DNA of 64,000 nt from Crambe crambe (lineage: Eukaryota > Porifera > Demospongiae > Poecilosclerida > Crambeidae): positions 7,789,338 to 7,853,337 of the forward strand of contig OZ004581.1 of assembly GCA_963924555.1 (NCBI GenBank). The letters run 5' to 3'. The notes under the pieces were generated by a model. That model saw only the letters and a list, made by a program, of their open reading frames with translations. It searched no databases and was not told the DNA's origin. The translations under genes were made by a program, and so were the position numbers. How positions within the stretch are numbered: position 1 is the first letter of the stretch; each line of letters opens with the position of its first letter. Below are positions 1 to 64,000 of this stretch, piece by piece.

Positions 1-623
1 TGTCCTGATTTCCACTAATATAATATATACCTGTTGCACATGACTACACACCAAGGAACTGTTATTCTTCATACTATTTTGCTATACGTATTTACAGTAT
101 AAAGAGGCGACATAATATTGATCAAGGTGGAATGCTTCACAGTTAAACATATTTTATTGAGTGATCTGCATGTCCGGATTTCCACTAATGATAAAATATC
201 ATGGCTGCTCCTCAGGTCTAGGAGGAGTCATAGCTATAATATGCTAATAGTGACCTACTATAGCATCATCCAGACACAACACAGGAAGGAAATACAAGTA
301 CATGCCAACACACATGAAAACACAGTCCAGTCAAACTGAACCCTCAAAACATTAGTCATGAAAATTAAGCCAAGAATGAGAAACCTTTCAGACTCAGTTT
401 GGATGGAGCCTGTGCAATAAAAGCAAGTGTGAAACATACATACAGGAAGTAAGAAAGAAAGTGCCACAGATATTAACAAAGCTACCATCATCCAAAGGAA
501 AGAAGTCTCCTACAGTTCTAGTATTGTACGAAGAAGCTTCACAGAAGATAACCACACTACCACTGCCATTGCTACATACTCTGTTGTAGTTATTTTTTCA
601 GTTGTGATAGCTTGAAGAGAATC
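1..623. other. 5' flank of gene A
   Basis: AT-rich sequence with no convincing coding exon on either strand. The short open frames here lack domain content and splice context. It ends just before the first ATG of gene A and presumably holds its promoter and 5' UTR, but no clear TATA box or other site stands out. Confidence 0.4.
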
Positions 624-3600
624 ATGCAGATATTGCTAGTGGTATTGGCATCTCTGATAGCCAACAGCTATAGCCAGACTCCAGTACCCCGAACAAATGT
701 AGGGAGTTGTGCACCTCTGACGATAGACGATTTGGGAAACACTACGATGCTAAGTCGTTCAGGAATCCTCCCAGAATTCTTGCTCGAAGAACCAGGACAA
801 AGAGACATGCCCATGGCTCAAATCTTTGCCGTTCAGGAGGTGTGTCAAGTTGCAGGTTTAACGAGAGGCACCATCAGCGCCACATCGTTCATCGTTGATT
901 TTAATTGTACCGTATGTCCAGGAGCCGATAATATGAATCCAGTGAGAGTGACCCAGCAATTTCAGTTGGACTGCAATGCAAATGCAATGCCCTTTAACAA
1001 CATCAACAGGGGTCCAAGTTTTGAATTTCCACTGCCGGGTGTTACTGGCGGGTTCACACGAATTAGGAATCCAGTTGGGAATCTAAATACATCACTCAAT
1101 GACAGATGCGGATTGTGTATCTCAACATTTGCTCGAGACGTAAATGCATCCATTTTAGCCAGAGTCAATAATGAAACTCACTGTGTTGGTAAGAGACTAT
1201 AGAATATTGTTTTCAGTTCGTTTTTTTTTTTGTTTTTGTTTTTGTTTTTCAGCTAGATTTTATATAGCTAGTTAGAATATAGCTATATTGGCATTGAAAC
1301 CATGAGTTAGACACTTTGGGATCAAGTCTACAGGCAGTAATATAGCAATCTCACTTAGCCACTGAAATAGCTAAGGCCACTGTTTATTGATCATTAGTTA
1401 GGCCTTTCAGACTGATGCCGTGGCATAGTATTGGCCATAATGCCATAGTTCTATTCAGTGAAAAACCACAGGAGTTGATACAGTCAGAAGTGATGTGGTA
1501 AAGAAATTCAATTATAATCTGTAGGTCAGAGTAAACTGATGCAGGGCGGGGATGAGAAACTAGCAATAGTGACCTAAACATGCACGCAAAACTATACGAC
1601 TAGCAATCTTATATTTTACAATTTTCTTTTTCTGTTTTGTAATTATAAAGAATGTGATGCAGCATGCAATGAGGGACAGATGAGATGCGTTGGTCCTGGC
1701 CCTGACCAATGTTGCAACTGGTACCTCAACAACACATGTGTGGCTACCTGTCCTTCTCCTTCAGTGGGAGACATTGATACATTTGATTGTGGTGAGTACT
1801 TGGGAGAATTATCCCATATATTATTACAATAGACAAACTTGACCAGACAATAAACCTCAGATTTTATCTTTAAAATTTTCCCCATGTCAAAACTCCACAG
1901 CTGAAGTACAATTGTCTACCATGCATATCACGTATATTATGGATAGTTATTCTCTGATGAAGTGTGCCATTTTTCAGAAAAGTGTACTTGCTAATGACTA
2001 TACACATAATTATTAATTCAGGTGAAACTGATCAGAGCGGTGCTTGAATTAAAAGGATTTTGATATTCTTGTGGTTATTAAATACATTGTTTTAACCACA
2101 TGAAAGAAAAATGGGTCCCATCAGAATGGTGTTGCACCTCCTTTGGGGAGAACCCTGTTAATCTGATCATGATACGTTTTTCATACCATACATGCAGGAT
2201 GTGGAGAACTAGCTCTCAGCAATGGAAACATTACTTATACCAATCGGTTCACATTTGGCAGTTTTGCTGTTCACACTTGTGACATTGGCAATGGCTACAT
2301 ACCCACCGATCCGAGAAGAACTATCAGAGTGTGCACTATGGCTGGCTGGTCTGGTCCTCCCGTCACCTGTCAACGTGAGTGCCCCAGCATAGCATACTGT
2401 ATTAGCCACGGTATCAACACAAAGTTCAAACTGAAAGGAATTTTTCAGTATATATAATAATATACATACTACTAGTCCACATTCAATATTTTTTTCCTTC
2501 TAACGTGAATAGAGAAAGCTTGATCTTAGGGCTGCTTGACTATACCTTTCTTTAACCATTTTATGTGCATGTCTCACTCATTTTCTGAGTGAGGTGGAAA
2601 TGAAGTGATTGGTGATTTGATCAGATATTCACCCTATACAATAGAATTAGGTTGACCATACTCCATGAAGTGCTGAAAAAATGACCAGTGAATATACGTA
2701 CAGTACGTAGCAACCATTTCTAGCTCTGCCCTGCAGCTCCCAGAAAGAGACAAGTATCTTTGAAGCAGCTATAGAAGGGAGCCTGCATGTATTATGTCAT
2801 CCACCACTCATCTTTGACAACACTTTAAGGGTGGTCAGACATACCACCCACACATGGTTGCTAAGGAAGCCAATCTCCAAAGCTACTAATGCTAAGGACT
2901 TGAAACTCCACATGACTAAGACACACTATAACACTACCACACATACCAAATATGAAGGAGAAAGGACAATTCCTACCCAAGATATGAAGCTTCATCACTC
3001 TCAACTATTTCTCACCAAATACTTGAGTTCAGTAGCCGATTTTTGGTCAGCCATTTCTTATTACTATCCTTTACAAAATTACGTGAGCTTTTGTTGATAT
3101 CTTTTAATTTATTCCTATGGTGGTGACTACATGGCTTGCTAAATGAAGTTCTAGAATAGGTATCGATAAATCCAAATGTAAATTTGTTCACCTATTCAGA
3201 TAATATCTGTATGCAAATTTTAGGCCCAGTGCTATACTTCATTCCAGAGAAACAATGCATTTCATATAGTCCCATTGAAACTCTATGTATCACACTGGAA
3301 ATTTATGGTTAGTAATTACATTCTTTTGTGACCACATTGTTACTATGTCTGACCACCCTTAACCACAACACAAACCATTTCCCTATAAACAAGATATCCA
3401 ATAATGACAGCAGCATAATTCTCATCACGAAATTCTCTTCATTAAAATAAAAATATGAAAGTGTGCAACAATGGAGATTTTTTTTGTATCGCTTTGATGT
3501 AGAATTAACCATATGTATGGTGTACTGTATTATGATTTCAATAGATACTTATGCAGACAAGTACATTAAATATGTAGGTAGTGATACAACTTAACAGAAC

Positions 3601-6600
3601 ATTATACACAACGATTACTCATTCCAAATACTATTGCACTGAGCTAAAGCTTGATGTAGAAATTAGGAGTGATATTAGGTATGAGCCACCTTGTCACTTA
3701 AACTGTAGATCATAAAGGTCATATAATCATACCAAAACATAGCCAATCTCAGTATGCATCAAGCTGAATTCCTTTATGGGGTGTACAAAAACCATAAAAC
3801 ACTTGCTTGATTTCTATTGTATGATCAGTTGACTTTAGCATTATTACCTATTATTATTATGATGAAATTACATGACTAGTTTTTGTGGGGCTGCCGGACT
3901 ACTACTAGTCTATCACATTTTTTGTACTCAGCAGACAGAAGCCCCAGCATGGTCATAATACCGCAATTTCTGTGGGGGTAAAATTTTTGTGTCATTTCAT
4001 GGTTTTGACTAATAAGGACAGTCACACTACACCAAATTTTTAACTCCATGCATGCATGGCCACTAGAAATTTAAATGCCTTCTTACTGGCTATAGGTAAT
4101 TAATATACAACTGACTGAAGCCAGCAACCATACACATTCCTCCCCAATTGATGATGGTGGGTGGATGTTGTCTGCTGCTGGTAGCATTAGTAAAGTATGG
4201 TATCTCTATATCTCTCCCTGTACAGTACCATCACCAAGTTAATCATCAGTGACTTAAGTTATGCTTGTTTGGGGCAAACAAAAATTAGAAGTTCATCTGG
4301 ATAGCCACTTATATAGCATCATTCTATACTTCAGGTAAACCTCTGCCTCAAGTACGTGACATGCTGCCTCTATCGATAGACATTAGAAGATCTAGGGAGC
4401 AGAGAATCACTGAGCAGTGTTTCAGATTTCTCCAGATGTCTTGGTGCATAAAAGTTAAACAATTTTGGGATGCTTCCTTTCTTTGCCCACACTCATTGCT
4501 CCATGCTTTACTTTTAGTAGATTATGCTCAAGATTTCTCCAGTTATGCTCAAGATTTCTCCAGTTATCTCCACAATGCTCCAAAATGCTACCTATTATTC
4601 CCTCAAATGCACCTCGAAAGCACCAATTATTCCCACTATTATTCTCAAATAAGCAATATGCTTGCCCAGTCACTAGTAGCCATTACCATAAACTTGCATG
4701 TAGTTGTCAATATGTGAGAAAATCACTCATGATTCAGGTCCTAGGTAGGTAGCTAGGCACTGTCACAGTGTAACAAGAAACCACCTCAGGCAATGAACAT
4801 AAGTAGATAGTGAAGTCTTTGTTTCCAGCTCCCATTATGCTCAAAATATCCCTATTATTCTGGCATTGTGCTTGATTCCAGGAAGTTCCAATTATTCCCA
4901 AAATTATGCTGGCATAATCTACCTAGGCCTGTCACAAAAATGTATTTTTGTGGTCAAGTTAAAGGTCAGTCAAGTAGTCAAGTCAAATAGTAGTGAATTC
5001 AGACTCATTATGAATCTGATGATTGCAAGCAAGGAGGTAGGTGTGCACATAGCAAGGGAAAAAAAGAAGGACCCGGTGTCCTATAGCATACCTGTCAAAC
5101 CATGGAAGTAAAAAATTTGGTTTAATTTGGATTTTACCAGTAATTATTATAAATCTATGTTAAATATATTATGGCTAATCACATGTAAGCAGCTGCCTTT
5201 CATTTATTTTTTAAATAATAATAATGAAACGTCGAGATTATGTTAATAAGTATGTTGATATGATGCGATATCATATAAGAAAATAATAATGACGTATACA
5301 AGTTAGTGAAGGCATGGGTGTGGGGCCCATACTGACATTCTGCTCGAGTTCTGCTAGGTAATCTGCACTTCTACACAGAGCTGAACTTGACCATAGAAGT
5401 TGAGAGCATAATGATATAAGAAAGTATTGGGCACAGGCTAAAGGTTTAGGTGCCATCACATGCAAGACTAAACAGAAAGATGGGAAAGTACAGCCCAAAG
5501 TGCAATTCAGTTAAAAATTCTGTTTTGGCTTATACTATAGGTGCTGCTCAGATGTGCAATGAATTGAAGAATATTACCAGGTTTAGAGACGTTTTAATTG
5601 TGAACACCAGACAATCGCGACTGTGCATTCAGTGTTTGAATAATGGTGTTCCCTTAGCTGGACCTGTCACTTGGACAGGACAAGGAGGACCTCAGAATAA
5701 CTTCCAAGTATCGCAAGATCGAAGACAAGATGGATTGGAATATATGAATGGTACACTAGTGTTTGTGCAGCCTATGATGTTCATTCAGGATGGGATTAAC
5801 GATGAACTACGGATGACATGTAGCAATAGGATCGTACGATATGATGATGCCGAAATCATTTCTGATAGTAAGACATGCATGCTTGAGATATCTATCATTA
5901 AACTGATGTGATTGCCATGCATAATATTATTCCTTCCATAGCTTTCCTCCCAGGAGTAATATTGCAATCATCACCACTGATAGTGAATGAGAGTGATTCA
6001 GTTTTATTAGAGTGTGCAGAAAATAACCCAGGAGCCCTTGAGTCTAATCCTGAGCCTCCGCAGGGATGGTTTGATATAAATGGAAATTCGTTCGGTAATA
6101 CTGTACGTCGTAATCTTCGACTACCAAATATCAGCAGAAATCAAGCAGGGAATTACACCTGTTTTACCAGGGACAGGAGCAAAGCATTTTTAAATACCTC
6201 CATTGAAGTCATAGTTCAGTGTAAGTCAACTAAGCATATTCCAGCAGTTATTTTATATCATGCATCATTCATTCAGTCTTTTAACATTTGTAATTGTTGC
6301 TGTCGTTATTGTTATTGTTGTTATTGTTGTACTTTTTTAAACTTTGCTATTCAGATGCACCTAAAGTTAATTCTTCAACCATGGCCAACAATAATATATT
6401 TCTTGGTGGCACTCTGACCTTGTCATGCGTCTTTGTCGGGGTCCCTACTCCCATGGTAACATGGATGCACAATGACTCGGTTCTCAGTGCCAGTGATCCT
6501 GAGATATCAATCACTACCAATGATAATACTTCACAGTTAGTGAGGACTAACATTGACAGAAATGGAGGGGGGATATATAGATGTATCACTACGAATCTGC

Positions 6601-9600
6601 TTGGTTCTGCAACAGCTGTCTCCCAATTAGTACTGTGTAAGTTGTAGCATTAACAGTACTATTTTCTTTCCATGAAATAATTGCGAGCGAAATGGCCTCT
6701 AGGGAGTCGAATGAGGGGCACCACTATGTATGTATGTACGTTCTTCCAGTTCTGTCCTTTGCAATTATGGTGAGGTCATCAGCTTCACTTGCCACAATGC
6801 TTTGCATTTCTCTAGTACATAGTTGAGGGTTTAGAATAGCGCTCAGGTGTATGTCCATCACATCTGAATTAAGCATTGCTGTTTTGTTCGATGTTGAACC
6901 ACTTTTATTGTCCCAAAAGCCAATGATAAATTGGTGTCACCTGATCATACCACATGCACATGTTTGCCTATCCTTCATTCTCTTGAAAGGGAACATAAGT
7001 GAAGTGTTTCCCTTGATTTTGGAGAGAAGGCCTAGAAACAAGCAGCTACATTCCTACTACAGTAAAGTTGTGATATGAAATTTGGGGGTGAATAGTACAC
7101 AGAAAGTGTCCTGATAATTCAGTGAGCGAGCGGAGCAAGTAAGCTGACTCTCAGGTCGTAACTTATTGAAATTGTATTAGGTCTACACTCCAAAATGCCC
7201 CAGGTGTACGTATGTAAGTCATGCAATAGTAGCACCCTGTACGTGCATAATGCACATGCTCCAATTGTAATTGCTTTTTCTACAGCCTCTCTGGATAATA
7301 GGCCAATTATAGTAATTGACTGTGGAAGATCTGATATTCCCAGGCCAGGAAATGGAAGTGTCATGGCAAACCAGACCACTCTTGGTTCTATTGCTACCTT
7401 TACATGTGACACTAGCTTCATATTAGTTGGAGACGAGATGAGGACTTGTGAATCAACTGGATGGTCTGGCAATAACCCCACATGTGGTAAGTATATATTA
7501 GTTACATACGACATTTAATCACATGGTGATTAAATTAGCCAATAATTATGGCTTTGATCTGTTGAGCAAACTATAATATAACTCTGCTGGTTCACCAATA
7601 ATGGAGGGTGTACTAAAATAATACTCCTATACTGAATGATAGCTACCATGCATACTCCGAATAAGACATAACACTCTAATGCTATAACACTATAATATAA
7701 CACTAGGGCTCACAATAGCACTCTATTATTGTCCAGACACATGATTATCTTTAATGTGTAGCTATAATGGTCAGACAAAGGCAGAAAATCCGATAAGAAA
7801 TTGACCAGAAAATGTCCTGTGACTGACTGTTATTGTGAGCACTCTAGACATACCTACATATATGCTTTGCCACATTTCTAACAATAACTTTCCAGTATTC
7901 AGTTGTGGCACTACTGGCCTTGAAACACCAGTCAATGGAAGTCTTTCACTGACTCAGACAACCCTTGGTTCAGTGGCTAGTTTTGCGTGCAATGCTGGTT
8001 TTGTCCTGGTTGGAAATGCAACAAGGACCTGTGAACTCACAGGATGGTCTGGCAGTGACCCTTCATGTCGTAAGTTAGAAAATCCATTTCTCAATCACCA
8101 TTTTGATGAAATGTTCCAAATTTCTGTCATGTGCTTTATGTTTTCAGCCTTAATAAGGGTATAGTAAGTTTCCCTGTTTCTGGTGAGGGATTTTCCCACA
8201 ACCCATGCAGGCGGGTGGAGAATTAGCATTACAGAAACTAATTAAATGATCTCTTGTACTTAATGTAACCACGATCATCTTGTAAAAAAATCTGATAATA
8301 TGAGGACCAATACAGTCTGTGCAATGCATTGAGGTAAATAGTCAGCATCTGACAGATGAAGCACAGTAGACACATAATCGGTGGATATTTAGCTGTGTAA
8401 TATAGTTTTTCAATAGGATCTCCACATAACATCTCTAACATACATATTACCCAATTTTCCTGGTAAATCTAAGTCTTATAGAGATGCACCACATGAGTAG
8501 ACAAAATCATCCAGAGTACAGTGTGTTCTTTAAGTTGCAGGTTCTTTAAATCAGTACAGTCTCTACTGTATAACCTGAAACATTCACTGCAAGAATCTTC
8601 CAAGGATAAATCAATCGATTATTAGATCGACATCAACAAAGGACACTGCAATTGACTAAAGCCATGTTTGCTAAAATAAATAAAGTCTAGCTATCTAGCT
8701 ACATTTATTCCTCACCTTCAGTTGCATAGAAGTGTAAGTCACATCTACATTCTTCCCACAACAGGCACTGTAGGCTACTATGCATGCTTGCATACCACGT
8801 TTCCCAATTTGTTGATGTCATTCTAAAACATGCACATGGCTGACCAGAAACAGAAAACAAGTTGTAGTGGCCTAATCACAAGTTATGCAATGAAATGAAT
8901 GCAAAAACAAACAACAACAAAAAATAATAACAACAACGATAATGGAGCGTGGATCAGTTTTGAAAAAAAAAACAAAAAAAAACAACTACTACTATAAGTT
9001 TAGTTGGCTATTTGCTTGAAAATGGTCAGAAAACAACTTGTTTGTTTGTTTATTTGTTTGTTTGTTCGTTAGAACTTCACTATATCATTATATACACAGT
9101 GTTTGATTGTGGCTCTACTGACATCATAAAACCAGACAATGGAACTGTCACACTGACCACGACAACCCTTGGATCTGTTGCTGCATTTACATGTGACACT
9201 AGCTTTGTGCTGACTGGGAGAGATGTTACCAGGACTTGTCAAACAACAGGCTGGACTGGCAGTAATCCCTCATGCAGTAAGTCAATTGTGGAATGCAGGC
9301 ACTGGGGTTCTCCAGCCTAAAATAAGCATGCATTGCATGCATATAAGAACGAGATTATTTTTCCCTTGTATGTAGTTACTCTTGAAACACATAATAATGA
9401 ACTGTGGCCCTCTCCTATCTCATTTTTATGTGTTTGTATACTTAGTCCAAAGGAAAATTATACTCCCAGAGGATTTATTGAAGGCATAGGGGCAAGCAAC
9501 ATAATCTCCTAGGTGTTGCCGCCAAGACCATGGAATAGAATAACTCTTTATAAGATATATAACATCTATCTACTTGTAGTATTTGACTGTAATTCCACTG

Positions 9601-11620
9601 CAATTGTAAGACCAGAGAATGGCAATGTCAATTTTACCACTACCACAATTGGTTCACAAGCTAACTTTTCATGCAACACTGGCTTTGCACTGATTGGAGA
9701 TGCAACAACGACTTGCGAACTCACAGGATGGTCTGACAGCAATCAATCTTGTGAAAGTACGTATAATTATAGAGTAAAGTCACCTATTCACTTGGAGAAT
9801 TTGTTAACCATAACTTTCTTTATTCTCAACTGAATTCAGAATTTCAAAAACCAATTGATAGCTAATTGTGTGCTGGCTCTTTTATATATATAAGGCTCCA
9901 ATCTAAGTTATATATCTCAGTACTTCTACATATAGATCCCCAGTGAATACAAATAGGCTCTTCAAGGGGTTAGACTAATCCATGGTGTTCATTTCAGTAA
10001 TTGACTGCGGCTCTGCTGAAATAGTACAACCAGAAAATGGTCAAGTCAATCGCAGTGAGGGCACCACATTCAATGCAAGAGCAATCTTTTCTTGCGATGA
10101 AAGCTTCACATTGGTGGGAGATGCAGTGAGGATCTGTGGGGAAAGTGGATGGTCTAGAGAAAATCCAACATGTGGTAAGTATACCACTTCGCAAGCAAGA
10201 GACTTTGCATATTACAGTATAGCTACATGTATTTAGAAACAATTCATGTTTACAATTTCCATGTTATTTTCTTTGTTACAGTTTACTTGTAATTAGCTTT
10301 AGTACAAGATTATTTGTACAAGGTAATTAATTTTCATGGAATTGTTGAACATGACCATGAAAATTAATTAATTTGGTCTGTTGGTTTGGTCTGGTCTAGC
10401 TATAGCCTCTCTAAATAAAAAAATGAGGTCATATAAAAAGTAAACAAACAAGTGAAAGGAAAAAAAATACGCTAAATAAAAAGGCCATGTAGGATTAGTC
10501 TGTACTTTTACCTATAGCAGTAAAAGTAAACATGGCCTTTTTATTTAGCATAACTTTTTTTCCTATATTTATGTGGCAATAACCTATTATTATTAACTAC
10601 ATTTAGCTATATGAATTTTATTATTCCACGTCCAGTTTTTGACTGTGGATCGACAGATATCCAGAGACCAGTAAATGGAAACGTCAATCTTACTGAAAAA
10701 ACTACAATAGGTTCTCAAGCTATCTTTTCATGTGACGCTGGCTTTGTAATGATTGGAGAAGAAACCAGGACTTGCCAACTCACAGGATGGTCTGGCAGCA
10801 ACCCCATATGTGGTATGTCCATTAAGAACTATGAGAACACAGACAGTTTGAAAAGTCTATTTTAGGAGAGATTTCAGTCTTATATCTTCTATTTGTTAAT
10901 TATACCACTACAAGTGAGCGCAAGCGAGTGATCAGCCACAAGTGCAAGTGAGCGATCAGCCTCTAGGTGCCGCTCTAACAAATGGCTAAAGCAGAATTTT
11001 GATGACTATACAGCCAGTAAGTGTACGTCGATCAATTTTAGAACTCGTTTTTTTCTTATGTTAGCAAATGAATTCTAGACTTTTAAACATTCTTTCCTCT
11101 TCTGTGTAGATGTAGTATTTCACTGTAGCCTTCTGAGAACCTGTAGAGTAAGGGTAGAAGAGAAAGAAGAGTTTTAGTTTATACAGTCTTATGACCTTTG
11201 ACCCGCCACCCCTACTTAGAGAGTGCTAACACATTCTCGATACCAGACAGTTTGATTTTTAACACTATGAAATGAAAGTGCACACTACCCACCTATAGTC
11301 TGTGTAGCTATTTAGTGTACATTACTAGAGCGTGCATATAGGGACATTTATATAACGCTTTTATTATTACAGATTCCAATGTAGAAGTTATACACTTTAA
11401 TTAATTAAGTTATACAAGGGGTCATGTCCCCACTGCATTGTATGAAGTTCAAGTATAGCTCTATTTCAAATCTGTCTCTTTTCTTTCTACAGTTGCTCCT
11501 GCTACAGCCCCCATGACACAAGCACAGACCAATGGAGCTTCAAAGCAGAGTTCTAGTTCTCTCAAACTTGTGTTTATTGCCACTATCACTGCTATCTTAC
11601 TAGCAGTCACTCAACAATAA
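624..11620 (+). CDS. Gene A: sushi/Ig-like cell-surface protein, GPI-like tail
   Basis: Thirteen exons: 624-1188, 1651-1791, 2198-2374, 5541-5867, 5954-6220, 6355-6636, 7286-7486, 7896-8069, 9100-9276, 9580-9756, 9998-10174, 10636-10812, 11493-11620. They join in frame to 989 residues and every junction is phase 1. Order: signal peptide (starts MQILLVVLASLIANSYSQ), the family N-terminal domain, a furin-like cysteine unit (CCNWYLNNTC), one sushi, three Ig-like domains (exons 4-6; the third has the typical CVF...TWM...YRC pattern), six sushi (exons 7-12), and a Ser-rich stalk with a hydrophobic C-terminus ending TQQ. With no cytoplasmic tail after the hydrophobic stretch, a GPI-anchor signal is likelier than a transmembrane helix. 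The start is the first ATG that gives a signal peptide. Adhesion or recognition at the cell surface is inferred from domain content; no ligand can be deduced. Confidence 0.82.
2375..5540 (+). other. Large intron 3 of gene A
   Basis: A 3.2 kb intron, much longer than the others in the cluster. It holds no supported exon. It does contain a 43-base exact copy of part of gene C exon 1 (4379-4421), followed by a dispersed repeat rich in phrases such as TATGCTCAAGATTTCTCC (4500-4930). Related sequence occurs near 20660-20815, 22619-22930 and 48910-48990. Confidence 0.55.
4379..4421 (+). pseudogene. Exon fragment copied from a paralogue's first exon
   Basis: These 43 bases are identical to 17786-17828 in exon 1 of gene C, the segment around the conserved DLG motif of the N-terminal domain. 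Identity stops abruptly on both sides and no usable splice sites frame it, so it is a relic inside intron 3 of gene A, not an exon. Confidence 0.75.
10463..10561. repeat. Hairpin inverted repeat in gene A intron
   Basis: GCTAAATAAAAAGGCCATGT at 10471-10490 is matched by its exact reverse complement at 10530-10549, with imperfect extension outward. It is probably a miniature inverted-repeat element inserted between the fifth and sixth post-Ig sushi exons. Confidence 0.7.
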
Positions 11621-11938
11621 TAGGGAAATCTCATACTTATATGCTACTGCCATTTTCTTTTCTTTTCAGCCACATACATGTAAGTGTTCACAGAGCAAAG
11701 ATATATATATAGAAGTCCTTAGGGGATTCCTACATAGCTGTGTTATAAATATAGCACACTTATAGGCATCGGATACAAAGTGTGCAGACAAAAGCCAACA
11801 CAGCTAGCGGTGTTCCGTGACAAATGTCTTCATTTACTCTCATGATTTGAGTGACACTATCATGTCAATCATGTACCTAACACAGCTGAGTGTCTCCTTG
11901 ACTAGTTTTCACATTGAAAGGAATGGTGTAATATGTCA

Positions 11939-11974
<36 letters not shown>

Positions 11975-13115
11975 AGGGGTTTGGGTCAACTATCTGAATA
12001 CATGAAAACAATGACCACCCATGATTTTCATGTATTGGAGGAGTCGGATCGACTTGATTCTGTATTTGAAGGCATTCAAACAAGGCCAACAACACATGTA
12101 GCAATATCATTATGATATGTACTTCTTCTGACAATATTAAACTCTATTCTGTATTAGAAGGTATATATGGCCAGCACAGCTAGCATTATCTGTATGTTAC
12201 CTATGCATGTAGCTACTAGTCAGAGTCATGCAGAGTCTGCACAGTACATGCAATATTATCCATCCATATATATAACACTACCATACTCGCATGTTATTAG
12301 GAGTATCTCCACAGGAAGCTTAACAGCGAGTATACACCTAACAGTGATTTAACTTGGGTGGGCATTAATTAGAGCACCACGTGAAGAACCAGCAGTAAGC
12401 GGCAGTTTCCATGCAGAAATAGACACTTATAAGCGAGGTAAGCTTACCAAAGATGTTGAGGAGCACTTAACAAAGGGTACTAGAGCAGCAGCACCTAACA
12501 GTGAATACGTGCTTAGCTATAAGCGAGATGTACCTAATTATGCGCGAGTACGGTATAGAATTATCCAAACACAAATACCACTATTAAGGCTATTCCACCA
12601 TCCCAACAGCTGTTGAACTTCTCTTCTTTTTTTTTAAGAGACCACCCTTCCTTTGTTCCTGACCCTTAACATGGCTGCATGACTGGCTGGAGGTAGCAAG
12701 AAGCCATATTGTGTGGAATTCATGTAGAGTGCCATGTAGAGTGCCATGTAGGTATAGCTACATGCTGACAAAGATAAGGGACTTTTCAATGAGCTATAGA
12801 CATCCTTTGTACAATAATATTATGATTATGAGCTCTAGTACATCATTTATCAAGTGTATGGCTATTCTCAATCTTCTATACATCAAAAGTGCATGACAAT
12901 GTTAACATTTCCAACTACAGAGGACACCTTTATTGAAAGCATTGATGTGCAGCTCAGGGGAAATATCCAGGGGGAATATGCTTTGCTGGTATTATTATGA
13001 AATTCCTGTGCATGAATATCATTTCGTGCCACACCCCCAAATTGAGAGTTCAGCATTATATTAAAATGCTGAGAGCATTATTTGAATCAATAATCAGTGT
13101 TTCTGGACTATAGTT
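11621..13115. other. Spacer between genes A and B
   Basis: No supported exon. It contains a 32-base run of C (11941-11972), which makes spurious proline- or glycine-rich open frames on both strands, and degenerate short repeats around 12310-12560. The last few hundred bases should include the gene B promoter. Confidence 0.45.
11941..11972 (+). repeat. Poly-C tract (32 bases)
   Basis: An uninterrupted homopolymer of C directly visible in the sequence. Its length is likely to vary and to be error-prone in sequencing. Confidence 0.95.
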
Positions 13116-16100
13116 ATGAAGTTTTTCCTAGCTGTATTAGCTCTGCTCACTGCTATTAGTGATGGCCAAATGCCAGTACAGACAAGAGCAGTTGGTAACT
13201 GTCCTAGAGTGACAGAGGCTGACTTAGGTAGGACAGATGTTCTGAACAATACTGGACTAGTGTCACTTGCCACTCTCACTCCCAATGGAATTGAGAGGCC
13301 TTTGGTGCGGATTCTGGAGTACCAAGTGGTGTGTGAAGCTGCAGGCTTGACTAGGGACACAGTTAGTGCCACATCAGTGGTGGTAAGATACGAGTGTCAA
13401 GGAGTAATGCAAGTCTGCCCCATGTTTGTGTTAGTCCAGTATCTCAACCTAGACTGCAGGACTTCCGATAGCTTTCTGGTGCCTGAACCGGATGTTCAGT
13501 TTGGAAGTGAAATAAATCCTGCTAATAATAGTGGTCTATCAGTTCCTCTCAACACTCAATGTGGAGTCTGTACTGAGCGAAACAGTGGTACTGACCATTG
13601 TATCCGTAAGTATACTTAAGTCAAATTTACTCTGAGCATTTATAGTAAATTATGTGCTGTTAGATTTTATAAAGGCTTTATTTGATACCAGTGAAAAGTT
13701 ACAAACATGTCCTGGTACTTACAGGTGCCAAGTAAATGCTTTCAGGGCTAATAATATAATTATATAATGTGGGCAGGATGCAGACTGCAGTGATCTTGCA
13801 ACATAGTTCAGAATACTAAAATTTACATAGCATCCTTTCAACTCCAAAGCCACAGTTAAGTCCTTTGAAAAGAAGCTATGTTAATTTTGGTTTTGCTGTT
13901 CTGAATATCATGTTGCAAGATCACTGTAACAATAAACACAGCCATCTGGTCAGGATACTAATACTCTGCACATGACAACTATAGACTATTGGTAACCAGG
14001 TCCTTTTTTTTTTCTTTTTCTTTTTTTTTTTTTTTGGGGGGGGGGGGGCACTTATTACTTCAGCCTCCTTATTCACCCCTTGGCAATCTTCTGAAAAATC
14101 CACTATCAGTCATTGCTACTTACTTTGAGAATGACCTCTGACCTCTGTTTATACTTTATTAGTGTGATGCATACACTGTAAAAACGAAAGTGTACGCTGC
14201 ATACTTATTTAGTGTAGATTGCACACCTAGTGTGTGTATTGAGAAATCTTAGTGTGCATGTTATGCTTCTGTTCTTATAGTGTGTGATACTTGTACTTAA
14301 CTTAATGGAAATTAGCTCTTGTGTGGGTGGAGTGTTATTGCATGCCACCCTTAAAATATGTTGTTGTTTTTTTTAGCATGTGATTCTGCATGCAATGAAG
14401 GACAGAGGAGATGTATAGGCATAGACTCCAACCAATGCTGCAACTGGTACCTCAACAACACATGTGTGATAACCTGTCCCTCCCAATTGGTGGGAGATAT
14501 GACCACATTCAATTGTGGTAAGTATAATAATATAGAGTCAATAATGTGATAAGGCAGTTCGAAATAAATTAGCTACTTGTTTAGTAATTGAACTATCCCA
14601 GTTTATAATGCATATAGTATACTGAGGTATACAGAGTAGTATACAGGTAGGTATACAGAGTAGTATACAAGTGTTAGTTTCAAATCTTACAGTATGATGC
14701 ATATAGTATACTGAGGCATACAGAGTAGTATACAGGTAGTATACAGAGTAGTATACAAGTGTTTGTTTCGTCCTATAAGAAAGATTCTAGGAAAAAATCT
14801 TACAGTATGATGCATAATTATAGTATACTGAGGTATATATAGCAGTACAGTGGAACCCCTAAATGTGGACTCCCTGAAATGCAAAAACCTCTCTAATCAG
14901 GACACTTTTTCTTGTCCCAACACAATATAAATGTGTATAATTTAACCCCTGAAATAGGGACACCTCTCTAATCAGGACACTTTTCGCTGGTCCCAAAGGT
15001 GTCCGCATTTAGAGGTTTCACTGTGTACAGGTAGGAATACGGAGTAGTATACAAGTGTTTGTTTCATCCTATAAGAATTAATTTGGAACTGCCTAAACTT
15101 ATGATATCTTCAACACGTATTCATATGGCAGGCTGCACAGAGCTTAGCTTTCCACCAAATGGAAACATAAGCTATTCCAATAGATTTGCTGTGAACAGTG
15201 TTGCCACTCATACTTGTGATGCTAGCAACGGCTATATGCTCAGTGATCCCAGTGCTAACACGAGGACATGCATGATGGATGGGAACTGGTCTGGCAACAA
15301 CATCACTTGTCAATGTAAGTTCTTTGAACTTTCTACTATATAAACTTATATGTGTACTGTAAAAACGAAATGGTGAACATCACTACAATGTAGTGACTCC
15401 TGTGGCATCATCATAGTAATAAACATAGTGATGCCACAGGAGTCACTACATTGTAGTCATGTTCACCATTTCGTTTTTACAGTAATACTTCATGATTATG
15501 ATGTATATAATATTATGTATGATATTCAACAGTTAATCTAATGAATTCTTGGATTTCATGGCTTTGAAAAAATTAATACACAAAACGAGAATTTATATTC
15601 ATGCCGCAAAATTTTAACCCATGCTAAACAATCCATAAACTCATAACACTTGCTCAGATCTTAACTGTTTGTTTACTTGTTGTCTGCTACAGTGTTTGAC
15701 TGTAACTCTACTGACATCATGGCACCAGTCAATGGAAGAGCCCCTATAGATCGGACCACCCTCAGCTCTGTTGTTACCTTCACATGCAACGATGGCTATG
15801 TCTTGGTCGGAAATGCAACAAGGACATGTCAACCAACAGGATGGTCTGGCAGTAACCCCACATGTGGTATGTAGGAGAGCTAATACCTAATTAAAGGGAA
15901 CACCCCCTAATTGAAATTGAGAGATGAAATATAGATTTAAGGCTTCTTTTCTCAGTATGGAAGTCTATCTATAACTTTTATAAATAGTTTGTCCTTCTTC
16001 AAAGCTCTCTATAATCTCGCATGGGTTCTAATAGTACTGTGTATCATCCTTCTTTGACATGACACAGGTTCATTGCTATGCACCATGTGTATAGGCTATT

Positions 16101-17100
16101 TTGAATCGTTTTTCATGCTTAAAACATACCATGAATGAACAGACAGTTTTATTGGAAGAGAAGAGCCATAAGCATACATCAGTACTAACACAAGATGAAC
16201 CTAGACTGTGGACTATCCCCTCAGCTGTTTTTGGCTACCGCTAGTAACTGATCGGCAATAGCACCACACATGCACAGTCATCTCATGCATGTATACGTAC
16301 ATGTCATTGTGCCGCACCCACCACCCAGTCATTCAGTTGTGTGTTCCCAATCAGCCAAGGAAGGTCCTAAGGATCGAAATGTCCTGTCCGTTCATTCGTG
16401 CTATGTTTTAACTCAAAAAAAGTATTCAAAATCTCCTTCTTTGCATGCAGTATTTGACTGTGGTTCTACTGTCTTGATATTGACCAATGGGAGAGTGATT
16501 ATAGACCAGACAACTCTTGGTTCTGTTGCAAGGTTCATGTGTAATAATGGATTTGTATTGAGAGGAGATACGGTGACAAGAACTTGTGAAGTCGCAGGAT
16601 GGTCTGGCAGTAACCCCTCATGTGGTATGCCATAAACTGTTAGCTAAATATGAAATGTTTATGGGATTATGGGTCTTGTGGGCTAACAAGATTAACCCCT
16701 GATGTGATAAGAACTGAGCATATTATAACGAAATATGGAATTACGGGTTTTATGGGCTAACAGGATCACCTCCCTACTTTAAGGCCACTTGTTCCTGGCC
16801 CAAGGTGGTCAGGTATCATTATAGTTGTCATGGAATGTCCGAGTTTTTGGACATGTTTTGTAGTATAAGGTGTGTATAAGATGATTGTCATATAATAGTG
16901 TACCTGGTTGCTACTGTATGTGCTTGCACTATTCTTTTGTTGCAGTTCGAGTTCTCAATGTACCAGGCATAGTGGTTGGCTCAGTGATAGGTGCTCTCGT
17001 CCTAATAATCCTCATCATCGCACTGATAATCGGGATTATGCTGATTGCACGACATCTCTCACAGAAGAACAATAAAGTGCATGAAAAACTTCAGTATTAA
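13116..17100 (+). CDS. Gene B: type I membrane protein with three sushi domains
   Basis: Six exons: 13116-13605, 14377-14517, 15132-15314, 15693-15866, 16451-16624, 16946-17100. They join in frame to 438 residues, all junctions phase 1. Signal peptide (MKFFLAVLALLTAISDGQ), family N-terminal domain with VVCEAAGL and SATSVVVRYEC motifs, furin-like unit (CCNWYLNNTCVITC), one sushi of the long loop type (NGYML), two of the tandem type (TGWSGSNP), then a transmembrane helix (IVVGSVIGALVLIILIIAL) and a short basic tail ending KLQY. AATAAA follows at 17141. The tail is about 20 residues with no recognisable kinase or ITAM-like motif. The transmembrane exon is very close to that of gene E. Role as a surface receptor is inferred. 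Confidence 0.85.
13788..13926. mobile_element. MITE-like element, family CAGTGATCTTGCAACAT, copy 1
   Basis: It begins CAGTGATCTTGCAACAT and ends with the exact reverse complement ATGTTGCAAGATCACTG. The 139-base element has no coding capacity and lies in intron 1 of gene B. A second copy with the same ends and similar interior is at 45448-45579. Confidence 0.8.
14608..14850. repeat. Tandem repeat built from GTATACTGAGGTATACAGAG
   Basis: Phrases such as ATAGTATACTGAGG and ATACAGAGTAGTATACA recur several times from 14608, with a further remnant near 15028-15060. The array sits in intron 2 of gene B and explains the short open frames there. Confidence 0.7.
14848..15023. mobile_element. MITE-like element with CAGTGGAACC / GGTTTCACTG ends
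   Basis: It begins CAGTGGAACCCCTAAATG and ends CATTTAGAGGTTTCACTG, an imperfect inverted pair. The interior repeats the phrase CTCTCTAATCAGGACACTTT twice. It is a non-coding insertion in intron 2 of gene B. The terminal sequence resembles that of the larger family found after 31 kb. Confidence 0.65.
15355..15484. mobile_element. Near-perfect 130-base palindrome (MITE)
   Basis: The two ~60-base arms, beginning TACTGTAAAAACGAAATGG and ending CCATTTCGTTTTTACAGTA, are reverse complements with very few mismatches and a loop of about ten bases. It sits in an intron of gene B. Related ACTGTAAAAACG ends occur near 14176, 28109 and, diverged, 55336. Confidence 0.85.
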
Positions 17101-17690
17101 CAAGAGAAAACTACCTTCGTTGATTTGTGTACACTTCCAGAATAAATTTAAAATTTTAAAATATTCATTATTATAAATTCATAGGTAGTTGATATAGGTG
17201 CCAATATTTTGTGCCACACCTCCTATCATACCAGATACAATGCAGATCATATACTCTTTATGAATCCAGGGTTCTGTACATCCATGGCCACTTTCAGTCA
17301 TTATTTTGATACCACTCAGATGTGTGTAATTTTTGACTTCGTAAAGAGAATATTGGGTGTGGTCTTATAAAAATGGGAGTGGCAGCAAGCTAAACTGGTA
17401 GAACCCTGTTAATTAATTAGAGGATTCTGAATAGCATGCTTAGAACATGCAGATATATGTACTGGTGAAGCTACATGGCAAAGTTTAGAAGTCAAAAGGT
17501 TATTCATAGTGCATTACGTCAGCAATGAGCATTCATGGTTAAGCTGAATTTGATATTCATATGCTAGATAATGACATGTGGAATTTCATGGTAAATTCCA
17601 TGAAGATTAGCAAACAAAAATGCACACACTAGCCTCTATATTTAACAAGCTCTGCATGCATTCAAGTATTTCAAAGCTCATAGAAGAATC
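17101..17690. other. Spacer between genes B and C
   Basis: No exon seen. The left part (about 17335-17450) resembles the 3' flank of gene E (34380-34520). The right part (about 17480-17690) resembles the region just upstream of gene E (32480-32696), so whole gene units with flanks have been duplicated. Confidence 0.55.
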
Positions 17691-19012
17691 ATGTATCTAG
17701 TGTTAGTTATATTGGCCGTGTCAGTAACAAATATTTATAGCCAAGTGCCAGAGCTAAGGAGGAATATAAGCAGTTGTACTCCACTGACATTAGAAGATCT
17801 AGGGAGCAGAGAATCACTGAGCAGTGTTGGTTTAGTGGCAAGAGCTAATGCCAGAGATGGTGAGATACCTGTGGTGAAGATTCTTGAGCACCAAGTGGTG
17901 TGTGAGGCTTCGGGTTTGACTAGAGGCAGTGTCAGTGCTACATCAGTGGTGGTTAGATTTGAAACCATTCAGTACATCAACATTGACTGCAATGAGCAAG
18001 CTGGGAGATCTGAAGGGAGCTTCCTGGAGCCACAACCCACTGTACAGATTGGCAGAACCATAAATCCAGCAAATTTGAGCTCCTTGATGCTAACTACCAA
18101 CACTATGTGTGGCCTCTGCTCGGATAATGCAAGCACTCCCAACCACTGCCTCAGTGAGTATAAACTCTGTACAATGTAAGGTAGTTTCAGGTACTGCAGT
18201 ATTCACCAAAATATTTCCCACTAAATCATGATGTTTGCTTTGCCTAAAATACAAAAGTAAAAAAAACAAGATCTGATCTGATAGATCAGTTTTATTAGAA
18301 CCCAATAATACAATTTCTTAATGACAAGCAGTATTTACCGTTTTATAGCTCTGAGGGCTACTTTAGTTATTTATTTTTATTTATTTAGTTATTTATTTAT
18401 TTTATTAAGGCTGTGATGCAGCATGCAATGAGGGACAAAGTAGATGTGTTGGTAGAGACTCTGATCAATGCTGTAACTGGTACCTCAACGACACATGCAC
18501 GGCAACCTGCCCCTCTCCTTTGGTGGGAAATACAACCACATTCAATTGTGGTAAGCAGATAGCTAATATAATACTTTTTAAATAGGTACTGAATTTCGTC
18601 CTGCTTAAAGACAATCATTACCTTGAATGATGAAGAATATTTAATCTGATTCTATAGCGATACATCAAAAATTAATAAAAAGCCATAGAAAGGTGAAGTT
18701 TTTTTCCTGTACCATATAAAAATTATTGTTTTAGCTAGTGCACGGTCTCAAGTCTATCTACATGTGTTAAATCTACTTAGAATTCTTTTCTACAGATTGC
18801 CCAAGACTCACTCTTCAAAATGGAAGTATTACATATACCAATGTGACCTCAATGGACAGTGTTGCCACCCATACTTGTGACACTAGCGATGGCTATGTGC
18901 TCAGTAACTCCAGCACTAACACAAGAACATGCACAATGGGTGGATGGTCAGGTCCTGAAATCACATGTCAATGTAAGTCATATTGAGTGAGTGAGAGAGA
19001 GAAAGAGGAGAG

Positions 19013-19106
<94 letters not shown>

Positions 19107-19125
19107 TGAGAGAGAAAGAGAAGAG

Positions 19126-19203
<78 letters not shown>

Positions 19204-19222
19204 TGGGAGAGAAAGAGAAGAG

Positions 19223-19284
<62 letters not shown>

Positions 19285-21362
19285 ACACATACATATTATG
19301 GTATTATATAGTGTTTGACTGTGAACGAGACTCTATTGTGGCTCCAACCAATGGAAATCATACATTGGATCAGACTACCTTTGGTTCTAAAGTTTCATTT
19401 ACATGTGAGACTAATTACACACTGATTGGAAATGCAACAAGGACTTGTGAACTAACTGGATGGTCTGGCAGTAACCCCACATGTGGTATGCAAAAATAAT
19501 TACATCATAGAAGGCTGCTCGGGAGATTGTCAAAATTAAATGTGGACTCCCTCAAATACAAAAACCTCAGCGATTTGGGGGGAGAACCCTTTAATCATTA
19601 CAATGGAACTCCTGAAACACTTATTACTGGTCCCGAAACTGTCCACATTGCATTCCTTCAAACAGACCAGCATTTAAAGCCCTTGTAGGCAAGGTTTAAC
19701 AATTTATTTTATTAACCCCCTTGTTTAACCCTGTTCACAGAGTTTGATTGTGGCTCTACTGACATCGTAGCACCAGCTAGAGGACACATTGGCTACTTCC
19801 CACCTAATAGAGTAAATATTAGCTACCCGGCAACCATCCTTGGATCCACTGCACTATTTTCCTGTGATAATGGATTCACATTGGTTGGAAATGTGACAAG
19901 AACTTGTGAACTCACAGGATGGTCTGGCAATAACCCTTCATGTGGTGAGTAGTAATTGTAAGAATAATGACACAAGATGAAGTTACAAAATTTGGCTTGC
20001 CATACCCATTTTTAAAAGTCACACCCACTTTTAGGGGACATTATCGACATTATCAATACCCTCAGTACGGCTATGATTATGAATGCAGTTTGCTGAAAAG
20101 CTTGAGTGCCTGTCAAAACACCATTGTGGTCTCTTTTTTTTTCCCCTTCTTCTTCTGTAGTTTTTGACTGCGGGTGCACTGATATCTTAAGATTGAATAA
20201 TGGAAGCATTATCCTAAGTGATTCCACCACACTCAATTCAGTGGCAAGATTCCAGTGTGACAGTAATTTCGAATTATTTGGAGATGCAACAAGGACCTGT
20301 CAACTAGCTGGCTGGTCTGGCAGCAACCCTTCATGTGGTACGTGCTTCTCAAATGATAACTTGTATGACAGCATCAGTACACTAACCTGAGTTTCAAAAT
20401 GGTCAATATAATACAACCATAAGTAACTTCTTAATATACTTGTAGTATTTGACTGTGATTCTACTGACATCATAAGCCTGGAAAACGGAAACACCACTAT
20501 GCTCAATGGGACAACCCTTGGTTCTGTGGTCTCTTTTTCATGCAATGCTAAGTACAGATTGGAGGGGAATGCAACAAGGACTTGTCAACTCAAAGGATGG
20601 TCTGGAAGTAACCCCTCATGTGGTATGTCTATTAATGGCATAATTTCAGCAAAATAGGTACTCCCAAGCATCAGGCATAATGCTAGCATTACTTATGCAA
20701 GTGTTAGGATCAAGGAAGCAATATTTATAACCAGTATCATTGGAATGCATACAATAATGGCATAATCGAAAGATCGTGGGCATAATTGAGAGCATAATGA
20801 GGTCAAAGCATTTTTGGGGAACTGTGACATAGCAAGCTAGCCATAGATACAAAATGCTTAGCAAGAAATTACATTTATTATTGTCTCTTGTTGCAGTGTT
20901 TGACTGTGGTTCCAACTTAACACTGGAAAATGGGATGGTTAGATATATTTCAGAAAAGACCACTCTTGGTTCTGTTGCAATTTTCATATGTAACAACGAC
21001 TACCGACGGAATGGAAATGCAAACAGAACTTGTGAATTATCAGGATGGTCTGGAAGTAACCCAACATGTGGTAAGAAATACGATGTAGTTACCACTTGTG
21101 CATGATGCGTATACTGCTATGCTGCTACATATCAATTCTCTCACATCATTAATTCATTGCTTTTTTTTTTTATGCTGCAGATAATGTACCAGGAATTGGA
21201 ATAGGCTTTTTTATATTAGGTGTGATAATCACATCAATAATAATAAGTTGTATTATTATTGTAGTGATCCTTGTTAAGAAGAAATGTTTAGGGCCAAGGC
21301 TATCGACAGATTCAACCACACAAACACCTTCAAATCAAGAATGGACTATAAAAGACTTATAG
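17691..21362 (+). CDS. Gene C: type I membrane protein with six sushi domains
   Basis: Nine exons: 17691-18153, 18410-18550, 18796-18972, 19312-19485, 19741-19944, 20161-20337, 20446-20622, 20897-21070, 21181-21362. They join in frame to 622 residues, all phase 1. Signal peptide (MYLVLVILAVSVTNIYSQ), N-terminal domain (VVCEASGLTRGSVSATS), furin-like unit, one long-loop sushi (DGYVL), five tandem-type sushi, then a transmembrane helix and a tail of about 33 residues ending TIKDL. Exon 5 has a longer insertion after its first cysteine. Compared with A, B and D the N-terminal domain lacks a short cysteine-containing segment, as in gene E. Exon 4 is preceded by a long GA microsatellite. A surface receptor role is inferred. 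Confidence 0.85.
18973..19284 (+). repeat. GA microsatellite, about 300 bases
   Basis: An almost uninterrupted (GA)n tract fills the intron between exons 3 and 4 of gene C and ends some 30 bases before the acceptor. It generates long false open frames on both strands (Arg/Glu on plus, Ser/Leu on minus). Confidence 0.95.
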
Positions 21363-21689
21363 AATCTGATTAAGTATACACTATATATATGTACTACAAC
21401 TACGTTAGTACTTCCTTCTTCATTATTGTATAACTTTTAAAAATGACAAATCCAGGGGGTTTGATATTGAGCACGTGTATTTAAAGTGTCTATATTGACA
21501 GGGTGTGTAGTTTTAACAACAAAATAACAGTTGATCTGACATTTGATGGCAGACCATTGAATTTGCACTGATTTCAAAATACATGATGTATACTTTAATG
21601 TCTCCAATCAACAGGATAATGGCAAGATAACTGGCTGGACATTCATCCCATGTCGACTGCCCCAGGCTATGCATCACATTAATATGGTA

Positions 21690-22122
21690 AAGGGTCATCA
21701 TGATAGCTATAAAACCAGGAAGTCCATAATCATTCAATTGGCTATAATCAACCACATCCATAGTCGCTCTGCATGCATGTAGAAGCTGTACAGCATAGCT
21801 AGCTGGTGTAAATCATGAGAGAAAGAAGAGTCCATCACTAACACCAACAATCAGATTCCAGAACAGAGACCAAAAAATTAATGTTGGTAACTGTCCTCCA
21901 ATAAGAGAAGAGTTGTCCAGATTGGAGCATGGGCTATAGAAGTAATATGGTAAAGGGTCATCACAATAACCAAACCAGGAAGTCCATAATTGCAATCTAA
22001 AATCAACCACATCCATAGATAGCAAAAGCAGTACTCTTCATGTACTATTAGACAGAAGCTGTTCCAACTAGTGCATGCTTATACAGTGACCAAGTTAGTA
22101 TAGCTAGCTGCTACAAATCATG
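21690..22122 (+). repeat. Tandem duplication upstream of gene D
   Basis: Two diverged copies, 21690-21817 and 21938-22122, share ATATGGTAAAGGGTCATCA, AACCAGGAAGTCCATAAT and TCAACCACATCCATAG. Both lead into a copy of the start of gene D exon 1. The second copy is the functional promoter and first exon; the first leads into the pseudo-exon at 21796. Confidence 0.7.
21796..21925 (+). pseudogene. Decayed copy of gene D exon 1
   Basis: It matches the start of gene D exon 1 (22097-22240): an AAATCATGAGAG start context, then TCCATCACTAACACCAACA, CAGATTCCAGAACAGAGA and AACTGTCCTCCAATAA. The signal-peptide core has lost about 30 bases and the frame stops a few codons after the ATG. It is a dead duplicate exon. 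Confidence 0.75.
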
Positions 22123-25100
22123 AGAGGAAGAGTGCTGAGGCTAGTGCTAGCAGTGCTGGCTGTGTCCATCACTAACACCAACAGCCAGATTCCAGAACAG
22201 AGAAGCAATGTTGGCAACTGTCCTCCAATAACAGGAGCTGATCTTGGGAGTATGGATGTTGCGAGCCGCATGGGTGTTCTGGCTGAATCATTCGAAGGAC
22301 CTGACGGACTAGAGCCTCCTTTGGTGCGGATTCTGGAGTACCGAGTGGTGTGTGAGGCTGCAGGCTTGACTAGAGGCACTGTTAGTGCAACATCAGTGGT
22401 AGTCAGACATGAATGTTCAGGTATAATAATGCATGCAAATATAACAGTAGCTATCAGGCATCCATTCAACACTCGAATATATAATCCTATTTGTTTATTG
22501 TTGTTGTTGTTGTTTTTGTTTATTTGTTTTGGATGCCAAAGCAGAATTTTAACCCACAACTATAGGGGACTGCTTATAAAACAATATTCTACCTCCTGCA
22601 AGTGTTCCCGTTGACTGGCACATTCTGCCAGCATAATTTTGGGAATAATAGGTCTATCAAAGCAGGAAGCATAATGCTGGCATAATAGGCTATGGAAAGT
22701 GAACTCCATGGTTGATCTTGAATGTATTTATCATGTGTGGCCTACACTAGCTAGCCTAGCTGGATCAAACTTGAGATTGCAGATAGCTACTTTCAAATGC
22801 ATATGACATCAGCTATATATGAGCATAATTAGAGAATAATAGGTCAGTAAAAATAATGACTTTATACAGCTGGAATTAAAGAATAGAATAATAGGGAAGC
22901 AAAAAAGCATAATGTGCCAATCCCTAGTTCCCCCGTAAGGCTTCTGTCAAAGCCTCAAACCACAGTTTGCAAAAGCCACCTTCTCAGAACTTAAGAGATA
23001 GCAACCACTTGTGGTTATGTAAGGCTATAGCTGTTGCAAATAAAACCAGTTCGATAATTAATGTGAACACGCACTATTTTGTATGAAGGACTACAATGCC
23101 CCGGTTCAGAGGTTATCCAATACCTCAACCTTGACTGCAATCCACCTGGAGCTTCAGGAAATGCTAGCTTCTTAGTGCCATCTCCCACCGTTCAGATTGG
23201 TCGAGAGCTCTCTCCCGGGAATGCTGAATCTCTGTTAGTGCCACGTAACATTCAGTGTGCGGTTTGCAGTGAATTAGCACGTCGAAGAGACAATTGTGCA
23301 GGTAAGTCTGACATATGGAACGTCATGCATAACATGTAGGTATTACTGCTTAAGGCAGATAAGCTGTACTGCTCTCAAATTTTGAAAATCTTTATTCATC
23401 CCCCTCTCCCTGAATTTGAAAATCCCTGCATTTGATTTCTATCATGTATATCTTTAGCATGTGACACGGCATGTAACGAGGGACAGAGGAGGTGTCTTGG
23501 ACAGCTCCCCAGCCAATGCTGCAACTGGTACCTTAACAACGTCTGCAGAGTGACCTGCCCCCCTCCCCTAGTGGGAGACAACAGCACGTTTGATTGTGGT
23601 GAGTTTCTCAACCTTAAAGAGGCAAAATTTTCGTAACCATTTCATATTCATTGTTAGTGCTATACAAATTGTTAAAACCCAATATCTGCAGCAATTCAAA
23701 ATCTACCATAAAATTAAAAAAAACGCTTCCAGTGTTGAAATTTACACATGCTAGTTGTATTGAAGCATAACCACAAGATTAGTCACATCCATTATACACC
23801 TTCTTAACACTTGGAATCACTATTACCACAAAATCATCATAAACTACACAAAATTAATAGAAATTATGAGCACCAAAATCTACCATAAAAAAAAAACGCT
23901 TCCAGTGTTGAAATTTACACATGCTAGTTGTATTGAAGGATAACCACAAGATTAGTCACATCCATTATACACCTTCTTAACACTTGGAATCACTATTACC
24001 ACAAATCATCATAAACTACACAAAATTAATAGAAATTATGAGCACCAAAATCTACCATAAAAAAAAAACGCTTCCAGTGTTGAAATTTACACATGCTAGT
24101 TGTATTGAAGGATAACCACAAGATTAGTCACATCCATTATACACCTTCTTAACACTTGGAATCACTATTACCACAAAATCATCATAAACTACACAAAATT
24201 AATAGAAATTATGAGCACCAAAATATTATGATATAAAGTGTTTGTCAGAAGACATCAAAAGGAGTAGAGGCATGAGTCATCTGCTCAAAGAGATTCTCAC
24301 TATAGTCTAAATAATACACAACTCAAATGCTCCATGCCAGCACTGGACTACATACCATTCCCTAATTACCCTTTACAAACAACACTAAATGGTTTCAGTA
24401 CTGGATACACTAAATATTTATACATTTTAATTCATCATAACATGTTATCTTGACTCCATTGCAGGTTGCTCAGAACTGACTCTAAGTAATGGTAACATCA
24501 TCTACTCTAACCGGTTCACTCTGAACAGTGTGGCCACTCACACATGCGACATTTCTAATGGCTACGTCCTGGCTCCCTCCAGCCCCGTCAACAGGACATG
24601 TTCTGAGTCCGGTTGGTCTGGTTCCAATGCCGTATGTCAATGTGAGTTCAAATTCAGCATAATGAAATGCCAGGCCTGTACATCAATGCATCAGCTGATA
24701 TAGTCATGTGTGACAATCCTATGTACGTAGAAATGCTATTTCTTTTATGAATTTGTTCCAAATTTCTGTCATGTGTTCCATAATGGTTAGACTATCTCTA
24801 CACCAAATTTCCAGACCATGGTCATCATGAGTTACAATATGCCAAAGTTTAAAAAGTGGCTTGTCCCAAATAGGTCACACTAATGCCTCCGGAATAATAA
24901 GGAAACCCTCTGTACATTATAAGTGGTCCCAATGTATCTGTTATACAAGCAGAGGCAAGATACATGAATCAGCTGATAGAGTCACACATGCATGGGATCA
25001 ATAATCACCATGCAGTAATTGAACATGGCAGCAGTTAGCTATTTCGAACTTTGTTGTTCTTATGGAGTGAGGATGACCTGTTCCTTGCACCAGCTGTTAT

Positions 25101-28100
25101 GTTAGAGACATTGACCCACAGACCACTTGCAGTTCCACGATAACACAGTCCTATAGCTTCAGCTGACACTATAAAGGCAATGGAATGTCTAGACCAAAAA
25201 ACACAACTATTTGGGGGAAGTTGGGGATGAACATAAATCAAGCTATAATTACGCCTGCACAAATTGATAACTATTGCTATATGCATGCACACTATATGAC
25301 ATGTTCAATATCACACATCAGTCCTGCATATAGCAATGTATCTAGGAAATGCTCTTTAAAGCAATTCAGTCTACAATACACACTTGCATAGGAAATGTAT
25401 TGCCATACATTTTAGCTTAGTCTGGGGTACGTAACTCACCATTAACGAAAAATTCTGGTTCAGTGCCTGTGCTATAAATGAGTCACACATGCACATGCAT
25501 GGAGTCCAACATGCACATGCATGGAGTCCAACATGCATGGAGTTGTGTGCATAACAGGACAAAGTTTAAGAGTAAGTGACATCTGTTCACTTCATATTTG
25601 GTGCACCCTTCAGATTGTGCTCGGCTTTGAAGTCTGATAGAGGCAATTATATTCTTATATGGCAGAGTATACACATCCCATAAATACTATTATGGTATAC
25701 AAATCATGCACCTTTATACTTCTCAATGGGGCAAAAAAAATTTTTTCCGTGGTCTTACAAAGATTGAAGTGTGAACCAAACAAATTCCCTTATTTTCACG
25801 ACAGCACTTATTTTTTAAAAAACCACACCCCACGTAAATTCCTGCTACACAGTATGTTTACAGTATGTATATGAAGTAAATCTGATGGACGTATGGGTTG
25901 TGTATTGAGGGAAGCCTCCAAGTGCTGGTATGCCAAGGTCAATATCACATAAACCACACTGCCATCTGCTGACACCTCAACAATGTAAACATAAGCTGCT
26001 TATAGAGATGATTAATTCTTACTCTATTGAAATTCATAAGTACGGCCAGCATAAAACAAAAAATCCAAGGGATATAAACTAGCCTTGTTCCCAGGCTGTA
26101 ATATAAGAAAGCTGAACTAATAATATATTTTATCATCTATTGTAGTGTTTAACTGCGGCCCTGGTGATGTTGTAAGTCCAGCTAATGGAGCTGTAACATT
26201 TGATCGCACGACCTTTGGTTCGGTTGCTACATTCTCATGCAACACTGGCTTTGCACTGATTGGAGATGCAACAAGAACTTGTGAACTAACAGGATGGTCT
26301 GGCAGTAACCCCACATGTGGTGAGTATCAATATCTTTCACTATTGTATACAAAACACTATACTGTCCTCATTCCTTTGAACAAAGAAATAGAAGCTGCAA
26401 TGGGACCTGGACACTTTGAGACCAGCTATTTCCACTCTTTCAGAGTATGGTTTACCTTGAGCTTTGTATTCCCTGTAATAGAGGTTTCAGTACTACTCAT
26501 GCACCACATAGATACTTGCTAGTCATAGTATGGAGCAACTGCACAGAGTCACCATAAGAGACACTGCATGGATGCAACTGCTGCTGGTTGGCAGCATTCT
26601 CGGCCATTTCCATTTGACAGTCTCTTAATTTGTATTAACTGTAGCAGTATGGTTTGGTTCTCCCTTTTTATTGTTGTTTTATCATATAGAGAGTCCACTA
26701 AGAGAGGTAGCAGTAAAAAAATCCACTTTACACTTTTATTTTGACTGCAAAATAGTTTTAAATGCAGCGTAAATCTAAACCTTTTGCATCAGAATTCCTT
26801 AAAAAGAGACATACACAAAATAAATGGATCAGGAAAATATTTCAATTAGAAGAATATTCTCACTTATAAGGGAAACAATAAATTTAAAGGGACACTGTTT
26901 CAATATTTTGAATTGGGGAAATTCCTGTAATTACACCTTCAATGTGCTCTCTTTGAAGTATTTGAATGCGATCGTGCCGATATCATCAGTCCCGATAACG
27001 GAGCAGTCAGTGTGAATGGGTCCACACTTGGTTCTGTTGCTACTTTCACTTGTAACGACAGCTACACGTTGATTGGAGATGCAACAAGGACTTGTCAGCT
27101 CACAGGATGGTCTGGCAGCAATCCTTCGTGTGGTAAGTTAATAGTCACAAAACTGGTACATTTACTGTGGTACCGTGGACTCCCTCTAATCCGGCCACCT
27201 TTGGGGCCAGCAAAGGTGTCCTGATTAGACGGGTGGCCTCATTTCAGGGTGCATGGACTTATATTTTAAGTGTCCTGATTAGAGGGGTGGTCTCATTTCA
27301 GCATACATTGAGACTTTTTTTAAAAGTGTCCTGAATACAGGGGTGGCCTCAGGAAGTCCACTATAATGGTTACAAATTCATTAATTTATGGAGAAAATTT
27401 AAGTGAATTTAATCTACGAATGATACAGTGTTTGATTGTGGTTCTACTGATATCATACGACCGGAAAACGGAAGTGTCTCACTGAATCAAACCACCCTTG
27501 GTTCTGTGGCTACCTTTGCATGCGACTCTGGCTTCACTTTGATTGGAGACACAACAAGGACTTGTCAACTAACAGGATGGTCTGGCAACAACCCTTCATG
27601 TGGTATGTGTCAACAAAAACATTCATGTTCTAACAACTATAACCTTCTATATATTTATTCTTCAGCATTTGATTGTGGTTCAACTGATATCGTACAACCA
27701 GCGAATGGGAGCGTAGTGTTGGACCAAACCACTCTTGGTTCAGTGGCGAATTTCTCATGTGACGCTGGCTTTGCACTGATCGGAGATGCAACAAGGACTT
27801 GTCAACTCACAGGATGGTCTGGCAGTAACCCTTCATGTGGTATGTGGTGTCTATTATGCTGAATGTCAAGAAAGTACAAAGCAATATTGTTGGATAAGCA
27901 AGCACTTAAACAACAATAAACAGTTTGTCGTATAGGACATTTCAGGTCAATCTTGTCCTGTTACCTCATGCCTTTGTCAGATTCAACAGGGTTCACAATA
28001 ACAGTCTGTCCTGGACATTTCCGATCAAAGGTCCTTTGTCCTCTGACTAGAATTTCTATTATGACTATATTTGCATGCCCTTAGCCTTATACCCAGCACT

Positions 28101-28676
28101 TAGCCCTACACTGTAAAAACGGGGGGTGTCATGGCAACATGCGCGAAAATGACACCAAAAATTTGTGCTACCATAACACCTAAAAGGTGTAGCTACACTG
28201 ATGGTGCTATGACAACACTGGTGTCATTTTCGCACAAAAAAAAATACACCCAAATTTGGTGTTACCATGACACCCCGTGTAGCCTTAGTCACCAGCTGCA
28301 AGGGTTTAGGCTATTTAATTCACACTAGCTAATGGGCCGGAGTACGAGAGCCTCTAATATTAGCTATACATGTACAGCAATTTAACTCTTCTTACAGTCT
28401 CTGATTGTGGTTCTGTGGACATTGTGAGGCCAGAGAACGGGACAGTTCAGTTGGATCAGACCATCCTTGGCTCCATGGCAATCTTTGCATGCAATGACAA
28501 CTTTCAATTAGTAGGAGATGAAGTGAGGGTCTGTGAACCAACAGGCTGGTCTGGCAGCAACCCGTCATGTGGTATGTTTATACTATCAGCATTTTACCAT
28601 ATAATTATTATGCCACGAATAATTTATGGTGTAAAATGTGATTTTTGCAAATTTTAATGTATGAACCATCGTTTGT

Positions 28677-28710
<34 letters not shown>

Positions 28711-31700
28711 TCTGCATTAATATTTCAAATGAAATCCACAAAAATTTACCCCCCACAAAAATTTCTAGTCGAGGTTACAACAAAATTAATATCACAAACG
28801 CCACTCTACAGAGTAGTAAAGAATTGAGAAAGTTCTAACAAAAATCCTATACAAAATCTTATAGAGTTTGACTGTGGGTCTGACAATATTGTAAGACCTG
28901 AGAATGGAGCAGTCATGTTGAACCAGACCACTCTTGGTTCAGTGGCCATCTTTTCCTGCAATAACAGCTATGAATTGGTTGGAGATGAAATAAGAACTTG
29001 TGAAGTGACAGGATGGTCTGGCAACAACCCCACATGTGGTATGACTCAAACTTTATGCGTTAAGAACGTCTAAATGCAGACACTTTTGGAGTGTCTTGAC
29101 TAATCAAGGGGATGTTCCTTAATTCTGGGATGAATTAATAATTGCCAAAAGTGTCCTATTCAGGGGAGTATAGGGTTTCCACTGCTGTTATGATTATAAT
29201 GTCATCTACTTTAATCTCATCTCAGTGTTTGATTGTGGCTCTGCTGATATTATAAGACCAAACAATGGAACAGTTGTATTGAATCAGACAACCCTTGGTT
29301 CAGTTGCTACTTTTGCATGCAATGCTGGCTTTGCACTGATTGGAGATGCAACAAGGACTTGTGAACTCACAGGATGGTCTGGCAGTAACCCTTCATGTGG
29401 TACGTATGTGTCCATACAAACCATTCACTTGCAAGCAATACCAGTAATAATTCCAATCAACCTCTAGCATTTGACTGTGGCTCTGCTGATATTGTAAGAC
29501 CAGATAATGGAATGGTTGCGTTGAATCAGACGACTCTTGGTTCAGTTGCTATGTTCTCATGCAACACTGGCTTTGCACTGATCGGAGATGCAACAAGAAC
29601 CTGTCAACTCACAGGATGGTCTGGCAGTAACCCTTCATGTGGTGAGCATAAAGCAAATAGTTCATATAGCTAATTATGAATATCACTAACTGCCAACTAC
29701 TGTACTGAACATAGTTTTTGACTGTGGCTCTACTGACATTGTAAGACCAGAGAATGGGAGGGTCACATTGAATCAGACGACCCTTGGCTCAGCGGCTACT
29801 TTCTCATGTGATGCCAGCTTCGTTTTAGTTGGAGATGCAACAAGAACTTGTGAACTAACAGGATGGTCTGGCAGTAATCCCTCATGTGGTACGTAGCTTA
29901 CTATAGTGCAAACTTTAGCATCTATTCCAGAATAAGATGCATATATTTCAGTTCACTTCTTCATACTTAAGTTCTATGATATTTGGTGTGGAGATAGTCC
30001 AACCATTATAGAACACAGGACAGAAGTCTGGGACAACTTCATCAAAAAGCATGTTTAATTGGAAAAGAAATACCCAAGACTGTCATATGCCCATATCAAT
30101 CATTTCTACTTTCAGTATTAAAATTTAATATGAGTGTCACATATACTGTTATAATAATTATTGAGGAACTAATTCCTGTGATCACCATGCAGTGTTTGAT
30201 TGTGGCAGTGCTGACATTGTAAGTCCTGGCAATGGCAGTGTGAGTCTACCTGGGACGACTCTTGGCTCTGTTGCTACTTTCTCCTGCAATGATAACTTCA
30301 CGCTGGTTGGAGACACCACAAGGACTTGTCGACTCACAGGATGGTCTGGCAGTAACCCCATATGTGGTAAATACAGAATACTAAAATTAATGGCTAAATG
30401 GTGTTAATACAATTTACAACTTAAGTGATTTCAATATATCAATTTAGCAGCTACGAAGAAAGTTTTCAGATTATCAATTCCAGCATTCACCTGGCATTCA
30501 CTATAGCTAACTGCTATAACTTTCTCAATTCTTAACCGAATTTCAAATTTCAAACACCAGCAGAGAGAGTGGATAATCAGGTCTCTGTTGATACATTAAA
30601 CTAGAAATTTGGTTAAGAATTGAGAAAGTTATAGCAGTTATAGTGAATGATCAAGGGGCAAGATGAAAGGCCCATAATTATTTATGAGATATTTCTCTTG
30701 TGACCTCCATCAAACAAGTAGTTCAAAATAATAAATCTACTTCCTTTCATTAGTTTGAACTTTGAACTATTAACCACTGATTATTAATAATAACAGTAAC
30801 CATATTATTCTGCAGAATCTATGCGCAACGATACCGTGATCGGCGATCCACTCTTCACTGTCCCACTATCCGATAGCCAAACCGGGCAAACCTATGACCT
30901 TTGCTTTGAAGTGCACGGACGAAACAACTCGATATTCAATTTCATATCTGACGAATGTGTCAGTGTGAATGCTAAATATTCACCAGTAGGGGACTTGAAT
31001 ATCATCAGCGAGATTGGTGTCAGGACAGAAGGAGAGAGTGGAGAATGTAGAGATATTCGGGTGAGTCTTGAAGGTTGTGCAGTCTCCACCAGAACCATGG
31101 GAGGAGGAGGAGGAGCTCTTGTTGGATTAGAACCAAAGGACACCTTGAAGACGGATGGGATTAGTGTTAGGAGGTACAGGGAAAGAGTTCGCATCTCCGT
31201 TCCAAACTGCAATCAAGCCAGACTGGTTTTCTGGGTGATTTGTGAGCGAGGGGCGATAGACATGATTCGCTTCCAAGTAGCTCACGGACTCAATCTGAGA
31301 GCAACTGCCCACGGACTTCTTGGTAAGTCATTTTACAATTTTTTTCAGTGGAACTGCCGATAAGGACACTCCATAAAAGGACAAAACCTTTCAACAAAGG
31401 ACAAGTACCTTTGTATTACACTTCAACAAATATCAAAAGGCTGGTGTCCATTATTCAGAGATTTCACTGTAGTAAAGTGATAGAGAAAAAGCCATATTCC
31501 CACGCCAATGTTTCATCTTTGCTTCCTTCACATGCAGGACAATTCTGGAATGTGCCTGTGGCAGTTGAACCTTTTTCCACACCATCACCATCACCATCAC
31601 AAAATGTCGAGGACGAACGACCCAAATTCAAAGTGACAATCCTGTCCGCCCACGACTCTCCCTCTCGCTCCTTCCGGGCAGAAGAGTACCCTCGGACATG

Positions 31701-31872
31701 GGACAACACCAAACAGACCTGTTACTATGCTGGCAACACCCAAGGAGGTCCTGATGTGGACGCTAACATTAAGGACTCCGTGATTGAGGGAAGTTATGAA
31801 GATTACGTCATGGAGTCTCTCTTCAGCACCACGTATAAATATGCCAAGTGGAAGAGTGACTGCAATCCTTAA
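22120..31872 (+). CDS. Gene D: secreted eleven-sushi protein with ITIH C-terminal domain
   Basis: Sixteen exons: 22120-22420, 23089-23301, 23458-23598, 24465-24641, 26146-26319, 26959-27132, 27429-27602, 27666-27839, 28398-28571, 28865-29038, 29226-29399, 29468-29641, 29715-29888, 30193-30366, 30816-31322, 31538-31872. They join in frame to 1137 residues, all phase 1. Signal peptide, family N-terminal domain (split by an intron not present in A, B, C or E), furin-like unit, one long-loop sushi, ten near-identical 58-residue sushi (GDATRTCQLTGWSGSNPSCG), then a ~280-residue domain. That domain begins GDPLFTVPL, has YDLCFEV and HGLLGQFW, and ends with a TCYYAGN...EDYVMESLF segment. These match the inter-alpha-trypsin-inhibitor heavy-chain C-terminal domain (DPHF start, HGLLGQFF, CWFVHN, DY..P.LF). 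No transmembrane helix or GPI tail, so it should be secreted. AATAAA at 31963. Confidence 0.83.
23699..24222 (+). repeat. Three-copy tandem satellite, ~175-base unit
   Basis: Three nearly identical units, starting near 23699, 23876 and 24048, each run from ATCTACCATAAAA through CGCTTCCAGTGTTGAAATTT to AATTATGAGCACCAAAAT. The array lies in the intron between the furin-like and first sushi exons of gene D. The high identity means recent amplification. Confidence 0.9.
27175..27364 (+). repeat. Short tandem repeat with GGGTGGCCTCATTTCAG
   Basis: The phrase AGTGTCCTGATTAGAGGGGTGG recurs about three times with variation, bracketed by TGGACTCC and its inverse GGAAGTCCA. It lies in an intron between sushi exons of gene D and is probably a rearranged inverted-repeat element. 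Confidence 0.6.
28109..28280. mobile_element. Inverted-repeat element with GGGTGTCATGG ends
   Basis: GGGGTGTCATGGCAACA near 28120 is mirrored by TTACCATGACACCCC near 28260, and AAAATGACACCAAAAATTTG is mirrored by an imperfect inverse further in. It starts with the ACTGTAAAAACG phrase seen at 15355. Non-coding insertion in a gene D intron. Confidence 0.65.
30497..30649. mobile_element. MITE with CTATAACTTTCTCAATTCTT arms
   Basis: The left arm CTATAACTTTCTCAATTCTT (about 30515) is mirrored by AAGAATTGAGAAAGTTATAG (about 30616). Relatives with the same arm occur near 35275-35405, 44640-44740 and 55790-55885, so this is a family of about four copies here. This copy is in the intron before the ITIH-like exons of gene D. 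Confidence 0.75.
31346..31471. mobile_element. CAGTGGAAC-ended MITE inside gene D last intron
   Basis: It begins CAGTGGAACTGCCGATAAGG and ends GATTTCACTGTA, with interior AAAGGACAA and GTGTCCATTATTC phrases. It is the first of about ten copies in the window. It sits wholly inside the 215-base last intron of gene D and causes a false open frame that appears to extend the final exon upstream. Confidence 0.75.
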
Positions 31873-32696
31873 AGACTGATTCATTACATGTGGCTACATA
31901 CACCAGAGTTTACTAACAGATTACTATTTTACTTGGAAGATATACTAACTTTCTATTATGATAATAAAAATAGTATTTGTATAACAGTCCCCCCTTCCTT
32001 ATTTCAAATACAGCCCTGCATGATTAGCTAATAAAGTGCACAGCTGTAATTAATACATTTAAGTCCTCCCATTGATATTTTATGGGACTGGAGATTCATG
32101 AATGGTTGCATTTCATTTTGGGCAAATCCAAATTAACCAAGATGATGAGGAATAACAGAGGAACCTCTCTATAATGGCCACCATTGGGGGGAATGGGTAT
32201 CCTTAACGCAAGGTTTTTTGTTTTGTTGTTGTTGTTGTTGTTGTTGTTGTTTCAATGTACTACACTGAATAGTGATACAGTCAGGACCGAGAAGAGTGGT
32301 AAGGTGGCTGCTCATCAGAGGTGGCCGGTTTCACTAATTCACTTATGTTTACTGTATGCATGTCCCATACAATACAGTATATTTCAAACTTAAGCCTCCA
32401 TGTACTACATTTATGCTTGCATTATTCTTTTGTAGCAGAGTGGTAATTTCAGCTCCCATGCAAGTATGGTGATTAAGCAAGTCAGAGTTCAAGGTTATTC
32501 ATTGCACCATGTCAGCAATGAGCATGCAATTGGGTAAGCTAAATTGATATTCATAGCTAATAGATTCAAGGAATAAAGATGACACATTTTCTTTGAGGGG
32601 AAATATCACGGTAAATTCCAAATGATTAGCAAGCAACATATATACATTCAAATAAGCTTTTAAGCTTTTCTATAGAGCTTTGCAGATAGAAGAAGC
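31873..32696. other. Spacer between genes D and E
   Basis: No supported exon. It holds the gene D polyadenylation region and a GTTGTT microsatellite near 32220-32250 flanked by GGAACCTCTCTATAATGGCC and GTGGCCGGTTTCACT, probably an inverted-repeat element (about 32158-32336). A segment near 31990-32110 resembles 34670-34760 beyond gene E, again pointing to block duplication. Confidence 0.5.
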
Positions 32697-34178
32697 ATGT
32701 ATCTTAGAAGAATCATGCATCTAGTGCTAGTTGTATTGGTTGTGTCAGTAACTATTACTTATAGCCAAGAGCCAGAGCTAAGAAGGAATATAAGCAGCTG
32801 TACTCCAATAACATTAGCAGATCTAGGAAGCAGTGAGATACTGAGTAACAGTGGTTTAGTAGCAAGAGTTAATGCCAGAGATGGTGAGATACCTGTGGTG
32901 AAGATTCTTGAGCACCAAGTGGTGTGTGAGGCTTCAGGTTTGACTAGAGGCAGTGTTAGTGCTACATCAGTGGTGGTTAGATTTGAAACCATTCAGTACA
33001 TCAACATTGACTGCAATGAGCAAGCTGGGAGATCTGAAGGGAGCTTCCTGGAGCCACAACCCACTGTACAGATTGGCAGAACCATAAATCCAGCAAATTT
33101 GATCTCCTTTATGCTAACTACCAACACTATGTGTGGCCTCTGCTCAGATAATGCAAGCACTCCCGACCACTGCCTCAGTGAGTATTAGCTCGGCCGTAAA
33201 GTGCACGATTTTTATGGGGTCAAAGTCATGTAATAAATTGAAGTGTGAACTTTATGTATTCAAAATCAATTTTACCCCATAATACCTCCTACATATATAT
33301 TACTGATATTCTTCTACCAGTAAATTGACAACAATAATCATAAGGGATTTATATAACTTTTTAAATTAGCTACTTCTCTCTTGCAGTGTGTGATTCTTCA
33401 TGCAATGAAGGACAGAGGAGATGTGTTGGTCCAGGCCTCAACCAATGCTGCAACTGGTACCTCAACGGCAGATGTGTGGCAACCTGCCCCTCCCCTTCAG
33501 TGGGAGACATGAACACATTCAATTGTGGTAAGAAGATATTATGTATACTTATAAAATATGTATAACTGCTTCAACAGTATATGGTCTATTTGCATGCACT
33601 CACATGGCACTTTGGATTCTTTTCCAGCTATGCTGGTTCTAAGTCACTAATATTCTATAAACTGTTTGTCAATATATATATAAACCTTTGTTTTGCAGTG
33701 TTTGATTGTGGCTCCACTGACATCGTAGCACCAGATAATGGAAATATCAACTACAAGGCAACCATCCTTGGATCTATTGCGGAATTTTCTTGTGAAAGTG
33801 GATTCACATTAGTTGGAAATGCGACCAGGACTTGCGAACTCACAGGATGGTCTGGCAATAACCCTTCATGTGGTATAAACTGAGCATGCATATAACATAC
33901 ATAGCTACCAATACAAAATGCTTCTGGGTTTAGCTATGCAACTCGGGATTTATGGAGAGATAAATTATAATTTCTGTATACTGTATGTAGTATCTCATAT
34001 TCACGCTTCCACTATTGATAATTCTTCTATAGATCTCAATGTAGGCATAGTGGTTGGCTCAGTGGTTGGCTCAGTGATAGGTGCTCTCGTCCTCATACAT
34101 CTCATTATAGCACTGATAATAATTGTGATTGTGTGCTGTAAGAAGAAGAATAATGATGTGGTGCCATTCAGCAAATAG
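32697..34178 (+). CDS. Gene E: smallest family member, one sushi domain, membrane protein
   Basis: Four exons: 32697-33177, 33387-33527, 33699-33872, 34033-34178. They join in frame to 313 residues, all phase 1. Signal peptide (two candidate ATGs six codons apart), N-terminal domain, furin-like unit (CCNWYLNGRCVATC), a single tandem-type sushi, and a transmembrane helix (VIGALVLIHLIIALIIIVIV) with a ~15-residue tail. It lacks the long-loop sushi found directly after the furin-like unit in A to D. The second half of exon 1 is almost identical to gene C, with only a few base differences over about 300 bases. The transmembrane exon is closest to gene B. Looks like a recent hybrid of B-like and C-like units. 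Confidence 0.85.
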
Positions 34179-35552
34179 TTGTCTAGTTCAGTATTATACC
34201 ATACCAAGTAGCTTACATGTGTGACTATTTCTTTGATTGTGCATATTTTTGCTGTATTGCTAGAAAGTTATATTTTAAAGTTGATAGAAAGTTTTATGCT
34301 CTATTGTTAGAAAGTTGTTGTTGTTGTTGTTATATATATAATATACTAGCTGATATTCATAGCGTATTAGTGATGATTTCTGACTTCCCAAAGAGAATAT
34401 TTGGGTGTGGTCTTCTAAATGTGGTCTTCTAAAAATGGCTAAATTTGGCCATTATTCTGGGTAGAACCCTATTAGGATTCTGTATTGACATTTGAGCATG
34501 CTCAGGGCATGCAGATATAGTATATGTGGCACATTCAATTTTTTGTAAACAAGGGTTTTGAAGTATAATCTGGTAAGGATCAAAAACAGGAGGTAGCAGC
34601 TTAGTGGTTAATATGAAAAGCACTGAAGTGCTAACCCTAATTCTCTAATTCTTATCATAAATGATAGAAAGTCCTTCCTCCTTATTTTAAATGCAGCCAA
34701 ACTGCAATAACTATCATTAAAGATGTTTTATGGGACTGGGTATTCATGAGAGAATGGTTGCCAAATACCGCACTAACTCACTTACGCTTAATACAGTATA
34801 AAACACAGTACATGTTACCATAGCACTTACATTCTCTATAAACCATAAGTACATTGAGGATCAAGAGCACTAAGATCTACACATTAATTTAGCTCTACAT
34901 ACCATATCACTTACCTTTTCTACAAGTGATAAACTGTATATTGAGGAGTGCATTAGCTTAGTTATGGTACATATATTACGTGAGGATTATAACTCTTTTG
35001 AAATGATCTGACAAATGTCAGACAGTTGATCGGCCATATTATGATATGGCCTTTAAATAGATACATTCCTAATTAAGTGTGCAATATGGGCCAATATTAT
35101 GTCAGACCAAAGCAAATCTTGATCAGATATTTGACCTTTTGACCCAGTAAACGGCCTATGGCAGACTGTTATAATCCTCACTGACAAGTGATACACGTAC
35201 TATACATTTAGAGTGTTATTCATACATTACTATTAAACTTACCTTCTCTACACTACAATTGTGTCGATACCCTGATCTTTCACTATAACTGCTATGATTT
35301 CTAATTTCAGAAAGAAAGAAAAAAACTCATAGAGTAGTTGATCGATCAACTCTCTATTAAATGTGAAAATTTAGAATAGAGCAGATAGTTATAGCGAATG
35401 ATCACGGTATCAAGTGTGACATTGTACTGTGGAGCCAGTTAAAGATTACTTGGTGTTTATATGTATGTACTCATGTATTATCATTATATGTGCCCTGATA
35501 TACGTGCCCTGAGGGTATAGCTATATAGTGAGGGTAGGGCTAGTATACTCAC
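34179..35552. other. Spacer between gene E and the TOP2 fragment
   Basis: No coding exon on either strand. I specifically looked for further topoisomerase II exons on the minus strand and saw none. It contains the gene E 3' flank, an inverted-repeat element (34980-35182) and a copy of the CTATAACT-type element (about 35273-35405). Confidence 0.5.
34980..35182. mobile_element. MITE with GTGAGGATTATAAC ends, copy 1
   Basis: It begins GTGAGGATTATAAC and ends with its exact reverse complement GTTATAATCCTCAC. A second copy in opposite orientation is at 46013-46184, and a partial relative starts near 48582. Non-coding. Confidence 0.8.
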
Positions 35553-36902
35553 GGTTTGATGGTTATTTTCATGGCATTCATCAGTGGGTCCCTCTGCTTG
35601 TTATCAGCTGCATTCACTACAAGCCACAAGGTTTGGTAAAATACAGATAATTAAGATCATGGGGGGGGGGGGGGGGGGGGGGGGGGGAGGGGGGTGGTGA
35701 GAGGGGAGGAGAAGGGGAGGAGAGGAGAGGAGAAGGAGGTGGAGGAGGAGAAGGAGGAGAAAGAGGAGGAGGAGGAGGAGAAGGAGGAGAAGGAGGAGGA
35801 GGAGAAGGAGAGAGGAAGGAGAGAAGGAGGAGGAGAAGGAGGGGAGAGGAAGGAGAGAAGGAGGGGGGAAGGGGGAAGGGGGAGGAGGGAGGAGAGGAGG
35901 GGAGAGGGAGGATGAAAAGAGGAGGACCTGAAGTGGCCAAGAATGGGTCTGACTATCACATATTTTCCCATTCTTGTATCTATTTGTATCTATTTACCTA
36001 ATATCTCATCAAAGATCTTGTAAAGTCCGGGTACAAAAGTCACCATACGTTTAATGATAGCATCCTTTTCATTGTCATACACGTACATCGGTTCCTTGGT
36101 CTCCTCGACAGATCCCACATAGGTGTCGGGACGGAGGAGGATGTGTTCCAACTGGGTCTTGCGCTGGTAGATGCGTTCAACCGAGAGTCTCTTCTTGCCC
36201 TTTTCATTGTCGTCCAGGCTGATAAATACGTCCTCCGGCTTCTCAATATGCTGTATATACAGGAAACAAATCAATCAGCATAATTATATCATTACTAGTT
36301 TTTTAGGCCATTAAAATTTTTCTTCTTTTTTTTTCATTGGCACATACACTCATCCTATGAAATGAGTTTTCATGAGTATTTGTGCACAGTGCAGTTTATG
36401 GTAAATAAAGACCAGATTTTCCATGTATTATATCCAACCTTCCCCCCTCTGAGGACAAGGATGAGGCTATGGACTAGGGCTCTGCTCAGAGCCACACTCA
36501 GGGCCTCTATCCACCAAACTGCAAGTTTTGGTGATGTGTTTGTTCAGCCGGAGTAGTTAAGCAGTGGGCTAATCACGAAGACCACATGAGCAGAAATATA
36601 AGGAATAGTATGCATGTGATAATTATAGAACCATGTGCTCATTTCAGGTTGGTAAAGGGTCAATAATTTGGAAACTCAAACCACATCAAAGGAAAGTAAA
36701 ATTGCCTACACCAGCCCAACTGAAAAATGTAGGGAGAACACTGCATTATCTTGAAAATTAATATAGCTAGCTATGGGGCATGTAATAGTCTAAACAAAGC
36801 TTTAGAGCTTGTAAGCCCTCCAGGGCCCGCCAGGAGGAAAAAACCCACACTCTATACTTATTCACTTATCAGACTTACTGTAGGTGCTTTACTCGTGGCC
36901 AT
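35553..36902 (-). CDS. TOP2: DNA topoisomerase II, first three coding exons only
   Basis: Minus-strand exons: 36902-36879 (MATSKAPT), 36250-35998, 35616-35553. They are joined by GT-AG introns in consistent phase (0 then 1). The peptide KRLSVERIYQRKTQLEHILL, then RPDTYVGSVE, TFVPGLYKIFDEIL and VNAADNKQRDP, is the start of the GHKL ATPase domain of eukaryotic topoisomerase II, including the Asn that binds Mg-ATP (VNAAD). The enzyme passes one DNA duplex through another and normally has about 1500 residues; only about 114 are encoded here. No following exon is recognisable before gene E, although the last exon ends in a good donor. It is therefore a truncated 5' fragment, or there is an assembly join between 34.2 and 35.5 kb. 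The first intron runs from 36251 to 36878; the second contains a poly-G/GGA tract. Confidence 0.75.
35660..35910 (+). repeat. Poly-G run followed by GGA/GAA-rich tract
   Basis: About 27 G bases are followed by about 220 bases of purine-only GGAGAAGG-type sequence, inside the second intron of the TOP2 fragment. It produces false proline/serine-rich frames on the minus strand. It is a plausible site for assembly error or genome breakage. Confidence 0.95.
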
Positions 36903-37156
36903 CTCCAAATACAGAGATCAAAGAACTCGAATAATTTCCTATCAAGCTCTCTCGACGTGTACAAAGTGAGTGATATACCAATATGCAGTGGACCGTGGTG
37001 GCGGGTTGATATTCTAAAAGATGCACACCCCTTTCATTCGTACTACCCGCCGTTTTTTTTACGCATGCGCTATCAGTTCATGGGCACTCCCAAGTTTTAC
37101 AGAAAATAAGAGGAGTAAATATGTAGCTAGGTAAACTGATGTGGTTCCACCATTGT
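36903..37156. promoter_or_regulatory. Probable TOP2 upstream region
   Basis: It lies directly upstream of the TOP2 ATG (minus strand) and contains ACGCATGCGC (37061-37070), a palindrome resembling the animal NRF-1 site, and a CCAAT-like CCAATATG. Site identity is by motif resemblance only. The far end abuts the 3' end of the first knottin-like gene. Confidence 0.35.
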
Positions 37157-37420
37157 CTAATTCTCAGCAATCTTTATTTCTATTGATTGATAGTTACTTG
37201 GAAGATCAGGAATGGGCCATTTAGATATCGGCCACATGCAGAAACCACTCTCAGTTCCACAGTCCAGGCAAAGAGCTTCATCACAGCATGGGATGATTGG
37301 TGCATGCTTAGAACAAGGCATTCCTGGCACCGAACATGAAGGTGGTCTTCCCTCTGTCAGTCTTGCTGCCATTAGTAGGAATGTTAGTGAAATGGAGACC
37401 ATCAGACATAAACGATTCAT
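37157..37420 (-). CDS. Small secreted knottin-like protein 1
   Basis: Single-exon minus-strand frame. I favour the internal ATG at 37420, which gives a signal peptide comparable with its neighbour (MNRLCLMVSISLTFLLMAA), over the ATG twelve codons upstream at 37456. The mature part reads RPPSCSVPGMPC, then PCC and further cysteines: C-x6-C-x8-CC-x4-C-x2-C-x6-C, seven in all. The C-x6-C-xn-CC-x4-C core is the inhibitor-cystine-knot spacing. Close paralogue of 38686-38886 (shared CSVPGMPC, IIPCC, E.GFC) with a longer C-terminal tail. Function unknown; knottins of sponges and venoms include channel and protease ligands, but nothing here shows an activity. Confidence 0.65.
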   Translation of the reverse strand: MNRLCLMVSISLTFLLMAARLTEGRPPSCSVPGMPCSKHAPIIPCCDEALCLDCGTESGFCMWPISKWPIPDLPSNYQSIEIKIAEN

Positions 37421-37456
37421 CACTGAATTAGCTAGCAATGTGGAGCTAATCTGCAA

Positions 37457-38685
37457 CTTAAATTATGTCACTTTGTTTCAGAGCTGTAGCTATAACACTA
37501 TAGCTAGCTAACTATCAAAAACTGTTCCCTTTCAAAGTCTGAAGAATAATTATTGCTAAATAGTAGCTTGCTATTCTTGGTCTAGCCACTAACTTATGAC
37601 TTCCTTTCCAAGAACAATAAAAGAAAAATGTATTGGACAATAAGTACATCCCATGATTATTATGGATATCTTCTTTAATACTTGTATACTAGCCCATAGT
37701 GTAGCTACTGAATCAATAGGATGTTTGGTCAAGAATGTGCATGTCCTTAGCTACTCTTTTGGCCACTGACTCATTACATTAAGGATGAGTTCACCAGCTC
37801 CTTGCATGGCTCCCTCTTCCTGCTGCTATAGCAAATTCATTAGCTATATCAGGGGTGGCTGAGGACCCAAAAAAGTTGGGGGGGGGGGGGCTCAAAATTG
37901 CGCATCGATGACTACTCCCGATGAGCTGTAATGATATTCATGAAGGTTTTGATTCTATACATGCAGTCACTAATGTACAATATCATTAGTGACTAGACAG
38001 TAGACTTTACTGCATGCTGCAGTTAGTCAATTATATAATGGGTCAAAAAAAGTGGGGGGCTCAGCCCCACCTGCTAAAAAGTGTGTGTGTGTGTGTGTGT
38101 GTGGGGGGGGGGGGGGCTCTAGCCCCTCTCACCCCCACCCTCAGCTGCCACGTATATAGTCCAAGGAGGCAACTAACCTATAACCTCAGAGGTGTATCCA
38201 CAGAATTTTGAGTTGTCCGGTGCCAGTGTGCTTGTGCGTGGAAATTTTCTGATCAGTAAAATTATGCTAGACTATGTGAATTTTGCAACAACAAAAAAAT
38301 GGATCATGATGTGGTCTGGTGAAAACCGGACGAACCGGAGTGGATAATGTCATTTCATAATATTATAGTAACACCTTAAGTCTGTCACACTTTATTATTT
38401 CTGAGACACCCAATAAAGTAAGAGGGGCTAGATGGCATGCTTTGCATGCTGTATGGTCATGGCCATATGGATAGTTACACCCCTGAACCTAAACTGTCAG
38501 AGTGAAACGAGGCATGGTATTTGGCACCATGGCGTGAGATTAATAAGTGTGCTAAATCTATAAAGTTTATCAGGTAATACAGTCATGATCATAATTATTA
38601 AGAATCGTATTGCACAGATATAGCTATAAAACTAGCTAGATACAAAGAGATATTCATCACTAGCTATTTTATGTTCTTTTTCGTT
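37457..38685. other. Spacer between knottin-like genes 1 and 2
   Basis: No exon seen. It contains short G runs near 37878 and 38102, a TG microsatellite at about 38081-38100, and two repeated phrases (GGGGGGGCTCA... and AAAAAAGTGGGGGGCTCAGC) that suggest an unclassified dispersed repeat. Confidence 0.4.
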
Positions 38686-38886
38686 TCATTGCTTGAGTAT
38701 CGGGTGAACGCAGAATCCATTTTCAGTTCTGCAGTCGAAGCAGATTGCATCCCCACAACACGGAATAATGGGAGAGAATGTCGAACAAGGCATTCCTGGA
38801 ACTGAACATCCGGGTGGCTTGCCTTCCACCGAAGTGACAGCCACTGCTATTAACAGAATTAGTGAAATGAAGACAAGAAACTTCAT
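38686..38886 (-). CDS. Small secreted knottin-like protein 2
   Basis: Single-exon frame of 66 residues. Signal peptide MKFLVFISLILLIAVAVTS, then a 44-residue mature region KPPGCSVPGMPC with spacing C-x6-C-x8-CC-x4-C-x2-C-x6-C. Seven cysteines leave one unpaired or available for a dimer. About half its mature residues are shared with the neighbour at 37157-37420, so the pair arose by tandem duplication. Predicted extracellular; activity unknown. Confidence 0.72.
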   Translation of the reverse strand: MKFLVFISLILLIAVAVTSVEGKPPGCSVPGMPCSTFSPIIPCCGDAICFDCRTENGFCVHPILKQ

Positions 38887-39484
38887 TATCGCTATGATGA
38901 GTGTGGAGCAATGATTGATCTTCCAGTTCTAGCTACAAGATTGAGCAAGTCACGAATTAGCAGATGGCAGCTCCAATTGTGAGCTACAGCATTAGCATAC
39001 TGATACATACGTAGCCTCTTCTTTCAGACAATAAAGTAACTATGGTTACAGTGCATGCTTTTTACAGTAACTAGCTTGCTAATAGAAATCTTCATTGCTT
39101 CCTCTACACAGTGAAAGAAGTAGCTAATAATAGCTAGCCTATCTTCTTTCTTATTGTTTTTGTACAGAGAGAGAACTCTATTGTCAAATTCTCTGTCTTG
39201 GCAACACTGAATAATGAATGAAGCCAGACACACTTTCTATTGATTCTCCCATTCAACCTATAGTTTGCTATAAATCATAAGGAAGGCACTCAATTTATGG
39301 ACTAGCTATTATTTAGGTCGAATAGCCAGCCATTTGAGGAGGGAAACTGAATTAACGCACATAGCTAGAGCTCAATAGTTAACTTTGAAGTGATTGCACG
39401 ATTCAAAGCAAAGAAGCAGATTTGCTATTAGCTATTGCAGTAACTGATTTTTTGTATTTATATAGCTAGCTATTTTGCATCAGG
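38887..39484. other. Divergent spacer between knottin-like genes 2 and 3
   Basis: No coding sequence recognised. Genes 2 (minus) and 3 (plus) are transcribed away from each other across these ~600 bases. A TATTTATATAG stretch about 30 bases upstream of the gene 3 ATG could be its TATA element. Confidence 0.4.
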
Positions 39485-39730
39485 ATGACATCAACAGTGA
39501 AGAAATACCTTGTCATTCTCGCCTCAATGGCATTTTTCTTGCAGCTGGCTGCTACATTAAACTTTGAAGAGGATGCGACTTGTCAAGACACAGCAGGAAT
39601 GCCGTGTTCCACCCATCCTGAGATCAGAAAGCCTTGCTGTGGTGGAATGAAGTGCAAAGAATGTGCACATGAATGTGTCTCACTCTTTGGTTTCTGCGTC
39701 TACTCAGAGTATATTGTTCCTGAACATTGA
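39485..39730 (+). CDS. Small secreted knottin-like protein 3
   Basis: Single-exon frame of 81 residues. Signal peptide ending near LQLAATLNF, then an acidic EED and eight cysteines spaced C-x7-C-x9-CC-x4-C-x2-C-x3-C-x6-C (AGMPCSTHPEIRKPCCGGMK in the middle). The GMPC and GFCV motifs tie it to proteins 1 and 2. The extra cysteine pair suggests a fourth disulfide. The stop lies only 240 bases before the start of the phosphoglycerate dehydrogenase gene on the same strand. Function unknown. Confidence 0.7.
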   Translation: MTSTVKKYLVILASMAFFLQLAATLNFEEDATCQDTAGMPCSTHPEIRKPCCGGMKCKECAHECVSLFGFCVYSEYIVPEH

Positions 39731-39849
39731 ATTTGAGGATAAGTTATATATGACTGTAACATTACCAATCACTGTGTAACATGTATCATTAGACTTACAG
39801 AATAATAATTACTCGATAGCTGGGGAGTCCTGTCCGGTAATTACCCGCC

Positions 39850-39881
39850 AATTTCCCGCGCGCATGCTCCACGGCCACGTG
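39850..39881 (+). promoter_or_regulatory. Possible promoter sites of the PHGDH gene
   Basis: TTTCCCGCG at 39852-39860 resembles an E2F site, and CACGTG at 39876-39881 is a canonical E-box. They lie 90-120 bases upstream of the PHGDH start codon in locally GC-richer sequence. Assignment is by motif only. Confidence 0.35.
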
Positions 39882-39970
39882 TACAACTCATGCTCACCAC
39901 GCAATTGCAATTAGTCTCGCGGAGCTAGCCTGACCTTTAACCTACTTACACCACTGCTGAAGACAGAAAA

Positions 39971-42900
39971 ATGGCCCTGGAACTGAACAAGGTACTTATA
40001 AGCGATTCGGTGGACCCTTCCTGCCGACAGATTTTGGAGGAGGCTGGGATAAGTGTGGACTACAAACCAGGCCTTCCCAAAGAGGAGCTACTCTCCATTA
40101 TCAAGGTAAATGTATACAATTGTAGGGTCACTTAAAGATGATTTCTCCTGGAAGGAGGAGGTGGTGTGCACCAAATGGAAGAACAGGTGGGAGGAGATGG
40201 GGAAATCCCCTTCAGTAAAATTTTTTCGAAGATGCTGGACTGTAGATAAACCTGATAGGTAGATATCTGAAAAGCCAATGAGATCACTGATAACTGGTGT
40301 GTGTTTTAGCCTTGCCAGATCTTTCTAGTGCCAAGGTCAAATTATCTGCAAATGCTTGAAGCTAGCTGGAGAAAAAATAGCCTGTTAAATATCAGGTTAA
40401 TTGCATTTATACTCTATGCTTATTCATGCAAAAGCTTTGTGAGCCTCGTGCATTGAAAGGGTGTTCTGCTCCTCCCTGAATAAGCATGGCCATGAAAAAT
40501 CTGTGTATTAAAAATGCCTTCTCAACAATAATCAAACCCCACTCCCCAATGCTTATTCTTGTCTGGGGACAAATGGGCCATGTTAAAACTTGTTTTTGTC
40601 TTCCAAAGATTTTGAGTATGATAGGCCAACATTAAATCTTCAAATTCCCAATCCACAGGATTACAATGCTCTTATAGTGCGTTCAGCTACCAAGGTTACA
40701 GAGGAGGTCATAGCGGCAGGGACACAGCTGAAGCTGATTGGACGTGCTGGAACTGGAGTGGACAATATCGACCTCAATGCTGCCACCAAGAAAGGCATTT
40801 TAGTCATGAAGTCAGTTCCTTGTATACTACAGTATACTACAGTAATTCCTTGTATATTACAGATATTACAGGTATTAGAGTCTAGCTGTGTCCTATGTTT
40901 CATAATGCCCTAAGGGCTAAGATTTACTGTTTAATCACTCACTAAACCACAGTTGTGAGGTTACCGTACCTTTTGTATTCTGTATCCAAACACATTACAT
41001 ATTGCTGAGTTTGAGGTGACCCTAATGACCTTTACCAGAAGTGAGCCGATGACCATAGCCATTTCTTTCTGCCTCCCTTCTCCCACCCCTCTCCCTCTCT
41101 CACCTCTCCCATCCCCTCTCCCTCCTCTTCTCCCCTCCCCTCTCCCCTCCCCCTCCTCTTCTCCCCTCCCCCCTCTTCTTCTCCCCTATCCCCTCCCCTC
41201 TCCCTCCCCTCCCCCTCCTCTTCTCCCCTCCCCTCTTCCCTCCCCCTCCTCTTCTCCCCTCCCCCCTCCTCTTCTCCCCTCTCCCCTCCCCTCTCCCTCC
41301 CCTCTCCCATCCCCTCCCCCCTCTCTCTCTCCTGTCCTTTATTTTCATCTGAGCAGTACTCCAGGAGGGAACACGATCAGTGCTGCAGAACACACTTGTG
41401 CCATGATCTGCTCCCTTGCCAGGTATGCATGCATGTGTAGTCCAAGGGGGTGGAGTCAGTGGAAACCCTCAATATGGAGTTCCTGATATGCAAGCACCAC
41501 ATTGATATTATCTGCTCAATTCTTGACCTTTTTTAAAAAAACACCAGCACAGAGCTGATCAACCACTCTGCCCTGAATTGAAATAGAGATTTTAATAAGT
41601 GGATGAGGAAACGTGATTGTTTTTCTGATTGCAGGAACATCCCCCAGGGTTATGCTTCCTTGATGTCCGGAAAGTGGGAGAGGAAGCAGTTTATGGGGGT
41701 GGAGCTGGAGGGAAAGACCCTTGGCATTATCGGGCTCGGAAGGATTGGCAAGGAGGTTGCCATTAGGATGCAGTCCTTTGGCATGAAGGTCAGTCTGCAT
41801 CTGGTGGGAACTCAATTTGATGGGTAAAGTTCTCTGTGCCAGAAAATAATTATTTCGTAATGATCAGCACCACGCGTGGATTAGCTTGGTAATGATGCAC
41901 TGTTTGGTATACAGTCTGCTTTCTAGGAAATGTCTGACCTGTTTTATAGGTACTGAATGTCACACATCCTATAATGATGACCATTACCAAACTGATCTAT
42001 GTGAGCCTATACTAATGATGACCATTACCAAACTGATCCATGTGAGCCTATAATAATGATGACCATTACCAAACTGATCCATGTGAACTGACCATTACTG
42101 AGCTTATCACATATTCAGCACTAAACTGTATCATATCATTATAATCTTGTGACTTATCATTCTTTTCTCTTTGTAGACGGTTGGCTATGATCCCATCGTA
42201 CCAGCAGAGGTGGCTGCCAGCTTCAACGTGCAGTTTATGGAGCTTGAGGAAATGTGGCCACTCATTGACTTTGTCACTGTGCACACCCCCCTCATACCCC
42301 AGACAAGAGGTACGTGGTCACATGATTGTCATGTGATATAGGATATCCATTCACTCATTGACTTTGTCACTGTGCACACCCCACCCCTCATTCCCAGACA
42401 AGAGGTGTTTGGTCACATGATTGTCATGTGATTTAAATGTGGCCAGTCATTGGCTTTGTCAATATTGGACATGTGCATGCAAAATTGGGAAATTTTCAAT
42501 GTTGATTAATGGTGATGTCCAACAATGGTGACATAAATTAACATGAAAATATAAACATGAATCATTTCCTGATTTGTAGTAAGCACATAATGGCCGTAAG
42601 GCCATACCAAATTGATTGCTTATTTCTCAGACTTTTGGAACAAAAATTTGACCAGGCCACCCGGAAAAACAATAATAAAATTATTTATTCAGAAGAGCAG
42701 AGTCTCCCCCAGCTGTACTTTCAAACAGGGTGCTTAAGTATATTCATGAGAATATAGTGCCATAGACCCAGCCCACTTTCTTTGAAGTTCTATATCCAAA
42801 CAGGGTGGCCCGCCCTGCATTTAGTATACTGGGGGGAAACACTGGAAGAGGTATAGCTGCATTAGAAATGCAAGTATGTTCATAAAACATCTCAAAGTTA

Positions 42901-44030
42901 AACATTAATGCTAAGAATTATATAATAATTATAATGTATAACTAAGATAATGAACTCCTTCACGACTTGCTGCCATAAGCACACTAGAAGCCGTTCTTGA
43001 TCATGATGGCCAATTTCTCTCTTCACTACTAGTTTTGAGGTAGACATACATTGCTACATCTGAACTGGTCACACAAGCTGATAGGAGCAGATGGGGGTGA
43101 CATCGTGGGTGTCGACAAACTTTTCATCTTTAGAAATAGCACTGTGAGATATTGTTTTATCTTCAAACTCTACAATCACCTACAAAAACACAGAGGTCAT
43201 GCTATTATGCTGGTTATCTTAAAAGAAAGAAGGCTCCCAAATGAGTCTTCCCATCCACACTTGACTATTGTCCTCTTTTTCACCACTTCTTGGCAGCACT
43301 TCACAACAATGCTCAACCACGTAAAAGTAGTATGATCAAGGGTCCTGATGATGTGGAGTCTGTGTGGACACTGAGCTACTGCTAGAGCAAGAGTTAGATG
43401 CGTGATCCATGCGCGTGCTCCTTGTGTGCATGCGCACATGGGGAAAGGAGGTCGAAAAGAAGAAAATTCGATTAAAAAAAAAACCAATCTCCAATAATTT
43501 TGACCCACCGGATCTGAGAAACAAGTAATCAATTTGGTATGGCCTAAAAGTGACTTGACTCATGTATTCATCCTCATGAATATTCATTGATCAATGGCAG
43601 CCAGATTCATCATTCCGTGAGGTATAGTTTTAAACCGTAATGTTATGATGCATGTCCAACCTCCTGATCCCTGGCCAAGAGGTTACATTGTCACATGATC
43701 AGCATAATTATGCTCAAAATTAATTTCCACAGAGTTAAAATGAATTACTTACCAACTAAACTTGTCAAGTGCAGTAAGCATCTGGTTTCCTTCACTGTTT
43801 GCAATTTTGTTATAGAGACTCTTAGACTACCAGGAATATAGAATGGATAGTTAGTCAGTGTGGGATTGCATAAGCTTTCGTCTGGTGTATTAAAATACAA
43901 TGAGGACCACCTGTATCCAGAGACCACCCTTCTATGAGACCACTTGGTTATGTTCCAAAAGTTGCATTTTGACCTAGAGGTGGTTGCTGTAAGCAGGTTT
44001 AGAATGCACATAGTTTTGTTGTTGTTATTT

Positions 44031-44101
<71 letters not shown>

Positions 44102-46851
44102 GTTTGATAAACGACGTGGTGTTTTCCAAGTGCAAGAAAGGTGTGCGAGTGATCAATGTGGCACGAGGTGGGATCATCGATGAGGAGGCACTTCTCCGAG
44201 CTCTGGTGAGTGGGCAGTGTGGAGGGGCTGGACTCGATGTCTTCACTGAGGAACCTCCAAAAAACAGGTAAGCAACTGAACCAGTAATTCCATGTAATAT
44301 TGTACTGATATAAAGTGTTGTATTGTGCAGTTTTAGTTGAAATTGTCCCTAAACTTTTGTCATGATTTCATAATGGTTGGACTATCTCAGCACAAGCTTT
44401 CAGCCCTAGAGATACTTTGATGAAGTCCCAAACTCCTGTCATTATACAACATCAAATTCCATCCCTATGGGTTACTATGACTTATAAGAGAGAAGTGACC
44501 ATTATTCTGAAGCAAAAGTAGAATAAGTTTAGCAGATAGCAATTGGTATCAGATTGAAGCATGACTGGAATGAAAATCAAAAAATAATAATGATAAAGTC
44601 ATAGTTGGTTGAAGATCTATTTTAGCATTCAATTTTCTCAAATTTTGACCTAAGTTCACATCACTGAGAGAGCTGATCACCCACTCTATGAACTGAAATT
44701 TAGATTTGGTTAAGAATTGAGAAAGTTATAATGAATGATCAAAGGTGTTGATGTTGTGTCTTGCATGTTTAGAGAGCTTGTGGAACACCCTAAGGTGGTA
44801 GGCACCCCTCACCTCGGTGCCAGCACAGTCGAGGCGCAGCTCAAGGTGGCCCAGGAGATCGCTCAGCAATTTGTGGCCGCCACCAAGGGGGAGGGGCTGA
44901 TGGGTGTGGTAAGTTTATATCGCAGAAATTGCAGGAACTTGGTTATGTCCCAATAGTGCTTGTATCGTTAGTTTTAAAGAGACCAAAAGACCATTTTTAG
45001 TGGTCCAAAATATGTACCTGCAGTAACCTAAATAAAAGGTCACTCTAAATAAAGGATGATTTCTAAATAAAGCACACTTGTTTAGGACCAATCATTAGAC
45101 CTCTGCATAAAGGTCACCTCTCTATAATTGACAAAATGTTTGAGAGGATCATTCTGCAAGTAATGCAGCCATCTCTTCATTCTCCCAATGTTATTCCATC
45201 AATTTCGACCTCTCTAATTAGAGAACCTTCTACTGTTGTCAGGAAGGTTTGGGGAATAGATGGATAGATTTTGTCCTACAATTTACACAACAATGCATGG
45301 ATTGTATAGGATCAGGTTTCTTACAGTGAATTGCAAGTTGGTTATCCAAAATATAAACCGCAAATTGATTGCAATTTGCATCTATTGAGGAAAAGCCACA
45401 CGTTCATTCAGGAACAGCCTCAAGTTTACACAGCTCTTTGCATCTTACAGTGATCTTGCAACATGAAATCCAGAACAGCAAAACCAAAATTTACATAGCC
45501 TCCTTTCTGGAGTTGGGCTACTTGAAAAGAGGCTAGCTATGTAAATTTCAGTTTTGGATTTCCTGTTGCAAGATTACTGCAATCTGCTGCAACCAACTTG
45601 TAGGTCCTTGTAAGCCACTACCTATTTCTCATTCCTTATGGACAATCAGTAAATGTGTGTTCATGCATGTGTAGGTGAATGTACCTCGACTAGCCAATGC
45701 TATGACCCCAAGCAATGCTCCCTGGGCACAGCTGGCCACCTGCTTGTCCAAGATCATGTGTTCCTCTGTTTCTTCTCCACCTTCGGAGCTCAGTCTCACC
45801 CTCTGTGGCACATCCCTCAAACCACTAGGTATGTACGTAGGTGGGGTCAGAATGGGTGTGGCATGTCCACTCTGAGTGGGCGTGGCATAACACTGTCCAG
45901 TGAGCAGTAGTATAATGGTGTTTGAGAATTGGAAAGTTATCACAAAATTAATAATATCATGAGTGACCTTTGATGAATGGATGCCAGGAGAAAGAACCTG
46001 ACCTATATAGTAGTGAGGATTACATACAGTGGGAAATTTCTGATCAAGATTTGCTTTGGTCTGATATCATACTGGCATAATACATCCCATTGCACTTAGG
46101 AATGCATCTATTTAAAGGCCGATCAACTCTTCCCATGATCTGAAGTTTTGTCAGATCATTTTTAAAAGAGTTATAATCCTCACTGGTATTTATTTCCAAG
46201 GGTGATTAGTTTCTGTGATTGTTGTATAGGAGAATTGCTGAGTTCAGCAGTTTTGATTGGATGTTCCAAATCGACCGACATCAACCTCATCAATGCCAAA
46301 GCCCTCTCCAGTGCAAAGGTCAATGTGGTCACCAATAGCAACGAGTGTAGTTGTATCCAAGTTGGATGTGAAGGAGGAGTCCACCTCACAGGAATGGTAC
46401 TTGGGCCTGTTCCAGTTCTGAAAGCTGTAAATGGAATGGAATGTGGACCAACCGGATTGAGTGGGAGTGTCATTTTATTGAAAGGAAAGTCAGTCAAAGA
46501 AGTTGTCCAATCAGTGGATGGAATCTTGCAGGTCAGAGGTCAATTCAACAATTAGAGTGGAAAGGATATTCTGAAAGTGGACAAACCTTTCAATAAAGGA
46601 CAATCTACACTTTATACAAATAACCTCCAAAAGAGGACAACCTCTTTACAAAGGACAAAAGGATAGTCCCAAGTGTGTCCATTATTCGAAAGTCCCACTG
46701 AAAACATTTTCCTTAAAACTTTTGTGTAAATGATTTTTTTTTTTTTTTTTTTTGTCTGTAGGTTTCTACATGTGGTGATTTTGTGGTTGCTATGGTGAAT
46801 GCTCTCCCGTCCAAATGCCCCGAGGGGTGTATAGCTTGTGCCACATTGTAA
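39971..46851 (+). CDS. PHGDH: D-3-phosphoglycerate dehydrogenase
   Basis: Ten exons: 39971-40105, 40659-40810, 41357-41422, 41635-41788, 42177-42309, 44102-44267, 44773-44908, 45675-45828, 46230-46531, 46762-46851. They join to 495 residues without a frame break. It oxidises 3-phosphoglycerate to 3-phosphohydroxypyruvate with NAD, the first step of cytosolic serine synthesis. Visible family marks: [14 protein letters not shown] near the N-terminus, [10 protein letters not shown], the Rossmann motif [21 protein letters not shown] (catalytic Arg), LDVFTEEPP (catalytic Glu), PHLGAST (catalytic His), and a C-terminal regulatory part with [11 protein letters not shown]. The human enzyme has 533 residues; this one is shorter at the ACT-like C-terminus. 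Intron 5 is unusually long (1.8 kb) and holds an inserted element, a pseudo-exon and a TC microsatellite that runs into the acceptor of exon 6. Confidence 0.93.
41069..41336 (+). repeat. CT-rich low-complexity tract
   Basis: About 270 bases almost entirely of C and T, with CCTCTTCTCCCCTCCCC-type units, in intron 2 of the PHGDH gene. It ends about 20 bases before the exon 3 acceptor and explains the proline/serine-rich and glycine/arginine-rich false frames. Confidence 0.92.
41968..42088 (+). repeat. Three-copy ~43-base tandem repeat
   Basis: AATGATGACCATTACCAAAC followed by TGATCCATGTGAGCCTAT occurs three times in a row with few differences, in PHGDH intron 4. Confidence 0.9.
42354..42433 (+). 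pseudogene. Duplicated 3' half of PHGDH exon 5
   Basis: It repeats 42261-42338, the end of exon 5 plus donor and early intron: CTCATTGACTTTGTCACTGT, then ACAAGAGGT and TGGTCACATGATTGTCATGT. The copy has indels that shift the frame, and its donor reads GTGTTT instead of GTACGT. It lacks its own acceptor. A shorter third echo (GGCCAGTCATTGGCTTTGTC) follows near 42440. Confidence 0.85.
42599..43545. mobile_element. 947-base element with ~30-base inverted ends
   Basis: The left end AGGCCATACCAAATTGATTG is mirrored at the right end by ...CAATTTGGTATGGCCT, and the match continues inward through TTTCTCAGA. Both ends abut TA, as expected for a Tc1/mariner-type insertion. I see no transposase, so it would be non-autonomous. 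It lies in PHGDH intron 5. Confidence 0.7.
44033..44099 (+). repeat. TC microsatellite forming the exon 6 polypyrimidine tract
   Basis: A pure (CT)n run of about 67 bases ends directly in CAG at the acceptor of PHGDH exon 6, so the repeat itself serves as the polypyrimidine tract. Length changes could affect splicing. Confidence 0.92.
45448..45579. mobile_element. MITE-like element, family CAGTGATCTTGCAACAT, copy 2
   Basis: The left end CAGTGATCTTGCAACATGA is mirrored by ...TGTTGCAAGATTACTG. The interior phrases AATTTACATAGCCTCCTTTC and AAAAGAGGCTAGCTATG match the copy at 13788. It lies in PHGDH intron 7. Confidence 0.8.
46013..46184. mobile_element. MITE with GTGAGGATTATAAC ends, copy 2
   Basis: Its interior matches the 34980 copy in reverse: TTGCTTTGGTCTGA, GCCGATCAACT and GTCAGATCATTTTTAAAAGA, ending AGTTATAATCCTCACT. 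The left end is slightly degraded (GTGAGGATTACATAC). It ends 46 bases before PHGDH exon 9. Confidence 0.78.
46552..46700. mobile_element. CAGTGGAACCTC-family MITE in PHGDH last intron
   Basis: It has the family interior: TTCAATAAAGGACAA, ATAACCTCCAAAAGAGGACA and TCCCAAGTGTGTCCATTATT, with a degraded AGTCCCACTG right end. Confidence 0.7.
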
Positions 46852-47834
46852 AACACTTGTTGCAAAAAGTTGAATCTCGTTGAACAAACTATAGTTAGAT
46901 AGGAGTGATCATCAGTCCACAGGTTTCGTTATCACAACCCTTATCCCTTATAGTTCTGCCCTTATATTATCTCTATTGAGTTTAGTGCATTTTTCGTTTT
47001 GGAACATTATGAAAATTGTTTATTCTCAAAGTTCATATATCTTGTAAGGTAAATTATTTAGCTAATCATTGGTCTCATACTGTAGCAGCACTACCTCTGT
47101 GAAGATGTAGCTAGCCTGTTCATCAAAAACATGGAATCTTCTTTCTTTGAATCTGCAGACACCTCAAAAGAAGGTTCTGATAGCTACTAACAATGCCCTA
47201 TTTAGCAAGTTTCACTATTTGTACTGTTATTATATGCCTGGAATGTTCAGAAGGTACAGATTATAATTTCTAGCAGTATCTTGTACACAAGGGAGGGCAT
47301 GACTAGTACATGCAGAGTTGTGGAAAACAGTCGTATCTCACATGCAGGGATGATGGCATAGCTACAACTAGCAGAAGATGATCAGTTTTGATCCCAAAGG
47401 TTATTGTTACTTGCATGGTTTTTATGCCTACACCATTAGCAGTTGCTTGCATGGTTCCTTCACATGTGCACACGATTGTGTGTCCTTCACATGTTCCTAC
47501 AGCTTCGGCAGTCACACTATTATACTTCATTACTTGCATAATTTGCATGCGGTAGATTGCCACCGTGTAATTCAGCCTCCAGCACACTAAATAGAGACTT
47601 CCTTTGCAATGAATGAAGTGTTCCAGCAACATGTGAGGTGTAGGATGGTCTGCATGCAGAAAGGGCATGGGATTGTAATATAAGCAACCAAATACATTAT
47701 AAAAACTAGAATAATTCAAGATCCAACAACGTCAAGTGATCAAAATAGAAGCTCTTTGAGCACTTTTTTTTCTGAACTAGATCAATCCAAGATTCAACAA
47801 GTGACAACTCTCATCTGAGTTTCGTCCCTAAAGC
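46852..47834. other. Spacer between PHGDH and knottin-like gene 4
   Basis: No exon recognised on either strand. The PHGDH 3' UTR should occupy the left part and the gene 4 promoter the right. The open frames here have no domain content. Confidence 0.4.
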
Positions 47835-48179
47835 ATGATGACTTCAAAAGTTTTATTCATCACTCTGGCCTTTTTCTTTCTCTGTATGGTCGATTTTACT
47901 ATATCCTATAGTGTGGGTGAGATATCCAATGGTGAATCTGAGGATAAGTCATTTGAAGACAACGAGTTATCCAATGCCGACACGCAATCCAAAGATTTCC
48001 ATTTTTGTCTCATACCAGGTGATCGAATTCCCTGCAACATTTTCCCGTTCTTTGATTGCTGCAGGGGTTTCAAGTGCGAAAAGAAATCATTTCATCTATT
48101 CGGTTACCCGTTATCTATTGGGAAATGTAATTTGAATTTGAATTTCACACTTCCAACATGGTCCCCTGAACAACACTGA
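47835..48179 (+). CDS. Small secreted knottin-like protein 4 with acidic propeptide
   Basis: Single-exon frame of 114 residues with two adjacent start codons. A strong signal peptide (VLFITLAFFFLCMVDFTIS) is followed by ~35 acidic, Ser/Asn-rich residues (GESEDKSFEDNELSNAD) that look like a propeptide. Then comes a six-cysteine domain spaced C-x8-C-x7-CC-x4-C-x14-C (HFCLIPGDRIPC, DCCRGFKC), the classical inhibitor-cystine-knot pattern. A Lys/Asp boundary near QSKDFHFC could be a processing point. A C-terminal tail of ~18 residues follows. Function unknown. Confidence 0.7.
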   Translation: MMTSKVLFITLAFFFLCMVDFTISYSVGEISNGESEDKSFEDNELSNADTQSKDFHFCLIPGDRIPCNIFPFFDCCRGFKCEKKSFHLFGYPLSIGKCNLNLNFTLPTWSPEQH

Positions 48180-49881
48180 ACAGGAAAGAACATAAGATAG
48201 CTCTAGCTGGTATGCAATTTTTATACTAGCTAAGTTAGAACTCATAAAAAAATATATATAATCAACTAGCTAACTTTTTTTTTCCTTTTTTCATTGCTGA
48301 TAGTAATTGAAGTGCATTAATTTTTCTGATCATGTGTTATTGCAAGGTCAGCTAACGAACAGTCAGTTACTGCAGTGCATAGTGTAGCTATAGACTTAGT
48401 CAATATATATATATATATGCTATACTGTGAATTTTGCTTGGCAAAGGACTTAGCTAATGATGTTGAGCAAATAGCTATACAAGTAATGTGATAGTGTGAC
48501 ATACTGAGTGATGGTCATAGCTACTAGCTCTTATATTCACTTTTCACTTGCTGACAACTCTCTGTTGCATGACGTACAAATGGTGAAGATTATAACAGGG
48601 GCCATTTGCTGGGTCAAAAGGTCAAATGTCTCATTAGACATTGGCTCACAGTTTACTTTTTTTATGCTGGATAGCTACTCCCATGGTCTGACATTTTGTC
48701 AGATCATTTCAAGGCTATCTAACTACAATCTCAGTAACTAAAGATAAGCCCGGGGGTAGAATACTAAACAGCTGTGAACTTGGAAGATAGATGAATACGA
48801 ATACCCAAGTTAGAGTCTGAGATCAAAAGACTGTCTTGGCAGTTTTATTATTATTATTATTATACCCTATGCATTTAGGTCAAGCAAACTTAACTATCGT
48901 CACAGCTAGGCTGCTAGCATAATATAGAGAATAATAGGTATGCCAAAGAATCAGGGAATAATGCTGGAATAATAGGGAACATTTTGGGGGATTTTAGGCC
49001 AATGTGTGTGATAATGCAACTGGAGTACAACTTTACAAGCAATATGGCTAGCTAGTTGGTAACTAGACCACACTATGTAAATTTTGTCATATGTAGGTAT
49101 GTTGATGTAAATGACTGTGGTCATTAAAGAGCAACAAACTCTTGCTCTAGAAGACTATTACTAATGCTACAGTATAACTATAGGCACTCATAAAATCCTT
49201 TCTTGTAATCTTGTCTTGTCTAATCTTGATGAGTAAAGGTGATCAGCATTTTTACCCTCAAAATTCAAGCAGGCTTGGTGATCCAATGTGCAGTAAAAGT
49301 GACATTGAATATTGACCTCCTTTCCTCATGAAAATCTGAAAATCTAGTGACAATAAACAGCAAATTAGTGTGTGGCCTTATGCTCACTTATTGCATAATA
49401 ATGTTGTACAACACACCTAATAGATCAAGATCAGGAGTGAACTCACTTGCATGCTCACAACAATTCAATCAGATCTCTTGAGTATACATGACATTGTGTT
49501 GCTTACAGCGTTTCCATATGCCAGTAACCTTAGACCACCTTCATCACCTCTTGACACCTTATACAGCCCCCCATTACACACACCACTGCACATTGGAACA
49601 ATCAGGTGCTAACATAAGTGCATGTAACCATTATCAGGTACAATAATAATATAATCTCTATAGCTATTATACCCAAGGCCAGATAGCTAATAGCTAACTG
49701 GAAAATAGGAATTAGCTAGCAACTAACTATATATAGTCTGAGATCTCTAACTGAAATCATTGTAACTTTAAAAGGAAGTAAGACAGTATAATTAGCTTAT
49801 AACTTATTGTACATTATTATAGTCGAATCTCTTATACTGCTTCAGTATATCCTATAGAACTAGCTTGTATTTCAAGCTAAA
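48180..49881. other. Spacer between knottin-like genes 4 and 5
   Basis: AT-rich, no supported exon. It includes a partial GTGAAGATTATAAC-type element (about 48582-48720), an ATT microsatellite near 48847-48862 and another copy of the dispersed GCATAATA-rich repeat (about 48910-48990). Confidence 0.4.
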
Positions 49882-50085
49882 ATGACTCTGGGCCGTCACT
49901 CCACCATTCTGATCTACTTTTTGGTGAGCGTGTCTTGTGCTCTCGGCATCTGCCTGGATGAGAATTCCTGGCTGCCTTGCAACTGGTTTTGGTTTCTGAA
50001 GTGCTGTAGTGGTCTGGTCTGTTACTCAGGGTCTTGCTTCTACAACTCGACCATTATGCATATGACTACCGATGATATACTTTAA
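49882..50085 (+). CDS. Small secreted knottin-like protein 5
   Basis: Single-exon frame of 67 residues. Signal peptide ILIYFLVSVSCALG, then six cysteines in a compact C-x7-C-x7-CC-x4-C-x4-C arrangement (WLPCNWFWFLKCCSGLVC). This is the most canonical knottin spacing of the five. The loop between cysteines 2 and 3 is strongly aromatic (NWFWFLK). A 17-residue tail rich in Thr, Met and Asp follows. No propeptide. Function unknown. Confidence 0.72.
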   Translation: MTLGRHSTILIYFLVSVSCALGICLDENSWLPCNWFWFLKCCSGLVCYSGSCFYNSTIMHMTTDDIL

Positions 50086-50228
50086 ATGGACGACTACTCT
50101 CAAGAATAAGAACTAAATTTTCATTATCATTTTTATCATCATGAAATATTAAGTTTTAATTTTTGTATATTGTTACTATTATGATAATAATTATTGTCTG
50201 TGGAATCGTACATGTCATCCTTAAGGTA

Positions 50229-50379
50229 CATCAGAACCTCTGATAAAGGACACTCTGAAAGAGGACAAACTTCTCAACAAAAAAGTAATTTTCGTATAAT
50301 ATTAATAACCTCCAAAAGAGGATGACGAAGGACAAAAGGTTGGGTCCCAAGTGGGTCCATCATTCAGAGGTCCACTGTA
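50229..50379. mobile_element. CAGTGGAACCTC-family MITE
   Basis: It runs from TCAGAACCTCTGATAAAGGA through AACCTCCAAAAGAGGATGA and GGGTCCCAAGTGGGTCCATC to GAGGTCCACTGTA, with imperfect inverted ends. Confidence 0.75.
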
Positions 50380-50873
50380 TAGCTGTCATCTTTTGCTCAT
50401 TGTATATCTTTCGGAGTGTCCTTTATCTGACGTTCCACTGATTTATAGCGATGTACGTACCATGCTATAGTCACACAATCAATTCACTCATACAGACAGA
50501 CAAAAGAGGAGACGTTCAGATGGTTAACTAACAGCAGATGGTTGAAGGCCAACCTTGCTGTGAAATGTCAATGCTTCAAACTATGCTCTTATCATGTGTC
50601 AATGAATTTTTCAATAATATTCATAGGATTTCTTAATAATATTCATAGGTCATGAGTAGCTAGCTATGTGTCTTGTGACACACACTCTCTCTCTCTCTCT
50701 CTCCAAACAGCTATATAAACACCTACTATATTTAGGTATTCACTACTAGCTAGTAACTGCAAGTTATATAGCCAAGTGTTTCTTCGTCCTCTGGACACTA
50801 AATTGTCATCTCCATCTTGATAACACTGCTAGTGACTTCATTATGAAGGTATAGCTATTACATTGAAGTGATG

Positions 50874-51034
50874 CAGTAGAACCTTTGATGAAGGACGCTT
50901 CAAAAGAGGATAAATTACCTCTCAAAATAAAGGACACTCTAAAAGTACCTTTGTATATAACCTCCAAAAGAGGACAACCTCTCTACAAAGGATTGGGCCC
51001 CAAAGTGTGTCCATTATTTGGAGGTTTCACTGTA
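50874..51034. mobile_element. CAGTGGAACCTC-family MITE
   Basis: It runs from CAGTAGAACCTTTGATGAAG through TATAACCTCCAAAAGAGGA to TTGGAGGTTTCACTGTA. Inverted ends are clear. It lies in the putative first intron of the YHYH gene if the ATGAAG exon is real. Confidence 0.78.
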
Positions 51035-51460
51035 ATACTATTAATCAAAGTCTGCCTGAAGTGATACAAATGTGTGATGTGATTACACTGGGTGGACAGT
51101 GGCTATGATTTCAGCCACCACTCAGTTGTCCCTTTACACAGCTAGCTATATATGGCCAACAGAAAATAGTCTACTGCTCAGGCAGAACCTCCTTACTTCC
51201 TGATTCAAAATGGTCCGGATAGCTACACTGAATACAAATTACATACCAAGTAGAAAAAAAAAATTACATAAAAAAACAAAAAACGTTACATAAAAATATG
51301 TAATGTAATCTAAATAGATAAATAAATATTTCTTCTCTGAATACCTCAGTGCTTCGCTGCCATCACTGATCTTCAAGGTTGTGATATCAAAGGCAGCTCT
51401 ATTAAATTTATCATGTACAATATTCATGCATTCATGTACATGTACATGCAGGTGACTACA

Positions 51461-52716
51461 ATGCTGTCTTTTTCCTTTGTGTTCATCTCTCTCCTCCATT
51501 TTGGCCTGGCCCAACCCCCTCGAGGTAAAACGTGTATTCAGGACAGGAAGACCCAGTGTTCCACCTCTCCCCCTTACAAAATGCCCACCATCCACACCGA
51601 TGAGAAGTTTCGCTACATCACTACCATCCAGTGTCCCCCGTACGAAAACCCAGGATGGACCAATCCTGCACAAGCCTGCCAGTTCCCAAACACATATAAA
51701 ATACCACTCAAACCAGTTGTAGCAAACACACCTATTCCTGTTGGAGAGGTCCTGGCTTTTTATGAAAACATCACTTATTTGAAGGTAACAATAATTGAGA
51801 AGGGAGATTTTGTGTGATGCGTCACACAAATCAGTTGATAAAATTTAATCATTTAATGATTAATAGAGGCATTTTCACTGATTAATAGGGGTCAATGGAA
51901 AATCTGTCACATCTAGATATAGAGGTATTCAATCAATAATACAGGCATTTTAATGATTAACGGTTGAGGCCCACTTCAAACTAGCTAGCTACCCATTTAC
52001 CTTCAGGAAGATCCCAAGTCTATTCCAACTATTCATTTTCTGATTTTTATCTTCGCAGGAAGATCCCAAACCTATTCTTGGAGTGATGGGTGTTTTGGTG
52101 AACGGGATCAACATCTTTGGCGTTGGTTCGCCATGTGGTTTCAGCTCCAAGTGTCCCGAGCAGGGTGGCCCTAGCAAGTACGTGGACGCTGTCGTGTCCG
52201 AAGGTCACACAGTGGACGGGTGTGGAGGACACCCAGCTCCCACTCACCAGTATCACGTCCACTCGGGCATTGGAATGACAACCAATTACAAGAGGGAGAT
52301 GTGCCAACTGCCTCAAGACGTCGCTGGAGAGCACTCCAAGCTTCTTGGCTGGCTCTTTGATGGATTTGGTATATACGGAAGGTGAGGTAATAGGAAGGTT
52401 TTCACTTTTCTAGAATCAGACTCAGGGTTCTGCCGTGAAATGGGGTAGGAGGGGGGGGGGGGCTATAATATAAAAGAGCTAGACTTTATGGTAAACATCG
52501 TTTGTACATGCCCCCAGGTACTCCCTAAATGGCACTATGCCTACAGATCTCGATTCCTGCGGGGGCCACACCCATGACATTGACGGCGTGGCAACCTACC
52601 ACTACCACATGCCAGATAGTTTCCCTTGGACCATCGGCTGTTACAAAGGCTGTCCAGAAATCTCCAACAACCCAAGAGAGTTGCAGTTCACCACCAGCTC
52701 TAAGTATGGCTGCTAA
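51461..52716 (+). CDS. Secreted YHYH-domain protein
   Basis: Exons 51461-51784, 52059-52381 and 52518-52716 join to 281 residues. Signal peptide MLSFSFVFISLLHFGLAQ. The central and C-terminal part has the YHYH-family hallmarks: VMGVLVNGINIFG, HQYHVHSG, LGWLFDGFGIYGRY, then GGHTHDIDGVATYHYH and a closing IGCYKGC. The family is widespread in bacteria and aquatic animals and has no established activity; conserved His and Asp suggest metal binding, which is inference. An alternative start is possible: ATGAAG at 50843-50848 has a donor, and splicing to 51451 would add MKVTT in frame before the signal core. The intron before exon 2 contains a near-copy of that exon's first bases at 52005-52022, whose use would shift the frame. 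Confidence 0.85.
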
Positions 52717-53634
52717 GGCTATTAACAATGTTTTGTACTTTAATTAACAAGGTCAGGACTGCATCTCCCTTTTGATGGTTACCACAGCAGAGTAAAATTC
52801 TCGTGCTTTACTTATTTTTGTGAATTTCAATTCACCTTACAAAAATTGTGTTATTATGCATGTTATACTAACAGAAAGTAAGCAAGAAAACCAACATGAA
52901 ACCCATAAATAGTGAGACCAGAGGGTACAAAGCTCAAGATATCTAGCAAGAGAGCCTGCAAGAAAGCCAAGAACAAAAGCTACAGAGTCACAAGTAGGCT
53001 GAGAAAGCTGAAAGAGAGCCAAGCTATAGCTATGACCACCATAAAAGTTCGTTCACTCACTTAAAAAACAACTATGAAATGTGATAATGAAATAAGATCT
53101 TCAGTCTTCAGTATAACTCCTATAATTATTTATATAAATCAGTGATAACCCTACGTGCCGAGGCATCCAGTCTTTTAAAAGACTAACTTGTTAAATTCTC
53201 ATGGTTTAGTAAATAGTTCTTCGGACTCAAAACAATTCTTATTAATGTAGTCTGTAAGATCTTTCAAATAGCAAACTGATAGAATATCTCAATTGAGCTT
53301 TGAGCTCCAAGTGTCCTATCACATAATACTTTCACCATATTATAAGTTGCAAGACAAGACACATCATAACATTAGCGAGTCATTAAATCCACAGACTACA
53401 AGAGGGTACGTAGTCTGATCAATAATGCCATTTAGTCAGTCCATATACATGTGGAACCTCCGCTAAAGGAAGGGGACATCATTCTATACAAAATAACAGG
53501 GTCAACCTCTCTACAAAGGACAAAGACCGCTGGGTCCCATTATTCGGTCGGAGGTTTTCAATATTTATTGTAGCTCACAATAATTTTTTTAGTGGTACCT
53601 GGGGACTTGATATAATACTCAATGTTTATTTTTC
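52717..53634. other. Convergent spacer between YHYH gene and RRP7A
   Basis: The two flanking genes end toward each other here. No exon seen. It contains a degraded CAGTGGAACCTC-family element (about 53447-53560). AATAAA on the minus strand at 53630-53625 lies just after the RRP7A stop codon. Confidence 0.45.
53447..53560. mobile_element. Degraded CAGTGGAACCTC-family MITE
   Basis: GTGGAACCTCCGCTAAAGGA at the left and TGGGTCCCATTATTCGGTCG with GGAGGTTTT at the right match the family; the interior is shortened. Confidence 0.65.
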
Positions 53635-54728
53635 CTAATATGGTTTAAATCTACGTTTAGCTTTGAGAATGGCAACTCTCTCCTTGTCCTCCTCAAACTT
53701 CCTCCGCAGCTGAGCCACTTGCTCCCTCTGGCTCTCCCTCTGTTGCCACGGATACACACTCAGAGAAATGTCTTGCTTCTTCTTTCTATGTCTCTTGCTC
53801 TGTTCATCCGTCTGCAAAAAAACAAAAACAAAAAAAAATGTGATGAGCAATTCAGTGGAGGATAAACTTCAGCGTCCTGATTAAAGAGGTGTTATTGTTT
53901 TTTTAATTTAATTTTGAAAAAGTGAATTCAAGGAGTGATCAATAGCACAATACCAAGGATGGCGGAGGGACCCAAAAGGGTGACTTGAATATACAGTGGA
54001 ACCACTTGGGACAGCGTGTACACAAAAAAGGTAGTGAGAGGTTTGTCCTCTTTCGGAGTCAGTGTCCTTTATTGGAGGTTCCACTGTAGAAGTTTTTTGC
54101 ATTTCATTAGGGGTTCCACTGTAATGATTAAAGGGTTCTCCCCACAATGGGTCCTACTACTTACTATAATCTTTGGTGTCTTCCTAGTTACTGTGATCCA
54201 TCCATCTTCATCCGGTTCCCCCGCCTTCTTCTGTTTTTGTATGGCTTCTTCCCGTCTCCTATCGTATAGTGCCACTCCTTCTTCCACAGCAGCCTCCAAT
54301 GAAGTCACACTGGGATGTCCCAACATGTACTCCCGTGACCACTTAGAGAGACCCACACAGGAGGTGTGGCATGGAATGGGTTCAGAGGTCAAACACAGAT
54401 TCAATGCAGACATTGCTTCAGATTCAGTTGAAAATACAACATATGCAACATGAAATCCACAATATTCTCTCATATCTTCAGATTTTTCCACTTGACCTGG
54501 ATTCATACATAGATATACGCTATTCACGTGACCAGCACGTGAGAATAAGTCCTCTATGGCTTCTTTACTGCAGTAAGGTGGCCATCCAAGGGTGAAGAGT
54601 GTTTTGTTGTTAGGAGTCAAGTTCGAATTTATTCTGACTGTATGCTTCTTGCAGAAGATAGTGTGCCTAGAAGTATGGATCCTTCCTGGAGACTTAAACA
54701 TCACTAGTAGTTCCTGAAACCCATCCAT
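53635..54728 (-). CDS. RRP7A: Ribosomal RNA-processing protein 7 homologue
   Basis: Two minus-strand exons, 54728-54165 and 53811-53635, join in phase 0 to 246 residues. RRP7 is a nucleolar factor of the small-subunit processome needed for early pre-rRNA cleavage and 40S assembly. An RRM-like region is visible (NNKTLFTLGWPPYCSKEAIE, then GFHVAYVVFSTESEA), followed by GEPDEDGWITVTRK and the characteristic C-terminal helix (WQQRESQREQVAQLRRKFEE, ending KAKRRFKPY). The animal family usually ends RKFRPY. Human RRP7A has 280 residues; the difference lies mainly at the N-terminus. The start is the first in-frame ATG with an upstream in-frame break. A CAGTGGAACCTC-family element occupies part of the intron. 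Confidence 0.9.
53994..54088. mobile_element. CAGTGGAACCTC-family MITE in RRP7A intron
   Basis: It begins CAGTGGAACCACTTGGGACA and ends TTATTGGAGGTTCCACTGTA. A short copy with well-kept inverted ends. Confidence 0.78.
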
Positions 54729-54929
54729 GATCACTCCTATTTAATAGCTGCAGCAGAGCAGTGACATGTGATTTGATAAAGGATCGATACATGACATCAC
54801 CTAATTTTTGGCTCAGCCGCGCGCGCAGCTAGGCCGGCGCGTCAGACGGCGTCATAAAATTAATTTTCACCATTTTTTTCCTTTTGCCTTAGCTAGCGAC
54901 TTGACGAAGACAATAAGTTGAACAGAAAC
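54729..54929. promoter_or_regulatory. Shared head-to-head promoter of RRP7A and the CD225 gene
   Basis: Only 201 bases separate the start codons of two divergently transcribed genes. The centre is locally CpG-rich (GCCGCGCGCGCAGCTAGGCC, GGCGCGTCAGACGGCGTCA) in an otherwise AT-rich window, as is typical for bidirectional housekeeping promoters. No TATA box seen. Confidence 0.6.
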
Positions 54930-56802
54930 ATGTCTGAGAAACAGCCTCTTGTTCAGGGACAAGGTGTTCCTAATGCTCCACCTCCAGCTTATCAGCGTAA
55001 GTTAGCTGCAGCATGCAAGAGTGTTGGTAACTGAATTGAGTTGGTCGGGTGGCTTTAATGTCGGATCGCGGAAACCTCCATAAAAGCAGCAACAGAATTT
55101 AGCTAGTCAGCTGCTACATGTCACATAAGTCAACTTCTTTACCCAAGAGACAGTTGTGGGTCAAGCAACCTTCTTGTTTAGTACATGGTGTTGCCATAAA
55201 CCTGATAGAAATGTGATTAGCTAAGGGAGTTACAATGGTTTGTTTCTGATGTCTACATTTTTTTTGGATTGTGTTAGCTAGCTACTAGCTCTCGGAGGAG
55301 GAATGTAGTCGTTAAACCTTTTTTTGTCGTCAGATACTGTAAAAATGAAAGTGTATAAGGTAAAGCAGGACTGTTTCGAACGGCGGGTAATTCCGCATTG
55401 TTCAAATATTTCTGAAGCTTCTGAGTTCAATGTTGTAGGATATAATCTACTATAATAGTAGAATATACCTTTCAAATTAGACCTCATAAGCTCGAGGAGT
55501 TTTGAAAATATTTGACCCTACGGAATAGCCCCACCGTTCGGAATAGCCCCGCTTTGCCTTACTGCACATTTATAGTGTGTGTAGCTATAGGTAGTGGACC
55601 TGGAGTGTGTGTGTATTGGGACATTTAGTGTACAGTGCATACTTTGTTATTATTATGCATATTGGCAGTCCATTGTATATCCTATCTATACATAATCTTC
55701 ACCAACCAAATAATTTAGTATTAGGAAATTGTGTAGTACTTCATTGTTCAAGTATTATATGCAGTGCACATGAAAGCTATTATTATCTGCTCTAACTTTT
55801 CTCAATTCTTGACCAAGTTTCACATTTCAACCACCTTAAGAATTGAGAAAGTTGCATGTAGCATGCAGTAATGATCTGGTATCAAGTAAATGCAATGAGT
55901 TAAGCTTATAGGTTGGAAAATATTATAGCTGACCACCATGAGGTCTCTGACTAATTTCCTTTTTTAGCCCCCCAGACTCCTCCTGGCTACTCTGCCCCCT
56001 ATGCTCCACCCACACAAGCACCCTATGGGGGCGTGACCCAGCAGACAAGCAATACAACTGTGTTTGTGCAGCCAACTCAGCAGACGAGGGTTCTGGTGGA
56101 CATAAAACCTCCCAACTATGTGGTGCTCTCTGTCATCACCATGCTGTTCTTCTGTTGGATCTTCGGACTCATTGCACTCCTCGTTGGTCTCCAGGTAAGG
56201 AAAGGGGTGTGGTCTAAAACTTGTTTTTGCTTTGGAAACCCTAACACAATTCGCTGAGTTATCAATATCTTGATTATACTTCTGAAAACCACCTATTTTG
56301 TGGAACCTTGGGAAAACATCTCTTTCTTTTTTTTTCAATTCCACCCATAATTTTGAAGCAAAAGATTCATTTAGTAAGCTGTTTGGGTGCATGCATACCT
56401 CATCTGATTTCATATCCTGTTCAACCTTGTACCACTGTCCCCAACCTTCTGTACAAGAAATCTTATCTGCATTAAATTTTATCCACTTTTTGTTATCCTA
56501 GGCTGTTAGCTTTTTGTTATAATATCAAGGCTAAAGTTCTTATAATAACTTCTTAAGTGATGTTGTCGCCCTCAAAGTGCCTGATGTCTATGGCGTGATC
56601 TTGCCGGCTTGATAAAGATACACTTCCCTTATCTGGGTAGTAAAATCCCCCTGAGTGTAGTATGCTGGGATGTGGTTGGTTGGTTATCACATTTTCAATC
56701 CTAAGGGGGAAGAGAGAATAGTGAGAGTACTATATTAGTGCACAGGAGAGAGAGAGAGATTAGTGCAAAAGGGGAGAGAGTAGTGTATTAATTAGGCACA
56801 GG

Positions 56803-56850
<48 letters not shown>

Positions 56851-56930
56851 TATATTAGTGCACAGGAGAGAGAGAGAGAGAGAGAGAGAAGTGCAAAAGG
56901 GAAGAGAGTAGTGTATTAATTAGGCACAGG

Positions 56931-56978
<48 letters not shown>

Positions 56979-59174
56979 TGTGTTAGTGCAAAGGGGGAGG
57001 GAGAGAGTTATTAGTGCAAAAAGGACCAAAGAGAGAGAACTAGAGTAGTGGAAAGGGGAGAGAGATAGATGATCCTCTTTCATTTGTCAAGGTTGACTCT
57101 GCATGGCTGAGTGGAGACAGAGATGGAGCAAGGCGTCACTCTCGACAGGCTCGTTTGCTCAATATCATAGGCATGATAGCTGGAGTTTGCCTGTATGTCA
57201 CAATCGTTGTTGTTTCGGTATCTGTCAGTGTGACCACAGCACAAATAGTTTACTAAATGAACAATGCTTGGACTTTTTATCGTTATTATTAATAATGCTG
57301 TAATGTGTGCCGATCAGTGATTTTTAAACTCAGAATTTTTTAAATTGTTTTGATTAATAATTATGCCACTGAATAAAAATTCCAACTAGTTTGAGAAATC
57401 TGAGCATGTGTACATAATCTATGAATACCATTAGAGATCTAAAATAACCTACAAGTATTATTAAAGAGTCATATGATACCGGCTTGACTGTTACAGTCAT
57501 GTGACTTGCATGCTATGATGAATGATCTTGTGTACAATTATACTTAAAAGTGCAGTAGAGTCAAACCTCGGTTATCCGGGACACCTTTGTCCAAACTTTT
57601 TTTCTGGGCTGGCCAGATAAGTGAATTAGTCTGACAAGTGAAGTGCATTGAAATAATAGTGTTGTGGCTATGCTGTTGTTTAATATTATGGGCTAGTACT
57701 AAGAGCTGTTGCTAACTATGTGCCAGTGCATGCAAAGCACTCATAATTGAATGCTTGTATTTCCAAATCTGGATAAACTAGGTTCTGGATAAAGGTTACA
57801 CTATATTCTGAAAGGGCCAGATGTCCTTGTAAATGTGGCCAGCAAGGGGAATTTTTGTACTTGCAGGAACCTCATTGTTATTACAAAGGACACGCCAAAA
57901 GAATGTTGGCATTGCTCCAGCAAGTTGTAATGATTAAGCAAGTGTACATACAACTACATGCTATGAATTAATACAGTGGAACCTCCAAGGACATTCCAAA
58001 AGAGCCCAACCTCTCAATCTAGCTACCTTTGTATAATAATATGCACTCTATACAAAACAGAGGACAGCCTGGAAAGGGCTGTGCCCCATGTGTGTCCATT
58101 ATTTGGAGGTTCCACTGTATCATAGCATTCAGTGTAGGGTTCTCCCCAGGCATTCTTAAGGCCACTATGCCTTCAGTTCTTTCCCCTATGCCTTATGTCT
58201 TGCCACTATGCCTTCAGTTCTCCCCACTATGCCTTCAGTTCTTCCCCCTATGCCTTATATGCCCTCCCCTATGCTTTATGTCTTGCCACTATGCCTTCAG
58301 TTCTTCTAATATCTCCCCACTATGCCTTCAGTTCTTCCCCCTATACCTTATATCTCCCCACTATGCCTTCAGTTCTTCCCCCTATACCTTATATCTCCCC
58401 ACTATGCCTTCAGTTCTTCCCCTATGCCTTATGTCTTGCCACTATGCCTTCAGTTCTCCCCACTATGCCTTCAGTTCTTCCCCCTATGCCTTATATGCCC
58501 TCCCCTATGCTTTATGTCTTGCCACTATGCCTTCAGTTCTTCTAATATCTCCCCACTATGCCTTCAGTTCTTCCCCCTATACCTTATATCTCCCCACTAT
58601 GCCTTCAGTTCTTCCCCCTATACCTTATATCTCCCCACTATGCCTTCAGTTCTTCCCCTATGCCTTATGTCTTGCCACTATGCCTTCAGTTCTTCTAGTA
58701 TCTCCCCACTATGCCTTCAATTCTTCTCCATATGCCTTATATCTCCCCACTATGCCTTCAGTTCTTCCCCTATGCCTTATGTCTTGCCACTATGCCTTCA
58801 GTTCTTCTATATAATATCTCCCCACTATGCCTTCAGTTCTTCCCCCTATGCCTTATATCTCCCCACTATGCCTTCATATCTTCCCAATGTCTCGCCACTA
58901 TGCCTTCAGTTCTTCATGATGATCATGATCTTGCCCCTATGCCTTCAATAAATCCTGGGGAGAACCATGATTCAGGGTGCCCACTATCATGACCTTTATT
59001 GCACTCATATGTACATAGGTGGATACTCATTGGGCGAATGGTAACCGTGAAGAGGCGTGGCGTCTGTCCCGACAGGCTCGAATGTGGAACTTGATTGCAA
59101 TCATTGGAGGGGTGTGTATCGTCATCATCATTATAGTCAGTGTTAGTGTCAGTGTCAGTGTCAATTCTTATTGA
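54930..59174 (+). CDS. CD225/dispanin-family membrane protein with two alternative last exons
   Basis: Exons 54930-54996 and 55968-56194 encode a proline/glutamine-rich cytoplasmic N-terminus (PPPAYQ, TPPGYSAPYAPPTQAPYGG) and the first half of a CD225 domain: PPNYVVLSVITMLFFCWIFG, then LIALLVGLQ. Two phase-0 terminal exons can complete it. 57092-57256 reads VDSAWLSGDRDGARRHSRQA, gives 152 residues and ends QIVY. 59019-59174 reads VDTHWANGNREEAWRLSRQA, gives 149 residues and ends VNSY. Both supply the conserved basic loop and a second hydrophobic segment, so they are mutually exclusive alternatives. The family includes IFITM and PRRT2-type dispanins that act at membranes and on vesicle fusion; the role here is unknown. 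The acceptor of the first alternative (TTTGTCAAG) is weaker than that of the second. Confidence 0.8.
56744..57075 (+). repeat. GA-rich microsatellite/minisatellite
   Basis: (GA)n runs alternate with GTACTATATTAGTGCACAGG and GTAGTGTATTAATTAGGCAC phrases, each occurring about twice, giving a compound repeat just upstream of the first alternative last exon of the CD225 gene. Confidence 0.88.
57553..57803. mobile_element. pogo/Tigger-like terminal repeats, non-autonomous
   Basis: The left end CAGTAGAGTCAAACCTCGGT, continuing TTATCCGGGACACC, is the typical end of pogo-type (Tc1/mariner superfamily) elements. The right end GGATAAAGGTTACACTA is a degraded inverse. The 250-base interior has no coding capacity. 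Intron of the CD225 gene. Confidence 0.6.
57974..58119. mobile_element. CAGTGGAACCTC-family MITE
   Basis: It begins CAGTGGAACCTCCAAGGACA and ends TTTGGAGGTTCCACTGTA; well-preserved inverted ends. Intron of the CD225 gene, directly before the minisatellite. Confidence 0.82.
58145..58945 (+). repeat. ~800-base minisatellite with higher-order structure
   Basis: About 20 tandem units of roughly 20-40 bases share CCACTATGCCTTCAGTTCT, alternating with CCCCTATGCCTTATATCTC variants. A larger block around TATGCCCTCCCCTATGCTTT recurs about 240 bases apart (near 58258 and 58498). It is wholly intronic. Because the units keep frame it yields long open frames of repeated MPSVL/PYALYL-type peptide, which are not a gene. 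Confidence 0.93.
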
Positions 59175-60590
59175 AACACATATAACTGACAGACAAGCTG
59201 AACAAAAATCATTACTGTGTGTATTTTGTATGATACCCCATGGACCTAACTTTATTGATTTTGCTATTATGTAAGAAACTGAAGATTAAGTATTTATTCT
59301 GTACTGCTGTTGTGAAAAATAACTGGAATTGGGTATGTATAATGATGCTGAATCATTATCACCTCACACAGTGATCTGGTTACCCTTTACCTTGGCTTAC
59401 AGCTCCTCTCATGCAATGAACAGTTGAACCTCCAATAAAAGGACACTCTAAAAGAAAAATCTATACGAGATAACCTCCAAACCTCTGGGTCCCAAATGTG
59501 CCTCAATATGTATAGATCATTTTTTTGGACATGCGCAGTGGATCATGGAATTAAGCCTCGGGAGTTGGTAAAGGGTGAAAGTTGGTAAAGGGTCGGACTT
59601 GCGACTAAGCTTAAGGGGCATGGCTCATGTTGACCACTATAGGCGCAAGGGACTTGAACTCACATTGCAAAGATGCGTTCTCGTCAGGCAGGAGCTCCTC
59701 GTAAGTAGCTAGTACAGCAGCACTGCAGGTTTATATATTTTCTGGCTGGATTCAGGGCCGGAGCCACAAAAAAATGAGTGGCCAGGTTAATATATAAGCA
59801 GGGTTTCATTTAGGAATTCACCTTGAGGGGGAAGCTTACTGATCACGTGGCCATAGGCCACAGTGAGGGCTAGGGGGAGGGTGCGGGTGCCCCCTCCTGC
59901 ACGAATCTCAAAATGCTTACTACTCTGAAGTATCCCAAATTCAGTGTTCTATCTAGAAATTATTTGTTCTGAGTCCATTTTCATCAAGAGGCAAGCTACG
60001 CAGTTGAATAACTACAAGCTGCATGTCATTATAACACGTCCTTTGTCCTTGTAATTTCAATTTGCATGCATAAATGTGATCACTGGTAGCTAGCTAGGCA
60101 TGCAGTGTCACGTGTGTCAGGGCTGGATCCAGAATGTTTAGATAAGAGGGGTTGCAGGACTAGGAGCACAAACACTGGACCATAAGGAAAGATGCAAGAA
60201 GGAACATATTTATTTGGAGGACCTATGTTGGCTTCACTGGTACTGTTCATGCACTCTCATACTCAAGATGCAGCCTACCCTCCTGCACATCAGCAACTGC
60301 CTTACCCTGCCCATGACTTCGCATACCACATTCATAACTAAAAAGAGGGCCTGGGGGGACAAGGCTAGATTATATTATATTTACAATTTCAATGAGTCAT
60401 GCATGACCAGTCCTGAGAGTCAGCTTGCTCGCTGCAATTAACAGTGAAATGACTTCATATCACTCACTACTTATCTTTGACTACAAAGGTATCATTATCA
60501 TCAAGTCTTTATCACTACATACAGTTAGGATTATAATAGGGGGGTGGATGAATTGGGGATTTATTTTTTTGGCAGCTTGAAAGTTATTGT
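59175..60590. other. Convergent spacer between CD225 and Death/phosphorylase genes
   Basis: No supported coding exon. A truncated CAGTGGAACCTC-family element lies at about 59420-59510. A possible isolated short exon (ATGCGTTCTCGTCAG... with donor, about 59672) has no partner downstream. The rest is unclassified. Confidence 0.4.
59420..59510. mobile_element. Truncated CAGTGGAACCTC-family MITE
   Basis: CAGTTGAACCTCCAATAAAA at the left, then GACACTCTAAAAGA, AACCTCCAAACC and GGGTCCCAAATGTGCCTCA; the inverted right end is missing. Confidence 0.65.
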
Positions 60591-63500
60591 CTACTCTGAA
60601 GTTGTCATGGTAGTAAAACTCTTAGGAGTGAGATCGCTGAAACTGGAAGCACTGAGTGGAGAGTCCCCTTCACTGTGGAGACGTCCATGACTCTCTGGAT
60701 TGATGTTCTTTATCAGCAAGGAGGTGTGTTCTAGACTCGCACTAGAGTCAATACTTTCACCTGAAGAGAGATTGAATAATAATGCCACTTTCTTTTGGTG
60801 TACAGTGTTCCCAAAAACTAACCACTGATAACACAACACAGCACTCCACACTAAGTATTATGAACCAGGAAACCAAGTACATTAGTGGAAGCTCAATAAA
60901 GGACACTGTGCAAGAGGCGACCTATACTCTCTATACAAATAATAGTAATAATAACAAAGGACAACCTTTCTACAAAGGATAAAAGGTTTGGTCCCAAGTG
61001 TGTCCATTATTCGGAAGTTCCATTGTATGCAATCATAACCACAATTAATGCAACTGGTGCTCTCATACACACTAACTTTTAATTAGCTTACCAGTAACTG
61101 TTGTTTCCAGTGTTTCCCCTGAGTCTGCTACAACACACGATCCTGAATTAATTGAGAAATTTCAGTAAAAAAGAAGGAATGTCTTCATTCTTTGGACTAT
61201 AATTATGGGGGGGGGGGGGGGGGAGTGGGGTGGAGTGGGGTGGAGTGGGGACACTGAATGCACATTGCTATCATTTGAACTTGAAATCAATTTTGCTGCT
61301 TCAACCTGTCGGTCATTTCCCTATAACCCTATAAATAAAAGCTACTATGATTGTTATTTAATCACGATGCCATGCTCTGAAACAAGAACATCCTTTAATT
61401 AATTATTTTGCTTCCCTATGTATGCACTGGGAATTTTAACTTAAAGTGTGAAGCTTAAGTGAGTCCTAAGAAGTGCACACCTGATTTGGAAAAGTTAGCT
61501 CCTTTCTCTTTGACCATATGCTGCATAAAGTCGAATGCAGCCATGGCTGACGTGAATTGCCAATTCTTGGCTTTATTTTCATCTCCATAATCAGCAACCC
61601 CTTTAATTGTGATTACTTCTTTAACTTCTCCTTCGTTTTTTAACTCTAAGAGCTTGTAACCTTCCATTTCTCCTCCAATCGCTTCCGGTTCGGCTTCTTT
61701 AAACTGGTCTCGTTTATCTTGACTACTAAAAAGAATGGATGCAGAAATGAACAAACCACAATGTGCTCTCGAAGCTCGATTGCTACTGGATACTTTGAAT
61801 TTATTCCAATAAGATATCCTTTTACAAAAGATACTATTCAGAGCATCACCTGTCACAGAACGAATACCCTGAGGTATTACTTTATCACCAGCATATTTGA
61901 TAGTTTCAAATGAAGATATTCGATTAGAAATCAGAACATCACCAAACTTATGCTTTTTATAATCGAAAGCAAAACATACACCAACACTAGTTATATATTC
62001 TGCATTTAAACCGAGCTTTTTAATTGCATTTTTCATATCTTTACCACATTGGGATCCTGGATCAGTTTGAATCAAAGCTACTTTAATCCCAGCAAACATT
62101 CCAAGTATGTGACCGTGATAATGTACGCCATTTCCATCTGTTTGATTTGGTGCAGTGATATAGGTAGTTGCTGCCTTGAATTCATATTCATTCACGACAT
62201 GGATAATCCAGTTAATTTCTTTAAGAAATGGCATAAATTTCAGCTCCTCATTTTCTGATAGACAAATCGGTTTATGTTTAGATGATAGCTCTTCCTGTTT
62301 TTCTTCAGTATAAAAGGGTTCTTCTGCAATAATCAAAGTCATTTCAATACTGTTATGTGGTCAGAGACTCAGTTATAATAGATTAATAACTGCAGTGAAG
62401 CCTTAAGGGACACCAATGGGACCAGCTATTTACTTCCTTTGTGTAGAAAGGTTGTCCTCTATATAATAACCTCCAAAAAGGCTATAGGTCCCAAGTATTA
62501 TGTCCATTATTCCAACTGTATGGCTTAACTCCTATGATTAATGCATTATAATATAATATCATAATATACCTTTGCTTGATGTGTGATCAGATTCAGGAGA
62601 TGCAATTTGAGAGCAGAGTCTTTTGTCAGCTATGAATATCCAATAAGATACTCTTAACATGTAAATCTTAATTATATGTAGCTACTGCACGCTAAATTGT
62701 CCCAATACGTACCAAAAACAAAAACAGTGTGTGTATTGGGACAAAATGGTGTGCAGTAAACACTTTAGTTTTGCAGTGTATTATATTAATACGCTTGTAC
62801 GTACATACGTGTGTCTGTCACGATTCAAAGGTCAATTGGTAACGCGCATGTGTGTCACTTGTGGCAACGTGCAAATTCAAAGCAAGGAAGGACGAATCGA
62901 GCCGTGGAGCAGCTCGATACGCTCAAGTTTCTAGCTATGGACTTGACTCAACTACAAATCTTGACGCTCTAAGAGTCCAACGTTACAAAGAGGTGAGGGA
63001 AGAAAGAAAGGAAAAGAAAAAAAAAAACGGTTCAAAGGTCAATAGCTACTGTGACTGCAGCAAGCCTAGCCAGGCTGGCGAAGATAGAAACAAGCAAGGG
63101 GCTGGAAGCTGCGAGTAATCCTAGCCAGTGAAGAATGCAGGATTGCACTAAGCCTAGATAGCAAGCAAGATGTCATAGGAAAAGCATCACTGAAGGAAGA
63201 AGAGCACAGCATTGGCTTATCTAGAAGAAACCAGCCCCAATATCAAATGCAAAATAAGATTGCCACAGATTTTCTGTGGGTGCAGGCTAGTATATAATGT
63301 TATGGAGAGCTAAAATTATGATGAAGTGGCATGCATCTATATAAATTCCTAGCTACTTGTAATCTTTCTTGCCAATGCTTCGTTACTACCACCCATAGGG
63401 TGAGCTACAGCATCACTCAAACTCTGGATGGATGGTTTTGCAATCATATTATCGTCTTTATCAAAATTAAGCCTTTCCATAGTCTAGAGTATGGGGAGAA

Positions 63501-64000
63501 AATATAATTATTATAATTATAATGTAGCATAGAATGCTTATTTTTGTTTCCATTAAACAATGAACACAACATGTTAATAAATAAAATTTAATAAGGATAA
63601 TAATAGCATTCAACAGCTTGACATCTCTTATCGATTTTGCAAGTTGGTTCAGTGCAATGTCTTTCAGTATTACAGAAACCAGAGTCTCCCAGTTATCTCA
63701 TAACCTATAGCCCTACAGATTATATTATAACCTGGAGATTTCCATTCAAATTACACATCAATTTGAGAGATTAAGTGCATGAGGTGTGGAAATTGCTAAT
63801 ATTTTTGAGCTCTCAAAAGTGGCCACTTTCAAGACAAGATCTGTCATAATTATTGGCCACAAAATAATTATCCCGCTCAAAAAATAATTACCAGTCATTA
63901 TACGTACCTCAATTAATTTCTTAATTTTATCTTCCATCATTGTCAAGTCCTGGTCATCATCAATGATTTCCAGCTCACTCACTGGCACTCCCAGAAATGC
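60591..64000 (-). CDS. Death-domain plus nucleoside-phosphorylase-like protein (5' end outside window)
   Basis: Minus-strand exons: 64000-63908 (partial), 63483-63357, 62629-62570, 62323-61481, 61142-61092, 60760-60591. They join without a frame break to at least 447 residues. The N-terminal part (LGVPVSELEIIDDDQ, then KPSIQSLSDAVAHP and EALARKI) has the shape of the second half of a Death domain. The large exon resembles the PNP/MTA-SAH nucleosidase fold: SVGVCFAFDYKKHKFGDVLI, EPEAIGGEMEGYKLLEL (ribose-binding Glu) and IKGVADYGDENKAKNWQ (putative catalytic Asp), so it could cleave or phosphorolyse nucleosides. A Ser/Thr-rich tail follows. The donor at 63357 (A|GTAGCT) is weak; without it that exon reads to a stop at 63349. 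The large exon also has an internal ATG at 62342 that could start a phosphorylase-only product. An immune or cell-death role is inferred from the domain pairing. Confidence 0.62.
60889..61028. mobile_element. CAGTGGAACCTC-family MITE in Death/phosphorylase intron
   Basis: AGCTCAATAAAGGACACTGT at the left and TTCGGAAGTTCCATTGTA at the right, with family interior GGTCCCAAGTGTGTCCATTA. Confidence 0.75.
61206..61252 (+). repeat. Poly-G and GGAGTGGGGT tract
   Basis: A G run of about 17 bases is followed by three GTGGGGTGGA-type units, in an intron of the Death/phosphorylase gene. Confidence 0.9.
62394..62521. mobile_element. CAGTGGAACCTC-family MITE in Death/phosphorylase intron
   Basis: CAGTGAAGCCTTAAGGGACA at the left; AATAACCTCCAAAAAGG, then CCATTATTCCAACTGTA at the right. 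A diverged copy. Confidence 0.7.

Follow-up and report, generated by a model that had tools for sequence, protein, structure and literature searches.

The locus described here raises the question of how one gene in a cluster of receptor-like sponge genes came to end in a protein domain where its neighbours end in a membrane anchor, and what the resulting protein may do. The window analysed, a stretch of 64,000 nucleotides of the Crambe crambe genome (contig OZ004581.1, positions 7,789,338 to 7,853,337 of the forward strand), harbours five genes, A to E, that share an N-terminal domain (A, 624-1121; B, 13116-13604; C, 17691-18152; D, 22120-22420; E, 32697-33176; all on the forward strand), with sushi exons throughout the region. 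Gene B (13116-17100, +) consists of the N-terminal domain, sushi exons and a last exon encoding a membrane anchor (16946-17100), and its paralogues C (17691-21362, +) and E (32697-34178, +; one sushi exon found) also close with anchor exons, at 21181-21362 and 34033-34178, respectively. The best 20-residue hydropathy means computed for the last exons are 3.2-3.4 in B, C and E, and 1.84 in A, which looks GPI-like by eye, whereas the maximum for the whole of gene D is a mean of 1.33, located at its signal-peptide-like start. These values bear out the preliminary description of this DNA, which had the tail of gene D replacing the membrane anchor of its paralogues. A hydrophobic stretch at 32193, after the stop of gene D, was discarded as a candidate anchor, as it lies in a TTG repeat. 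In all five genes the last exon, or the two-exon domain in the case of D, starts in phase 1.

The N-terminal domain matched no Pfam family in genes B-E, and an AlphaFold prediction from five rows reached a pLDDT of 40, with no usable fold. Among 516 candidates, which comprised only proteins of a length similar to gene D, no homologues of gene D residues 22-225 were found at E 0.001. Of the 20 matches to the domain in the genome, nine lie on contig C1 in a span of 59 kb. As three of these nine precede the window, the cluster begins before it.

Gene D was predicted to contain 16 exons (22120-31872, +), whose 15 intervening introns all show GT and AG ends and which join in one frame of 1137 amino acids. 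Exon 1 (22120-22420) encodes the signal-peptide-like start and the first part of the N-terminal domain common to the cluster, followed by the remainder of this domain and a Cys-rich piece in exons 2-3 (23089-23301 and 23458-23598). A divergent first sushi domain in exon 4 (24465-24641) scores 30.8 bits with the gene's own sushi profile, and the ten sushi domains of exons 5-14 (26146-30366), each exon being 174 bases long and of phase 1 at both ends, score 114-128 bits. In residues 1-509, Sushi (E 3e-41) was the one Pfam family to pass its cut-off, and the exons for residues 510-857 match the own sushi profile. The eleven sushi domains first read upstream of the tail are thus recovered, whereas the furin-like unit read beside them was not recognised, as residues 1-218 match no Pfam family up to E 10. 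The tail domain (residues 858-1137, 280 residues) is encoded by exon 15 (30816-31322, with a phase 1 acceptor), which runs from GDPLF to HGLL, and, after intron 15 (31323-31537), by exon 16 (31538-31872), which carries the rest (GQFWNVP ... CYYAGN ... EDYVMESLF) and the stop. The span 30816..31872 initially given to these exons fits, and the landmarks noted in them (GDPLF, YDLCFEV, HGLLGQF and TCYYAGN...EDYVMESLF) are all found in their translation. No second match to the tail domain was found on either strand of the window. Overall, gene D probably encodes a secreted protein in which a signal peptide, the N-terminal domain and a Cys-rich piece are followed by eleven sushi domains and, at the C-terminus, a domain of the von Willebrand factor D (VWD) fold. 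In intron 3, a 172-base unit occurs three times in tandem (23697-24224), with 98% matches.

A different origin for such a structure would be an error of the gene model, with exons 15-16 belonging to a separate neighbouring gene. An in-frame ATG does occur just after the exon 15 acceptor, and some database entries consist of the domain alone (e.g. P0013 and P0022), although these are possibly fragments produced by gene callers. However, the phase-1 junction fits, and the product of a separate gene would begin with MRNDTVIGDP, a start that by eye does not look like a signal peptide, for a domain with eight cysteines. Neither intron 14, of 449 bases, nor intron 15 contains by hydropathy a hidden anchor exon with which an upstream gene could end. 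Moreover, sushi domains lead directly into the same domain in two database proteins, P0124 and P0125, and the four long relatives examined are larger proteins with the domain at their C-terminus. A separate gene, originally named as the case that would undo the fusion, appears very unlikely in the light of these data.

With regard to the identity of the tail, a search of the protein database compared 666 candidates, of which 204 matched with E values of 10 or less. The best known match is the LPS-binding protein of Suberites domuncula (Q4W1E6; E 1e-51, 39% identity, 96% coverage). The named relatives, among the best 120 of the 204 proteins together with all five from a second search, are from Ephydatia, Suberites, Geodia (two) and Halichondria, all five of them demosponges. 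Protein P0001 is 97% identical to gene D exon 15, and the last 294 residues of P0124, from Halichondria panicea, show at most 53% identity to this genome; a PDB sequence search with gene D returned nothing. Eight cysteine columns are invariant in 13 aligned family sequences, corresponding to positions 30, 48, 78, 88, 132, 143, 231 and 278 of the gene D domain. Judging from its name, Q4W1E6 is probably SLIP, a protein reportedly due to Wiens et al. 2005. In three later papers, SLIP of Suberites is said to be located at the cell surface, to bind LPS, to form dimers and to interact with MyD88 (PMC4557011, PMC1896004, PMC4052302). On the basis of these alignments, the gene D tail is placed in the same sponge family as the Suberites LPS-binding protein, with gene D classed as a paralogue, not as the SLIP orthologue. 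Both proteins share the same C-terminal domain over nearly the whole query, but the Suberites protein shows a partial Calx-beta before it (Pfam 22.7 bits, cut-off 27) and no sushi was found there, whereas gene D has sushi domains and no Calx-beta. In a tree of these domains, the copy L012 of the Crambe genome groups with Q4W1E6 with a support of 99/98; this Calx-beta-linked copy, on contig C10, is a better candidate than gene D for the SLIP orthologue of this sponge.

The tail had initially been identified as the C-terminal domain of the inter-alpha-trypsin inhibitor heavy chains (ITIH). Of this identity the homology stands, but the tail is closer to the sponge family, and the GDPH motif and the VIT plus VWA domains are absent. 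The significant match to Pfam ITI_HC_C (PF06668) proposed as a check was not obtained, as the gene D tail alone scored 12.4 bits, below the cut-off of 27, with no other family, VWD included, up to E 10. At the family level, ITI_HC_C was matched by 8 of the 13 aligned members with E values of 1 or less (the lowest 3.7e-4), the VWD model not being among the matched families, and by four of seven relatives in a second set, at 14.2-20.6 bits, all below the cut-off. When the profile of 17 sponge domains was compared with that of three ITIH C-termini, which Pfam recognises at 235-253 bits, the probability was 97.8% (E 9.2e-13, 216 columns), or 96.9% against a single sequence, with six controls made of reversed or unrelated alignments below 0.4%. 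Likewise, BLASTP of the gene D domain against the ITIH2 C-terminus produced a collinear alignment with 22% identity (E 1e-8 in a single comparison). A genome-wide profile search with ITI_HC_C found no match, and its control was likewise unmatched. The likeness to ITIH could still be convergent, the domain being then related to VWD and not to ITIH in particular, as might be argued from the unmet ITI_HC_C cut-off and from three long relatives (P0121, P0124 and P0125) that give no match to this model at E 1 or better. However, the end-to-end collinearity of alignments that include both HGLLGQF and the C-terminal segment, together with the recurrence of ITI_HC_C and not VWD among the matched families, makes convergence hardly probable. 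The sequence comparisons support a distant homology between the tail and the ITIH C-terminal domain.

Structure prediction, proposed as a further check, gave a VWD-type fold, computed on a relative and not on gene D itself, which matches solved VWD domains, the best being the D domains of VWF and mucins within VIA-align's candidate list, to which the comparison was limited. For ITIH, the VWD fold of the predicted domain that contains GDPH was remarked on in a 2024 paper (PMC10880436). In comparison with the heavy chains, therefore, gene D keeps the end-to-end profile homology, the HGLLGQF and C-terminal segments and a VWD-like fold, but it lacks GDPH, VIT and VWA and has eight cysteines in the domain, compared with two in each of the ITIH sequences used. 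With respect to the VWD domains of VWF, mucins, FCGBP and RGMB, gene D lacks both a Pfam VWD match and GDPH. No VIT or VWA domain was found by Pfam in residues 1-509, and the exons for residues 510-857 are those that match the sushi profile. VIT domains, located at the other end of ITIH proteins, map to three places of the genome, on contigs C11, C20 and C12, none of them shared with copies of the C-terminal domain.

In vertebrate ITIH precursors the Asp-Pro bond at the start of this domain is cleaved, and the Asp thus released forms an ester with a glycosaminoglycan. Gene D could in principle be a precursor of the same kind, with the sushi array as covalent cargo of the matrix, given that the domain is homologous and that an Asp-Pro is kept at the matching place. 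In gene D, however, the motif is GDPL, with Leu in place of the His. Among 125 database proteins, a pattern search not tied to the domain start found the motif in 117 (110 of them GDPL, none with His), the remaining eight being without it. According to the FCGBP study (PMC10880436), cleavage of GDPH takes place between Asp and Pro and is inhibited by a His-to-Asn change. The replacement of His by Leu implies that the Asp-Pro bond of gene D is probably left uncleaved, so self-cleavage there is unlikely as judged from the motif. Together with the missing VIT and VWA domains and the different number of cysteines, this makes an ITIH-like chemistry very improbable. In the Crambe genome, Asp-Pro is kept in 12 of 14 copies of the domain, and the two copies on contig C5 (L017 and L018) lack a GDP motif at the domain start.

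These 14 copies result from pairing by position 28 exon matches in the genome, and all of them show a GT donor after HG[LI][LI] at the same place. A phase-1 acceptor candidate precedes the domain in 12, and in L007 and L009 the domain continues from a Calx-beta frame. Calx-beta precedes half of the copies (L007 and L009-L014), and VWD-like exons precede L003-L005, with L003 scoring 20.7 bits with Pfam VWD (cut-off 22.9), L004 and L005 being assigned by likeness, and L004 also having a weak Calx-beta piece (18 bits) further upstream. No recognised neighbour domain was found for L015, L017 and L018 in the upstream DNA examined, and in that DNA only gene D is preceded by sushi exons, within 1.5 kb per copy plus 4 kb for L014 and L015, so that more distant sushi exons are possible. 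With own profiles, 113 of the 125 database proteins contained the domain alone, many of them looking like single-exon frames, eight had Calx-beta as well, two had FN3 (one of these tallies, P0058, being a weak overlapping hit) and two had both Calx-beta and sushi; Pfam adds a VWD domain in P0122.

The architecture of gene D had been regarded as without known parallel, but sushi domains stand directly before the same C-terminal domain in two other proteins. In P0124 (Halichondria panicea LOC135335869 isoform X2), Calx-beta domains precede the sushi array, and its sushi domains match the gene D sushi profile weakly, at 8-17 bits. P0125, annotated in its JGI source as CUB/sushi domain-containing, differs from gene D in its IgGFc-binding and Calx-beta domains; its 1416 residues occupy one frame of a 4,366-base contig, which looks like a transcript. 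A tree of 40 rows was weakly resolved, with 14 of 37 inner branches starred, and the groups tested on it were named after the tree was known. A clade of gene D with P0125 was rejected (p-AU 5e-5), as was one of P0124 with P0125 (p-AU 0.001), and a clade of gene D with P0124 was neither shown nor firmly rejected (p-AU 0.06); the grouping of gene D with L003-L005, the VWD-linked copies, was likewise neither shown nor rejected (p-AU 0.40). If these tests hold, sushi domains joined the tail domain at least twice.

For gene D, the common phase 1 of the last exons suggests that, in a sushi-receptor gene arisen by tandem duplication, a two-exon block encoding the domain replaced the anchor exon, and we infer that such an exon swap is the simplest history of the secreted paralogue, which would be a soluble counterpart of its membrane-bound neighbours. 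The C-terminal domain would then bind LPS or another ligand on the bacterial surface, the sushi array would serve as a spacer with a further binding surface, and the N-terminal domain common to the anchored paralogues may bring the complex to cells. A role in pattern recognition is suggested because SLIP is described as an LPS binder and because a crab vitellogenin VWD domain is reported to bind LPS and bacteria (PMC7949091), which indicates that the VWD fold is capable of such work. A secreted protein of pattern recognition would be the likeliest reading, and the whole of it, that is, a soluble microbe sensor made of sushi domains and a SLIP-family tail by exon swap, seems to us somewhat more likely than not.

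The main rival is a role in the extracellular matrix or surface coat, with the domain as a structural or adhesive module of VWD type, as in mucins, and gene D as a protein secreted into the matrix or coat. The VWD fold is used for many purposes, and the modelled fold is closest to the VWF and mucin D domains. Calx-beta occurs in 10 of the 12 database proteins with a second recognised domain (two of the 10 also with sushi), which are possibly proteins of matrix or adhesion, and the same association is seen in the genome copies, in addition to one relative with VWD and one with FN3 by Pfam. Against this, the only named relative with a reported function is an LPS-binding protein, and gene D sits in a duplicating cluster of receptor-like genes with anchored paralogues. 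A matrix or coat role is thus possible but doubtful, and the soluble sensor remains the preferred reading.

In vertebrates, the ITIH C-terminal domain is a discarded propeptide. It is conceivable, but rather speculative, that it descends from a microbe-recognition domain of early animals, of which sponges would use an expanded set for combinatorial sensing of LPS or bacteria, with gene D as a soluble, complement-like sushi version working with the anchored paralogues. In any case, gene D links a reported sponge LPS receptor, a family below the Pfam cut-off and the VWD-fold tail of ITIH, and no published statement of this link was found in a search of literature with few subscription papers. 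According to one source, bona fide Toll-like receptors are missing in sponges (PMC6208332). Should the reported LPS binding be a property of this domain, the way sponges sense bacteria could be tested with one recombinant domain. The proposed exon swap would also give a clear example of a gene for a membrane receptor turned into one for a secreted protein.

Downstream of the cluster, three small Cys-rich peptides of secreted type are encoded within 2.6 kb (37157-37456 and 38686-38886 on the reverse strand, and 39485-39730 on the forward strand), which by eye share the pattern GMPCS...PCC...C..C......FC. From 39972 onward, on the forward strand, there are exons that resemble, also by eye, D-3-phosphoglycerate dehydrogenase.
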